From an uncultured Bacteroides sp. (GTDB taxonomy: Bacteria > Bacteroidota > Bacteroidia > Bacteroidales > Bacteroidaceae): a stretch of 64,000 nucleotides of DNA. This document shows positions 1-64,000 of the stretch, piece by piece. The notes below the pieces were generated by a model that saw only the letters and a list, made by a program, of their open reading frames with translations, ran no database searches and was not told where the DNA came from. A program made the translations under genes and the position numbers. The stretch covers positions 1 to 64,000 of the forward strand of contig CAMFND010000093.1 in the NCBI GenBank assembly GCA_945965395.1. Reading direction: 5' to 3'. Positions within the stretch are counted from its first letter, which is position 1; every line of letters begins with the position of its first letter.

Positions 1-1
1 C

Positions 2-700
2 CGGAAAGTACAGTTGGACGAAAACTTTCAGTTCAAAGCTGCCGACTTACTGGCCGCTGCCGACGAACACACCAAACTGATTTTCCTCTGTTCGCCCAAT
101 AACCCGACGGGAAACCGTCTGTGCCGGGAAGAGATTCTTACCCTGCTCCACTCATTTGAAGGACTGGTCATTTTAGACGAGGCATACACTGACTTTTCAA
201 ATGAAGCATCGTTTCTGCAGCAGCTCGACGAATTTCCGAACCTGATTATCCTGCAGACCTTCTCCAAGGCATGGGGGTGCGCCGGTATCCGTCTGGGCAT
301 GGCTTTTGCTTCTCAGGAAATCATCAACCTGCTGAATAAAATCAAATATCCGTACAATGTGAACCGGCTGACCCAGCAGGAAGCCATCCACATGATTGAA
401 AAGCATTATCAGGTACAGCAGTGGGTGGAATCCCTGCTCCACGAACGTACCCGTCTCATGCAGGAATTCCAGAAGCTTGCTTGCTGCCGACGTATCTATC
501 CTACCGATGCCAATTTCTTTCTGACACGAGTAAGTGATGCCAAGAAAATCTACAACTACCTGGTGGATAAAGGTATCATCGTCCGCAACCGTAGTAGTGT
601 CACACTTTGTCAGGACTGTCTGCGCATCACCATCGGTACGCGTCCGGAGAACGATACCCTGCTGGAAGCCCTGAAAAACTACAAGGAGGAGGAAGTATGA
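2..700 (+). CDS. hisC: Histidinol-phosphate aminotransferase, C-terminal part (truncated by window start)
   Basis: Open frame continues to the window edge (RKVQLDENF...); class I/II aminotransferase motifs ([24 protein letters not shown]); overlaps hisB by ATGA. Confidence 0.9.
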
Positions 701-1818
701 AAAAGGTTTTGTTCATTGATCGCGACGGCACCCTCGTCATCGAGCCGCCCATAGATTACCAGTTAGATGCGTTCGAGAAACTGGAATTCTATCCGAAGGT
801 GTTCCGCAACCTTTACTTTATCCGGCAAAAACTGGATTTTGAATTTGTTATGGTGACCAATCAGGACGGATTAGGTACTGATTCTTTTCCGGAAGACACA
901 TTCTGGCCCGTACACAACCTGATGCTTCAGTCGTTCAAAAACGAAGGTATTGAATTTGACAACATCCTTATCGACCGGAGTTTTCCGGAAGATAATGCCC
1001 CTACCCGCAAGCCACGCACCGGCATGCTTACGGCCTACCTGAACAATCCGGAATACGACTTAGCCGGAAGCTTTGTAATTGGCGACCGCGCTACCGACGT
1101 AGAGCTGGCCAAGAACTTAGGCTGCAAGGCTATCCTGCTGCAACCGGATAAAAGTCTGCTGACCGAAAAAGGCCTGGAAGACACGTGCGTATTAGCTACC
1201 ACCGACTGGGACCGTGTGGCAGAGTTTCTCTTTGCCGGTGAACGTACTGCCGAGGTATGCCGTAAGACCAAGGAAACCGATATCCGTATCCGGGTGAACC
1301 TGGACGGAAACGGCACCTGCCATATCCATACCGGACTGGGATTCTTCGACCACATGCTGGAGCAAATAGGCAAGCACGGTGGCATCGACCTGGACATCCA
1401 CGTAGACGGTGATCTGGAAGTGGACGAACACCACACCATTGAAGATACAGCCATCGCCTTAGGAGAATGTCTGTACAAAGCATTAGGAAACAAGAGAGGT
1501 ATCGAACGCTACGGCTACTGTCTGCCCATGGACGACTGCCAGTGTATGGTTTCACTCGATTTCGGCGGACGGGCCTGGCTGGTATGGGACGCCACCTTTA
1601 CCCGCGAAAAGATTGGTGACATGCCTACCGAGATGTTCCTCCATTTCTTCAAATCGCTGAGCGATTCGGCCCGTATGAACCTCCATATCAAGGCCGAGGG
1701 AACTAACGAACACCACAAGATAGAAGGTATCTTCAAGGGCCTCGCCCGCAGCATCAAGATGGCCATACGCCGTGACATTCATCACTTTGAGATTCCTTCC
1801 AGCAAGGGATGCATCTGA
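697..1818 (+). CDS. hisB: Bifunctional histidinol-phosphatase / imidazoleglycerol-phosphate dehydratase
   Basis: N-terminal HAD ([13 protein letters not shown]) plus IGPD domain ([34 protein letters not shown]). Start taken at 697 after AAGGAGGAGGAAGT, not the longer ORF start at 607. Confidence 0.95.
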
Positions 1819-1821
1819 CAT

Positions 1822-1878
1822 AAAAAAAGAAGCATGGATTCCAGACATTCGCTAAAATCCATGCTTCTTCTTTATTCT
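1822..1878. terminator. Bidirectional intrinsic terminator between convergent hisB and DUF4923 gene
   Basis: Perfect inverted repeat GAAGCATGGATT...AATCCATGCTTC (1829-1867) with A-run before and T-rich tract after. Confidence 0.8.
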
Positions 1879-1895
1879 TTACAATCTAAAATATG

Positions 1896-2513
1896 CTACT
1901 GCTTCTTCAGCTGCACTCCCAATTGTAATCCGTCATATTGGCTCAACAACGAACTGGCTGTACTTACTGCCGAATTGGATGACTTACTTGCCACAGCTCC
2001 TGTGATGGTCTGTGCCAGCGACATCAGTTTGTCTGCCTTGAACAGCAGGCTCATGGTATCTCCGGTAATCCCCTTCGAAACCGTCGCATTCACTTTCAAC
2101 CCCAAACGAGTTTTCATTGTCAGTTCCTTGGTATCCACATTGTAACTGTATGTTCCGTTGACTGTTTTTCCACCCACCACCGAAGTATACGTACTATCGG
2201 CATTGAAAGTGTAAGTCGCCCCTTCCTTGAAACCCAGCTTCTCCAGCACACCGCTCATCTTCTCTTCCACCTGTTTGGCAGCTACTTCACCGCCAGCCTT
2301 GGCCAACAAATTGTCACTTTCAAACTTACAATCCGGCCCCACATAAGCCCACGTTCCTGTCAATGAGGCACTTTCACCCGTTACCTTATTCGCTACCGCA
2401 TTGGCTACACCTGACAGAATTGACTTCAGGTCCTGAGCCATTCCATTGGCTGTACCGGCAATACACAATGCCAGCACCAGCACACTTCTCCATAAAATAC
2501 TTTTTTTCATCAC
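1896..2513 (-). CDS. DUF4923-like lipocalin-type secreted protein
   Basis: Signal peptide (LALCIAGTANGMAQ), GTWAYVGPDCKFES and TYTFNADSTYTSVVGGKTVNGTYSY typical of the Bacteroidales family. Confidence 0.7.
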   Translation of the reverse strand: MMKKSILWRSVLVLALCIAGTANGMAQDLKSILSGVANAVANKVTGESASLTGTWAYVGPDCKFESDNLLAKAGGEVAAKQVEEKMSGVLEKLGFKEGATYTFNADSTYTSVVGGKTVNGTYSYNVDTKELTMKTRLGLKVNATVSKGITGDTMSLLFKADKLMSLAQTITGAVASKSSNSAVSTASSLLSQYDGLQLGVQLKKQ

Positions 2514-2578
2514 TCTTCTTATTTTATTTTGGTAGATACTTATTTAACAAGTGGGGCATGCCTTTCATTCGGTCAGCC

Positions 2579-3433
2579 TCAGCAAGCCTTGAAACTCATG
2601 TCAAGACCTTTCACAGAATGCGTCAGTGCACCTACAGAAATGTAATCCACTCCACATTCTGCATAGTCACGCAAGGTGTCGAAGGTAATACCGCCTGATG
2701 ACTCCAGTTCCACACGACCTCCAACCATTTCTACGGCCTTGCGTGTATTTTCCGGAGTAAAGTTGTCCAGCATGATGCGGTCTACTCCACCCAGGTCGAG
2801 CACCTGCTGCAATTCGTCGAAGTTGCGCACTTCAATTTCAATCTTCAGGTCCTTTCCTTTTGCCTTGCAATATTCCTTAGCACGCGTGATTGCCTTGTCA
2901 ATTCCTCCAGCAAAGTCCACGTGATTGTCTTTCAGCAAAATCATATCGAACAGACCGATACGATGGTTTACTCCTCCACCGATTTTCACCGCCATCTTTT
3001 CCAGAATACGCATACCTGGAGTTGTCTTACGCGTATCCAGCACGCGAGTCTTTGTACCTTTCAGGCGTTCTACGTATTTGCTGGTCATCGTAGCAATACC
3101 GCTCATACGCTGCATGATATTCAGCATCAGGCGTTCGGTCTGAAGCAAAGACTGAATCTTTCCTTCTACCACCATGGCCACATCACCCGGTTTCACGTGT
3201 GTACCGTCCTGAATGAACACTTCCACCTTCATTTCAGGGTCAAAGCGATGGAACACTTCTTTTGCAATTTCAATACCTGCCAGAATACCTTCTTCCTTAA
3301 TCAGCAGTTTCGACTTGCCCATTGCATCCGCCGGAATGCAAGACAACGTAGTATGGTCACCGTCACCTATATCCTCTGCAAAAGAGAGGTCAATCAGGCG
3401 GTCAATCAAATCCTTTACAATTTTTTCGTCCAT
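2579..3433 (-). CDS. nadC: Nicotinate-nucleotide pyrophosphorylase (carboxylating)
   Basis: AEDIGDGDHTTLSCIP, DTRKTTPGMRILEKMAVKIGGGVNHRIGLFDMILLKDNHV. Start taken at MDEKIVK (3433). Confidence 0.93.
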   Translation of the reverse strand: MDEKIVKDLIDRLIDLSFAEDIGDGDHTTLSCIPADAMGKSKLLIKEEGILAGIEIAKEVFHRFDPEMKVEVFIQDGTHVKPGDVAMVVEGKIQSLLQTERLMLNIMQRMSGIATMTSKYVERLKGTKTRVLDTRKTTPGMRILEKMAVKIGGGVNHRIGLFDMILLKDNHVDFAGGIDKAITRAKEYCKAKGKDLKIEIEVRNFDELQQVLDLGGVDRIMLDNFTPENTRKAVEMVGGRVELESSGGITFDTLRDYAECGVDYISVGALTHSVKGLDMSFKAC

Positions 3434-3466
3434 TTTGTTCAAAATATTAAGTGATATTTCAGGAAG

Positions 3467-3474
3467 CAAAGGTA
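3467..3474 (-). promoter_or_regulatory. Bacteroides -7 promoter box for nadC
   Basis: CAAAGGTA on + strand = TACCTTTG (TAnnTTTG) on - strand. Confidence 0.5.
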
Positions 3475-3485
3475 ATTATTATTCA

Positions 3486-3493
3486 TATCTTTG
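3486..3493 (+). promoter_or_regulatory. Bacteroides -7 promoter box for rlmH
   Basis: TATCTTTG (TAnnTTTG) 36 nt before the rlmH start. Confidence 0.55.
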
Positions 3494-3528
3494 CAAAGGT
3501 AACCCGTTTTAATCAAAGTAAAAAAGAT

Positions 3529-4002
3529 ATGAAATTTACCCTACTTGTGGTCGGCCGGACGGTCGAAAAGCATTATATCACAGCCATCAACGACTATGTG
3601 GAACGTACCAAACACTATGTTTCGTTCGATATGGAGGTGATACCTGAACTGAAGAATACCAAAAGCCTCAGCATGGAGCAGCAGAAAGAAAAGGAAGGCG
3701 AAGCCATCCTGAAAGCCTTGCAGCCCGGCGATGTAGTAGTGTTGCTCGACGAGCATGGAAAAGAATTCCGCTCCATCGAGTTTGCCAACTGGATAGAGCG
3801 GAAAATGCATACCGTAAACAAGCGGCTGGTGTTCATCATCGGCGGACCTTACGGATTCTCTCCTTCCGTCTATCAGGCTGCCCAGGAAAAGATTTCCCTT
3901 TCCAAAATGACATTTTCGCACCAGATGATACGGCTTATCTTCGTGGAACAGCTTTACCGGGCCATGACCATTCTGAATAATGGCCCTTATCACCACGAAT
4001 AA
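3529..4002 (+). CDS. rlmH: 23S rRNA (pseudouridine1915-N3)-methyltransferase
   Basis: MKFTLLVVGRTVEKHY..., VFIIGGPYGFSPSVY, LSLSKMTFSHQMIRLIFVEQLYRA. Start taken at 3529. Confidence 0.93.
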   Translation: MKFTLLVVGRTVEKHYITAINDYVERTKHYVSFDMEVIPELKNTKSLSMEQQKEKEGEAILKALQPGDVVVLLDEHGKEFRSIEFANWIERKMHTVNKRLVFIIGGPYGFSPSVYQAAQEKISLSKMTFSHQMIRLIFVEQLYRAMTILNNGPYHHE

Positions 4003-4007
4003 ACCGG

Positions 4008-4898
4008 TTATCTCAACCGCAGAATATCGCCTACTTTCGGAGCCGGTGAATCTGGCTCCATCTTATTCAACTTATACAGGTTCTTCAAACGGATACCGAA
4101 TTTCTGAGAAATAGAATACATGGAATCTCCCTGACGCACCACGTACACAATGTATTCCTTCGTCGCCCGACGACGTTTCTTCTCCAGATACACAATTTCT
4201 CCTCCCATGAACTGATAGTCTTTCGGAAGTTCGTTGTAAGTACGCAGTTTCTTCTTGCTGATGCCCAGTTCATCCGACAATTTTTCAAACGTATCTCCCC
4301 GACGAGCGATGATGTACACCATATCATTGGCTAAATACGGCTGATGCGGATTTGGGAATTCTTCTATCCACTCCAAACCTTTCTTGGTATCGTAACGATC
4401 CAGGTCGTAGAGTTCAATGATGTTAATCAGGCGGTCGGCATAACGCGGGTCAGTGGCATAGCCCGCCTTCTTCAGGCCACGCGCCCATCCCTTGTAATCC
4501 GTAATCTTCAAACGAAACAAAAAGGCATAACGTGCTCCCGTACGCAAGAACTTGGAATGGTCACGATATGAATCCTTGGCATGACGATAAGCCCGGAAAC
4601 ACTCATTCGGTGCATCGTCATTGTGACGTACTGTCCGTCCGTCCCAGCTCCGTCCACACTTGATACCGAAATGGTTGTTCGACTTGCGGGCCAGTTCACT
4701 TCGTCCGGCTCCCGACTCCAGCAGTCCCTGTGCCAGTGTGATACTGGCCGGAATGTGATAACGCTTCATCTCCTCCACTGCAATTTTGTGATACTGCCGG
4801 ATGTAATCTTCGTACGCCTTATTCTTGCGCTGAGCTGCCCCCAAAGAGAGTGCCATCCCTGCCAGACAGCACACCAAAATATATTTCAATGATTTCAT
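4008..4898 (-). CDS. Glucosaminidase-domain peptidoglycan hydrolase with C-terminal LysM repeats
   Basis: ASITLAQGLLESGAGRSELARKSNNHFGIKC plus two LysM-like segments (YIIARRGDTFEKLSDELGI; YVVRQGDSMYSISQKFGI); signal peptide. -7 box CAAAGATA at 4925-4932 (- strand). Confidence 0.85.
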   Translation of the reverse strand: MKSLKYILVCCLAGMALSLGAAQRKNKAYEDYIRQYHKIAVEEMKRYHIPASITLAQGLLESGAGRSELARKSNNHFGIKCGRSWDGRTVRHNDDAPNECFRAYRHAKDSYRDHSKFLRTGARYAFLFRLKITDYKGWARGLKKAGYATDPRYADRLINIIELYDLDRYDTKKGLEWIEEFPNPHQPYLANDMVYIIARRGDTFEKLSDELGISKKKLRTYNELPKDYQFMGGEIVYLEKKRRRATKEYIVYVVRQGDSMYSISQKFGIRLKNLYKLNKMEPDSPAPKVGDILRLR

Positions 4899-5006
4899 GC
4901 AGTTCTTCTTTACCGTTTAACGTGCAAAGATAAACGATTCACCACAGAAGCTTACGGGCAAACACTTAAAAATACAGAAAAACAGGGAGAAAAGCATTTT
5001 TTTACT

Positions 5007-5014
5007 TATATTTG
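5007..5014 (+). promoter_or_regulatory. -7 promoter box for cdd
   Basis: TATATTTG, 26 nt before the cdd ATG. Confidence 0.5.
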
Positions 5015-5039
5015 TTTACCAACTACAAAAACAAAAGCC

Positions 5040-5519
5040 ATGAAAGAAATCAAACTTGAAATTCGTATCCACTCCTTGCAATACGATGAACTTACCCCAC
5101 AAGACCGTGAACTGATAGATAAAGCCCAAGAAGCTACCTCACGCAGTTACGCGCCTTACTCCAAATTCTCAGTCGGTGCCGCTGCCCTGCTGAAGAACGG
5201 GGTGATTGTGACGGGTACGAATCAAGAAAATGCAGCCTATCCTTCCGGTTTATGCGCCGAGCGTACCACCTTATTTTACGCCAATTCACAGTATCCCGAC
5301 CAACCAGTGCTGACACTGGCCATCGCCGCCCGAAGTGAATCCGGCTATCTCGATACACCGATTCCTCCTTGCGGAGCCTGCCGGCAGGTGTTACTGGAAA
5401 CTGAACAACGCTACCAACAGCCTATGCGCATTTTGCTATATGGAGAAAAAGCGATTTACGAGATAGACGGAACCAAAGACTTGTTACCCTTATCTTTCGG
5501 CGGAGAGTTTTTGAAATAA
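5040..5519 (+). CDS. cdd: Cytidine deaminase
   Basis: YAPYSKFSVGAAAL, NAAYPSGLCAERTTLF, PCGACRQVLLE zinc motifs. Confidence 0.93.
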   Translation: MKEIKLEIRIHSLQYDELTPQDRELIDKAQEATSRSYAPYSKFSVGAAALLKNGVIVTGTNQENAAYPSGLCAERTTLFYANSQYPDQPVLTLAIAARSESGYLDTPIPPCGACRQVLLETEQRYQQPMRILLYGEKAIYEIDGTKDLLPLSFGGEFLK

Positions 5520-5524
5520 AACAC

Positions 5525-5575
5525 TTATCCTGCATTGTTGAATTTATCAAATAAAAATTCAGCAATGCAGGATAA
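5525..5575. terminator. Bidirectional terminator between convergent cdd and alpha-galactosidase
   Basis: Perfect 21-bp arms TTATCCTGCATTGTTGAATTT / AAATTCAGCAATGCAGGATAA. Confidence 0.8.
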
Positions 5576-5584
5576 ATTAGCATA

Positions 5585-7738
5585 TTAATCCTTCTTTATA
5601 ATTTCTATAACTCTACTATTCAAATGCTTTCCTGTAAATACATTTAAACCAACTTTCATCAAATAATCTCCAGAATAAACCTGAGACTTAAATGACGAAC
5701 TCTGACCGGTCACTAAATTAATTTCATTTACCATATACAATTTCTCTGAATCTAATCCCTCCAGCAATACATTATGCAATTTCTCTGCATACCGTGGATA
5801 AATATCAAAAGCAAACAACACCGCATTTGATTTATCTTTAGATACAAACATTGTAGAAGTATGATTTCCTTCATACGGAGAAACCAAACGATACATATCT
5901 CCATCCAAAATTGTCGGCTTTAAACGATTATAATTTTTAATTGCCGAATTACAATAAGCAAGTTCATCCTGAGTCAGATCAGAAAGTTTGATGTCAAACC
6001 CAAGCTTTCCCATCATTGCCACTTCTGTACGGAACTTAATACTTGCTTTTTTATTCCATGTAGTTACATGAGCACACAAAGTTTTTGCGGGGAAAAATTG
6101 TGAATATCCCCATTGTATAAATAAACGTTCTACAGGATCTGTGTTATCACTTGGCCAGAATTCAGTAAAATAACTCAAAGCCTTATAATCTGCACGTCCA
6201 CTTCCACCAGAGCAAAGCATCATTGGAAGATTAGGATATTTAGCTTTAATACGATCTAATACATTATAAAGTCCTCGCACATAATCCACGTATAAATGAG
6301 TTTGGTTTTCCTTCAGATAAGGAGAATAAATATTCGTTATCGGACTATTGCAATCCCATTTAAAATAAGCAATACCCGGATACTTTGTCATCAGCCCATC
6401 TACAACTCCAAACACAAAGTCCTGTACTTCCGGATTACTTAAATCCAGTACCAATTGATTACGGAAATAATATTCATCACGGTTTGGTAAATGAATTACC
6501 CAATCTTTATGCTTTTCATACAATTCACTTTTAGGATTCACCATTTCCGGCTCAATCCAAATACCAAATTTAATATTCTTCTTTGCAGCCTCATCTACTA
6601 AACGAGTAATACCATTAGGCAGTTTATCACGAGTTTCCGTCCAGTCACCCAATCCCTGCGTGTCGCTATGACGAGGATATTTATTTGCAAACCAACCATC
6701 ATCCAATAAAAACATATCCACACCTAGTTTCACGGCATCCCCCATCAAAGAAACCAACATTTCTTCATCAAAATCAAAATAAGTAGCTTCCCAATTGTTC
6801 AACAAGGTCATACGATTACCCATTCCATCTTTCAGCTGATATTGTCGTGCCCAGTCATGGAAGTTACGACTTGCTTGTCCCTTACCCGAGAAACTATAAG
6901 TAAAAAAGAAATCAGGTGTACGGAAAACTTCTTTTGCAGGAAGTGAATAAGTTGAGAAATAAGGATTAATGCCTGAGATGACACGCAATTTTTTCAAATT
7001 ATCAACTTCAAAAGTAAAACGGAAATTTCCGGTCCACCCCAATGTACCCATCAAAACTTCGCCTGCATTTTCTTCAGCCACGTTATTTAACGACAGTTGA
7101 AAAAAAGGAGGGGTGAACATATTACTACGTGTTCCTAACTTTGTGTCCAGCATCTTTTTCCCAAATTGCAATTCCTGAGTGGATTCATGTACCTCAGTAG
7201 CCCAATCACCAGAAAATTCCGTCAAAAAGTACTTCTTTTTATCTAAATGTAACATAGAAGAAGCATACCGATGAAGCATAAGAGGCTTTTTCTCCTTATG
7301 ACTTATCTCTGTATAAGTTTTGATAATATCCGTATTAAAATACGTTACATAATGTAATTTCACTGTAACAGGATATTTATCATCTTGCAAGGTAACGATG
7401 ATTTCATCTACTCCATTCTGCAAGTTTTTTTTCTCATGAGAAATATATTTCAATTCCAACGACGAATTATGATCATTATGTTCTACTTGAATTGCAGGTT
7501 CAAAATAGTCCTCCATACCATGGGTTAAATAAGCCTCTTGTCCTTCTGTCAAATATTGCAAGTCCTGATCATTTAAGAGCTTACGCCCCAAATAAACTTG
7601 TTTCAACCTTTTATTGTTGCCAACTCTAAAAATCAAATCTATATTCTGAGTCCCAACCCGAATAACATCAGCTCCCCATGCAGAGATTGAACATAACACA
7701 CACAATAATACAACTAATCTTCTTACTAACATATTCAT
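5585..7738 (-). CDS. Alpha-galactosidase, GH36 family, secreted
   Basis: LLDDGWFANK, YFKWDCNS nucleophile motif, LCSGGSGRADYKAL acid/base region. Start taken at MNMLVRRLVVLLCVLCS (signal peptide). Confidence 0.88.
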   Translation of the reverse strand: MNMLVRRLVVLLCVLCSISAWGADVIRVGTQNIDLIFRVGNNKRLKQVYLGRKLLNDQDLQYLTEGQEAYLTHGMEDYFEPAIQVEHNDHNSSLELKYISHEKKNLQNGVDEIIVTLQDDKYPVTVKLHYVTYFNTDIIKTYTEISHKEKKPLMLHRYASSMLHLDKKKYFLTEFSGDWATEVHESTQELQFGKKMLDTKLGTRSNMFTPPFFQLSLNNVAEENAGEVLMGTLGWTGNFRFTFEVDNLKKLRVISGINPYFSTYSLPAKEVFRTPDFFFTYSFSGKGQASRNFHDWARQYQLKDGMGNRMTLLNNWEATYFDFDEEMLVSLMGDAVKLGVDMFLLDDGWFANKYPRHSDTQGLGDWTETRDKLPNGITRLVDEAAKKNIKFGIWIEPEMVNPKSELYEKHKDWVIHLPNRDEYYFRNQLVLDLSNPEVQDFVFGVVDGLMTKYPGIAYFKWDCNSPITNIYSPYLKENQTHLYVDYVRGLYNVLDRIKAKYPNLPMMLCSGGSGRADYKALSYFTEFWPSDNTDPVERLFIQWGYSQFFPAKTLCAHVTTWNKKASIKFRTEVAMMGKLGFDIKLSDLTQDELAYCNSAIKNYNRLKPTILDGDMYRLVSPYEGNHTSTMFVSKDKSNAVLFAFDIYPRYAEKLHNVLLEGLDSEKLYMVNEINLVTGQSSSFKSQVYSGDYLMKVGLNVFTGKHLNSRVIEIIKKD

Positions 7739-7789
7739 ATAATAATTATTTATACTAAAATAACCGTCACTAAAAATCATATAAATCCC

Positions 7790-8947
7790 TCACCCTACCA
7801 CATAACGGGCATACTTTCCGGTCAGCCGACGAAGCAGAATCACTAGTCCCCATGATACAAGGAAGGCGATTACCGCAGCAAACGGTATCTGCAATCCGAC
7901 AGGCACGTGACACATACGGGCCAGCACTACGCCCGGACCGGTGAAGAAATAATGAATCATATACACTCCGAAACCGCATACCGTCAGATTGGCAAGGGCT
8001 TTCTGTATTTGCTGATTATTTACACGGACTTTCTTGCAAAGCATGAACAACGGAAGGGTCATCAGCACCACGTTCGGTGAGCAATAGTAGAAGAAAAGTT
8101 CTAGCTGTTCTTCCGTGCAGTCGGGCGATGCAGTCATGTGACGGAAACCGAAGAACGTGACACAGAAACCTACGACAAACATAGGGATTCCCCATCCCAG
8201 TGTTTTTGCCAGACTCCATTCCGTGTGACGGAGATAATGTCCTAACAGCAGATAACCGTTGAATCCGGCAAACATATAGAGCATATAAAACTCGTTCCAG
8301 GAACAGGAACCCCAGATGTAAGGCTCTACAAATTCCCTGTAATAAGGAACAAAAAGCGTCACGCCCCAAGCCACAAGGAACCAGCGCTGTGCTTTCCGGC
8401 TGGCTTTTTCCACCCAGGCAGAAAATACCGGCATGTACAGATACAGCCCGATAAGCAGATAAATGTACCACATGTGCACGTCCAGCAAAGAGAAGTTGAA
8501 CGGCATCTGTGCAATGTATCCCAACGATACATCGAGTGACTGGCGCATCACCTCCTCACCCGAATACGGGAAAAAATCGAGAATGACTTCCGGAGCTACT
8601 CCCAATAAGCCTGTAATCCACGGGAAAAGATTGTAAATGACCGACCAGATAAGGAAAGGCCAGAACACACGCCCGATGCGTTTACGGTAGAACGGAGCCA
8701 CCTCCCCTTTTACCGGCAACAGTAAGGCTCCTGTAATCATTACAAACAAAGGCACACACGGACGAAGCAAGGAACCGTACACGGCACCCCACCACTTGAT
8801 TTCCGCAATATTGGCCGGAGGTTCTCCCGGATAAAAGTTGAACGGGTCTGCCGAATGGCAGCATACTACAGTGAACATGGCTACCAGACGAACCACGTCG
8901 AGCCACACGATGTGTGTTTTTTGAGTAGGATTTAAAGTTGAGTCCAT
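7790..8947 (-). CDS. Integral-membrane acyltransferase, acyltransferase_3 family
   Basis: WLDVVRLVAMFTVVCCHSADPF plus multiple TM helices, typical of the OafA/WecH superfamily. Confidence 0.8.
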   Translation of the reverse strand: MDSTLNPTQKTHIVWLDVVRLVAMFTVVCCHSADPFNFYPGEPPANIAEIKWWGAVYGSLLRPCVPLFVMITGALLLPVKGEVAPFYRKRIGRVFWPFLIWSVIYNLFPWITGLLGVAPEVILDFFPYSGEEVMRQSLDVSLGYIAQMPFNFSLLDVHMWYIYLLIGLYLYMPVFSAWVEKASRKAQRWFLVAWGVTLFVPYYREFVEPYIWGSCSWNEFYMLYMFAGFNGYLLLGHYLRHTEWSLAKTLGWGIPMFVVGFCVTFFGFRHMTASPDCTEEQLELFFYYCSPNVVLMTLPLFMLCKKVRVNNQQIQKALANLTVCGFGVYMIHYFFTGPGVVLARMCHVPVGLQIPFAAVIAFLVSWGLVILLRRLTGKYARYVVG

Positions 8948-9021
8948 AATAACTAACTGATAATTTGAAGATTATACCTATATTTTCAAAATATTCCAAA
9001 GGAGTCCTGACGAACAGAAAA

Positions 9022-9147
9022 AAACGCAAGTGCGTTTCCACAAAAACGTACTTGCGCTTTAAGTAAAACGCCTAAGCGTTTTGATCAAAACGTCCTTGCG
9101 TTTCGGATAAAACGTACTTACGTTTTCTTCCAAACGCAAAGGCGTTT
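9022..9147. repeat. Array of six 16-nt palindromes (AAACGN-N4-NCGTTT), exact 22-bp pitch
   Basis: Units start at 9022, 9044, 9066, 9088, 9110 and 9132, each separated by a 6-nt linker. Confidence 0.95.
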
Positions 9148-9155
9148 TTTGAGTC

Positions 9156-10784
<1,629 letters not shown>

Positions 10785-11211
10785 CTACCTTTTTTGAATT
10801 ATGCGGCAAAGATACAAAATAACTCGTTCAAACACGGACAGATTTAAGAAGAATAATAAAAACTATTGGGATTTTGAGAAGACACGTACAAAAGAAGTAG
10901 CACCATCATAGAAACTTCATTTCTATAAAAAAGTCTAAAACAAAAGGTCATATCAAATATATACCTATTTTTGTCAAAATCACAATTACACTGAAAAGAA
11001 TCACTACAACCTCTCGATTTCATTTCACCCAAAAGACGAAAAAAAGAGGATGACCACAAACTAAACAAACGATATACTAACTAAAAGCACTATAAACAAC
11101 CAGAGTTAACCAAAATCACATGAATCTTATCCCTTAAAAACGAATCTGAAACAACCAAGAAAGTTCGTTTCTTACATGAACCTTTATTTCAACACCTTAA
11201 TAAAAAGAAAG

Positions 11212-11859
11212 ATGAAAAAGACATTAATTCCATTTTGCTTTATTATGTTTTCTATTGGACTGTATGGACAAAATTCAGACGATCTATCACGATTAGAGAA
11301 AGCCCCTGAAATATCTTCGTTATACAAATCCGCACTGCACTATGTACTTCTTTATGAAAATGATGTAGATTCCCTGACAAAAGCTCTCAATTATATTGAC
11401 AGAGCAATAGCCATTGATCCGAATATATCATACTCTTATTTATGGAAAGGTGAAATATTATTCCGTATAGGTAAAAAGAAAGAGTCGTTGAACTTGTTTT
11501 CTTCATTATGCGAAAAAGAAGACTGCATTTACCCTACATTATTTCTAACAGGTATGCTATACGAAAAGACAGGAGCTCCCCAGAAGGCTCTTGAATATTA
11601 CAACCGGGCATTAGATAAAAACACAACAGTATTGAAATCCACTGTATGCAGTTTGAAAGATTTCATATATAATCTCGTTATACGTTACTTCATAGATGGT
11701 AAGACGATGAGCATGGATGAAGTGAAATCTTTATTACCCAACCATTTGAAAAATACAAATGATAAAACAATACAAACAGAAGTTGAAAATTTATATAAAA
11801 ATCTTGACAAGGAGAATTATATAAATAACCTCTGGAATCATAATATGATGGAATATTAA
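11212..11859 (+). CDS. Secreted TPR-like protein
   Basis: Signal peptide MKKTLIPFCFIMFSIGLYGQ; helical repeats (ALNYIDRAIAIDPNISYSYLWKGEILF; ALEYYNRALDKN). AT-rich. -7 box TATTTTTG at 10966-10973. Confidence 0.55.
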   Translation: MKKTLIPFCFIMFSIGLYGQNSDDLSRLEKAPEISSLYKSALHYVLLYENDVDSLTKALNYIDRAIAIDPNISYSYLWKGEILFRIGKKKESLNLFSSLCEKEDCIYPTLFLTGMLYEKTGAPQKALEYYNRALDKNTTVLKSTVCSLKDFIYNLVIRYFIDGKTMSMDEVKSLLPNHLKNTNDKTIQTEVENLYKNLDKENYINNLWNHNMMEY

Positions 11860-11921
11860 TGAAAGAGTATATTGTTGATTATTAGATAAAATCTTTCTTA
11901 TAACATACAAGTTTCTGAAAA

Positions 11922-12680
11922 TCAGAACCAGTCTTTCAATTCCGAAGCCTTGGCCTTGCTGATGATGATTTTCTCGGGCACCGGCACTTTCAGGTTGATG
12001 GCCAACCGTCCGTTGAACCACAGGTTGATGTCGGATACGGCCTTCCGCGACACAATAAACTGGCGGTTGGCCCGGAAGAAATCGTGCGGATTCAATTGCT
12101 CGGCCAGTTCATCGAGCGACTGGGAGAAAACAAATTCTTTCCCCTCACTATCTACCGCCTTAACCAGCCCGTTGGAGATATAGAAATACTGGATAACCTC
12201 CACCGACACAGGTAGAAGTTTATCCCCCTTCACCGGCACCAGAAAATGTGTCTTGTAATTCTCTTCCTTTTTCAAACTACGGATAATGGCCGACAAGTCA
12301 GGCTGTTTTTCTTCCTTCACCTGTCCGCCCAGCAATTCCAGTTTGTGCATGGCCTCCTGCAAATCAGTCCGGCTGATGGGCTTGAGCAGATAGGCCACAC
12401 TGTTCACCTTAAAGGCCCGCAAGGCATATTCATCGTAAGCCGTAGTAAAGATAATGGGGCACGTGATGTCTACCTGCGCACAGATGTCGAAAGCTGAGCC
12501 GTCGGCCAGATGAATGTCCATAAACACCAGCTCCGGCATGGGATGCGTGCGAAACCACTCCACTCCGTCGAAAATACTGTCTACTTCGCCGACGATTTCA
12601 AAATCGGTATCCACTTCCTGCATTACGGCCTTCAGATTACGCAAGGCCGCTTTTTCATCTTCTATAATTAAAGTCTTCAT
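11922..12680 (-). CDS. LytTR-type response regulator
   Basis: MKTLIIEDEKAAL...VFMDIHLADG receiver domain; C-terminal FFRANRQFIVS LytTR domain; overlaps the kinase gene by ATGA. Confidence 0.9.
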   Translation of the reverse strand: MKTLIIEDEKAALRNLKAVMQEVDTDFEIVGEVDSIFDGVEWFRTHPMPELVFMDIHLADGSAFDICAQVDITCPIIFTTAYDEYALRAFKVNSVAYLLKPISRTDLQEAMHKLELLGGQVKEEKQPDLSAIIRSLKKEENYKTHFLVPVKGDKLLPVSVEVIQYFYISNGLVKAVDSEGKEFVFSQSLDELAEQLNPHDFFRANRQFIVSRKAVSDINLWFNGRLAINLKVPVPEKIIISKAKASELKDWF

Positions 12681-13720
12681 ATCAAAGGCAGAATAACGGT
12701 GAAACGATGATTTTCCTCTTTTACGATTATGTCTTTTTTATACAGCAACTGATAGCGCTTGGCCAGATTTGCCAGTCCGATGCCCATTCCGGCACTCCCT
12801 CCCCGCTTGGGTTGAAGCGGATTACTCACCTCCACCGTGCCACCTTCGGCTATCACAGACACTGTCAACGGACGGCGGTTACTGATTTCATTGTGCTTCA
12901 CGGCATTCTCCACCAATAACTGCAGGGCCATGGGTGGCAGTTTCCGTGACATCAGTTCCGGATGAATACGGATGTCAAACTGAAGATTCTCTTCATAACG
13001 CACCTGCAAAAGATACATGTACGACTGTACAAACTCCATCTCCTCGCGCAAAGTCACAGAATGCGACTCGTTGTCCTGCAAGGTGTAGCGCATTACCCGC
13101 GACAGTTCTTCCAGATAGTGGCGGGCCTTATTGGGCGACTCCCGAATCAAAAGGTACAAGGTGTTCAGCGAGTTAAACAGCATGTGGGGGTTCAACTGGC
13201 TTTTCAAGGCTTCGTACTGATTGATGACATTCTCCATGCGCAACTGCTGGTTTTCGAGCAGCATCTTACGGCTCTTCCGGTTCTGATGGAAAAAGTAGCA
13301 GCTTCCCGTCACAATGCAGGTTATCAGGAAATCACGCAAGGGATGAAGATAATGATGAAGCATGGCATCAATGGCAGGCACATCGAAATGCTGATGCAGG
13401 TAAACAAAGCATTTGCCCAACAGGTTACTTACTACCCAGGTCAGCACAAATGAACAAACCACCTTTTTCCACCCGATAGAAACCATATCGCTATTGAAAC
13501 GGAACACGGCTTCATTCAGGAAAAAGAGAAAAAGAAGGGAAAGGTACGTGAACAGTACCTCATTGCCCACATCGGCCCAGTGCATACCCGGAAACGAAAG
13601 CCCGTCAGCCGAATACGGATTCGACAAGGTAATCAGTTCCGGGAAATGCGTAAGGAATGCCACCATGATGGAAATGGCATTCACTATCAGCACATATTTA
13701 TTGCTCCAGATTCGCTTCAT
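12677..13720 (-). CDS. LytS/YehU-type membrane sensor histidine kinase (His_kinase, PF06580-like)
   Basis: LKSQLNPHMLFNSLNTLYLLI H-box, VENAVKHNEIS N-box, GMGIGLANLAKRYQLLY; N-terminal TM segments. Confidence 0.9.
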   Translation of the reverse strand: MKRIWSNKYVLIVNAISIMVAFLTHFPELITLSNPYSADGLSFPGMHWADVGNEVLFTYLSLLFLFFLNEAVFRFNSDMVSIGWKKVVCSFVLTWVVSNLLGKCFVYLHQHFDVPAIDAMLHHYLHPLRDFLITCIVTGSCYFFHQNRKSRKMLLENQQLRMENVINQYEALKSQLNPHMLFNSLNTLYLLIRESPNKARHYLEELSRVMRYTLQDNESHSVTLREEMEFVQSYMYLLQVRYEENLQFDIRIHPELMSRKLPPMALQLLVENAVKHNEISNRRPLTVSVIAEGGTVEVSNPLQPKRGGSAGMGIGLANLAKRYQLLYKKDIIVKEENHRFTVILPLI

Positions 13721-13729
13721 GCTGCAAAG

Positions 13730-14647
13730 TTATTCATTTTTTGCCGACTTACGTGCCGACACATACATGCCGGGACGAAAATCTTTTTGCGGATGAGCCA
13801 CACGGGCATACACTTTGATGGAACGGTTGGCATTGTCTACCATCTGGTCAATGGAAACCAGTACGGCTTCGAAGGTTTCATTTCCCATTCCGTTTACATG
13901 GAACTCCATACGGTCGCCCACATTCAACTTATCCAGATCTTTTTCGTAGGCTGTAAGCTGCAGCATCGGGGCCTGCTTGTCAATCACATCGCACACGGGC
14001 TCACCTACATTGAAATATTTTCCTACGTTCACGTTCATGTTCGTGACATAGCCGTTTAAAGGTGCTTTTATTTCCAGATAAGGCTGAATACCTTTTGTCT
14101 GCAAGCTGCGGGCATCCACTCCCAAAATCAGCAACTGGGCCGCAGCTGCGTCCAGACGACTCTTCATCGACAAATATTCCGCCTTGCTCTGCTGCATCCG
14201 TTTTTGTGAAGCAGCCTCATGAGAAGCCAGATTCTGCTGGCGAAGATATTCTTTTTCCAGGAACTCTGTCTGCGCAGCTGCATCGAGCCAGGTTTGCTGC
14301 AAAGCTATGAATTCCGGATTCTCCAGTGTCAGGATGACCTGGTTTTTACGCACATAATCGCCCGGAAGGAAAGACACGCTGTGTACAGCCCCGCCCATAC
14401 TAAGAGTAATCGTTGCGTGTTGCTGTGGCGGTATCATCAAGATACCGTTAAAAGAAGGTGCATTGGCCACCTGAGTAGCTCCCGTAGTACCGTCCACTTT
14501 CAGGCTGTCAGCAGATGCCTGAAGACTGTCCTGCTGTACGGGCTGTACCGCTGTAGATTCATCGGATGTTTTTTCAGTGGCACCACCTCCGCAAGAGGCC
14601 ATCATCAGCGAGTAGCATAAGGCTGAGAAAAAAAGAATTTGTTTCAT
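13730..14647 (-). CDS. RND efflux periplasmic adaptor lipoprotein (CusB/CzcB-like)
   Basis: Lipobox MMASC; membrane-fusion-protein features (GGAVHSVSFLPGDYVRKNQVILTLENPEF, IKAPLNGYVTNMNVNVGKYFNVGEPVC). Confidence 0.88.
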   Translation of the reverse strand: MKQILFFSALCYSLMMASCGGGATEKTSDESTAVQPVQQDSLQASADSLKVDGTTGATQVANAPSFNGILMIPPQQHATITLSMGGAVHSVSFLPGDYVRKNQVILTLENPEFIALQQTWLDAAAQTEFLEKEYLRQQNLASHEAASQKRMQQSKAEYLSMKSRLDAAAAQLLILGVDARSLQTKGIQPYLEIKAPLNGYVTNMNVNVGKYFNVGEPVCDVIDKQAPMLQLTAYEKDLDKLNVGDRMEFHVNGMGNETFEAVLVSIDQMVDNANRSIKVYARVAHPQKDFRPGMYVSARKSAKNE

Positions 14648-14667
14648 CTTGCTATGTTTTTTTATTT

Positions 14668-17600
14668 TTATTCGGTATATAATTCGATTTCCAACACGGA
14701 TACATTGTATGCATACACTGTCTCTATATAATTCCGGCGAATGTCACGGGAAGCATTCAGACTCTGCACAAACTCCGTAATGTTGATTTCACTTTCCTTG
14801 AACTTCATCAAGGCACTTTCCTGCAAGGCGTCCGCCTCTTTCAACGCAGCCTTGGCATAATAATCCAGGCTTTCCTGCTGCTGGCATACACGACGGTAAA
14901 GCTCCTCTACCTTGTTATTCAGTTGCACACGGTTCTGGTCGGCCTCCCACTGAGCAATCTGCAAGCTCACCTTTGCCTGCTTGCTGCGACTACGCTGCGG
15001 GAAGAACAGAATGGGGAAAGACACTCCCACCATCCACGAATTCAAGCCATTCAGCGGAGCAATTTTCTGACGGACATAACCCAACGAAAATTCCGGGAAG
15101 AACTTGCTCCGTTCTATCCGAAGCTGCGATTTCTTTTCCTGCACCTGACTGGCAAAATAGTTCAGATGAGGAGCCGAAAGCATCCGGTCTTGCAAGGACA
15201 GCGGAAGCACAGCCAATGAACTGTCATTGGGAACCACCTGCTCACCGGCATAACATGCCCAGGCGAAACGGCGGGAAGCCAGTTCCATCTCCTCCCGTGC
15301 CTGCAAGCTGCGAGTGTGGAGTTCGGCAGCAAGTGTCGCAATCATATTACGCTCCGTCTGGTCAATATCTCCCTGCTGGTAACGCAAGTCGCCGCTCTCA
15401 CGTAACTTCAAAGCCATTTCTTCTTGCGCTCCATACAAATGATATAGGTGGAAAGCATACTGATAATATACCCAGGCACGTTTCACTTCGGCCACAATCT
15501 CTTTCTTCACCATGTCACGGTAATGAGTACCAGTGGTTACCTGGGCATTCACCAGCGCATTCTTATAAAAAGGAGTCAGCAAAGAGCCTAACGACTGTTC
15601 TACGGCCAGTTCATTATCTTTCTTGTATTCGCCGTTCAACTGTCCCCAAGAATAGCTGAACGAGGTATTTCCTCCATCCCACACCTCACCACGTGCTGCG
15701 CGGCTGCGTTCAATCTCCGCACTGGCCATCTTCAGACGGGGATGATTCTGCAAGGCTATCTCTACCGCCTCATCCAGGGTAATTGCTTTCTGCGGAGTGA
15801 CTGCAGAAACAGATACGGCTGCGAGGAGCAACATACACGTCATACCTGCCTTGCGTCCCAACCGTGCACGGTGTTTTTTCCGGCCCCACAGATGGGCTAT
15901 CACATTTACCAGACGATAGAATACCGGAATGACAATCAGGGTCAAAACAGTAGATACTATCAGACCACCAATCACTACCGTGGCCAGCGGACGCTGTACC
16001 TCGGATCCGGCAGAAGTAGCTACGGCCATCGGCACAAAGCCCAACGAAGCGACCAGTCCGGTCAGGAAAACAGGCCTCAACAGATGAGGACATCCTTTTG
16101 CAATAATTCGGTTCGTACACATGGTATATGTTTTTTCTTTTCGCAAATCATTAAAATGGTTAATCATCAGAATACCGTTCAACACGGCTACACCAAACAG
16201 GGCAATGAATCCTACGCCGGCTGAAATACTGAACGGAAGTCCGCGCAGCCACAGAGCTACCACACCGCCAATCAGTGACAAGGGCACCGTAGAAAAGACA
16301 ACCAATGAATAGATGACACTGCGGAAAGCAAAGAACAGCAACAGCAGAATCAGCATCAGCGCAATTGGAATGACAATGCTCAGGGTACGCACGGCATTCT
16401 GCAAGTTCTCAAACTGTCCGCCGTATTCCCAGTAGTATCCCGGTTTCAACTTGATATTTTTTTCCAGAGAGGTACGTATCTGTTCTACTACCTGCTGAAT
16501 ATCGGCATCGCGCACATTGACCCCAATGACAATCCGTCGTTTGGTCGCATCGCGGTTAATCTGCAAAGGACCGTTTTCCAAATCAATGCTGGCTACCTCG
16601 CTGACCGGTATCTGAATACCTTCGCCCGTGCGGACAAACAGTTTGTCGATATTCAAGTCCTTCACCTTTTCGTTGTCCAGACGAAGTACCAGGTCGAAAC
16701 GACGCTCGTTCTCAAAAACTACCCCGGCGGTTTCTCCAGCGTATGCCGTACGAATAATGGAATTCAATTCTTCTATATCAATGCCATAACGGGCTATTTT
16801 AGAACGGTCATACTTCACCAACAATTGTGGAAGTCCCATGGCCTGCTCCACCAGCACATCGGCAGCTCCAGGCACCTGTTCCACGTATTTCGCAGCTTCT
16901 TTGGCCTTAGCATACAGTTCAGTCATATCCTCTCCATACAGCTTGATGGCAATGTCGGCTTTGGCACCCGTCATCAACTCATTGAAGCGCAACTGGATAG
17001 GCTGGCTGAAGTTGAACTCTGCCCCTTCCACCGTTTCCAATGACTTCTTCATCTTCTCTACCATCTCTGCCCGACTACTAGCCGATGTCCATTCGCTGAA
17101 AGGCTTCATCACAATCATCACGTCGGCATCTTCCACCGCCATCGGGTCGGTTGGGACCTCTGCAGTACCAATCTTGGCAACCACATGCTTGATTTCCGGG
17201 AAATCCTGTTTCAGTTTCTTTTCAGCCTCAAGCGACACCTCGATGCTGCGGCTCAATGAACTACCTGCCGGAAGCGTCATCTGCATGGCAAAGTCACCTT
17301 CGTCAAGAGTTGGAATAAACTCGGCACCCAAGCGGGTAAACAGAAAGAACGAAAGTATTAATAAGGTAAAGGCTGACACCAGCGTACCCCATACATGCAA
17401 CAGACAGAAGTCCAGTGTCCGGCGATATACACGGTTCAATTTCTCAAAGAAGCGATCGGCCAATGTCGGTTTTACCGATACCGTACGTTTCAGGAACAAG
17501 GAAGCCATCATCGGCACATAAGTCAGCGACAGCAGCAAGGCACCGATAATACAGAAGACCAGCGTCTTGGCCATCGGAGTAAAGTATTTTCCTTCGATTC

Positions 17601-19002
17601 CGGTCAAAGTCAATATAGGGAAGAACACTATCAGAATAATCAGAACGGCAAACGTGGCGCTTCGTACGACATTACCGGCTCCTTTCTCCACCTCTGCATC
17701 CATTTCTTCTTTGCTAAGAGTACGTCCCATCAACCGACGGCCATAGATATGTGCCAAAATTCCTTCCAATATCACAATGGAACCATCTACCACAATACCA
17801 AAGTCGATGGCTCCCAAACTCATCAGGTTGGCAGATACACCGAACACCCGCATCAGGATAAAGGCAAAAAGCATAGCTAACGGGATTACGGAAGCCACAA
17901 TCAATCCTGCACGGACATTGCCGAGGAACAGAATCAATACCAAGAACACAATAATGGCTCCTTCCACCAGGTTGCGGATAACTGTCGAAATGTTACGGTT
18001 CACCAGTTCCGAGCGATTCAGATAAGGTTCTACACTGACTCCTTCGGGAAGCATCTTCTGTACCTTCGCCACGCGTTTCTCCAACTCCTGCGTGACCACA
18101 TTGGCATTGGCGCCCTTTAGCATCATGGCAATACCTCCCACGCATTCGCCTTCTCCATCCTTGGTCATAGCACCAAAACGCTTGGGAGCCCCATAGCGTA
18201 CTTTAGCAATGTCACTCACATGTACAGGGATTCCTCCACGATTGGTCACGACAATCTGTTCAATATCTTTCAAGTCGGCAATCATACCTTCCGAACGGAT
18301 GTAATAGGCACGGTTCACCTTTTCTATATAACTACCTCCAGTATTCTGGTTGTTGCGGCTCAATGCATCGTACACATCGCTGATGGTGATATTGAGCGAA
18401 TACAAAGCATCCGGATCGACAGCCACTTCATATTGCTTCAGGTATCCTCCGAAACTGTTGATTTCCACAATGCCCGGAATGCCCGAAAGCTGTCTTTTCA
18501 CAATCCAGTCTTGAATGGTACGCAACTCCATGGCATCATACTTGTCCTCATACCCAGGAGCTACTTTCAGTACATACTGGTAGATTTCACCCAAACCGGT
18601 GGTAATGGGCATCATCTCCGGCACACCCAACTCCGAAGGTATTTCTCCGGCCACGGTTTGTATCTGCTCATTCACCAGCTGACGGGTATCCAGTGTGGGC
18701 ACACTTTCCTTGAACACCACGGTCACCAGCGACAAGCCGAAACGGGATACGGAACGTATTTCCTCCACATTCATGATGTTGCTCATGGCCACTTCTATCG
18801 GAAAAGTAATCAACTGTTCCACCTCCTGAGGGGCCAAAGTGGGCGACACGGTAACAATCTGTACCTGATTATTGGTAATGTCGGGCACTGCATCGATGGG
18901 CAATGTCAGCATTGAATAAATGCCCCCAATCATTAAAAACAAGGTTGTCAGCACGACAAACAGTTTTTTTCGAATTGAAAAACGGACTATTTTCTTAAAC
19001 AT
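14668..19002 (-). CDS. CusA/CzcA-family heavy-metal RND transporter fused to a C-terminal TolC-like outer-membrane factor
   Basis: About 1053-aa RND domain, then GMTCMLLLAAVSVSAVTPQK (signal-peptide-like), then about 390-aa TolC-like domain (AITLDEAVEIALQNHPRLKMASAEIERSRAARG...). -7 box CAAAATTA at 19031-19038 (- strand). Confidence 0.9.
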   Translation of the reverse strand: MFKKIVRFSIRKKLFVVLTTLFLMIGGIYSMLTLPIDAVPDITNNQVQIVTVSPTLAPQEVEQLITFPIEVAMSNIMNVEEIRSVSRFGLSLVTVVFKESVPTLDTRQLVNEQIQTVAGEIPSELGVPEMMPITTGLGEIYQYVLKVAPGYEDKYDAMELRTIQDWIVKRQLSGIPGIVEINSFGGYLKQYEVAVDPDALYSLNITISDVYDALSRNNQNTGGSYIEKVNRAYYIRSEGMIADLKDIEQIVVTNRGGIPVHVSDIAKVRYGAPKRFGAMTKDGEGECVGGIAMMLKGANANVVTQELEKRVAKVQKMLPEGVSVEPYLNRSELVNRNISTVIRNLVEGAIIVFLVLILFLGNVRAGLIVASVIPLAMLFAFILMRVFGVSANLMSLGAIDFGIVVDGSIVILEGILAHIYGRRLMGRTLSKEEMDAEVEKGAGNVVRSATFAVLIILIVFFPILTLTGIEGKYFTPMAKTLVFCIIGALLLSLTYVPMMASLFLKRTVSVKPTLADRFFEKLNRVYRRTLDFCLLHVWGTLVSAFTLLILSFFLFTRLGAEFIPTLDEGDFAMQMTLPAGSSLSRSIEVSLEAEKKLKQDFPEIKHVVAKIGTAEVPTDPMAVEDADVMIVMKPFSEWTSASSRAEMVEKMKKSLETVEGAEFNFSQPIQLRFNELMTGAKADIAIKLYGEDMTELYAKAKEAAKYVEQVPGAADVLVEQAMGLPQLLVKYDRSKIARYGIDIEELNSIIRTAYAGETAGVVFENERRFDLVLRLDNEKVKDLNIDKLFVRTGEGIQIPVSEVASIDLENGPLQINRDATKRRIVIGVNVRDADIQQVVEQIRTSLEKNIKLKPGYYWEYGGQFENLQNAVRTLSIVIPIALMLILLLLFFAFRSVIYSLVVFSTVPLSLIGGVVALWLRGLPFSISAGVGFIALFGVAVLNGILMINHFNDLRKEKTYTMCTNRIIAKGCPHLLRPVFLTGLVASLGFVPMAVATSAGSEVQRPLATVVIGGLIVSTVLTLIVIPVFYRLVNVIAHLWGRKKHRARLGRKAGMTCMLLLAAVSVSAVTPQKAITLDEAVEIALQNHPRLKMASAEIERSRAARGEVWDGGNTSFSYSWGQLNGEYKKDNELAVEQSLGSLLTPFYKNALVNAQVTTGTHYRDMVKKEIVAEVKRAWVYYQYAFHLYHLYGAQEEMALKLRESGDLRYQQGDIDQTERNMIATLAAELHTRSLQAREEMELASRRFAWACYAGEQVVPNDSSLAVLPLSLQDRMLSAPHLNYFASQVQEKKSQLRIERSKFFPEFSLGYVRQKIAPLNGLNSWMVGVSFPILFFPQRSRSKQAKVSLQIAQWEADQNRVQLNNKVEELYRRVCQQQESLDYYAKAALKEADALQESALMKFKESEINITEFVQSLNASRDIRRNYIETVYAYNVSVLEIELYTE

Positions 19003-19182
19003 TTTCTTGTGTATTGATTGATGATGGAAACAAAATTACCTCACACCACACAATAAAAGCCCTACAAACGTGCGAAGCTGACAAATCAAGGGTTGAACTG
19101 ACCTATCAGGATGATGAAATGCCAAAATCGGGAGTACACGTGTAATCTTCGTTTTTTCTATGTCAGTGTGGCAGTTTTTTAT

Positions 19183-19190
19183 TATTTTTG
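19183..19190 (+). promoter_or_regulatory. -7 promoter box for grpE-dnaJ
   Basis: TATTTTTG upstream of grpE. Confidence 0.45.
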
Positions 19191-19279
19191 CAGCCAATTT
19201 GAATAAAACTGCCATTAAGGCACGAAATTTGTTAGAGGGAAAAGAAAACTATTCAAACGAAAATAAAAACCATTAAGAT

Positions 19280-19885
19280 ATGAACAACGAAAATAAAAAT
19301 CCAAACGTGGAAGAAGAATTGAAAAAGCAGTCACAAGAAGCTGCCGAGAATGAACAAACGACTTCCGAAGCATCAGAAGCACAGGAAAATGCCTCTTCAG
19401 AAGAAAAGGAACTGACTGCCGAAGAAAAGTTAGGAAAAGAACTGGAAGAAGCTCAGAAAGTCATCGAAGAGCAGAAAGACAAATACCTGCGTCTGTCTGC
19501 TGAATTCGACAACTTCCGCAAACGTACCTTAAAGGAAAAAGCTGAATTAATCAAAAACGGAGGAGAAAAAGCCATCAATGCTATCCTGCCGATTCTGGAC
19601 GATTTGGAACGTGCGCTGCAGAACATGCAGAAGGCAGAAGACGTGAAAGCCATTTATGAGGGAGTGGAACTGATTTACCAGAAGTTCTTGAAAAACCTAC
19701 ATCAGGAAGGCTTGGAAAAGATGGAACCTGTGGGCGAAGCATTCGATACTGACTTCCATGAAGCTGTGGCTTTGGTGCCTGCTCCAAGCGAAGAACAGAA
19801 AGGAAAGGTACTGGATTGTGTACAGACCGGATATAAACTGAACGAAAAAGTCATCCGCCATGCAAAAGTGGTGGTTGCCCAATAA
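19280..19885 (+). CDS. grpE: Nucleotide exchange factor GrpE
   Basis: DKYLRLSAEFDNFRKRTLKEKAELIKNG, ILPILDDLERAL, followed by dnaJ. Confidence 0.95.
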   Translation: MNNENKNPNVEEELKKQSQEAAENEQTTSEASEAQENASSEEKELTAEEKLGKELEEAQKVIEEQKDKYLRLSAEFDNFRKRTLKEKAELIKNGGEKAINAILPILDDLERALQNMQKAEDVKAIYEGVELIYQKFLKNLHQEGLEKMEPVGEAFDTDFHEAVALVPAPSEEQKGKVLDCVQTGYKLNEKVIRHAKVVVAQ

Positions 19886-19900
19886 TAAACAGGTATAGTC

Positions 19901-21085
19901 ATGGCGAAAAGAGATTATTATGAAGTGCTGGGGGTTGCCAAAACAGCCACGGCAGACGAAATAAAGAAGGCCTACCGAAAGAAGGCCATCCAATATCATC
20001 CGGACCGCAATCCGGGTGATAAGGAAGCGGAAGAGAAGTTCAAGGAAGCTGCAGAGGCCTACGAAGTATTGAGCAATCCGGACAAGCGTTCACGCTATGA
20101 CCAGTTTGGTTTTGCCGGAGTAGACGGTGCAGCCGGAGGTGGAAGTGGCTTTGGCGGATTTGGTGGCCAAGGCATGTCTATGGACGATATTTTCTCTATG
20201 TTCGGCGATATTTTCGGCGGACACGGAGGATTCGGCGGATTCAGCAGCGGATTTGGTGGCGGAGGCCAGTCACGTCAGCGGAAGTTCCGTGGTTCAGACT
20301 TGCGCGTAAAGGTGAAACTGAACCTGAAGGAGATTTCAACTGGAGTTGAAAAGAAATTCAAGCTGAAGAAATACGTAGAATGCAGCCACTGTCATGGTAC
20401 AGGAGCAGAAGGTGACGGAGGTACAGAAACTTGTCCTACATGTCACGGAACGGGTAGCGTAACCCGCACACAGCAGAGCATTTTCGGCATGATGCAGACA
20501 CAGTCTGTATGTCCGCAATGCGGCGGTGAAGGTAAAATCATCAAGAACAAATGTAAGGAATGTAACGGTGAAGGAGTGGTTTACGGTGAAGAAGTGGTAA
20601 CCGTGAAGATTCCGGCCGGAGTAGCTGAAGGCATGCAGGTGACCATCAACGGAAAAGGTAATGCCGGAAAGCACAACGGGGTACCGGGCGACTTGCTGGT
20701 ATTGATTGAGGAAGAAAAGCATCCGGAACTCATCCGCGACGAAAGTGACTTGATTTACAACCTTCTGTTAAGCGTACCGACCGCTGCATTAGGAGGTACG
20801 GTAGAAATCCCGACCATCGATGGAAAGGCAAAAATCAAGATTGAGCCGGGCACACAGCCGGGTAAAGTGCTTCGCTTGCGCGGCAAAGGTCTGCCAAACA
20901 TCAACAGCTACGGATACAACACTGGTACAGGCGACTTGCTGGTAAATATCAGCGTCTACATTCCGGAAACGTTGACGAAAGAAGAACGTCAGGCACTGGA
21001 AAAATGGCAGGAAGCAGAGAACTTCAAGCCAAATACAAGCCTGAAAGAAAAAATCTTCAAGAAATTCAGAAGTTTATTCGATTAA
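19901..21085 (+). CDS. dnaJ: Chaperone DnaJ
   Basis: J domain ([35 protein letters not shown]), G/F region, four CxxCxGxG zinc motifs. Confidence 0.97.
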
Positions 21086-21105
21086 GCAACAGCTTTTCAG
21101 ATACA

Positions 21106-21146
21106 AGAAAGGACTGTCTCCCCTACAAGTGGAGTCAGTCCTTTCT
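21106..21146 (+). terminator. Terminator downstream of dnaJ
   Basis: AGAAAGGACTG...CAGTCCTTTCT inverted repeat. Confidence 0.7.
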
Positions 21147-21200
21147 GCATTTAAACACGACTCCTGCAAGTCTCCTATTTCGGCCGAAAGCCTTTTTCCC

Positions 21201-21286
21201 AGTACTTCCGAAGAAGTACTCCAGTACTGCATAGGGAGTACTCCAGTACTTTCGTGGAAGTACTACAGTACTCCTTAAGAAGTACT
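21201..21286. repeat. Array of four 20-nt AGTACT-armed palindromes, exact 22-bp pitch
   Basis: AGTACT occurs at 21201, 21215, 21223, 21237, 21245, 21259, 21267 and 21281 (strict 14/8 alternation). Confidence 0.97.
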
Positions 21287-21400
21287 GAAAAGAGAACAGG
21301 ACATTTCAAATTCTGCTCCGGTCCACATCGTCTTCTTTAAAATAAAATTTAAACCAGGACTAAAAAGAGATAACAGCCTAAATAGCAGTGACATTTTTTG

Positions 21401-21408
21401 TATTTTTG
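21401..21408 (+). promoter_or_regulatory. -7 promoter box upstream of the 21.4-kb ORF
   Basis: TATTTTTG. Confidence 0.4.
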
Positions 21409-21422
21409 GGGTAACAAAAAAA

Positions 21423-22079
21423 ATGAAAGTCATGAAAAAATATATCTTGCTGCTGACATTGTTCTGTCCGTTACTCGTTTTAGCACAGACAGAAAACCCG
21501 AAGTCGCTTCCTTCCGACTCCCTTTCCACGACATTGCATGCAGAACAGCTCATGGCTAAGGATACACTCAGTGTACCCCTGCCCGCTCCTGTTCCGCAGC
21601 ATTACCTATACTCTCCCTTCGATATGTATGGCATTACCCCGTTCAATTACGGCTATACCACCTGGGAGTTGCATAAAGGATTCAATGCCTCCATCGGCAT
21701 GAATGTCACGTTCAGTCCGAGCAAATACGCTCCTTCCGGAGTGGGTTTCGGTCAGGATGCCGCTTTCTTGTACGCCGTACCGCTGAACAAGCGCTTCAGC
21801 GTAGCAGGCGGATTGTATGCCAGCAACTTCAACTGGGGTGGCATCAACTACCGCAATGTAGGAATTACCGGCATTGCTGCGTTTAAAGTCAACGAACGTA
21901 TCAGTCTGTATGCCTATGGCAACAAATCGCTCATGCCGAAACGTTCACCCTATTACTATCCCATGCCAAATTTCGCTCCCGACCGGATTGGGGGAATGAT
22001 TAATTTCAAGTTTAATGAAAGCAGTTCCATCAGCATCGGAGTAGAAGGAATCAAGTACCCGCAAGGGGCTTACTGGTAA
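21423..22079 (+). CDS. Secreted/outer-membrane hypothetical protein
   Basis: Signal peptide KKYILLLTLFCPLLVLAQ (start may be 21432); Gly/aromatic-rich beta-strand-like C-terminus. Confidence 0.65.
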   Translation: MKVMKKYILLLTLFCPLLVLAQTENPKSLPSDSLSTTLHAEQLMAKDTLSVPLPAPVPQHYLYSPFDMYGITPFNYGYTTWELHKGFNASIGMNVTFSPSKYAPSGVGFGQDAAFLYAVPLNKRFSVAGGLYASNFNWGGINYRNVGITGIAAFKVNERISLYAYGNKSLMPKRSPYYYPMPNFAPDRIGGMINFKFNESSSISIGVEGIKYPQGAYW

Positions 22080-22153
22080 ATGAAATCGTAAAAAGAATAG
22101 GTTATCCTGATAAAAATGATGATATTTGCAGCTGTTTTTAAAAAGCAGAAATC

Positions 22154-23440
22154 ATGAATTATCAGGAAACACTTACCTACTTATATAATAGTGCCCCTCT
22201 GTTTCAGCAGGTGGGAAAAGATGCTTACAAAGAGGGATTGGACAACACGTATGCACTGGATGACTACTTCCATCACCCTCACCGCAAATTCCATACGATT
22301 CACGTGGCAGGAACCAACGGGAAAGGTTCTTGTTCGCATACATTGGCTGCCATTCTACAAGCTGCAGGCTATAAGACCGGACTTTACACTTCTCCTCATC
22401 TGGTGGATTTCCGTGAACGTATCCGCGTAAACGGCACTCCGGTAAGTCAGGAATTTGTCATCGATTTTGTAGAAAAGCACCGCGTATTCTTCGAACCGCT
22501 TCACCCTTCTTTCTTTGAACTTACCACTGCTATGGCATTCACCTATTTCGCTGAACAGCAGGTGGATGTAGCTGTCATAGAGGTCGGTCTTGGAGGAAGA
22601 CTGGACTGCACCAACATCATTCAGCCCGACTTATGTGTCATTACCAACATTAGTTTTGACCATGTACAGTTTTTAGGTAATACCCTGGAAAAAATTGCTT
22701 CAGAAAAGGCGGGCATCATTAAAGAAGGTACTCCGGTTGTAATCGGTGAAACCACCCCCGAAACCCGACCAGTCTTCCAGGCTAAGGCTACTGCCGTAGG
22801 GGCTCCCATTGTATTTGCCGAAGACGAGCACCTGCTCATCCATGCGACCCGCAACGAAGCGATGCATTACGTTTACCAAACAGCTGACTATCCTCAACTG
22901 GAGGGCGAACTGGGAGGCTTATGCCAGCTAAAGAATACCAATACCCTACTCTCGGATATCCGCCAGCTTCGTCATGCAGGATACAACCTGTCTGAAGAGA
23001 ATGTACGCAAAGGTTTCCTTCATGTCTGCGAGCTGACCGGTCTGATGGGACGCTGGCAGAAATTAGGTGAGAAACCGACCATCATCTGCGATACCGGACA
23101 CAACACGGGTGGTATGCAATACATAACCGAGCAACTCAGACATCAGACTTATAAAACCTTACATATTGTCATCGGCATGGTGAACGATAAGGATGTGAGC
23201 GGTGTATTGTCTATGTTGCCTAAAGATGCCCGATATTATTTCACACAAGCCAGCGTGAAAAGAGCTCTTCCCTACCAGCAGATGAAAGCACTGGCCGAGA
23301 CCTTCAATTTACACGGAGAAGCCTACCCCCATGTGAAAGAAGCCTTCGAAGCAGCCAAGGAACAGGCCCAGCCGGATGATTTTATTTTTGTGGGAGGAAG
23401 CAGTTTTATTGTCGCCGATTTACTTTCTTTAAACAATTAA
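22154..23440 (+). CDS. folC: Folylpolyglutamate synthase / dihydrofolate synthase
   Basis: HVAGTNGKGSCSHTLAAILQAAGYKTGLYTSPHLVDFRERIRVNG; VAVIEVGLGGRLDCTNI. Confidence 0.93.
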   Translation: MNYQETLTYLYNSAPLFQQVGKDAYKEGLDNTYALDDYFHHPHRKFHTIHVAGTNGKGSCSHTLAAILQAAGYKTGLYTSPHLVDFRERIRVNGTPVSQEFVIDFVEKHRVFFEPLHPSFFELTTAMAFTYFAEQQVDVAVIEVGLGGRLDCTNIIQPDLCVITNISFDHVQFLGNTLEKIASEKAGIIKEGTPVVIGETTPETRPVFQAKATAVGAPIVFAEDEHLLIHATRNEAMHYVYQTADYPQLEGELGGLCQLKNTNTLLSDIRQLRHAGYNLSEENVRKGFLHVCELTGLMGRWQKLGEKPTIICDTGHNTGGMQYITEQLRHQTYKTLHIVIGMVNDKDVSGVLSMLPKDARYYFTQASVKRALPYQQMKALAETFNLHGEAYPHVKEAFEAAKEQAQPDDFIFVGGSSFIVADLLSLNN

Positions 23441-23534
23441 AGAACGTTCTTTCTTCGAAAATGTTTGGGTATATTGAAGAAAATCTTTTTATTTGCACAA
23501 CAAAATAATGTGTGAACTAAAAGATTTTAATAAT

Positions 23535-24629
23535 ATGAACAACACATTTTACAAAGAAAATAATTTAAGCGGCTTAAAAAGAGCAGATTTTCAAAAAATT
23601 GTAGACGGCAAAGAGACAGATTTGTTTATTCTTTCGAACCAGCAAGGTGCCGAAGTAGCAATTACAAACTATGGGGGAGCAATTTTAACTGTGATGGTAC
23701 CGGACAAAAACGGTAAACTGGCCAATGTGGTGCAGGGACATGACAGTATCGACAACGTAATCAACAGTCACGAACCTTTCCTGAGTACATTAATCGGACG
23801 CTATGGCAACCGTATTGCGAAAGGCAGTTTCCTGATGGACGGACAAGAACATAATTTGACCATCAATAACGGTCCTAACTCCCTGCATGGAGGTCCGACT
23901 GGTTTCCATGCCCGCGTTTGGGATGCCAAACAGGAAGATGAACATAGTGTAACGCTGCACTATCTCTCTAAAGATGGGGAAGAAGGTTTCCCAGGCAATC
24001 TGGACATCACAGTTACTTACACACTGACAGGAGAGAACGAATTGGTCATCACTTACGTAGCCAACTGCGACAAAAAGACCATCACCAACCTGACCAACCA
24101 CGCATTTTTCAGCCTGGCAGGTTTGAATAATCCGACTCCGACCGTAGACAATAACATTGTCACAATCAACGCAGATTTTTATATTCCAATAGACGAAGTA
24201 TCTATCCCTACAGGAGAAGTATTGAAGGTAGAAGGTACTCCGATGGACTTCCGTACACCGCACACAGTGGGAAGCCGTATCAATGAACCGTTCCAGCAGC
24301 TCATCAACGGAGCCGGATACGACCATTGCTACGTGCTGAACAAACGCGAAACGGAAGCTCTGGTATTTGCGGCTAAATGTATAGAACCGGAAAGCGGACG
24401 TTCGCTGGAAGTTTATACTACAGAGCCGGGTGTACAAGTATACACAGCCAACTGGCACAATGGTTTCACTGGATACCACGGTGCTACATTCCCGGCAAGA
24501 AGTGCCATCTGCTTTGAAGCACAGCACTTCCCCGACTCACCCAACAAAGGACACTTCCCGTCAGTCGTGTTGAAGCCGGAAGATACCTACCATCAGGTAA
24601 CTATCTATAAATTCGGAGTTGAAAAATAA
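23535..24629 (+). CDS. galM: Aldose 1-epimerase
   Basis: ITNYGGAILTVMVPDKNGK, IGRYGNRIAKGSF, NLTNHAFFSLAG, GYDHCYVLNK. Start taken at MNNTFYKENN. Confidence 0.9.
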   Translation: MNNTFYKENNLSGLKRADFQKIVDGKETDLFILSNQQGAEVAITNYGGAILTVMVPDKNGKLANVVQGHDSIDNVINSHEPFLSTLIGRYGNRIAKGSFLMDGQEHNLTINNGPNSLHGGPTGFHARVWDAKQEDEHSVTLHYLSKDGEEGFPGNLDITVTYTLTGENELVITYVANCDKKTITNLTNHAFFSLAGLNNPTPTVDNNIVTINADFYIPIDEVSIPTGEVLKVEGTPMDFRTPHTVGSRINEPFQQLINGAGYDHCYVLNKRETEALVFAAKCIEPESGRSLEVYTTEPGVQVYTANWHNGFTGYHGATFPARSAICFEAQHFPDSPNKGHFPSVVLKPEDTYHQVTIYKFGVEK

Positions 24630-24678
24630 AAATCTAGTTCTTTAATTAACCTATAACAAACTAACACCTTTAAACAAC

Positions 24679-25962
24679 ATGTCACAACAACAAAAAAGCT
24701 ATTTGTTACCCATAGTAATGATGTTCGCATTGTTTGCTATGATTTCTTTCGTAACCGGATTGCCGGCTCCATTTGGAGTTATCGTACAGAGTGAATTTGG
24801 AGCTACCAACCTGGAAGCTACACTCGGATTCGCTGCGAACTTCATTGCATACGCTTTTATGGGTATTCCTTCGGGACTTCTTTTACAGAAAATCGGATAC
24901 AAGAAAACAGCATTGATTGCTATTGCAGTAGGATTCATTGGTGTAGGTATTCAGGCATTGGCCTCTAAAGGCGGATTCTCTGTATATTTGGCTGGAGCCT
25001 TCATCTCTGGTTTCTCTATGTGTATGCTGAACACAGTAGTTAACCCGATGTTGAACACTCTGGGTGGTGGCGGCAAGAAAGGTAACCAGCTTATCCAGAC
25101 TGGCGGTTCACTGAACTCTTTGTCAGCTACTATCGTTCCGGTATTGGTAGGTTACCTGATGGGTGCCAACGTAGAAGAACGTACTATCGCTAAGGCTTTG
25201 CCGGCACTTTACATTGCCATGGCTATCTTCGCCATCGCGTTTCTGGTACTTTTCTTCATGGCTATCCCTGAACCAAGTTTGTCTAAGGCAAACAAGAGCA
25301 AAGGCGAACACAGCCCGTTGTCTTTCCGTCACTTCAAGCTGGGAACCATCGCCATCTTCGTTTACGTAGGTATTGAAGTAGGTGTTCCTCACTTTGCAAA
25401 CCTGTTTATGACTGCACAAGTAAATGAAGGCGGTCTGGGTATCGATCCGGCTATTGCAGGTTCTATCGTAGGTACTTACTGGTTCCTGATGCTTATCGGT
25501 CGTCTGATTGGTGCTTCACTCGGTGCTCAGTTCAGCAGTAAGGCCATGTTGACCGTAGCTTCTATTCTCGGATTGGTTTTGATCGGTATTGCCTTCGTAA
25601 CTCCGTTGAGCAGCGTAGTCAACATGCCGGTATTCAAAAGCGGAGCTAGTCTGTCATTCGGATTGGAAGCAGTTCCTGTCAGCGTAATGTGTATGGCACT
25701 CTGCGGACTCTGTACTTCAATCATGTGGGGTGGTATCTTCAACCTGGCTGTAGAAGGACTGGGTAAATACACAGAAGCAGCTTCTGGAATCTTCATGGTA
25801 ATGGTTTGCGGTGGTGGATTGCTTCCGCTGTTACAAGGTGGAGTAGCCGACTCAGCAGGTTACCTGAACAGCTTTATCGTAATTGCAGCCGCATTGGCAT
25901 ACTTGTTGTTCTATGCGTTGATCGGATGCAAGAATGTAAACAAAGACATTCCGACTGAATAA
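24679..25962 (+). CDS. MFS sugar transporter, glucose/galactose (FucP/GluP) type
   Basis: 12-TM MFS between galM and galK; PSGLLLQKIGYKKTALI, FISGFSMCMLNTVVNPMLNTLGG. Confidence 0.85.
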   Translation: MSQQQKSYLLPIVMMFALFAMISFVTGLPAPFGVIVQSEFGATNLEATLGFAANFIAYAFMGIPSGLLLQKIGYKKTALIAIAVGFIGVGIQALASKGGFSVYLAGAFISGFSMCMLNTVVNPMLNTLGGGGKKGNQLIQTGGSLNSLSATIVPVLVGYLMGANVEERTIAKALPALYIAMAIFAIAFLVLFFMAIPEPSLSKANKSKGEHSPLSFRHFKLGTIAIFVYVGIEVGVPHFANLFMTAQVNEGGLGIDPAIAGSIVGTYWFLMLIGRLIGASLGAQFSSKAMLTVASILGLVLIGIAFVTPLSSVVNMPVFKSGASLSFGLEAVPVSVMCMALCGLCTSIMWGGIFNLAVEGLGKYTEAASGIFMVMVCGGGLLPLLQGGVADSAGYLNSFIVIAAALAYLLFYALIGCKNVNKDIPTE

Positions 25963-25970
25963 TAAAACAC

Positions 25971-26002
25971 AAGGATGAAGGATGGACTCATTCTTCATCC
26001 TT
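25971..26002 (+). terminator. Hairpin between the transporter gene and galK
   Basis: AAGGATGAAG...CTTCATCCTT followed by a T-rich tract. Confidence 0.6.
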
Positions 26003-26047
26003 TCTTGTTTATATACCAGAATTTATTAACCTTTAATTTTTATCATT

Positions 26048-27202
26048 ATGGACATAGAATTTGTAAGAAGCCGCTTTATCAAGCATTTCGACGGTACAAC
26101 AGGCTCAGTATATACTTCTCCGGGACGAATCAACCTGATTGGTGAGCACACTGACTACAACGGAGGTTTTGTATTCCCGGGAGCTGTAGACAAAGGTATG
26201 GTGGCTGAAATCAAACCGAACGGAAAAGATAAAGTTTGCGCTTATTCTATCGACTTGAAAGACTACGTAGAATTCGGATTGAATGAAGAAGATGCTCCGA
26301 AAGCAAGCTGGGCACGTTATATCTTTGGTGTTTGCCGTGAAATGATCAAACGCGGAGTTGACGTAAAAGGCTTTAATACTGCATTTGCAGGTGATGTACC
26401 TCTGGGTGCAGGTATGTCTTCTTCTGCTGCATTGGAATCTACATACGCATACGCATTGAACGATTTGTTCGGCGACAACAAAATTGATAAATTCGAACTG
26501 GCTAAAGTAGGTCAGGCTACAGAACACAACTACTGCGGAGTTAATTGCGGTATCATGGACCAGTTTGCTTCTGTATTCGGTAAAGAAGGTCACCTGATTC
26601 GTCTGGACTGCCGTTCACTGGAATACCAGTACTTCCCGTTCAGACCGGACGGATACCGTTTGGTATTGGTTGACTCTGTAGTAAAACATGAACTGGCATC
26701 TTCTGCATACAACAAACGCCGTCAGAGCTGCGAAGCTGTTGTAGCTGCTATCAAGAAGAACCACCCGACTGTAGAATTCCTGAGAGACTGCACAATGGAT
26801 ATGCTGAACGAAGTAAAAGCTGAAGTTTCTGAAGAAGACTACATGCGTGCTGAATACGTAATCGAAGAAATCCAACGCGTGCTCGACGTATGCGACGCAT
26901 TGGAAAAAGGCGACTACGAAACAGTGGGACAGAAAATGTATGAAACTCACCATGGTATGAGCAAACTGTATGAAGTAAGCTGCGAAGAGCTCGACTTCCT
27001 GAACGATATTGCTTTTGACTGTGGAGTTACTGGTTCACGCGTAATGGGTGGTGGATTCGGTGGATGTACCATCAACCTGGTTAAGAATGAATTGTACGAA
27101 ACATTCATTTCTACTGCAAAAGAACGCTTCAAAGAAAAATTCGGTCGCAGCCCGAAAGTATACGATGTAGTTATCAGCGACGGTTCACACAAGGTTTGCT
27201 AA
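26048..27202 (+). CDS. galK: Galactokinase
   Basis: SPGRINLIGEHTDYNGGFVFPGAVD, VPLGAGMSSSAALES, GSRVMGGGFGGCTINLV. Confidence 0.96.
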   Translation: MDIEFVRSRFIKHFDGTTGSVYTSPGRINLIGEHTDYNGGFVFPGAVDKGMVAEIKPNGKDKVCAYSIDLKDYVEFGLNEEDAPKASWARYIFGVCREMIKRGVDVKGFNTAFAGDVPLGAGMSSSAALESTYAYALNDLFGDNKIDKFELAKVGQATEHNYCGVNCGIMDQFASVFGKEGHLIRLDCRSLEYQYFPFRPDGYRLVLVDSVVKHELASSAYNKRRQSCEAVVAAIKKNHPTVEFLRDCTMDMLNEVKAEVSEEDYMRAEYVIEEIQRVLDVCDALEKGDYETVGQKMYETHHGMSKLYEVSCEELDFLNDIAFDCGVTGSRVMGGGFGGCTINLVKNELYETFISTAKERFKEKFGRSPKVYDVVISDGSHKVC

Positions 27203-27222
27203 TTCTATATCCATTATAACAT

Positions 27223-27256
27223 AAAAAAAGCACGAATTTCGGTTCGTGCTTTTTTA
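27223..27256. terminator. Bidirectional terminator between convergent galK and hypothetical gene
   Basis: AAAAAAAGCACGAA...TTCGTGCTTTTTT. Confidence 0.8.
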
Positions 27257-27275
27257 TGATATATACTCGACAAAA

Positions 27276-28445
27276 TCAATCGCCGCGATAATAATACAGT
27301 AATGAATGCCGCGCAATAAAGTCCGCATTCAGTTTCACCAGCATCTTCTCTCCTACTTCAGGCAATTCTGCATCTGGCAGCAAGTTTTTCTCAATGCAAT
27401 AATGCAACAAGTCCGGCGGGCAAAGCATCTCTTCCGTCAACATCCGGAATGCATTTTGCGATGCCTCTTCCTGATCATAATAAGGATTTTCCGTGTCGGC
27501 GATGTATTCACACACATCCTTCGCCAGCAAAAGCCCTTTCTGCTCATCCACCATCAATACAAAGTTCCGGCAACTCTTCATCTGCGGCAAGGTATGATTC
27601 TCATCATCCGGCCACTGCAGAATCTCTACCAGGAAGCGCTTCAGTGAATCATAACCGTTGAGATAAATAATCTTCCGTCCGCCAGTCCACAAGGTAAAGA
27701 GACGATAAATCTCCGCATTCTTCTGCAAAACAGTTTCCGGCATTTCCTTTTCCTCCTGATACAGACGAGGAACCGATTTCCAGCACTTTGCCTGCTTACC
27801 AGCCAACAACTCAATCCATTCGTGAAGGAACAACGCCAAAGGACCCGTAGGGATAATAAAACGGTCATCCGGTGCCACCCGTTCAATGTAAGGCAACATA
27901 GAAGGCTCCGTAAGGTAAGTGTGCCCGAAAAGCCATGATAATTTCCGGTCAGCCTCTTTTTCATCTGCATAGCCGGCAAAATAATCCTTCAGTAACTCAT
28001 TCTCCGGAGCCACCTCATAAGCTTCCTCCAGTAAAGGCAGAAAATCCTGTGCCTGCTTTAAGATTGAGGTATCCAACGGATTCACATACCCGTGTGAGAA
28101 AGGAGCCTTCTGCCATGTATTCCAAATGATAAAGCGTATATCCTCCAAGTTTACCTCTCCCTTTATATAATCTTTTCCCGTGGGATAGAATGGAAGACAC
28201 CTGCCATACAAACGGGTATGAGCAGTGGTAAATCCCTGCCACAATCCCAGGCCGGAAATGATGTCTTCCAGATAAGCTGCCACATACAAACTTAAATACT
28301 TGCGAAACGTCTCAGGCAATTCCTCCAAATGACATGCCGCATAAAGTTTGTTGGCCAACTCCACAAAAAACGTATCTGAAGAACAAACTGTCGTATACGG
28401 ATGAATAGCCAGCCAGTCGTTCAAATAAATCACATTCTTTTTCAT
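27276..28445 (-). CDS. Uncharacterized Bacteroidales protein (389 aa)
   Basis: Long ORF with coherent composition; no family confidently recognised. Confidence 0.6.
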   Translation of the reverse strand: MKKNVIYLNDWLAIHPYTTVCSSDTFFVELANKLYAACHLEELPETFRKYLSLYVAAYLEDIISGLGLWQGFTTAHTRLYGRCLPFYPTGKDYIKGEVNLEDIRFIIWNTWQKAPFSHGYVNPLDTSILKQAQDFLPLLEEAYEVAPENELLKDYFAGYADEKEADRKLSWLFGHTYLTEPSMLPYIERVAPDDRFIIPTGPLALFLHEWIELLAGKQAKCWKSVPRLYQEEKEMPETVLQKNAEIYRLFTLWTGGRKIIYLNGYDSLKRFLVEILQWPDDENHTLPQMKSCRNFVLMVDEQKGLLLAKDVCEYIADTENPYYDQEEASQNAFRMLTEEMLCPPDLLHYCIEKNLLPDAELPEVGEKMLVKLNADFIARHSLLYYYRGD

Positions 28446-28467
28446 ATATATTCGTTCATTTGAATAA

Positions 28468-29643
28468 TCAGTTTCGAGTAAAAAGCGTCACAAGCAGTGA
28501 AATCAGTGTCAGACCGATTCCTACACAGACCACTCCGGTCCAGCCCCAAGCGTGCCAGAAAGTACCGGCTAGAAAAGTTCCCAGTGAACCACCCACAAAA
28601 TAAGTCGTCATAAAGATGGTATTCACGCGGTTGGTCGCCTTGGGAGCCTGCGACAACGCACAGGTTTGATTACCTATCTGCACACATTGCATACCGATAT
28701 CTATCACGATAATTCCCACGATAAAGCCTAAATAAGAATTCTGGAATATAAACATGATGATCCAGGCTGCAATGATGAGCGAACAACCAACAAAAGTGAA
28801 AAACCGCACTCCAAACTTATGTACTAGACTCCCGACAAAAGAAGCTGTCAGTGCACCAGCCACCCCACACAATCCCAGCATACCGATGATATTGTTTCCT
28901 GCATAAAACGGTTCCCCACTCAACTTAAAGGCCAAACATGCCCATAACGCCAGAAAGCTACCAAAACAGAGTCCGGCCCGTGCAGATACCAGACGAATGG
29001 TAGAATTGTCCCTGTATAGCGTAAAAAGCGATTTCATCAGTCCTTTATACGTACCTTTGAAATTTAGTGGCATATCCGGCAACACCCGAACTACCACAAA
29101 AATACAAAGCAGCATAATAACGGCTGCAATATAATACATCGTACGCCATCCCCAGTATTCGCCTACAAAACCACTGATTACCCGTGAACCCAAAATACCG
29201 GTCAGCAGACCGCTGACCATCATCCCCACATTACGTGCTTTATTCTGAGGCAGCGAAAACTGTGCAGCAATCGGAATAAAAATCTGCGGCATGACCGAAC
29301 AAATCCCTGTCACCAACGAGGCCAACAAGATGTAAAACACATTCACCGACATGGCAATACTGCAAGTCGCCACCGACAACAAGAGAAAATTAATGACAAT
29401 GATATTCTTCCGCTTGTACAAATCCCCCAAAGGGATAATAAATAACAATCCCAGCGCATACCCAATCTGTGTGGTCATAGGTATCAGGTTAGCTGTAAAC
29501 TCCGAGATACCCAAATCCTCACTGATACGATTCAGCAACGGCTGATTATAATACAGATTCGCCACTGAAAGTCCTGATATAATGGCCAGCATCCATAGCA
29601 AAGAAGCCGGAATGCCTTTATTCTCTTCCAATTTTTGTTTCAT
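28468..29643 (-). CDS. MFS transporter (drug/arabinose-efflux-like)
   Basis: 12 hydrophobic segments; NLYYNQPLLNRISEDLGIS, PLGDLYKRKNIIVINF. -7 box CAAAAATA at 29671-29678 (- strand). Confidence 0.8.
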   Translation of the reverse strand: MKQKLEENKGIPASLLWMLAIISGLSVANLYYNQPLLNRISEDLGISEFTANLIPMTTQIGYALGLLFIIPLGDLYKRKNIIVINFLLLSVATCSIAMSVNVFYILLASLVTGICSVMPQIFIPIAAQFSLPQNKARNVGMMVSGLLTGILGSRVISGFVGEYWGWRTMYYIAAVIMLLCIFVVVRVLPDMPLNFKGTYKGLMKSLFTLYRDNSTIRLVSARAGLCFGSFLALWACLAFKLSGEPFYAGNNIIGMLGLCGVAGALTASFVGSLVHKFGVRFFTFVGCSLIIAAWIIMFIFQNSYLGFIVGIIVIDIGMQCVQIGNQTCALSQAPKATNRVNTIFMTTYFVGGSLGTFLAGTFWHAWGWTGVVCVGIGLTLISLLVTLFTRN

Positions 29644-29948
29644 ATTGATAAGTTTCTATTTTCTTGTCCGCAAAAATACGCAAAAAAACAAAAGCCCATA
29701 AAAACTTTGCGACAAAGCAAAATGAAAACAAATTCAGGATTCATACAATAACCTTATCAAATTATGCTTTCATTACTCCATAAATTACAAACTTATTACA
29801 CATTGCCCAGTTCTTACAACTCACACAAAATCAAGCAAAAAGGAATTTACTATTTCACAATTTCTTCCATATAGAGAAATAAAATAGTTAATTATTTATT
29901 GCCTAATTTGTTAAATCGCCTGCTATCCAATTATTCGGTAAAAAGATT

Positions 29949-29957
29949 TTTTAACTT
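29949..29957 (+). promoter_or_regulatory. -7 promoter region for the TonB-dependent receptor
   Basis: TAACTTTG within TTTTTTAACTTTGCAAC; about 100-nt 5' UTR follows. Confidence 0.55.
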
Positions 29958-30061
29958 TGCAACAGAAAAAACAAGTAATACAAAAAGATTCAACGAACTT
30001 AACTACAAAGTATTAAGCGAATTAAAACGCGAAAATAGATTTACAATTTAATTAAAATTTT

Positions 30062-33000
30062 ATGGTACATCATTCCAAATTCCTGTTTTCCGCATTAGTC
30101 GTTTCAGCCATGGCTGTTGGCGCAAATGCTCAGGTAACAACTTCTGCTATCAGCGGAAAAGTTTTAGATGAAACCAAAGCTCCGGTTATCGGTGCTACAG
30201 TGGTAGCTATCCACGAACCGTCAGGTACTCTCTACGGTGCAGTAACAAACGTAGATGGACGTTACACCATCCAAGGTATGCGTACCGGTGGTCCCTACAA
30301 AATTGAAATCTCATACGTAGGTTACAACAAAACTGCATTTACAGGTATTTCACTTGAACTGGGTAACACACTCAGCCTGAATGCCGAAATGAAACCAAGT
30401 TCAGAACTGTTGGACGAAGTAGTAGTCGTAGCTGATGCAAAAGCGAATGCCGGAGCTGCACACAACTTCTCTACACAGAAAATCGAAAACACTCCGACTG
30501 TCGACCGTAACGTGTACGACATCGTGAAGAACATGCCGATGGCCATGACTTCAAAGAACGGAGGTATCACATTCGCCGGTTCAAACAACCGTTACAACAG
30601 CTTCCAGATTGACGGTACAGTAAGTAACGACGTGTTCGGTTTGTCAGCATCTGGAACTAACGGTGGCCAGACAGGTGCCAACCCGATTTCAATGGATGCC
30701 ATCCAGGAAATTCAGGTAGTCGTTGCTCCTTTCGACGTACGTCAGAGCGGATTTACCGGAGGTGGTATCAATGCCATTACCAAGCAGGGTACTAACACCA
30801 CTCACGGTTCGGCTTACACTTACTTCAACAACCACAACATGTATGGCAAATACAGTGCCGTACGCGGTTATGAAAAATCTCCGCTCACTCAACAGTACAC
30901 TCGTACTTATGGTGGAACATTGGGCGGTGCCATCGTAAAAGACAAATTGTTCTACTTTGTAAGCGCAGAAGCGAAGAAAGAATCTTATCCTTCAAGCATT
31001 TACCCGGGATATACAACTTCCTACCTCACTTCGGACCAAGCTAAACAAATTGCTGATGCATATTACAATATGACAGGTTTCCAGGAGAATTACGCACAAC
31101 GTAACATTGACAACAAATCATTTGGCTTGTTAGCACGTATTGACTGGAACATCAACCAAAACCACAAATTGGCCTTACGCTATCAGCACAATAACTCTTA
31201 CGATGACAACTATGGAGTTGGTTCAACCAGCTATATGTTTGAAAACAGTGGTTACCGCATGAACAACAAAACCAATTCTATCGTAGCAGAGTTAACTTCT
31301 CATTTGGGACAGAATTTGTACAACGAGTTCCGTGCTTCTGCCAGCTTCATTCGTGACCACCGTGATGTAGCATACCAGGGACCAACTGTGCAAATCAGCA
31401 ATATTCCTGCACCGGACGGAACAAACATCACTGCCAACATCGGTACGGAATATTCTTCTGGAGCTAATTACTTGGATCAGGACATCTACACATTCGAAGA
31501 TAACCTTTCATGGTATTTGGGTAATCATACTCTGACATTCGGTACACACAATGAAATCTACAAGATGACAAACCTTTTCATCCAGGCTTCTAACGGTTCA
31601 TGGTACTATAATTCATTGGAAGATTTCGTTGCAGACAGACCTTATAAATATACTTATAAGTACACTGATCCAGACCTTACAGGTGGTAACACCAAATGGG
31701 CTCCGGCCATGAAGTCTGGTCAGTTCGGATTCTATGCACAAGACAAATGGGATATCAATAACAACTTCAATCTGACATACGGTTTGCGTATCGACATTCC
31801 GGTTATCTTCAATAATCCGACTACAAACGATGCATTCAACCAGTTTGCTGAATCACAGAATCTGAACGCACGTGTAGGTCAGAATCCTAGTGCAAAAGTC
31901 TTGTTCTCACCGCGTGTAGGTTTCCGTTGGTACACTAATGATTCACATAACACATTGCTCCGCGGTGGTATCGGTATCTTCACAGGACGTGTACCGTTCG
32001 TATGGCTGTCTAATGCTTTCAATAACACTGGTATGGAAAGCAAAGGAACCACAATTACTCCAGAAGATGCAGACGGAAACTACACTTACGACGCACCGAA
32101 ACTGGGAGAATATGCAGACAATCCGCTGGGAGCAGCTAATTCACAAAGCGGTGCTTCTGCAAAACCAGACATTGTAACTGTAGACAAGAACTTCAAATAC
32201 CCGCAAGTATTTCGTATGAACCTTGCATTGGAGCAAAGACTGCCGGGTGATGTAAAGATGACATTGGAAGGTATCTACTCAAAGACCATGAACAATGTAT
32301 TCTTTGAAAATCTGGCACTGACTCAAAGTGGTAACAAGGTATATGCTGTAGCTGGAAATGAAGCATCTGCAGCTCCTTACTATAAGTTCAATTCAGGCAA
32401 CTACTACAGCATCATCAATCTGAAGAATACAAACAAAGGTTATACTTATGCGCTGTCTGCCCTGCTTGAAAAACATTTCAACTTTGGTTTGGACTTGTCT
32501 GCATCATACACTTTTGGACATGCAAAATCTGTAAACGATGGAACAAGCTCTGTAGCTTATTCTAACTGGAAGTACAACTACTCTGTAGACACCAACTCTG
32601 GAAATGAACTTGGTTTCTCTAAATTTGACATCCCCCACCGTGTAATGGTTCAGGCTTCTTACAACAGTCCGAAATACTGGAATGGATGGACAAGTACTAC
32701 TGTATCTGTTATCTACAACGGATTCTCAGGAAGTCGCTATAGCCTAACAATGAACGAAAAATCTGACTACAACGGTGACAAATGGTCTGGCAACTCTTTG
32801 CTCTACATCCCGACTAACGAAGAATTGAGCAAAATGAACTTCGTAGACATTACCGACAAACAAGGAAATGTAACAATGACTGCTGAAGAAAGCCGTGAAG
32901 CATTCAAGCAGTGGATTGAAAACGATAGCTACGCCAAAAACCACAGAGGTCAGTATGCAGAACGTAACTCTAACCTGAGCAACTGGGAACATGAAATCGA

Positions 33001-33271
33001 TTTACACTTAGCACAAACTATCTACAATGTGCAAGGAATTGGGAAACTAGAATTTACATTCGATATCATCAACTTCGCTAATATGTTGAACAAGAAATGG
33101 GGAGCAAGCTATAGCTCAGCTTATAACTTATCACCGCTGACTATGACAGGACTTTCTACAGATGCAGATGGAAATAAAATCGCATCTTTCTCTTACAACA
33201 AAGCTGAAATCCAGAAGAGCGACATCAGCTCACGCTGGCACTGCCAGGTGGGTGTAAGACTGACTTTCTAA
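30062..33271 (+). CDS. TonB-dependent receptor with N-terminal carboxypeptidase-regulatory-like domain (Oar-like)
   Basis: [44 protein letters not shown]; plug/barrel with [33 protein letters not shown]; long barrel. Confidence 0.9.
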   Translation: [1069 protein letters not shown]

Positions 33272-33293
33272 TGAAAGACTAACCCTTTACATA

Positions 33294-33332
33294 AAAGGTG
33301 TATTGCCCACAAAAGAACGGCAATACACCTTT
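33294..33332 (+). terminator. Terminator after the TonB-dependent receptor
   Basis: AAAGGTGTATTGCC...GGCAATACACCTTT then CTTTTTT. Confidence 0.85.
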
Positions 33333-33365
33333 CTTTTTTATCACCCTCTAACAATAACCAGACTT

Positions 33366-34553
33366 ATGAAAAAACTTATCTCGCTGTGTATAATGTGGTG
33401 CATCTGCCTCTCTATCTGGGCCGGAAAGCACTACACCGTCATTGTATCCCTCGACGGGTTCCGCTGGGACTACCCGCAGATGTACGACACGCCGTTCTTC
33501 GACCGAATGGCTCGTGAAGGTGTAAAGGCCACCATGATTCCATCATTCCCTTCGAAGACCTTCCCCAACCATTACACCATTGCTACGGGACTGGTGCCCG
33601 ACCACCATGGTATCGTAGCCAATACCTTCTGGGACCCACAGCGCCAGGAGCTTTACAAAATGAGCAACCTGAAAACCCGCAACGATGCGTCTTATTATGG
33701 CGGAGAACCTATCTGGATTACCGCACAGAAGCAGGGCATCAAGACGGGAAACATCTACTGGGTAGGCTCTGACATTGCCGTAAAAGGACAGCACCCCACC
33801 TACTATCACGTGTACGACCAGAAACCACGGCTCACCCAGACGGAGCGTGTGGCAGAGGCACTGAGAATGCTGAAGCTGCCGGAAGAAGAACGTCCCCAGT
33901 TGGTTATGATTTATTTCGAAGATTCTGATACCTACGGACACACTTATAGTCCGCACAGCAAGGAAACACGCCGCTGCGTGGAAGAGCTGGATGCCCTAAT
34001 GAAATACTTATGGGAAGGACTTCAAAGCTTACCTTTCGGAAAGGACATCAACCTGATTGTGACGTCCGACCACGGAATGGCGACTGTCAGCGCAGACCGC
34101 TTTGTACCCATCAAGCACCTGTTGAACGAAAAATGGTATTCCTTGATTGACGGGAATCTTCCGGCACAGATTTATACGAAACCGGAATACCGCGACTCCG
34201 TGTATCAGGCACTACAGGGACTGAATCACGTACGGGTATGGAAAAAAGAAGATATTCCTGCTTATTTGAACTATGGAAGCAATCCGCGTGTGGGCGACAT
34301 CATTGTGCTGCCTGATTTAGGCTGGCTGGTGGAGGAAGGCAACAAGACGCTGCCAGGTGCCCATGGATTCGACCCAACCTACGACGATATGCAGGTGATG
34401 TTCCGGGCATGCGGACCGGATTTCAAGAAAGGATACGAAGCCCCGAAGTTCCGAAATGTATCGATTTATTCCTTACTGGCCCGTCTGCTCCACATTACTC
34501 CAGAAAAGACAGACGGATGCCTGGAAGAGGTTGAAAATATGCTGATTCAGTGA
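33366..34553 (+). CDS. Secreted alkaline-phosphatase-superfamily protein (nucleotide pyrophosphatase/phosphodiesterase-like)
   Basis: VIVSLDGFRWDYPQMYDTPFFDRMAREG, SFPSKTFPNHYTIATGLVPDHHGI (catalytic T), TSDHGMA. Confidence 0.88.
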   Translation: MKKLISLCIMWCICLSIWAGKHYTVIVSLDGFRWDYPQMYDTPFFDRMAREGVKATMIPSFPSKTFPNHYTIATGLVPDHHGIVANTFWDPQRQELYKMSNLKTRNDASYYGGEPIWITAQKQGIKTGNIYWVGSDIAVKGQHPTYYHVYDQKPRLTQTERVAEALRMLKLPEEERPQLVMIYFEDSDTYGHTYSPHSKETRRCVEELDALMKYLWEGLQSLPFGKDINLIVTSDHGMATVSADRFVPIKHLLNEKWYSLIDGNLPAQIYTKPEYRDSVYQALQGLNHVRVWKKEDIPAYLNYGSNPRVGDIIVLPDLGWLVEEGNKTLPGAHGFDPTYDDMQVMFRACGPDFKKGYEAPKFRNVSIYSLLARLLHITPEKTDGCLEEVENMLIQ

Positions 34554-34774
34554 TATTTTCCACATCTTTTGGAAAGAAAAAAGAATTGATTGCATTCATT
34601 TTACTAAGCTAATTTACATTTTTCACAACTTTCATCAAAGGGTTTCACACTTCAAAAATTTAATCACCCTAAAATGTTAAAAAAGCATTTTACCAATAAA
34701 CCACGAGAGGGATTCATTGTCTTAAAGCCGTAAGTGCACTGAAAATGATTATTCACTTTTAAATTTTGACCACA

Positions 34775-35332
34775 ATGAAAACAACTCGTTTATTATCTAC
34801 ATTGATTCTTACCGTATGTTTAGGTTTTGGAAGCGTAATGGCACAAAATGCTGTACGTCAGGTTTGTCCGGAAAAAGTTGAAAGACCTTGCAAGGTAAAA
34901 CTCACTCCGGAACAACGCATGGAGGCACAGGCTCAACGTATGGGAAAACAACTGATGCTGGACGATGCCAAATTAGCTCAGTTTACTTCTCTCTACAAAG
35001 AATACCTGACTGCCTTGAAAGAATGCCGTCCGGCCACAAAAGAAAATAAAGTAAAACCGTGCGAACGTACTGACGCGCAGATTCAGCAGGACATCGAACA
35101 GCGCTTTGAAGTTCGTCAGAAAGTGCTCGATACCCAGAAAAAGTACTATGCTTCATTCAAGAAAATACTGAATGCCCGCCAGCTGGAAAAGGTATTCAGC
35201 ATGCCTCGCCCTGGAAAAGTGCACAAAGGAAACTTTCCGATGAGACATGGGAAAATGGGTAAGCCGGGAAAGATGCCCGCTCCGGGATGTCCGAATGCAT
35301 GTCCGGCATGTCCTCAGGCTCCTAACAAATAA
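34775..35332 (+). CDS. DUF4890-type secreted protein with Cys-rich C-terminal tail
   Basis: Signal peptide; TPEQRMEAQAQRMGKQLMLDDAKLAQFTSLYKEY; tail APGCPNACPACPQAPNK. Confidence 0.65.
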   Translation: MKTTRLLSTLILTVCLGFGSVMAQNAVRQVCPEKVERPCKVKLTPEQRMEAQAQRMGKQLMLDDAKLAQFTSLYKEYLTALKECRPATKENKVKPCERTDAQIQQDIEQRFEVRQKVLDTQKKYYASFKKILNARQLEKVFSMPRPGKVHKGNFPMRHGKMGKPGKMPAPGCPNACPACPQAPNK

Positions 35333-35358
35333 CTTACTATAATTATCACTAACCGCAA

Positions 35359-35407
35359 AAGCGCGGAACTCTCACGGTGTCGGGAGACACTGAAGAGTTC
35401 CGCGCTT
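35359..35407. terminator. Terminator between convergent DUF4890 gene and MFS
   Basis: AAGCGCGGAACTCT...AGAGTTCCGCGCTT with nested GTGTC/GACAC stem. Confidence 0.75.
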
Positions 35408-35441
35408 CTTTTATGTATGCTTTCCGTAAAGGAAAGTGATA

Positions 35442-36668
35442 TTAGTTTTTCTGCTGCATCATGTGGCGGGCATAGAACCACACCACTACATAGCCGACGA
35501 AAGGTACGATGAATGCCCAGTGCATATCGGCATAATCGCCCACCAGTCCCATGAGTACCGGACCTACGGCACCGCCCACCGGCGACATCATCAGGAAAGA
35601 AGAGGCACGCTTCGTATGGCTGCCCAAACCTTTCAGGGAGAGAGCAAAAATAGTGGGGAACATAATGGCTTCGAAGGCATAGCCGCAAAGCAGGGCTACG
35701 AACGACACGAAGCCTAAATCCAAAATCACCAGCAGCGTAGTGATAACCGTTCCCGTGGCACACCAGAAGAGCATCTTCTCGGCACGGATGCGGCGCATAA
35801 TCCAACTCCCCACGAAACGTCCCACCATGAACAGTCCCAATCCGCCGAACGAAAGTACCAGCGAGGCATCGCGGGCATTCATCCAACCGACCTCCGTCAC
35901 GTAGTTGATAAAGAAACTATTGATGGAAATCTCAGATACCTCGTAGGCAAACAGCGCTACCAGTCCGAACACAAAAAGCTTATGCGCCCACAGACCTACA
36001 CGATGACCTTCGCTATCCACTTCCTCCTCATGAGGAATTTCCGGCAGACGTACGCGCATAAAGGCCAATGCGACCAGCAGGACAATTACTCCCATCACCG
36101 CATACGGAAGAGCCACATTACCACTAGCTCCTTTCTCTTCATCCGAGAAAAGCAAGAGGCCGGCCAAAATCGGTGCAAAGATACATCCCAATCCGTTGAA
36201 TGACTGGGCAAAGTTTAATCGGCTGGCAGCCGTTTCCCGTACTCCTAACTCGGTTACATATGGATTAGCGGCCGTTTCCAGGAAGGTCAGTCCGCACCCG
36301 ATGACGAATAACGAGAACAGGAACATATTAAACGAAGCTATATATTGTCCGGGAATGAACAGCAACGAGCCTATTCCGTAGAGCAACAAACCAAGCACCA
36401 CACCCTTACGGTATCCATGACGGTTGATAAACAATCCAGCCGGAATGGCCATGATGAAATATCCCATGTACATCGTGGCCTGAATCATGGCTGAATGGGT
36501 ACGGGTAATGGTAAGCAGCTCCTGGAAATGCTTGTTCAGCACGTCCAGAATGGCATGAGCAAATCCCCACAGGAAAAAGAGGGACGTAATCAGTACAAAG
36601 GGGAACAGGTATTGGCGTTCCACCAGGGCAATTCCTTTTTTCTTCATCCGTGCCCCTCCTTTATACAT
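35442..36668 (-). CDS. MFS transporter, FucP-like sugar permease
   Basis: FLWGFAHAILDVLNKHFQELL, YFIMAIPAGLFINRHGYRKGV, LTFLETAANPYVTELG. Start may be 36647. Confidence 0.82.
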   Translation of the reverse strand: MYKGGARMKKKGIALVERQYLFPFVLITSLFFLWGFAHAILDVLNKHFQELLTITRTHSAMIQATMYMGYFIMAIPAGLFINRHGYRKGVVLGLLLYGIGSLLFIPGQYIASFNMFLFSLFVIGCGLTFLETAANPYVTELGVRETAASRLNFAQSFNGLGCIFAPILAGLLLFSDEEKGASGNVALPYAVMGVIVLLVALAFMRVRLPEIPHEEEVDSEGHRVGLWAHKLFVFGLVALFAYEVSEISINSFFINYVTEVGWMNARDASLVLSFGGLGLFMVGRFVGSWIMRRIRAEKMLFWCATGTVITTLLVILDLGFVSFVALLCGYAFEAIMFPTIFALSLKGLGSHTKRASSFLMMSPVGGAVGPVLMGLVGDYADMHWAFIVPFVGYVVVWFYARHMMQQKN

Positions 36669-37383
36669 ACGACAAGAGTTCCGGCAAATCGGTGATGATT
36701 ACATCCGGAAGTGCTTCATCTATTTCCTCGTTGCCCCAGCCTTCACCTTTCAGCCAGGCTACCTTGCAACCCACGGTTTTTGCAGGCACCACGTCCTTGG
36801 AGAAGGAATCGCCCACCACCAGCACATTCTCGGCAGGCAGTCCCATGGCTTCCACACCCAGGCGATAGATGGCAGGATCGGGCTTGCGCACTCCCACTAC
36901 CGACGATTCGATGATGTCGGCAAAGAAATCAAACAAGCCGAAGTCTTTCAGAATGGTCTGGATATTTCCATAGAAATTGGATACCAGCACCAGCTTGTAA
37001 CGTTCAGAAAGTGCCTTCACTACGGGACGGGTACGTTCCAGCACGTCCAGTACATAACGGTAACAGCTGTCGGCCACTTTTTCAGCATAGTTTTCCCGAC
37101 GGGCTTCTTCTCCGTCCAACTTACCTTGTTCCACCAGGTACTTCACCTGAATATCGGTCTTGATGCGCAACACATCGTGGAAGTTATGCTCCGGCTTGAC
37201 CAATGGCACACGGGCCAGCGTACGTTCTCCATGCACGTATGCCTCGCGGAAACTTGCCTTGTCAACCGGCACCTGAAACTCTTCATACTTGCTCCACAAT
37301 ACTTCCGCCCAATGACGGCTGTTCGTATCAATTGTGCCTCCGTAATCAAAGATTACGCCTTTTACATCTGTCAGTTTACTCAT
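36661..37383 (-). CDS. HAD-superfamily hydrolase
   Basis: VIFDYGGTIDTNSR, LVLVSNFYGNIQ, VVGVRKPDPAIYRLG, LVVGDSFSKDVVPAKTVG. Confidence 0.88.
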   Translation of the reverse strand: MSKLTDVKGVIFDYGGTIDTNSRHWAEVLWSKYEEFQVPVDKASFREAYVHGERTLARVPLVKPEHNFHDVLRIKTDIQVKYLVEQGKLDGEEARRENYAEKVADSCYRYVLDVLERTRPVVKALSERYKLVLVSNFYGNIQTILKDFGLFDFFADIIESSVVGVRKPDPAIYRLGVEAMGLPAENVLVVGDSFSKDVVPAKTVGCKVAWLKGEGWGNEEIDEALPDVIITDLPELLSYV

Positions 37384-38386
37384 CTTTAGTCTTATTTGGG
37401 GTGCCGTTGCCGACCTTCATCAGCAACACGCCAATTACAATCCATATCAATTCACGCACACGGGTAATCAGTCCCGTATAGATGCCAAACGCACTCGGAA
37501 TGGCCAATCCGCCTACCGCCAGCGCAAATCCTCCCTCGCGCGCCCCAAGCTGCATGGGCGAGAAGAAGAACAGGTTGGCAAACAAGGAAGTGAAGGCCAT
37601 AATCAGGATACAAGCCAGGAAGCTCACATGGTCGGTCAGAATGTTCAGGATAAAGAACACTTCGGCACAACCTACTATACGTGCCATGAACTCCAGTCCC
37701 AGTGCTACATAAAACGTACTTTTCCGTTGCTTGTGCAATTCGGCAATCTGTGCGTCTACCCGCTCCAATGTTTCTCTCTTTTCGGTCAGGAAACGGCTGG
37801 CCCAGCGCTTCACATAAGGCACGTGACACAACAGCTTGAACGTGCGCACCGCCATCCCGTTGCGGTATCCTTTCATAAAGAAATAAATGGCCAGCAGGCA
37901 GACAAACACCACTACCGCCAGCATGATGCCCAGTCCCCAGTTCATCGGCTCAAAAATCACAAAGAGCACCGCCGATACCAGCCAGAACCAAAAATGAGAG
38001 AAAATATGCATCATCACATAAAGAATAACCGATGAGGTAGCCTTGCTGGCACCTACATAAGGCGTAAGCTCCATGATGCGGTATGGCTCACCGCCCATCA
38101 GCCCCACCGGAGTGGCATAGTTCAGGGCAAAACCGGATACGGTCAGCTTATAGACCTTCCAGAAGGGCACCTTGGCATGTTTCCCGTCGCGGATAATGAC
38201 ATACCATGACCAGGCATTCAGATAATAGATGAACACCCACAGAAGAATCACGGCCGGAAACCACACTCCTGCCTTGCGCAAGTTCTGCCACAGCTCCTGA
38301 TAGTCCATATCGAACGTGCAGAGCATGACCACAATGGCAAAGATGCCGAAAAACCAGAATATATTCCGAAACTTTTCCTTCATCAC
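37376..38386 (-). CDS. UPF0104 / lysylphosphatidylglycerol-synthase-TM-like membrane protein
   Basis: Polytopic; YLNAWSWYVIIRDGKHAKVPFWKVYKLTVSGFALNYATPVGLMGGEPYRI. Overlaps neighbours at both ends. Confidence 0.8.
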   Translation of the reverse strand: MMKEKFRNIFWFFGIFAIVVMLCTFDMDYQELWQNLRKAGVWFPAVILLWVFIYYLNAWSWYVIIRDGKHAKVPFWKVYKLTVSGFALNYATPVGLMGGEPYRIMELTPYVGASKATSSVILYVMMHIFSHFWFWLVSAVLFVIFEPMNWGLGIMLAVVVFVCLLAIYFFMKGYRNGMAVRTFKLLCHVPYVKRWASRFLTEKRETLERVDAQIAELHKQRKSTFYVALGLEFMARIVGCAEVFFILNILTDHVSFLACILIMAFTSLFANLFFFSPMQLGAREGGFALAVGGLAIPSAFGIYTGLITRVRELIWIVIGVLLMKVGNGTPNKTKDE

Positions 38387-39330
38387 TTGGCGTATTTATG
38401 GTAAAGGAAAGCGCACAAGGCTTCATGACGACGACGCATGTACACAAACAGGCTGGTCATCACCACTATCTCGAAAATGAAATACAACCACGGCTCTCTT
38501 ATAAGCAGGCTGATGTAAAGAGCTATCGCGCGGGTATTGAATGTCAGGATGTTGGTGTACTTCATCAACGGCAAGCTCAAGGCACGGAACTCATCGCGCA
38601 ACTCCTGAGGAATGTTGTCACCGTAACGTTCCTGCACAAAGGAGTAAAAACGCTGGAAATTGGGAGTCATCTGTTCCTGCTTGCGGGTATAGTTGCCATA
38701 GAAATACAGGAAGGCCTTCCACCAGAAGTTGCCTTTCCACGGCAGACCATGGAAAATCTCACGTTGCTGCTTGAAATTATCCAGCTCACTACCCGCCTTT
38801 CCCTTCAGAAAGAACAAGTGGATGTTACGGTAATAATCGGCCAGCGTGCATTGCTTACTATGGCACACTGTACCAGAGAAGCAGGCTATCAGCCAGATAT
38901 AAATGCTCCAGGTCTGTCCGGAAGCCTCTCCCAGATGAAAAGGAAGCGGCTGGTTCATCAGGCGCAGACAGATGGCGACATAGATGGTGAAGAACCAAAG
39001 GTCGCCGGCAAATCCGTCGAGCATACGTCCCCAGCGGGTTTTCTTGCCGGTCATACGTGCCAGCTGCCCGTCGCAGCTATCATAATGGTTGGCCCACATC
39101 AGCAGGAAAATACCAATCAGCGTGTGCGTCATGTCGGGATAGTAAAACATCACTCCTGCCGCTACTCCTAAAATGATGGACAAGATGGTCACTACATTAG
39201 GATGTACCCCGAAACGCTGGAAAAACAACGCCCACACATAACCTATCGGGCGATTGAAATGGATGTCCAGAAACTCTTCTGTATCCATGGACTTGAAAGA
39301 AGCCTCTACTCCTTTTTTCTCCGTACTCAT
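38383..39330 (-). CDS. CDP-alcohol phosphatidyltransferase family protein
   Basis: DSCDGQLARMTGKKTRWGRMLDGFAGD; multiple TM helices. Confidence 0.85.
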   Translation of the reverse strand: MSTEKKGVEASFKSMDTEEFLDIHFNRPIGYVWALFFQRFGVHPNVVTILSIILGVAAGVMFYYPDMTHTLIGIFLLMWANHYDSCDGQLARMTGKKTRWGRMLDGFAGDLWFFTIYVAICLRLMNQPLPFHLGEASGQTWSIYIWLIACFSGTVCHSKQCTLADYYRNIHLFFLKGKAGSELDNFKQQREIFHGLPWKGNFWWKAFLYFYGNYTRKQEQMTPNFQRFYSFVQERYGDNIPQELRDEFRALSLPLMKYTNILTFNTRAIALYISLLIREPWLYFIFEIVVMTSLFVYMRRRHEALCAFLYHKYAK

Positions 39331-40196
39331 TATTTTTCTAATTTGTGGATAATACGATTATAGATACACTTGGCAATTTTCAATCCGGCTTCTTCACGGC
39401 AACGGGCAAAGCTGGGCCAGTCGTTGAAGTCGATGATGCGGATTTCACCGGTAGCCGATACCACACAGTCGCCTCCGTATACAGGTACATTCAGTACCTC
39501 GGCTGCCTTGTTGGCGTATGCCTGAAGCTGCTTGACATCGAACGGGAAACCTCTCGTGGCTCCGTTGATGGCTTCCAGTCCGAACTTGCTGTGTGACTGT
39601 TCCGTAGGATAGAAGGTATAAAAGAAATCCGTTCCCTGTACCCCGTAGAACTTCACCAGATCTCCCACCAGGTGTTCGTTGACTACTGCCACCGGAATGT
39701 TTCGTTTCCGAAAATCGGCCATCACCACTTCTGCTTCTTCCCGGCATTCCACGTACACCACGTCTTCTTTCACCATGGCATGCGAATTGCCCCGCTTAAT
39801 CCAGCAAGGGAACACGGAAGGAGTAAACTTTTCATCAGTAGAAATAATAAAGCTCCGGGGATGTGGCACTTCATTTGCCACCAGCAACTCCGTCATCTGC
39901 TGACGGACACAGTTGTCAATGCCATACGCAGAGTTCACCACCAGGGCACCCCCGTCTTCCAGTTTTTTCAACCGCTCAATGGTGGCGCGGTCGCGAGCCA
40001 TGTCGAAAATAAACTCACCCTCTATGTTCTGAGCAACAAATTCCTTTTCCGGATAAATTGTTACCTCACACCCCATTCTCTCCAATGCTTCTGCCGCAAG
40101 CCGAAGGATTGCCGCATCATTGTCTACGTGATTCGGGGAATATTCATTACCACGGCTCACACCAATCACCCGAATCTTCTCTCCTCTTTTACACAT
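39330..40196 (-). CDS. ATP-grasp-like ligase
   Basis: CWIKRGNSHAMVKEDVVYV, HLVGDLVKFYGV, GGDCVVSATGEIRIIDFNDWPSFARCREEA. Confidence 0.75.
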   Translation of the reverse strand: MCKRGEKIRVIGVSRGNEYSPNHVDNDAAILRLAAEALERMGCEVTIYPEKEFVAQNIEGEFIFDMARDRATIERLKKLEDGGALVVNSAYGIDNCVRQQMTELLVANEVPHPRSFIISTDEKFTPSVFPCWIKRGNSHAMVKEDVVYVECREEAEVVMADFRKRNIPVAVVNEHLVGDLVKFYGVQGTDFFYTFYPTEQSHSKFGLEAINGATRGFPFDVKQLQAYANKAAEVLNVPVYGGDCVVSATGEIRIIDFNDWPSFARCREEAGLKIAKCIYNRIIHKLEK

Positions 40197-40258
40197 TCTA
40201 TCTTGTTATTCTTATTTTCTAGATTTTACGCAAAAAATCAATGTTGCTTATTCTGTTT

Positions 40259-40966
40259 TTAATCTTGTCCGTTCAAAAAAGCCTCTGCTTTTACAATGTC
40301 CCCCGCATGGTCCACATCCAAAATTTTTGAGAAAGGATAAGCCTTGAGCCGAAGGCCGTCGGCTACCAGCTGACGCTGAAAATTACGCATGCGCGACATA
40401 CCCTGCGCCATACATTTTTCCAATGTCACGATTGAGTTGGGCGACAGACAATAGATTCCCCCTGAGATGTAACGCGTATCAGACTGCAAAGTATCATAAA
40501 AACCGGTAATATTGCGGTCCTCGTCCGTACCGATATACAACGGTTTTTCGTCGTCGATGTAATCCGTAACGGCCATCATGCCATCCCCTTCAAAAGCCTT
40601 GAAAGCGTCAATAAAGCGTGAAAACTCCTCTTCCCGGAAAATCGTGTCGACCGTAGTCAGGCAGAAACGGTCGTCCTTCAGGTAACGGCTCAGTTCGTAA
40701 AAACTGTGCATGGAGCTGGGTGTAGTCTTGACAATAACCCGCAAAGGCACTTCCAATGTTTTTTCCAGCTTGCTCAGGTGTTCCTTTGTCAAAGCCACCT
40801 CATTGTTGATAATGACCACCACTTCTTCTGCTCCGTTCTTCGCAAAGATGTGAATCAAACGGTCAATCATGGCCATACCGTTCAGTTGCACCAGCGGTTT
40901 GGGCAACTGAACTCCTTCTTGTGCCAGCCGGGAACCTTCCCCGGCTGATATGATTGCAAACTTCAT
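40259..40966 (-). CDS. Sugar/polyol-phosphate nucleotidyltransferase (NTP_transferase family)
   Basis: MKFAIISAGEGSRLAQEGVQLPKPLVQLNGMAMIDRLI. Confidence 0.85.
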   Translation of the reverse strand: MKFAIISAGEGSRLAQEGVQLPKPLVQLNGMAMIDRLIHIFAKNGAEEVVVIINNEVALTKEHLSKLEKTLEVPLRVIVKTTPSSMHSFYELSRYLKDDRFCLTTVDTIFREEEFSRFIDAFKAFEGDGMMAVTDYIDDEKPLYIGTDEDRNITGFYDTLQSDTRYISGGIYCLSPNSIVTLEKCMAQGMSRMRNFQRQLVADGLRLKAYPFSKILDVDHAGDIVKAEAFLNGQD

Positions 40967-40967
40967 G

Positions 40968-42062
40968 TTATTCCTCTTCTATACTGTCTAATTTCAGTTT
41001 ATCACTGTCATCTCGTTTCTCATAATACTGCTTGCGCAACGGACGGGCACTGATTTCTTTTTCCCAGGCACGGTTGCGGAACACATCCATGGCCACATAC
41101 ACTGCCTGACGGAAAGAATCTTCCGAAGCAATGCCTTTTCCGGCAATATCGTATGCCGTACCGTGAGCAGGCGAAGTACGTACGATAGGCAGACCGGCAG
41201 TGAAATTCACTCCTTCATCCATGGCCAGTGCCTTGAACGGAGCCAGTCCCTGGTCATGATACATGGCCAGAATACCGTCGAAATGCGTATAATTGCCTGA
41301 GCCCATGAAACCATCGGCAGGATACGGTCCGAAGCACTGCACACCGCGAGCTATCATCTCTTTCATGGCCGGAATAATCACTTCCTGCTCTTCCGTTCCC
41401 AGCAGTCCGTTGTCTCCCGCATGAGGATTCAGTGAGAACACGGCAATACGCGGATTGTCGATGCCGAAATCTTTCTTCAGCGAACGATGGAAAATCTCCA
41501 TCTTTTCCATAATCAGTTCTTTGGTCAGTTCACCGGCAATGTCACGCACGGGTACATGGCCAGTCACCAGTGCCACACGGAAATCACCTTTCAGCAGAAT
41601 CATCAAGGCCTTCTGTCCTTCACCTGCACGTTCTTCAATGTATTCCGTATGTCCCGGAAAATGGAACGCATCCGACTGAATGGTATGCTTGTTGATAGGA
41701 GCTGTCACCAGCACATCAAACAAGCCTTCCCGGTAATCGGCCAAAGCTCTTTCCAGTGCAGCCAGTGCCGCCTTTCCGGCTTCGGGAGTCGGCTTGGTCA
41801 GTTCCACCTTCAATTCCTCTTCCATGCAGTTCACCACGTTCACTCTTCCGTCCTGCACCTCTTCAGCAGAATTTACAATGCTGAAACTGGTCTGTATTTC
41901 CATAGCCTTGCGATGATACGCAGCAACCTTGGGAGAACCGTACACCACCGGTGTACAAAGTTCCAGCATAGTGGGGTCAGAGAAAGTCTTCAATATCACT
42001 TCATAGCCTACCCCGTTTATATCTCCATGAGTGATTCCCACTCTAATTTTACGATTTTCCAT
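40968..42062 (-). CDS. pdxA: 4-hydroxythreonine-4-phosphate dehydrogenase
   Basis: VGITHGDINGVGYEVILKTF, VTAPINKHTIQSDAFHFPGHTEYI, FSLNPHAGDNGLLGTEE, GTAYDIAGKG. Confidence 0.95.
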   Translation of the reverse strand: MENRKIRVGITHGDINGVGYEVILKTFSDPTMLELCTPVVYGSPKVAAYHRKAMEIQTSFSIVNSAEEVQDGRVNVVNCMEEELKVELTKPTPEAGKAALAALERALADYREGLFDVLVTAPINKHTIQSDAFHFPGHTEYIEERAGEGQKALMILLKGDFRVALVTGHVPVRDIAGELTKELIMEKMEIFHRSLKKDFGIDNPRIAVFSLNPHAGDNGLLGTEEQEVIIPAMKEMIARGVQCFGPYPADGFMGSGNYTHFDGILAMYHDQGLAPFKALAMDEGVNFTAGLPIVRTSPAHGTAYDIAGKGIASEDSFRQAVYVAMDVFRNRAWEKEISARPLRKQYYEKRDDSDKLKLDSIEEE

Positions 42063-42064
42063 AT

Positions 42065-43129
42065 TTATTGCTTATTCTGTTCAGCTTCTTGTTTGACTTG
42101 TTCTTCCGAAATGGAATTATCTACCGGAATCTCCGACACTTCTTTTTCTGAAGGAAGCTTCAGCGTATACAACGCCGCGTTCAGCTTGCGAATCTGGTCA
42201 CGTTTCAGCTTGCCCGGATTATAGACAAAACCTTCCACCACGATAACCCGTGCATTGTCACGGTCTACCCGCACATGCGATACAAACGGGCCACCCATGG
42301 CATCGTTCTTCATTTCCCACAATCCACGGGCCTCGAATGCATAATCTCCCTTCACGGCAATGTTGCGCGTCTCTACAAAGATAGAATCGGCTGTTTCCAT
42401 GTACATGCCTTCACGCGCACCCGGCAGGTTGACTTTCATCACGGAGTCACGTTTATGAATGAAATACTCTTTGGTAAACGTATCGTGGTCACGGAACGGA
42501 TAGGCATACATCACAAAGTTCAGGTCATTCAAGTTGCTCGAAGCCCACAGGAAATCCTTACCCTGCTTGTAAGACTCCATTTCCACCGGCATCCAGATGT
42601 CGCAATCAAACATGCTCTGTACCTTGGCCGACAGTGTTTCATTGTGTTTTTTCTCCAGCAACTTCACCTGACGGTTCATTTCGGCACGGGTAAAGAAGTC
42701 AATAATCACCTGACCGTTTTTCGAAACATAGTCTGCAAACTCCTTCTGGTTAGGCGCCTGAATGGTCATAATCATCTGCGGAGACGAATAGGCATCACGC
42801 GTATACTTGAATTTAGGCTGCGTATAGATGTCCTGAATATCTACAATAATGATGTTACGGAACAGACGTACCGAACGGTCAAAAAAGTCAGGCCGCACAC
42901 GCGAAATACGGAAAGAGCGTTCAGCCTGAGGCAATCCCGGCACATCCGTGTCCAGCACATGAAACAGTGCACTGTCCGGACTCATCCAGCATTTGTCATC
43001 GGCCACCACCATCACTTCATACGGGCGTCCGCTTGACACCGGAGTAATGATACTCTTCCCTCCGTTACGGCAGGAAGCAAGCGACAGCACCGCCAGGGCC
43101 ATCCCAAGGTAAAATGTCATTCGTTTCAT
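42065..43129 (-). CDS. DUF4837 lipoprotein
   Basis: Lipobox LSLASC; SSGRPYEVMVVADDKCW, sits between rlmN and pdxA. Start taken at MKRMTFYLG. Confidence 0.75.
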   Translation of the reverse strand: MKRMTFYLGMALAVLSLASCRNGGKSIITPVSSGRPYEVMVVADDKCWMSPDSALFHVLDTDVPGLPQAERSFRISRVRPDFFDRSVRLFRNIIIVDIQDIYTQPKFKYTRDAYSSPQMIMTIQAPNQKEFADYVSKNGQVIIDFFTRAEMNRQVKLLEKKHNETLSAKVQSMFDCDIWMPVEMESYKQGKDFLWASSNLNDLNFVMYAYPFRDHDTFTKEYFIHKRDSVMKVNLPGAREGMYMETADSIFVETRNIAVKGDYAFEARGLWEMKNDAMGGPFVSHVRVDRDNARVIVVEGFVYNPGKLKRDQIRKLNAALYTLKLPSEKEVSEIPVDNSISEEQVKQEAEQNKQ

Positions 43130-43142
43130 TATGTTTCTTGTA

Positions 43143-44198
43143 TTAAAAGGTTTCACTTTCTTTCTCTTTTTTCTCTGCCTGCTGCTGGGCGGTAGAAAGC
43201 ATGCCGCAAGCTGCAAAAATATCTTCTCCGCGTGAAGCGCGAATGGTAGCGAACAAGCCGTGCTGTGTCAGATAATCACGGAAAGCAATCATCGACTCCA
43301 TATCCGTTCCTTCCAGCTCCACGTTCGGGATGGCATGGAAGCGAATCAGGTTCATACGGCAGTCCAGTCCACGGAGCAGTTTCACCAATTCCTTGGCATA
43401 AATCAGGCTGTCATTCACCCCCTTGAACACAATGTATTCAAAAGACAGGCGGCGCTGCTTGCTGAAATCATACCGGCGAAGTATCTCCACCATCTCGGTA
43501 ATGGAGAAAGCTTTTTCTGCCGGCATCAATTCCCTGCGCTGGGAAGGGAAGGGAGAATGCAGGCTGATGGCCAGATGGCAGTCACTTTCTTCCAGGAAAC
43601 GCTCCAGTCCTTTCCGAAGTCCTACGGTAGAAACCGTGATACGCTTCGGGCTCCATTTGTAGCCATAGTCGGCAGTCAGGATTTCCAAGGCACGCAACAC
43701 TTCGTCCAGGTTGTCAAACGGTTCACCCATGCCCATAAATACCACGTTGGTCAGCGTATCCCGTTCCGGCACAGAATAAATCTGATTCAGAATCTGTGCA
43801 GCTGTCAGGCTGGTCGTGTATCCCTGCTTTCCGGTCATACAGAATTTGCAGTTCATCTTGCATCCCACCTGCGACGACACACACAAAGTAGCCCGGTCGT
43901 CATCGGGAATATATACGGATTCTATGTAATCACCTTCGGGCGTACAAAACAAGTATTTCACCGTTCCGTCTATCGAACGCATCTCATGCACCGGCACACT
44001 GGCTCCCACCTCGTAGTTCTCCATCAGCCGCTCACGGTTTTTGAGCGAAAGGTTTGTCATCTCTTCAATAGAGCCTACTTTCTTGTCGTACAGCCACGAT
44101 GCAATCTGTCCGGCAGTAAATTTAGGCATTCCCAAATCCTGCACAATGTTCTTCAGCTCGCCCAATGTTTTACCTAATAAAGGAGTTTTTTTCGTCAT
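43143..44198 (-). CDS. rlmN: Dual-specificity 23S rRNA/tRNA adenosine-C2 methyltransferase
   Basis: CVSSQVGCKMNCKFCMTGKQGY radical SAM motif, VVFMGMGEPFDNLDEVLRA. Start taken at MTKKTPLLGKTL. Confidence 0.94.
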   Translation of the reverse strand: MTKKTPLLGKTLGELKNIVQDLGMPKFTAGQIASWLYDKKVGSIEEMTNLSLKNRERLMENYEVGASVPVHEMRSIDGTVKYLFCTPEGDYIESVYIPDDDRATLCVSSQVGCKMNCKFCMTGKQGYTTSLTAAQILNQIYSVPERDTLTNVVFMGMGEPFDNLDEVLRALEILTADYGYKWSPKRITVSTVGLRKGLERFLEESDCHLAISLHSPFPSQRRELMPAEKAFSITEMVEILRRYDFSKQRRLSFEYIVFKGVNDSLIYAKELVKLLRGLDCRMNLIRFHAIPNVELEGTDMESMIAFRDYLTQHGLFATIRASRGEDIFAACGMLSTAQQQAEKKEKESETF

Positions 44199-44241
44199 AA
44201 CGCTCTTTACTTCTTTCTGCCACAGGTTTTTACCCATTCCC

Positions 44242-44327
44242 AGTCCTCCCTTGTCAGGACTGGAGTACTCCCCCGGAAGTACTGGAGTACTGCCAAGGAA
44301 GTACTAGAGTACTTTCGAGGAAGTACT
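44242..44327. repeat. Array of four 20-nt palindromes (AGTCCT/AGGACT then three AGTACT-armed units), exact 22-bp pitch
   Basis: Unit starts 44242, 44264, 44286 and 44308. Confidence 0.97.
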
Positions 44328-44384
44328 GAGACATTCCCGGTTCCTTAAACGAAAGCACTGCGCATATTCCACATATTTAGCGTA

Positions 44385-44392
44385 CAAAGTTA
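44385..44392 (-). promoter_or_regulatory. -7 promoter box for the rlmN operon
   Basis: CAAAGTTA on + strand = TAACTTTG on - strand. Places the repeat array in the 5' leader. Confidence 0.5.
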
Positions 44393-44415
44393 GGGAAAAA
44401 ATAAGATATATTGCC

Positions 44416-44423
44416 TATCTTTG
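44416..44423 (+). promoter_or_regulatory. -7 promoter box for the GT2/HIT fusion gene
   Basis: TATCTTTG; very short predicted 5' UTR. Confidence 0.5.
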
Positions 44424-44432
44424 TACGTATAA

Positions 44433-46877
44433 ATGCATAAAAATATGAATAACCAAGTAACTTGCTTCCTTTTATACGGAAGTGATAACCAGCAGAATAA
44501 AACTATCAAAGGACTGACGGAGAGTTCCCGAACAGACCAGATATTCCTACTAACTGACCATCCGGAGAACAAAGACATTCCCACGGAGAAATGCCATTTT
44601 CTTCCCTCTTTCTCCTTCCAGCATACCGAAGGCATCCGGCAGATGCTTGCCCTCACCCGCACCCCCTATCTCCTTATTTATACCAAGCCCCACACATTAG
44701 ACATGGGCTACATGGCACTGGAACGCATGTGCGACTATTTAGCCGCACCAGAGTCGGGCATGGTCTATGCCGACCATTATCAGGTGACAGAGGGAGTACG
44801 AAAGCCTCATCCGGTCATCGACTACCAGCCGGGAAGCGTGCGCGATGACTTTGACTTCGGTTCGGTGCTGCTCTTTAAGACGGCTGCCCTGCAGAAAGCG
44901 TTCGACACCATCACCCACCAGCCCGAATACCAGTATTCTGCCTTGTATGCCGTGCGGCTGGCACTTTCACAGAAATACGAACTGACGCACATACGTGAGT
45001 TCCTTTATACCGAAATTGAAGAAGACACCCGCCTGTCGGGCGAAAAACAGTTTGACTACGTGGACCCGCGCAACCGGAGCGTACAACTGGAACGGGAAAC
45101 AGCATTTACTTATTACCTGAAGAACATTCATGCCTTCCTGCCTCCGGTGGAGCGCGAAATCGATTTGTCGGAAGGCGAATTTGCATACGAAGCTTCGGTC
45201 ATCATCCCCGTGCGTAACCGCATCCGTACCATTGCCGACGCCATTGAATCGGTACTGAAGCAGAAAACAGACTTCCTGTTCAACCTGATTGTCATCGACA
45301 ACCATTCTACCGACGGCACCACGGAGTGCATTGACCAATACGCCGGAAACGAGAAAGTGATTCATCTCATTCCCGAACGTGACGATTTGGGCATCGGCGG
45401 ATGCTGGAGCCTGGGTGTGCATCACCCTCTCTGCGGACGCTTTGCCGTACAGCTCGACAGCGACGACCTGTACAGCAGTCCGTCTACCCTCCAGACCATT
45501 GTCGAGAAGTTCCGCCGGGAGCGCTGCGCCATGGTCATCGGCTCTTACCGCATGACCAACTTCCAACTGGAAACATTACCGCCGGGCGTCATCGACCACA
45601 AGGAATGGACCGATACCAACGGACACAACAACGCCCTCCGCATCAACGGACTGGGTGCCCCGCGGGCCTTCTTCACGCCGCTGCTGCGGAAAATCCGTGT
45701 GCCGAACACCAGTTACGGCGAAGATTACGCGTTAGGATTGGCTTTCTCCCGAGAATACCGCATCGGACGTATCTACGACGTACTTTATTTGTGCCGTCGC
45801 TGGGAAGGCAATTCCGACGCGGCACTGAGCATCGAGAAACAGAACCAGAACAACAGCTACAAGGACAGCCTGCGTACCCTGGAAATACGGAAACGCCAGG
45901 CCCTGCTCCGTCACCCTCTTTCATGGGAAGATGCAGCCCCTGCGGCTTCTGCCGAAACCTTTATCCGTCACCAGCTCGACACGTGGCCACTGGCCCGCAA
46001 AAACCACGAAGCACTGGCGCACGTACAGACCCGCACACTTTCACTCGGGACGAACGACATCACTGTGCAGTTCAATCCGGCACGCGCCGTTTCCACCTGT
46101 GCCAAAGTAGATAAGGCTTCCATTGCTGCCCGCCCCTGCTTCCTCTGTCTGAGCCACAAGCCGGAAGAGCAAGAGTCTGTCCGCATCCAGCTGGACGAAC
46201 CTTTCAGCCTGCGACTGAATCCTTACCCCATTCTGCCGGGACACCTCACCATCTCCACGGAAAGTCACCAGTGGCAGACATTAGCCGACAAGACTTCGCG
46301 CCGGTTGCCCGAACGCTTGGTCGACTGGCTGGAGAAGCACTTTGCCAGCGGCTACACCGTGTTCTACAACGGAGCCAAATGCGGTGCTTCTGCCCCCGAC
46401 CACTTCCATTTCCAAGCCGTACGCCAGGAAGATGTGCCCCTCATCCGCCAATGGGAAAAACTGATGAGCACTGCGGTAGAAAAAGGGTTCGAACCCCTCT
46501 CCGACGCCAAGTCCTGCATTGCCTACGACATCGAAGGATACTTCTGTCCGATACGGGCCTTCATCACCCAGGGAGGACTGGCCACTGGTGTACGGCTGAT
46601 TGACAGCTACTTGCACAGCCTGCCCCTGCACGAAGGAGAAACCGAGCCACGCTATAACCTCTTTGCCTGGAACGACCCGCGCTACGGATTTGTCACCGTC
46701 TACATCCCGCGCACAGCCCATCGTCCACAGTGCTACACTGCCGAAGGCGACGCACAGCTGATAGTCAGTCCCGGTGCCCTCGATATGGCCGGCATCCTTG
46801 TGACGGCCCGCAAAGAAGATTTTCAAAAACTGGACGCTGACACGCTCCGCCAAATCTACCACGAAGTAACACATTAA
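44433..46877 (+). CDS. Fusion of GT2-family glycosyltransferase and C-terminal HIT-like nucleotidyltransferase/phosphorylase domain (DUF4922-like)
   Basis: [22 protein letters not shown]...[12 protein letters not shown]...VQLDSDDLY (GT2); CFLC...[17 protein letters not shown]...[20 protein letters not shown] (HIT-like). Start may be 44445. Confidence 0.85.
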
Positions 46878-46882
46878 GCATC

Positions 46883-48193
46883 ATGAAAGAACCTGAAATT
46901 AACGTGGGCATCGTCAATGCCCTTGAAATAGCCTTTACACTCAATGCCAAGTTTCTGGCCAAAGGAGAAACCGTATCGGGCAAGCAACGCGTATCCTTCG
47001 ACGAAGGAGGAATTTCCTGGAACGGCAACGTGTACCGGGAACTGACCTTCACCCCGTTGGAAGACGATGCCTCCTTCTCGCTCGAAGACGTAACCATTGG
47101 TATCAATTTCCACTGGGAACGTCAGGAAACACAGACCTTCCTCGGCACCCTGCGTCTGGTGGTCGACGAAGGAAAGATTACCGCCATCAACCAGGTGCCG
47201 GCAGAAGACTACCTGACCAGCGTCATCTCGTCCGAGATGAACGCCACCTCTTCCCTGGAGTTCCTGAAAGCCCATGCCGTCATCTCACGAAGCTGGCTTT
47301 TAGCACAGATTGAAAAGCGGAAAGCCCTCAGCAAACAAGGCAGCAACTTCTTTCCCTTCCTCAAGACCGAAACAGAATACATCCGCTGGTACGACCGCGA
47401 AGACCATACCATCTTCGACGTATGTGCCGACGACCATTGCCAGCGCTATCAGGGCATTACCCGTACCTCCAACCAGAGTGTAGTGGAGGCCGTGAAGGAA
47501 ACACGCGGCCAGGTGCTCATGCACAAGCATGCCATCTGCGACGCCCGTTTCTCGAAGTGCTGCGGCGGAGTGACCGAAGAGTTCAACTACTGCTGGGAGG
47601 ACAAGCATTATCCTTACCTCAGTGCCGTGCGCGACTTGGACACGGATGCCCCCCTGCCCGACCTCACCCAAGAGGAAGAAGCCGAACGATGGATACGCCA
47701 GCGTCCGGAATCTTTCTGCCACACCACCGACCCGAAAATCCTTTCACAGATACTCAACAACTACGACCAAGAGACACACGATTTCTACCGCTGGAAGGTG
47801 AGATATACACAAGCCGAACTGGCCGAACTGATTGCCACGCATACCAAGAGCGACTACGGAGAGATACTCGACCTTATCCCCGTAGAGCGTGGAAAATCGG
47901 GACGTATCAGCCGCCTGAAAATTGTAGGAACCCTGAAAACAATGACCATCGGAAAGGAACTGGAAATACGCCGCACCCTCTCTCTCACCCACCTGTTCAG
48001 CTCGGCATTCGTGGTCGACAAGGGACCGCAAATGAACGGAGTGCCCGAATGGTTCGAACTGACCGGTGCCGGATGGGGGCACGGTGTGGGACTCTGTCAA
48101 ATCGGGGCTGCCGTGATGGGCGAAAAAGGATATTCCTACGACCAGATTCTGCTGCATTACTACCGGGGAGCTGAAATCCGTAAGTTATACTAA
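46883..48193 (+). CDS. SpoIID/LytB-domain protein
   Basis: VPAEDYLTSVISSEMNATSSLEFLKAHAVISRSWLL and GAGWGHGVGLCQIGAAVMGEKGYSYDQILLHYYRGAEI. Confidence 0.88.
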   Translation: MKEPEINVGIVNALEIAFTLNAKFLAKGETVSGKQRVSFDEGGISWNGNVYRELTFTPLEDDASFSLEDVTIGINFHWERQETQTFLGTLRLVVDEGKITAINQVPAEDYLTSVISSEMNATSSLEFLKAHAVISRSWLLAQIEKRKALSKQGSNFFPFLKTETEYIRWYDREDHTIFDVCADDHCQRYQGITRTSNQSVVEAVKETRGQVLMHKHAICDARFSKCCGGVTEEFNYCWEDKHYPYLSAVRDLDTDAPLPDLTQEEEAERWIRQRPESFCHTTDPKILSQILNNYDQETHDFYRWKVRYTQAELAELIATHTKSDYGEILDLIPVERGKSGRISRLKIVGTLKTMTIGKELEIRRTLSLTHLFSSAFVVDKGPQMNGVPEWFELTGAGWGHGVGLCQIGAAVMGEKGYSYDQILLHYYRGAEIRKLY

Positions 48194-48205
48194 AAACGAA
48201 CGACT

Positions 48206-49474
48206 ATGCGCACACGCTCTCCCTGGTACTGGGTACCCTCACTCTACTTTGCCGAAGGACTTCCCTACGTGGCTGTCATGATTTTATCCCTGATGATGTA
48301 CAAACGGATGGGCATCTCGAATACAGAGGTGGCCCTCTACACCAGCTGGCTGAACCTGCCCTGGGTCATCAAGCCCCTGTGGAGCCCGTTTATTGACCTG
48401 CTCCGCACCAAGCGGTGGTGGATTGTCACGACCCAGTTGCTACTGGGTGCCGGACTGGCCGGCATTGCCTTCACCATCCCCACCAGCCATTTCTTCCAGA
48501 CCACATTGGCGGTGTTCTGGCTCGTAGCCTTCAGTTCCGCCACCCACGACATCGCCGCCGACGGCTTCTACATGTTAGGCCTTACCCCGCATCAGCAAGC
48601 CTTCTTCGTGGGCATCCGCAGCACGTTCTACCGCTTTGCCACCATCGCCGGACAAGGACTGCTCATTATGCTGGCCGGCTGGATGGAAGAAATGACCGGA
48701 CGCACATCGTACGCCTGGAGCATCACCTTCTTCACGTTAGCAGGCTGCCTGCTGGCTCTGTGGCTCTACCATTCCTTCGTACTGCCCCGTCCTGACCAGG
48801 ACTGCCCGTCGGTTGCCCGACAAGGAGAAGCCCGGAGCATACTGACCGACTTCCTGCTCACCTTCCGTTCCTTCTTCCAGAAAGAACAGGTGCTCACCGC
48901 CATCCTGTTCATGCTGCTTTATCGCCTGCCCGAAGCACAGTTAGCCAAGATGGGCATTCCCTTTCTGCTCGACCCGGTGGAACAAGGAGGACTCGGCATG
49001 ACTACAGCACAGATAGGCTTTGCCCAAGGTACGCTCGGCATTGTCGGACTCACTTTGGGAGGTATCCTGGGAGGCATTGCCGTAGCACGCCACGGACTGC
49101 GCCGCTGGCTCTGGCCGATGGTATGGGCCATCTCCCTGCCCGATATTGTCTACGTGTACCTGAGTTACGCCCAGCCCGACAACTTAATCATCGTGAACAG
49201 CTGCATCTTTGTGGAACAGTTCGGCTACGGATTCGGATTCACAGCCTACATGCTCTACCTTATTTATTTTGCCAACGGCACACACAAGACCTCGCACTAT
49301 GCCATCTGTACCGCCTTCATGGCCTTGGGCATGATGCTGCCGGGCATGATAGCCGGCTGGATGCAAGAGACTTTAGGCTACCAGCTGTTCTTCATCTGGA
49401 TTATGGTTTGCACACTGGCCACCTTCGGCGTTACCGCCCTGCTGAAAATCGATCCTGAATTCGGGAAGAAATAA
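48206..49474 (+). CDS. AmpG-like MFS muropeptide permease
   Basis: WYWVPSLYFAEGLPYVAVMILSLMMYKRMGISN, WVIKPLWSPFIDLLRTKRWW. Confidence 0.82.
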   Translation: MRTRSPWYWVPSLYFAEGLPYVAVMILSLMMYKRMGISNTEVALYTSWLNLPWVIKPLWSPFIDLLRTKRWWIVTTQLLLGAGLAGIAFTIPTSHFFQTTLAVFWLVAFSSATHDIAADGFYMLGLTPHQQAFFVGIRSTFYRFATIAGQGLLIMLAGWMEEMTGRTSYAWSITFFTLAGCLLALWLYHSFVLPRPDQDCPSVARQGEARSILTDFLLTFRSFFQKEQVLTAILFMLLYRLPEAQLAKMGIPFLLDPVEQGGLGMTTAQIGFAQGTLGIVGLTLGGILGGIAVARHGLRRWLWPMVWAISLPDIVYVYLSYAQPDNLIIVNSCIFVEQFGYGFGFTAYMLYLIYFANGTHKTSHYAICTAFMALGMMLPGMIAGWMQETLGYQLFFIWIMVCTLATFGVTALLKIDPEFGKK

Positions 49475-49481
49475 AAAGACT

Positions 49482-49529
49482 CGTTTTGTCCGGCCTTTAC
49501 TTTCCGGAAAGGAAGTGCCGGACAAAACG
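49482..49529 (-). terminator. Terminator with one arm inside the LysR coding sequence
   Basis: Perfect 13-bp arms CGTTTTGTCCGGC / GCCGGACAAAACG; T-run follows on the - strand. Confidence 0.7.
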
Positions 49530-50393
49530 CATAAAATTCAATACTGTATCCGCCTCCTGTCCCTGAGCCGATACAAAACAGAAATGCCGCTTGAATTGCA
49601 GGCCCTCAATGTCAATCACCTGAAAGTCTCCTTCCTTCAGTTCCCTCTCCAGGGCACAGATTGACACAATACCCATACTGTTGCTGCACCGCAAGAACGA
49701 CTTGATACCTTCCGTACTGCCTAAGTGCATCCGCACGTTCAGCGAAGAAAGCTTCAGTCCCTGCTCTGCCAATACCATCTCAATGGCATCCAGCGTGCCG
49801 GAACCCCGTTCACGAAGTACCAGCGGCACACTGACAAACTCCTCCAGCGTCAGTTCCTCCTTTCCGGCCCAGCGACCGCGCGGACAAACTACCGGTACCA
49901 GTTCATCGCACCAAAACGGGTCGTAGCGCAGGCTGGGCAGGCGGAACACTCCCTCCACCATACCTACGTCAATGGTATGCTCCTGCAAAGCCTTCTCCAC
50001 ATTGCGCGAATTGGTGTCCATCAATGACACACTCATCTTGGGATAACGCTCCGTAAAAGCAGCCAGCACAGGCGGAAGCACATACTGTGAGATTGTCGTA
50101 CTGGCCCCTAACCGTAACTCTCCCGCATACTCATTGTTCAACTGGTGCATGTCGTACTCCAGCTTGCGGTAATCGTCCAAAATCCGTTCGCAGTGCTCCA
50201 TCAGCAGCTTTCCGGCCTCAGTGAGCGAAATGGAATTTCCCTTCCGGTTGAACAGACGCACACCATAGAGACTCTCCAGTTCCCTAACATGCTTGGTCAC
50301 TGCCGGCTGACTCACAAACAACTCCTGCGAAGCCTTGGTAAAACTAAGGTTTCGTGCCACACTATAGAAAGCTTTCAAACGGAAATCGGACAT
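49497..50393 (-). CDS. LysR-family transcriptional regulator
   Basis: FYSVARNLSFTKASQELFVSQPAVTKHVRELESLYGVRLFNRKG wHTH plus substrate-binding domain. Confidence 0.92.
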   Translation of the reverse strand: MSDFRLKAFYSVARNLSFTKASQELFVSQPAVTKHVRELESLYGVRLFNRKGNSISLTEAGKLLMEHCERILDDYRKLEYDMHQLNNEYAGELRLGASTTISQYVLPPVLAAFTERYPKMSVSLMDTNSRNVEKALQEHTIDVGMVEGVFRLPSLRYDPFWCDELVPVVCPRGRWAGKEELTLEEFVSVPLVLRERGSGTLDAIEMVLAEQGLKLSSLNVRMHLGSTEGIKSFLRCSNSMGIVSICALERELKEGDFQVIDIEGLQFKRHFCFVSAQGQEADTVLNFMRFVRHFLSGK

Positions 50394-50405
50394 ATTTCCA
50401 CAAAA

Positions 50406-50987
50406 TTAAAGTTCCTCTGCCCGGATGCCCAACGACTGAAGAATGGCAAATCCTAACATTTCAAAGGAATATTCATAATCGTGTGCCGGAGGATTCATGC
50501 CGAACACCGTCACACCATCTTTTCCCTTTATCTTTGCCGCCAGCCGCTCCACAGCTTCTCCATATTCCCCTTCATCGGGCACCAGCATGATTCGGCGTGC
50601 ATCTTTCGATTCGGTCAGCAGTTGCAATGATTCCGTAAACAAGTCCTCCCGACGGGCCATATCCGAAGGCTGGAAAGCATAAAGCGCAAACTCGCCCAGG
50701 CGGCTCTGGAATGCCATGCCGTGAACCTCTTTTTCCAAATCGGAAGGAAGGCAGAAATTCATCCGGCTATGCTCCGCATCATACACAAAAATTACCTGTA
50801 TCTCATTCTTGCCCGGCTCAATTCCCGCATCCAAAGCCAGACACTCCAGCAACACGGCCAAATCAGCCTTAGGCAGTTCACGCCCCACCAGCGGTGCAAA
50901 ATGTGCAGCCATATCCTTCCCCACACGGTCAAGGAAAACTGCATCAATCAAAATTACATCAGAAGCAAAGGGTATTTTCTTTTCCAT
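50406..50987 (-). CDS. Uncharacterized Bacteroidales protein (193 aa)
   Basis: Coherent ORF; no family confidently recognised. Confidence 0.6.
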   Translation of the reverse strand: MEKKIPFASDVILIDAVFLDRVGKDMAAHFAPLVGRELPKADLAVLLECLALDAGIEPGKNEIQVIFVYDAEHSRMNFCLPSDLEKEVHGMAFQSRLGEFALYAFQPSDMARREDLFTESLQLLTESKDARRIMLVPDEGEYGEAVERLAAKIKGKDGVTVFGMNPPAHDYEYSFEMLGFAILQSLGIRAEEL

Positions 50988-51007
50988 ATTAGTTAATGTG
51001 TTTCTAT

Positions 51008-52573
51008 TTATACTTGTTTCCAGTCGCTGATAGTTCCCGTTTCGGAAGAGAACACGGCACCTACCTTATACAACTTACGGTTGTCGGCCGCATACTCACG
51101 GGCATAACCTTTTTCCTCTATCTGCTGCAAGGCATCAGCGGCTGTACCGTCCAGCTTGAACTCAAAGATATAGACATGCTGCGGAGTCTCCACCACACAA
51201 TCCACACGGCCCTGGCTCTGCACCTTCTCCGTGTAGACCGTATAAACACTCAGCAGGCGAAGAAGGAGGTAGAAAGTATAGTGGAAGTAGCGTTCACGCT
51301 CCCGCTCGTTCTCCTTGCGACGCATCGTGTAAGGTATGCTTGCCAGGAACGAGGTCAGGCCCGTGCGGAAGTTTTCTAACTCCCCTTTCCGAAGAAATAT
51401 AGCTGCCTCACGCACCCACGGATAGATTTTATCCCCGTTATCGAAATATTTCGAAGCCACCATTGACAGAAAACCTTTTTTCACCTCATCATTAGGATAA
51501 TCCAGAAGAAACAAATCAAAATCCCTGTCAAAATTCTTGATGGTGAGATAACCACTCTGGTAAATCATCGGCAAGGGCTGCTCTACATCCGCCTTGTAGT
51601 CAATGAACTCCTTCGGCGCATAATATTTGCCCGTTATTTCATCCATGTTCTCATTCGTATGCGAAAGCAGACGGATAAGGTAAGTAGGCGTACCGCTCTT
51701 AAACCAGTAGTCGGAAATATCAAGTGTTGCAAAAGCATTCAGCAGACTGAACGGATTATAGATGTCCGTCATGTTTTTACTGAAATGATAACCGTCATAC
51801 TGGGCTTTCAGCCGGTTCCTCATCTCTTCGTAAGAACACTGGTAAACTTCCGCCATGCTTTCCATCGGTTCACGGAAAGTGACGTCAAGCTCCTCCTGCG
51901 TGATGCCGCAAAGCGTCTCATACCTGCCGTGCATGCTGATGTCGAAAGGCTGGTTGAAACCGCTGAACACGCTCACCTGAGAGAATTTCGTCACACCCGT
52001 AAGGAAAACGAACTGAAGATGCTCGTCCGCACCCTTGAACAAGGAATAGAAACTTTTCAGGATATTCCGGTGCTCCTCCTCCAGACTCTTGTCCACATCC
52101 AGCACGTCCAGTATCGGCTTGTCATATTCATCCACCAGTACCACCGCCCGAAGACCAGTCTGTTCGTGAGCTTTTGCAAGAATCTTCTTGAAGCGGAATC
52201 CGAGATTTACATCCATGGAACCGTCTTCCATTCCATAGTCCTTCTCCCAGACGGACATATAACTTGCAATGGCATCCCTCAATGAGCCGGGACAGGTATA
52301 TTCGCCCCCATTGAAATCCATGTGAAATACCGGATACACCTTCCAGTCCTTCTCCAGGCTGTCAATTTTCAAGCCCCTGAACAGCTCCTTACGCCCTAAA
52401 AAATAGTTCTTCAGCGTGGAAACCAACAGACTCTTCCCGAAACGTCGCGGACGGCTCAGAAAGTAAATAGAACCTTCCTTGGCAAGAGAATAGACCATAT
52501 CCGTCTTGTCCACATACACATAACCGTCTTCGATAATCCGGTCAAAACTCTGTATTCCAATTGGGTATTTCAT
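51008..52573 (-). CDS. AAA-ATPase-like / PD-(D/E)XK nuclease-like protein
   Basis: YVDKTDMVYSLAKEGSIYFLSRPRRFGKSLLVSTLKNYF, VVLVDEYDKPILD, C-terminal HVYIFEFKLDGTAADALQQIEEKGYA. Confidence 0.88.
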   Translation of the reverse strand: MKYPIGIQSFDRIIEDGYVYVDKTDMVYSLAKEGSIYFLSRPRRFGKSLLVSTLKNYFLGRKELFRGLKIDSLEKDWKVYPVFHMDFNGGEYTCPGSLRDAIASYMSVWEKDYGMEDGSMDVNLGFRFKKILAKAHEQTGLRAVVLVDEYDKPILDVLDVDKSLEEEHRNILKSFYSLFKGADEHLQFVFLTGVTKFSQVSVFSGFNQPFDISMHGRYETLCGITQEELDVTFREPMESMAEVYQCSYEEMRNRLKAQYDGYHFSKNMTDIYNPFSLLNAFATLDISDYWFKSGTPTYLIRLLSHTNENMDEITGKYYAPKEFIDYKADVEQPLPMIYQSGYLTIKNFDRDFDLFLLDYPNDEVKKGFLSMVASKYFDNGDKIYPWVREAAIFLRKGELENFRTGLTSFLASIPYTMRRKENERERERYFHYTFYLLLRLLSVYTVYTEKVQSQGRVDCVVETPQHVYIFEFKLDGTAADALQQIEEKGYAREYAADNRKLYKVGAVFSSETGTISDWKQV

Positions 52574-52605
52574 AAATGAACTATTAATAATGAATCATGG
52601 ATTTG

Positions 52606-52769
52606 TTACATATCTTTCCTTTGCAGGTTCTTTTCCATCTTCTTGTCGTATGCCTGTCCTCTGGGCACCAGATAGAGAAACATTACACAGTCATCCACTA
52701 TCTGTACATGATAGCTGAAGAAGGCACGGTAACTACCTTTTCAAACTCCTTTGAAAATTCAACCCTCAT
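52606..52769 (-). pseudogene. RelE/ParE-type toxin remnant with internal deletion and frameshift
   Basis: Manual translation: MRVEFSKEFEKVV then, in another frame, YRAFFSYHVQIVDDCVMFLYLVPRGQAYDKKMEKNLQRKDM*. Start overlaps the antitoxin stop (ATGA). Confidence 0.65.
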
Positions 52770-53023
52770 TTCTCAACCGCTCCAAGCCAGTCCATAAATT
52801 CCTTGCGCTCGTTCTTATCCAGCTTGACCTTTCCGTCCGGGTAATTCTCGGTCATATAGCGGTAAGCTTCGCTGTCATCGTATTCTTCGGCTGTCTTGTC
52901 GAGCAGGTTTTCTATCAACTTCTTCAGATTCGTGCCCTGGCGTGCTGCCATGACCGAAAGAACCTTGAAAGTGTCCTCTTTCAGGTCGATAATCTTTTTC
53001 TTATATGTTACTGTTGTTTCCAT
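52766..53023 (-). CDS. Antitoxin-like protein of a RelE-type pair (85 aa)
   Basis: METTVTYKKKIIDLKEDTFKVLSVMAARQGTNLKKLIENLL...RKEFMDWLGAVEK; RBS AGGAGGAATA. Start at 53023, not 53149. Confidence 0.7.
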   Translation of the reverse strand: METTVTYKKKIIDLKEDTFKVLSVMAARQGTNLKKLIENLLDKTAEEYDDSEAYRYMTENYPDGKVKLDKNERKEFMDWLGAVEK

Positions 53024-53461
53024 TATTCCTCCTTTTCTACAAATATATAAAATATATATGATATATACTGTATAGATATTATTTTTTATTTTAAGCTTTA
53101 CCCTGCAATACCTAACGCTATATATGTAAACACACGAAGCCTCCGGCAACTGCCGAAGGCTCCTGTTCTTTTGATTATTTTATCTCACTTTTCAATAACC
53201 GCTGATGTAACTTCTTTCAGCTGCAAATTGTCCGTATGTCCCTTCATTTTTTAGATACAAAATCTATCAAAAAACATATGTAAATTTTAATCAAAACATA
53301 CCTACATTCTTTCAGACTTTTAAGCATTTCTTATATTCTTGTCTGTAAGCAACACGGTATAGTGATGTGATACACGATATACCATATAGTAGTACCTGCC
53401 ACCTTACCCGTGTTACCTCAAATGTGAAGTAACTACGAAGTGCTTAGTAACAGTGTCACAG

Positions 53462-55303
53462 TTAGGGAATAGCTACAATTTTGTCCGCATATTCGCTCCA
53501 TGCTGCCTTGTAAGCATCTACCGAAGCGGACGGTACGTAGATGTTGGTAAGGGCGGAGCAACCGTAGAAAACAGTCTCACCCAGAGTAGGCGGTGTCTCA
53601 GCCAGACATGTAACGGTACCTAAGGAAGTACAACCGGAAAATGCTCTTTTCCCGATGCTTGTCACCCCGACCGGGAAAGTGATATTGCCGAGCATTGCGC
53701 AGCCCTCAAATACACTCTCTCCAAGCGTGGTTACCAAGGGCGGAATTTCGATGGCTGCCAAGGCTTTATTGCCTGCGAAGCAAAAGTAGGGTATTTCTGT
53801 CAGCTGCGAACCTTCTACAAAGGTTACGCTTTTGAGAGATTGGCATATATTGAAGGCCATTTTGTCTATTGTCTTGACCGTTGCCGGAATAAAAATGGAT
53901 TCCAGCTTGTAGCAGCACGCAAAAGCTTCATTTCCTATTGTTGTCAGTTTCGAATCCGCAGGAATGGTGAAGGAGGCCATTTCTTCGCAATATTTGAACG
54001 AGTCTGATTGGATTTTTTCCACTGATGCGGGAATGGTTGCGCTGGTCAGTTTCTTGTATTTACAAAAGGCCTGGCTGGAAATCGTTGTCACGCCGTCGGG
54101 CACCGTCAGGAGTTGAAGTATGTAATTGCCCGCAGGATTGTTCTGATAACTGAATGTATAGCTGTTGTAGGTCGATTCCCCCAGGTCAATAGTAACAAGA
54201 GATTCATTTTTTCTGATGGCAGACCAGTCTGAAGAGCTAAGTGTGCAGTTTTTCAGGACGACGGAGGTCAGGTCGGTGCGGCCTCCTATCAGATTGGCTA
54301 TTTGGCCATATGTAAGACCGTCCGCTTTCAATTCAGTGCCCACAATGCCTCCTGCGGTCTTGACGGAGATGTGTCCGATAGTGGTGCTGCCCTTTTTATT
54401 GTCCAGCATCACGAGGATTTCTCCCTCTGAGTCCTCATTGGGAGCGGTTACAGTGAGAGTGAACCCTGTACTTGCGGAACGGGTCAAGGCTATTTCGGCC
54501 TTCCAGCCCGCTGGAGCCAAAACGAAGAGATTGTCCGTGGTGAAGTCGGCACTACCCCCGGCAGTGCATTGTATTGTAGTTGTTCCGCCGTAAAGCAGGG
54601 ATACGCTCTCAGGATTGAACGTCAGGCTGATACCCGTGTAGCGAGGCACTTGGAAGGTACTGCCATCGGCCAGGGTGAAGATAATGTAGTCATCGTTTGT
54701 AGTGTCAACGTTTTCAAAAAAGCGGTCACCATCCTCGCCGTTGACGCGCGTCCACGTTTTACCACCGTCCACGCTCAGATAGATAGCATCCGCCACAATA
54801 GCATTATTCTGTGAGTCGGTAGTAATACCTTTATCGGTTAGATTCGTACCAGTGGCCAGTTGAGGCAAAGGAGCACTGTCACCATCGATACCGTTAGCCT
54901 TGATGGGGTTGTCCTGGGCGTCGGTCAGGAGTTCACCGTTCAACGTCCAGTACCAGTTGTCGTCTTCACCTTGTGTGACGCTGATTTGCGGAGTATCTCC
55001 ATTCGTGCCGTGATAAATGGTGATGGAGGGTGTGTTCAGGAAACTGATAGTGAAACCCACTTCCACACCATTCTTCATGACCGGTGTCACTTCAGTGATG
55101 TAGTCCGTTGTACTCAGCAGAGTCTGCAGTGCCTGAATATTGGTGTTCGTCTCGGTTTGCCAGGCTTCGAGGAGGGTAAGACGCTTTTCATGCTCCTGTA
55201 ATTCCTTGCGGATATCGTCAATGTCGCTTTTCATACAACTATTCATACTTAAAGACAGACACGCCAACGACAAAACGGTCATAATAGTTTTCATTTTTCC
55301 CAT
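53462..55303 (-). CDS. BspA-like leucine-rich-repeat lipoprotein with N-terminal DUF4988-type region
   Basis: Lipobox SMNSC; DIDDIRKELQEHEKRLTLLEAW...; LRR_5 repeats (VTTISSQAFCKYKKLTSATIPASVEKIQSDSFKYC..., VTSIGKRAFSGCTSLGTVTC). Confidence 0.85.
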   Translation of the reverse strand: MGKMKTIMTVLSLACLSLSMNSCMKSDIDDIRKELQEHEKRLTLLEAWQTETNTNIQALQTLLSTTDYITEVTPVMKNGVEVGFTISFLNTPSITIYHGTNGDTPQISVTQGEDDNWYWTLNGELLTDAQDNPIKANGIDGDSAPLPQLATGTNLTDKGITTDSQNNAIVADAIYLSVDGGKTWTRVNGEDGDRFFENVDTTNDDYIIFTLADGSTFQVPRYTGISLTFNPESVSLLYGGTTTIQCTAGGSADFTTDNLFVLAPAGWKAEIALTRSASTGFTLTVTAPNEDSEGEILVMLDNKKGSTTIGHISVKTAGGIVGTELKADGLTYGQIANLIGGRTDLTSVVLKNCTLSSSDWSAIRKNESLVTIDLGESTYNSYTFSYQNNPAGNYILQLLTVPDGVTTISSQAFCKYKKLTSATIPASVEKIQSDSFKYCEEMASFTIPADSKLTTIGNEAFACCYKLESIFIPATVKTIDKMAFNICQSLKSVTFVEGSQLTEIPYFCFAGNKALAAIEIPPLVTTLGESVFEGCAMLGNITFPVGVTSIGKRAFSGCTSLGTVTCLAETPPTLGETVFYGCSALTNIYVPSASVDAYKAAWSEYADKIVAIP

Positions 55304-55326
55304 ATTTCTATATATTAATGATTAAA

Positions 55327-56562
55327 TTATTTTATATTCCAGATTATACCAATTTGCGGAAGCCACATGGCATTGTGTTTAGTCTTACCAAACGGTGTAC
55401 GTATCCCGTCAAAATTATTGTCAGTCATCCATATTCCGGAGTTCTTCAACTGCAAATCGAGGCTGTTATTAATCCTGTAACGCATTGTCAAAGCACCTCC
55501 CAGCCCGAATGATATTTTGGAAGGAGATGTAGAGCCATCGGAATACAGGCTATTATCAGCCTTTGCATGAATATCTGATGAGAAAAACTGTCCATATACA
55601 GTTGGAGAAATCCAAACAGTAAAACGATGCTTCAAAGCAGTCTTACTGAACAATCGGTTCACATTGACATCAAGACTTAAGCCTAAGTTAAACAGAGATA
55701 CATCCGAATATAAATCAGCATATCGGGACATTGTCTGTTGTTGCGGAACATACCATGTCATACCGTCCGGCGCAAGAAGATAATCCTGAGCATAACTTCG
55801 CGCTCCAAGTTTACCCTTTGCATAATCTAACGAAAGAGATACGGCAAAAAATTCAGAAATACGGTAACCTCCCTGTATTCCTGCCGCAAAACCGACATAG
55901 GTCTTATCGGCAGACATGGAAAGCATGTCACCCCAGAAGAAAGGAATTCCAACATTGATACCGGCCATCCATCGTGTCATTTCAGGTTTCAAAGGTATTT
56001 TTGCCGATTCAAGATTCTGAACCGGTTCTGTATCTTTCTGTTCAGTTTTTTTTGATTCGGAGGTTTTCTCTTCTGTTTCAACCAAAACCTGTTCTTCTAT
56101 ATTTTGATTATTCTCCAAATCTGAATGTCCTTCCTTATCAACAGCTTCTTGTTGTACAACCGGAACTTCCATACGCACCGTAACAAAATCACCGTTTGTA
56201 ACATAGTTATGAGTAACAAAACATTCTTCCGTCAAATCTTTTTTAATTATAAGTTCAGATTTCACACGGTTAGAACGGATGGCAGCCATAGTAAGATTTT
56301 CTTTGCTACTTCCCATGGAATTACAATAGCCACATACATAAATATGCATTTTGCCTTCGAGTATTTCGGGCTTGCGACTGTCCACGAATTCAAAAAGACG
56401 GACAAGTTCGCTATCATTTCCGCTCCACGGGACATAGAACATATCCTCCTGCGGTACAAAGCGGAAGGTGTAGATAGTGTCAGACTTCTGCTGCGCAATG
56501 ACAGGAAAAGTTATCGTCATCAGCCACAGAAACAGGGTAAGAAAAGTGATTTTTCTGCTCAT
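55327..56562 (-). CDS. DUF3575-like outer-membrane protein with OmpA-like N-terminal segment
   Basis: Signal peptide; HIYVCGYCNSMGSSKENLTMAAIRSNRVKSELI; C-terminal barrel ending LPQIGIIWNIK. Confidence 0.7.
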   Translation of the reverse strand: MSRKITFLTLFLWLMTITFPVIAQQKSDTIYTFRFVPQEDMFYVPWSGNDSELVRLFEFVDSRKPEILEGKMHIYVCGYCNSMGSSKENLTMAAIRSNRVKSELIIKKDLTEECFVTHNYVTNGDFVTVRMEVPVVQQEAVDKEGHSDLENNQNIEEQVLVETEEKTSESKKTEQKDTEPVQNLESAKIPLKPEMTRWMAGINVGIPFFWGDMLSMSADKTYVGFAAGIQGGYRISEFFAVSLSLDYAKGKLGARSYAQDYLLAPDGMTWYVPQQQTMSRYADLYSDVSLFNLGLSLDVNVNRLFSKTALKHRFTVWISPTVYGQFFSSDIHAKADNSLYSDGSTSPSKISFGLGGALTMRYRINNSLDLQLKNSGIWMTDNNFDGIRTPFGKTKHNAMWLPQIGIIWNIK

Positions 56563-56689
56563 GTTTTTATCTATTTTACTAATTCTAATACAATTTTAAA
56601 TTACCTAGAATGTAAAATAAATAAAAAGAGTTTATACAACCTCACTTTTCCTAATAAAAACATTGATTTACATACAAAATAGGAAAAAA

Positions 56690-56730
56690 TTGTTGTTTAG
56701 GATATTTTATTTTGTTGTTTAGGATATTTT
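56690..56730. repeat. Two 19-bp direct repeats with 22-bp pitch upstream of the DUF3575 gene
   Basis: TTGTTGTTTAGGATATTTT at 56690-56708 and 56712-56730, identical. Confidence 0.9.
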
Positions 56731-56747
56731 TTGTTCTATAGGCAATT

Positions 56748-57869
56748 CTACTCCGACTCATTTTTTCGCCAACGGGCTGGCGAGCAGTTTTCATTTTCCT
56801 TGAACAAACGAATGAAATGGCTGGCCGACTGGAAGCCTGACTTCTCTGCTATGTCGGCAATCGTCAGTTCCGGATTTTGCAGCAGCATACGCTTGGCATA
56901 TTCCAGCCGAAGACTGGAAATCCATTCGCGGAAAGACAACTGATAAGTCTGCTTGATATAAGCAGAAAGATAAGTACGGTTAGTCTTCGATATTTCCGCA
57001 AGGTCTTTAAGGGTTACCCCCAAGGTCAGATAACCGTCGGCCTCTATCCATGCAGAAAGCTTTTCTCCGATTTCTACATAGCAAGAGGGCAATTCATGTT
57101 CCTCCTCCGGTAAAGCTTCGCACATATTCTTATCCTCCAATGGCATTTCCGACTCGAAAACTTGTTCCACCTGCTCATAGAACAGCAAATAGTTCATATA
57201 GGAATAATAAAGAAAAATGTAGAAAGGAACGGACGACAAAATCCAGATGTAAATGTATTCATCGGGAAGGAAGGTCAGCAGTCCGCACCCTACCCCAAAG
57301 ATGACCGCCCAATAGGTGAAGACAGACATCCACCGTATATAGGCACCCACATCGTCTGAACGGGTATCATCAAACAGCCGCACTGCCCGACGATAAGCCA
57401 GGATGAGCCGGCGTGCCAGCACAAGTCCATAGGCTACCAGCCATACGCCCATGACCAGCAAACCTGCTTTCTGAATCAGGCCATCCGGCAAGCCAAGCAA
57501 TACCACCCCCGATAAGGCGGTAAACAACAACCACTGGCACGCATGCACCACAAAGCGCCGCCGCGTAATATAAAAACGGTCGAGCAGCGTAGTAAGTGCC
57601 GAACTGAAAAGCCAATAACATAGAAAGTAAGTGGACAGGTTCATCAGAATGGCTGCATTGACATTGCGAAAACGGATTTCAGCAAAGAAATGTACGGCAT
57701 AGTTAGCAGCCAGCAGCAACAGAGCGGCTCCCATTATCCTTCGTGAACGGAGATAATTGCCGAATATGGCTTTATCCGGCACCGGAGCAAAAATAAAATA
57801 AAAACCGAAAAACAGCATCAACGGTAAGGCGACGCAAAGCGAATAACTATATATAGGATGTGTTATCAT
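56748..57869 (-). CDS. AraC-family regulator with N-terminal multi-TM domain
   Basis: About seven hydrophobic segments, then LKDLAEISKTNRTYLSAYIKQTYQLSFREWISSLRLEYAKRMLLQNPELTIADIAEKSGFQSASHFIRLFKENENCSPARWR. Confidence 0.88.
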   Translation of the reverse strand: MITHPIYSYSLCVALPLMLFFGFYFIFAPVPDKAIFGNYLRSRRIMGAALLLLAANYAVHFFAEIRFRNVNAAILMNLSTYFLCYWLFSSALTTLLDRFYITRRRFVVHACQWLLFTALSGVVLLGLPDGLIQKAGLLVMGVWLVAYGLVLARRLILAYRRAVRLFDDTRSDDVGAYIRWMSVFTYWAVIFGVGCGLLTFLPDEYIYIWILSSVPFYIFLYYSYMNYLLFYEQVEQVFESEMPLEDKNMCEALPEEEHELPSCYVEIGEKLSAWIEADGYLTLGVTLKDLAEISKTNRTYLSAYIKQTYQLSFREWISSLRLEYAKRMLLQNPELTIADIAEKSGFQSASHFIRLFKENENCSPARWRKNESE

Positions 57870-57932
57870 TTTTCAATGCCTCCAGCAAGTTTCCTTGCCA
57901 GAGGCTTCTTTTTATTTATTGATAAGAGAAAA

Positions 57933-59621
57933 TCAATCTTCCATCAACTTACGATAGCGTACGCGTTTCGGTTCTACATTGCCCATACGCTTCATCTTGT
58001 TTTCTTCGTATTCTGTGTAAGAGCCCTCGAAGTAGAACACCTGACTGTCTCCTTCAAAAGCTAAGATGTGGGTACAGATACGATCGAGGAACCAACGGTC
58101 GTGGCTGATGACTACGGCACATCCGGCAAAGTCTTCCAATCCTTCTTCCAGCGCACGGAGGGTGTTTACGTCAATGTCGTTGGTCGGTTCGTCGAGCAAC
58201 AGCACGTTACCTTCTTCCTTCAGTGCCATGGCCAAGTGCAGACGGTTACGTTCACCACCAGAAAGCATACCACAGAGTTTTTCCTGGTCAGAACCGGAGA
58301 AATTAAAGCGGCTCAGGTATGCACGGGCATTCACATCGCGGTTACCCATACGAATCAGGTCGTTACCGCCACTGATTACCTGGTATACGGTCTTGTTCGG
58401 GTCAATGTCCTTGTGCTGCTGGTCTACATAGGCCACTTTCACAGTCTCTCCTACTTCAAACTCGCCTTTATCCACACTTTCCAGTCCCATAATCAGGCGG
58501 AACAACGTCGTCTTTCCGGCACCGTTCGGACCGATAACTCCCACAATACCGTTAGGCGGCAGCATGAAGTTCAAGTCGTCGAAAAGCAGTTTGTCGCCAT
58601 ACGCCTTGGCCACATGCTTGGCTTCGATAACCTTGTTTCCCAGACGCGGACCGTTCGGGATAAAGATTTCCAGCTTTTCTTCCTTCTCCTTCACATCTTC
58701 ATTCAAGAGCTTGTCGTACGAATTCAGACGAGCCTTACCCTTGGCCTGACGAGCCTTAGGAGCCATGCGCACCCATTCCAACTCGCGTTCCAGCGTCTTA
58801 CGACGCTTGCTGGCCGTCTTCTCTTCCATTTCCATACGCTTGGTCTTCTGCTCCAGCCAGCTTGAATAATTTCCCTTCCAAGGAATACCTTCGCCACGGT
58901 CAAGCTCCAGAATCCATCCAGCCACATGATCCAGGAAGTAACGGTCGTGTGTTACGGCAATTACCGTTCCTTCGTACTGCTGCAAGTGCTGTTCCAGCCA
59001 GTCAATGCTTTCTGCATCCAGGTGGTTGGTCGGCTCGTCGAGCAACAGGATGTCCGGTTTCTGCAACAACAGACGGCACAAAGCCACACGGCGGCGTTCA
59101 CCTCCCGAAAGGTTCTTCACCAGCTGGTCTTCGGGCGGACAGCGCAATGCATCCATCGCACGTTCCAGTTTGCTGTCAAGATTCCACGCATCAGTAGCGT
59201 CAATAATATCCTGCAGTTCGGCCTGACGCGCAAAGAGTGCGTCCATCTTTTCCGGATCTTCATAATACTCCGGCAAACCGAACTTCTGATTGATTTCTTC
59301 GTATTCGGCCAGCGTGTCTACCACCTGCTGCACTCCCTCCATCACGACTTCCTTCACGGTCTTCGTATCGTCAAGCTGAGGTTCCTGTGCCAGATAACCT
59401 ACAGAATAGCCCGGCGAAAATACCACTTCACCCTGGTAGTTCTTTTCGATTCCGGCTATGATTTTCATCAAAGTAGACTTACCGGAACCATTCAAACCGA
59501 TGATTCCGATTTTCGCGCCATAAAAAAAGGATAGGTAGATGTCTTTCAATACCTGTTTGTTGTTCTGGAATGATTTGCTCACTCCCACCATTGAAAAGAT
59601 AATTTTCTTGTCGTCTGCCAT
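57933..59621 (-). CDS. ettA: Energy-dependent translational throttle protein EttA (ABC-F)
   Basis: VSKSFQNNKQVLKDIYLSFFYGAKIGIIGLNGSGKSTLMKIIAG; two ABC cassettes; LERELEWVRMAPKARQAKGKARLNSYDKLL arm region. Confidence 0.92.
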   Translation of the reverse strand: MADDKKIIFSMVGVSKSFQNNKQVLKDIYLSFFYGAKIGIIGLNGSGKSTLMKIIAGIEKNYQGEVVFSPGYSVGYLAQEPQLDDTKTVKEVVMEGVQQVVDTLAEYEEINQKFGLPEYYEDPEKMDALFARQAELQDIIDATDAWNLDSKLERAMDALRCPPEDQLVKNLSGGERRRVALCRLLLQKPDILLLDEPTNHLDAESIDWLEQHLQQYEGTVIAVTHDRYFLDHVAGWILELDRGEGIPWKGNYSSWLEQKTKRMEMEEKTASKRRKTLERELEWVRMAPKARQAKGKARLNSYDKLLNEDVKEKEEKLEIFIPNGPRLGNKVIEAKHVAKAYGDKLLFDDLNFMLPPNGIVGVIGPNGAGKTTLFRLIMGLESVDKGEFEVGETVKVAYVDQQHKDIDPNKTVYQVISGGNDLIRMGNRDVNARAYLSRFNFSGSDQEKLCGMLSGGERNRLHLAMALKEEGNVLLLDEPTNDIDVNTLRALEEGLEDFAGCAVVISHDRWFLDRICTHILAFEGDSQVFYFEGSYTEYEENKMKRMGNVEPKRVRYRKLMED

Positions 59622-59640
59622 ATTCTTTATATTAGTTAAG

Positions 59641-60762
59641 TTATCTATTCTTCATTCGTTTCATGAAATAGCCGTGCACCACTGCCTGATAAATCAACAG
59701 GCCAACCAGCAGAATGAGCGATGCAGCCCGGAACTGTTGTCCGGAGATGTCTTCTGTATATTTTCCGAAGAACACGCCCAACATTACGCCCGATTCCCAA
59801 AGCAACTGATAGGTGTGATAGCCCGTTCCGCGCTCACAGTGCAAAGGAAGACGTATCATCATCCGCAAGAACTGAAGCAGGGAGAAACCCATGCCCAATC
59901 CGGTCAGAAAACCGGCTCCCATCAGCATTTCTTTTTCTGCAGAACAGTCCAGCATCCATACTGCCATACACATCAGCACCAGTCCGACACCGTTCAACAG
60001 GCGACCGTTCACCTGCTTGCGAACCAAACGGCCAAGCAGCAGGAAGACGATAAATCCGGCTATGATACAAATGTAGAAAAAAGTATCGAAAATCGAGCTG
60101 AACAGCACCCCTAAAATGAAGGGAACCACCATCATGTTCAGCCCCGGAATCAAGGTACGGAAAAGCAGAAAACGGTCGAGCGACAGCAACGGAAGGTCCA
60201 ACGGAGCACGAAAACAGACTTCCACCATGGAAACCAGTACGACCGGAAGGGCACAAAGTCCCACAAAAAGATAAATCTGCTGCTGGAACGAAAGATACCA
60301 GCCTGCATTATATCCCAACAGGATGCCGCACAGCATACCGAGCACCCCCGACCAGGTGAAAACTACACTGGCCTTGTTTCTGTACTGGCTGGGAGTTACA
60401 TCGATGACCAGAGTACTTCCCATTGCCATCAGTACCACCCCAAACAAGGCTCCCTGAAGCACACGCAAAAGGAAAATCATTCCCCACTCTCCGGCGTATG
60501 GATACAACAATCCCAAAAGCGCCAGCAGCAGAAGGCTGCGCGTACACACATTCTTACGCTTAAACGTATCGACCAGGTAATTATTGAAAGCTCCCAAAAG
60601 AAAAAGAGAAGCTCCAAAGATAGCTATGGCCCCTCCGGCCTGAAATCCCGTATACCCTCCTTCTGACACCATCCAGTGATGAAGTGCGGGAAACAGCATA
60701 TACACTGCCGTATACAGGAAAAAATTAGCGATGAGCAAAAGATTAAAATTCTTGTTCCACAT
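59641..60762 (-). CDS. MFS transporter
   Basis: About 12 hydrophobic segments; start taken at MWNKNFNLLLIANFFLY. Confidence 0.8.
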   Translation of the reverse strand: MWNKNFNLLLIANFFLYTAVYMLFPALHHWMVSEGGYTGFQAGGAIAIFGASLFLLGAFNNYLVDTFKRKNVCTRSLLLLALLGLLYPYAGEWGMIFLLRVLQGALFGVVLMAMGSTLVIDVTPSQYRNKASVVFTWSGVLGMLCGILLGYNAGWYLSFQQQIYLFVGLCALPVVLVSMVEVCFRAPLDLPLLSLDRFLLFRTLIPGLNMMVVPFILGVLFSSIFDTFFYICIIAGFIVFLLLGRLVRKQVNGRLLNGVGLVLMCMAVWMLDCSAEKEMLMGAGFLTGLGMGFSLLQFLRMMIRLPLHCERGTGYHTYQLLWESGVMLGVFFGKYTEDISGQQFRAASLILLVGLLIYQAVVHGYFMKRMKNR

Positions 60763-60786
60763 TTTTTCTACATCTGATAGAAAACA

Positions 60787-60850
60787 CAGATGCACAGACT
60801 GCGACTTTTAAATTGTCCGGAAGAACCGGACTTTGCAGTCCATGCATCTG
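60787..60850 (-). terminator. Three-tier nested stem between panB and MFS
   Basis: CAGATGCA/TGCATCTG, GACTGC/GCAGTC, GTCCGG/CCGGAC nested; TGTTTTCT follows on the - strand. Confidence 0.55.
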
Positions 60851-60869
60851 CGGCTTATAAGTGATAATC

Positions 60870-61691
60870 TTAGTATTGTTCTGACTCGTTAGGGAAGTCA
60901 CAAGCTTTCACGTCGGCTACATAATGTCCGATGGCGTCGGTCATCACGGTGTTCAAGTCGGCATAGCGACGAAGGAAACGCGGACTGAATCCTTTAGTCA
61001 TACCCAGCATGTCAGTCACTACCAATACCTGTCCGTCTACTCCTCCACCGGCTCCGATTCCGATAACCGGAATAGTCAGTTCCTGAGCCACACGGGTTGC
61101 CAGTGCAGCCGGAATTTTCTCCAGCACCAGAGCGAAGCATCCGGCTTCTTCCAACAAACGCGCATCCTTGACCAGCTTTTCAGCTTCTGCGTCTTCTTTG
61201 GCGCGTACACCGTAAGTTCCATATTTATTGATAGACTGAGGCATCAGTCCCAGATGTCCCATCACGGGCATTCCGGCACCGATAATACGGCGAATCACGT
61301 CGATGACTTCTTCACCACCTTCCAGCTTCAGGGCATCGGCATGTGTTTCTTTCATGATGCGGATAGCATTGCGTACCCCGTCAAACGGATCTGCCTGATA
61401 AGAACCGAATGGCATATCCACCACTACCAATGCACGCTTCACACCGCGCATCACTGACTTTCCGTGATAAATCATCTGCTCCACGGTAATAGGCAAGGTC
61501 GTCACGTTACCCGCCATCACATTCGAAGCTGAATCACCTACCAGAATCACATCCACACCTGCGCCGTCTACAATCTGCGCCATTGTATAATCATAAGAGG
61601 TCAACATGGAAATCTTTTCACCTCTCTGTTTCATCTCAATCAAACGGTGAGTCGTTACCTTACGAGTATCACCAGAAAGATATCCTGCCAT
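60870..61691 (-). CDS. panB: 3-methyl-2-oxobutanoate hydroxymethyltransferase
   Basis: [64 protein letters not shown]. -7 box CAAAAATA at 61721-61728 (- strand) supports the start at 61691, not 61751. Confidence 0.95.
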
Positions 61692-61754
61692 AGTTTTCTT
61701 CTGAATTAATAAAATTTCCGCAAAAATAGCCGATTTTTCCGAATCAGACAAGCC

Positions 61755-62402
61755 TTACAGCAAGTTCATCATTTCTTCACAGGTAAAACAGGTGAAATCT
61801 GGAATCACCTGGGCGCACTGATTTTGAATGGCTTCCGCCGGATTGGTGGTGCTCAGTCCCACTACAGGCATGCCTGCTGCATTTCCCGCCTGAATGCCAT
61901 GGAACGAATCTTCAAACACGACGCAATTGGCCGGAAGCGTTTCGAAAACTTTGGCTCCAAGCAAAAAGCAATCGGGGTCCGGCTTGGATTTCTGAAACAT
62001 CTCGGCCGTGAGTATCCGGTCCACCATGTCCTTCAATTCAGGATGTGCCGCATACACATTGGCCATTTTCTTCTCGTTCGAGCTGGTCACTATGGCTATT
62101 TTTACTCCATGGGCACGAAGACTCTGCATGAACTCTGCCACTCCCGGCACATATTCATAGTGCATCTCCGTCTCGAAACGGTTCAGACCTTCTGTAATTT
62201 CAGCCTGTTCATGCTCCATTCCCTGAAAATAACGGTCGTAAATCTGCCGCAGCGTCTGTCCCTTGATGATTTTTCCGAATTCCTCGTATTCCGGATGGTA
62301 TTTCTTTCCCACCTCATTCCAGAAGATGCTGTACTGTGACTCAGTGTCCATCACTACTCCGTCAAAATCAAAAAGTGCCGCTACGCATTTAGTTTTGTCC
62401 AT
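61755..62402 (-). CDS. HAD hydrolase, beta-phosphoglucomutase-like
   Basis: ALFDFDGVVMDTESQYS, IVTSSNEKKM, KSKPDPDCFLLGA, VFEDSFHGIQAGNAAGM. Confidence 0.88.
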   Translation of the reverse strand: MDKTKCVAALFDFDGVVMDTESQYSIFWNEVGKKYHPEYEEFGKIIKGQTLRQIYDRYFQGMEHEQAEITEGLNRFETEMHYEYVPGVAEFMQSLRAHGVKIAIVTSSNEKKMANVYAAHPELKDMVDRILTAEMFQKSKPDPDCFLLGAKVFETLPANCVVFEDSFHGIQAGNAAGMPVVGLSTTNPAEAIQNQCAQVIPDFTCFTCEEMMNLL

Positions 62403-62458
62403 TGGTATGTTTAGTTTGATTTAACGGTACAAAGTTCTAAAATATTACCTCATATTCC

Positions 62459-62466
62459 TAACTTTG
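62459..62466 (+). promoter_or_regulatory. -7 promoter box for the MATE transporter
   Basis: TAACTTTG, 24 nt before the ATG. Confidence 0.5.
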
Positions 62467-62489
62467 GAAATTAAAATAAACAAACGTAC

Positions 62490-63851
62490 ATGAAAGAAAA
62501 CAATCCGCATATATTGGGAGAGGCCCCTATCGGGAAACTGCTGGTGGAATATTCCATTCCTGCCATTATCGGAATGACTCTGACTTCCCTGTATAACATC
62601 ATCGACAGTATTTTCATCGGTCATGGTGTGGGAGCTCTGGCCATCTCCGGTCTGGCCATTACCTTTCCGCTGATGAACCTGCTGGTAGCCTTCTGTACAC
62701 TGGTGGGCGTAGGAGGTGCCACACTTTCTTCCATCCGACTGGGACAGAAGGATAAAAAGGGGGCAGAAGATATTCTCGGCAACGTAGCAATTCTATGTGT
62801 CATTAATGCCATCTTCTACGGCGGACTGGCATTTATCTTTCTGGAACCGATTCTCTTTTTCTTCGGAGCCAGCGAAGCTACCCTGCCGTATGCCCGCGAT
62901 TTTATGCAGGTAATTTTGTTGGGCAGTCCGATTTCTTATGTCATGATCGGGCTTAACAACATCATGCGTGCCACCGGTTACCCCAAAAAAGCCATGCTTT
63001 CTTCCATGCTGACCGTAGGCTGCAACATTATTCTGGCTCCGATTTTCATTTTTGTACTGAACTGGGGAATCCGGGGAGCCGCACTTGCAACCATCTGTTC
63101 GCAATTTATCGGTATGCTGTGGGTATTATGCCACTTCTGCAATCCGAAGAGTTATATCCGGTTTCAGCGTCACAGCATGCAGTTAAAACGACACATCATG
63201 TCCCACATTTTTGCCATCGGCATGTCGCCCTTCGTTATGAATGTGTGTGCCTGCTGCATCGTGATTTTCATCAACAACCGTCTGCTCAACTATGGAGGTG
63301 ATATGGCCATCGGTGCATTCGGCATCCTCAACCGTATCCAGATGCTCTTTGTCATGATTGTAATGGGTATCACTATGGGAATGCAGCCCATTACGGGATA
63401 CAACTACGGCGCACAGAATTTCGACCGCGTAAAAAGAACCTTGAAACTGGGAATCACGGCAGGATGTATCATTACCACCTTAGGATTTATAATCGGTGAG
63501 CTGTTTCCCGGTGTATTTGTCGGCATGTTCACCGACAACCACGAACTGACTGATGAAGCGACACTGGCCCTGAGAATTGGTATTCTGTCCTTCCCGGTGG
63601 TAGGTGCACAGATTGTCATCACCCAGTTCTTTCAGTCCATCGGAAAGGCCCGGATTTCCATCTTCCTGTCTCTTTCCCGTCAGCTGCTCTTCCTTCTTCC
63701 AGGACTGGCTTTCCTTCCCCCCTTCTATGGCGTGGAAGGTGTATGGTTCAGCATGCCGTTGTCCGATGCATTAGCCTTCGCCGTGGCAGCTTTGATGCTG
63801 GCATACCACTACAAGAAAAAGATGTCAGGCACCGAGTTACGGACAGCTTAA
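62490..63851 (+). CDS. MATE-family efflux transporter
   Basis: PIGKLLVEYSIPAIIGMTLTSLYNIIDSIFIGHGVG; GITMGMQPITGYNYGAQNFDRVKR. Confidence 0.92.
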   Translation: MKENNPHILGEAPIGKLLVEYSIPAIIGMTLTSLYNIIDSIFIGHGVGALAISGLAITFPLMNLLVAFCTLVGVGGATLSSIRLGQKDKKGAEDILGNVAILCVINAIFYGGLAFIFLEPILFFFGASEATLPYARDFMQVILLGSPISYVMIGLNNIMRATGYPKKAMLSSMLTVGCNIILAPIFIFVLNWGIRGAALATICSQFIGMLWVLCHFCNPKSYIRFQRHSMQLKRHIMSHIFAIGMSPFVMNVCACCIVIFINNRLLNYGGDMAIGAFGILNRIQMLFVMIVMGITMGMQPITGYNYGAQNFDRVKRTLKLGITAGCIITTLGFIIGELFPGVFVGMFTDNHELTDEATLALRIGILSFPVVGAQIVITQFFQSIGKARISIFLSLSRQLLFLLPGLAFLPPFYGVEGVWFSMPLSDALAFAVAALMLAYHYKKKMSGTELRTA

Positions 63852-64000
63852 AAACTTTCTGAGAAAAGAAGAGCCAGATTCAGCACAGATACAATCACTG
63901 CCATGGTGTAAAGCACAAAACTGCTCCACCGGGAGTTGGCATATTGCCCCATGACCCGTTTAGAGGAGGTCAACCCTACCTGCAAGAAAATGGTAAAAGG
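63848..64000 (-). CDS. C-terminal end of membrane protein, possibly Nramp/MntH-type metal transporter (truncated by window end)
   Basis: Manual - strand translation PFTIFLQVGLTSSKRVMGQYANSRWSSFVLYTMAVIVSVLNLALLFSESF*; open across all 51 codons. Confidence 0.5.
   Translation of the reverse strand, partial: PFTIFLQVGLTSSKRVMGQYANSRWSSFVLYTMAVIVSVLNLALLFSESF

Follow-up and report, generated by a model that had tools for sequence, protein, structure and literature searches.

Upstream of rlmN in an uncultured Bacteroides sp. lies a tandem array of four short palindromes, located within a 64,000-nucleotide stretch of contig CAMFND010000093.1 (hereafter the window). An earlier note on this DNA had read the array as part of the 5′ leader of the rlmN operon, shaped by selection on a hairpin. 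This raises the question of whether such an array belongs to the gene that it precedes, or to an element that has arrived there from elsewhere. We consider it likely, with a probability of about 0.78, that the array constitutes the core of a short, non-autonomous REP/MITE-like mobile element dispersed in the intergenic DNA of Bacteroidaceae, one copy of which inserted downstream of the rlmN promoter, ahead of the start codon. The features of the window that bear on this question are the following:

44242–44261, + strand: unit 1, AGTCCTCCCTTGTCAGGACT, with compensated arms AGTCCT..AGGACT
44264–44283, + strand: unit 2, AGTACTCCCCCGGAAGTACT, AGTACT arms
44286–44305, + strand: unit 3, AGTACTGCCAAGGAAGTACT, AGTACT arms
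44308–44327, + strand: unit 4, AGTACTTTCGAGGAAGTACT, AGTACT arms
44208–44363: inserted segment of 156 bp, made up of the array with 34-bp and 36-bp flanks and missing from relatives
44235–44237, − strand: extra in-frame ATG, inside 44208–44363 and so borne by the insertion
44345–44358, − strand: degenerate terminal-inverted-repeat motif GTGCTTTCGTTTAA, with 3 mismatches to GCTCTTTCATTTAA
44385–44392, − strand: TAnnTTTG promoter-like box of rlmN, TAACTTTG; CCTAACTTTGTACGCTAA-like sequence is conserved here among many congeners
43143–44198, − strand: rlmN from its native start codon (TIGR00048, 349.5 bits, cut-off 290)
21201–21286, + strand: second AGTACT four-unit array, also occupied in P. plebeius
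9021–9146 (approximate): six-unit array of another word class (AAAACG N6 CGTTTT), period 22

The descriptive part of the earlier reading holds exactly: four 20-nt palindromes, separated by 2-nt linkers, occupy 44242–44327 at a 22-bp period with the sequence claimed, and the array is also detected by Tandem Repeats Finder. The sequence likewise bears out that the two arm changes of unit 1 are mutually complementary, and RNA folds of either strand show this unit as a separate hairpin. The TAnnTTTG box is present on the minus strand, and the downstream operon is composed of rlmN, DUF4837, pdxA, and a nucleotidyl transferase, as had been proposed. Throughout the 3.72-Mb assembly, the pattern AGTACT-N8-AGTACT has 78 matches, as opposed to 0 for its reversed, non-complemented control. 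In 310 kb of the same genome, consisting mostly of stretches chosen for holding arrays, 17 positions exceed the threshold for palindrome triplets at period 22, versus 0 at any of the remaining periods between 15 and 30. A set of 870 kb chosen by the pattern contains 127 period-22 runs and almost none at neighbouring periods; a shuffle of this set yields one run each at three other periods. The imbalance of 78 to 0, together with the period-22 excess, excludes chance as the origin of the array.

The array at 44242–44327 is one of ~20 copies of a small mobile element in this genome. All 16 complete arrays read here possess exactly four units, are spread across many contigs, and are intergenic, save for two overlapped by a crude ORF call. 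Across many genera, 68 of 121 arrays have four units, with three or five found elsewhere, array counts beyond the exact patterns being partial. Where both neighbours were called and no ORF overlaps the array, 31 arrays lie in convergent, 36 in co-directional, and 7 in divergent contexts; in another 26 the crude call places an ORF overlapping the array. The second array of the window (21201–21286) is flanked by co-directional genes. The exact unit is patchily distributed in Bacteroidales, ranging from 0 in all eight sampled congeners through 78 in this genome to as many as 158 in a genome of another genus (G264), and part of this patchiness may reflect sampling, since the close relative B. mediterraneensis carries arrays. 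Viral contigs are nearly devoid of the pattern (1 of 2.9 million IMG/VR contigs), which rejects a phage-borne origin. As for a plasmid-borne one, the two plasmid matches to positions 44100–44460 of the window fall outside the array core. We found no description of these repeats in the open-licence papers searched.

Comparison with relatives exposes the copy at rlmN as an insertion. The flanks of 44208–44363 align gaplessly to P. plebeius DSM 17135 (95–96% identity), B. mediterraneensis, and strain An793, leaving out exactly 156 bp, and the junction without the segment reads CTCTT^ATATTC; these empty-site relatives amount to P. plebeius and two B. mediterraneensis genomes. The same-gene conservation across species expected of a native leader is not seen, the array being absent at rlmN of the closest relatives, and, as dated by these alignments, the rlmN-leader copy is an insertion made after the species split from them. 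Because the conserved promoter-like sequence CCTAACTTTGTACGCTAA lies upstream of the junction, the insertion falls between the promoter and the rlmN start codon. The earlier placement of the array in the rlmN 5′ UTR thus stands as to position, between the conserved box and the start codon, and remains inferential as to transcription: the array is probably transcribed as part of the 5′ leader, which would grow from a few tens of nucleotides to ~180 nt if transcription starts where we infer. The in-frame ATG at 44237 precedes the native ATG at 44198 and would add 13 residues to RlmN. No Rfam family matches within the window at the gathering threshold, and no intrinsic terminator occurs near the array.

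Masked flanks of seven other arrays in this genome were searched in three relatives, and at two of these loci, L111 and L120, P. plebeius has an empty site; the insertions measure ~147–151 bp, and the flank matches overlap on the subject by 6–11 bp. Three arrays, namely, rlmN, L111, and L120, have clean empty sites in relatives. The flanks of L120, TAAATATTTTCCA and TAAATGTTTCCA, likely represent a target duplication, TAAATRTTTYCCA; taken together, target duplications are imperfect, extending over 11–13 bp at L120 and weak at L111 and rlmN. Close variants of GCTCTTTCATTTAA lie inside the L111 and L120 ends, inverted at two ends, and, with one mismatch allowed, the genome contains no copies of this motif other than the two that face each other across the L120 element. 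At three or fewer mismatches it marks 7 of the 32 flanks of the 16 arrays in this genome, 4 of the 7 belonging to the two arrays from which the motif was derived, compared with 0.16% of random stretches of the same genome. At the rlmN copy the motif is degenerate and confined to one side, and no shared flanks beyond this weak end motif are found among the Phocaeicola arrays. Terminal inverted repeats are clear at L120, L111, and the elements of ruminant Bacteroidaceae MAGs, and absent at many copies. In the ruminant MAGs, the four-unit AGTACT array sits amid composite elements (L014 at 3120–3600, L044, L072, L083, L099, and L102) whose long inverted repeats end in CCCTATTGGCGAAAGTTCATAAATCGGTTGGC; the array cores, in order TCCCCGTC, GAGCCGTA, TGGCCTTA, and TGCAAGGA, are position-specific and common to different loci. 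Many arrays are common to sister species, so movement is slow, and orthologous arrays retain their arms but differ in cores and linkers, and gain or lose entire units.

The compensated arms of unit 1 had been taken to favour selection on a hairpin over a fixed binding word. Among 448 units in 121 arrays, all fetched by the AGTACT word such that other words are under-counted, 114 show arm changes, 86 in a single arm and 28 in both, and only 3 of the 114 are fully compensatory. This count rejects per-unit compensation as a rule and leaves the inference drawn from unit 1 weak; judged from these sequences, the arms act largely as a fixed AGTACT word. The fully compensated units include unit 1 of the window and a Prevotella unit with the identical AGTCCT/AGGACT pair, and compensation is slightly above independence (5 versus 2.1 for positions 4–17, and 4 versus 1.6 for positions 6–15). 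At the level of the family, however, the folded array fares better than it does from the window unit alone. The 34 three-unit arrays align as one 28-bp hairpin, units 1 and 3 pairing with each other around a tip formed by unit 2; 86.4% of cells pair, versus at most 48% in slid versions. Changes on both sides affect 99 cells, versus 46.9 in shuffles, and 0 of 500 shuffles reach this value, a count that is not a probability given the relatedness of the sequences; permutation of units within genomes agrees (0 of 2000). Hairpin selection is thus supported for the array family by covariation, which could reflect a transposition substrate, an RNA, or the element's mode of copying, alternatives that look the same in sequence. 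A long hairpin was rejected for the four-unit Phocaeicola arrays, where neither units 1–3 nor units 2–4 exhibit excess core complementarity. Adjacent cores in these arrays are less complementary than permuted ones, as if long perfect palindromes were avoided. The p-values of both comparisons are loose, since orthologous arrays are not fully independent.

AGTACT is not the sole word arranged at this period. The AAACG...CGTTT class numbers 93 pairs of adjacent exact units genome-wide here and 9 and 14 such pairs in two sampled congeners, and two other congeners (L134 and L145) harbor an AAACG-class array in the rlmN leader itself. Other 22-bp repeats occur in the rlmN leaders of L137 and L152. 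On a Porphyromonadaceae contig (L048, ~7880–7990), a period-22 array with CAACTC...GAGTTG-type arms possibly represents a third word class. In other families of the order (G169, G064, and G095), AGTACT recurs at 7-bp spacing in AGTACTA-like heptamer tracts that look unrelated. The 22-bp phase common to different arm words is the most unexpected part of these observations. We tentatively suggest, as a conjecture that may well prove wrong, that Bacteroidales possess mobile palindrome arrays with a rigid 22-bp phase and interchangeable arm words (AGTACT, AAACG/CGTTT, and perhaps CAACTC), copied by non-Y1 machinery whose gauge is either two turns of the helix or a set hairpin length, and repeatedly remodelling 5′ leaders such as that of rlmN.

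The mobile-element reading draws on dispersion, fixed unit number, empty sites, conserved arms, and the covarying long hairpin of the three-unit form. Against it, no mobilising enzyme was found, terminal repeats are recognisable in a minority of copies only, target duplications are imperfect, and the selection that keeps AGTACT could instead mean a host function. The arrays might, for instance, be operator-like sites at which a dimeric DNA-binding protein of the host recognises AGTACT along one face of the helix (22 bp corresponding to two turns) in regulation or chromosome organisation, their copies being kept because the protein uses them. Such sites would accommodate arms that stay near invariant among orthologous arrays as cores change, arm changes that are mostly one-sided, as for a word and not a stem, and the strict 22-bp phase with mostly four units. 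Yet we judge this account unlikely, given an occurrence so patchy that eight of eight sampled congeners lack the unit while another genus holds 158, the lack of a common gene context, and the AAACG class, which would require a second protein with identical phasing. The earlier proposal of a cis-acting structured leader, selected for regulation of the rlmN operon, now appears quite improbable. The location downstream of a conserved promoter box and ahead of the start codon, a fold far better than those of shuffles (z −6.4), and the two congeners with an AAACG array in the rlmN leader speak for it; nevertheless, the closest relatives do without the array, the element resides at many unrelated places in varied gene contexts, and the compensatory unit is an exception, such that a leader specific to this operon is not borne out. 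The inserted copy may still have acquired a regulatory role for rlmN.

Classical REP/BIME sequences, mobilised by the REP-associated Y1 (HUH) transposase or RAYT, are similarly short, dispersed, intergenic palindromes, often clustered and favouring convergent genes, and convergent contexts (31) are commoner than divergent ones (7) among the arrays as well. Unlike REPs, the arrays have a rigid 22-bp head-to-tail phase and a fixed unit number, and their carrier genome is without a Y1 transposase: Y1_Tnp has no match here or in G264, while E. coli and other controls are positive, which takes the classical REP route out of consideration and leaves it with a very slim chance. REPs have terminal GTAG or CGTC tags (PMC3733652); neither was seen by eye in the arrays inspected. 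Among the subset of transposase classes covered in this genome, none was identified with ends matching the element. Replication slippage, duplicating units locally at each site without any mobile element, would explain the whole-unit gains and losses between orthologues, but is scarcely credible in light of an identical arm word and unit number at unrelated loci, the clean insertion of array and flanks together at empty sites, and the position-specific cores common to different loci in ruminant MAGs.

As a mobile element, the array also resembles bacterial MITEs, which are likewise small, non-coding, and dispersed, with clean empty sites and no internal transposase; of the terminal inverted repeats of MITEs, it has clear counterparts at some copies and degenerate or no counterparts at others. 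It departs from them in that most Phocaeicola copies have degenerate ends, conservation lies in the internal 22-bp palindrome array, and no parent IS was found. BrickBuilt is a Bacteroidales MITE of Porphyromonas gingivalis whose internal short tandem repeats fold into stem-loops, an organisation alike to that described here; it has been reported only in P. gingivalis, where one element is named as having as many as 18 full repeats, and its 23-nt repeat AGAYCATARTATCCTCTCRTRTG is unrelated in sequence to our arrays (PMC4596501). The TAACTGA heptamer repeats of Beggiatoaceae, Cyanobacteria, and Bacteroidetes, for which a leader role has been proposed, are likewise intergenic tandem words of patchy distribution, but consist of 7-bp direct repeats without a palindromic 22-bp unit (PMC4679880). 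The element appears mechanistically similar to a REP or a MITE, a likeness that stops short of established membership in either.

In the mobile-element reading, the element would measure ~150 bp and consist of a degenerate terminal inverted repeat, usually four 22-bp AGTACT-arm units, and an inverted terminal repeat. It would spread by movement of the whole, with single units occasionally gained or lost, and a transposase supplied in trans, recognising either the AGTACT arms or the hairpin, would presumably move it. One copy would have entered between the rlmN promoter and start codon in this lineage, lengthening the leader and giving it a very stable fold together with one more in-frame ATG; the leader would then be transcribed with its insert, which might affect rlmN.

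If this is true, a REP/MITE-like class of elements would be added to the major human gut bacteria, with a mobility that does not rest on the Y1 transposases of REPs, and its strict 22-bp phase and switchable arm words would call for a mechanism. The leader of a housekeeping gene such as rlmN can evidently be remodelled between sister species, and the existence of both empty and filled rlmN alleles renders such remodelling directly testable.
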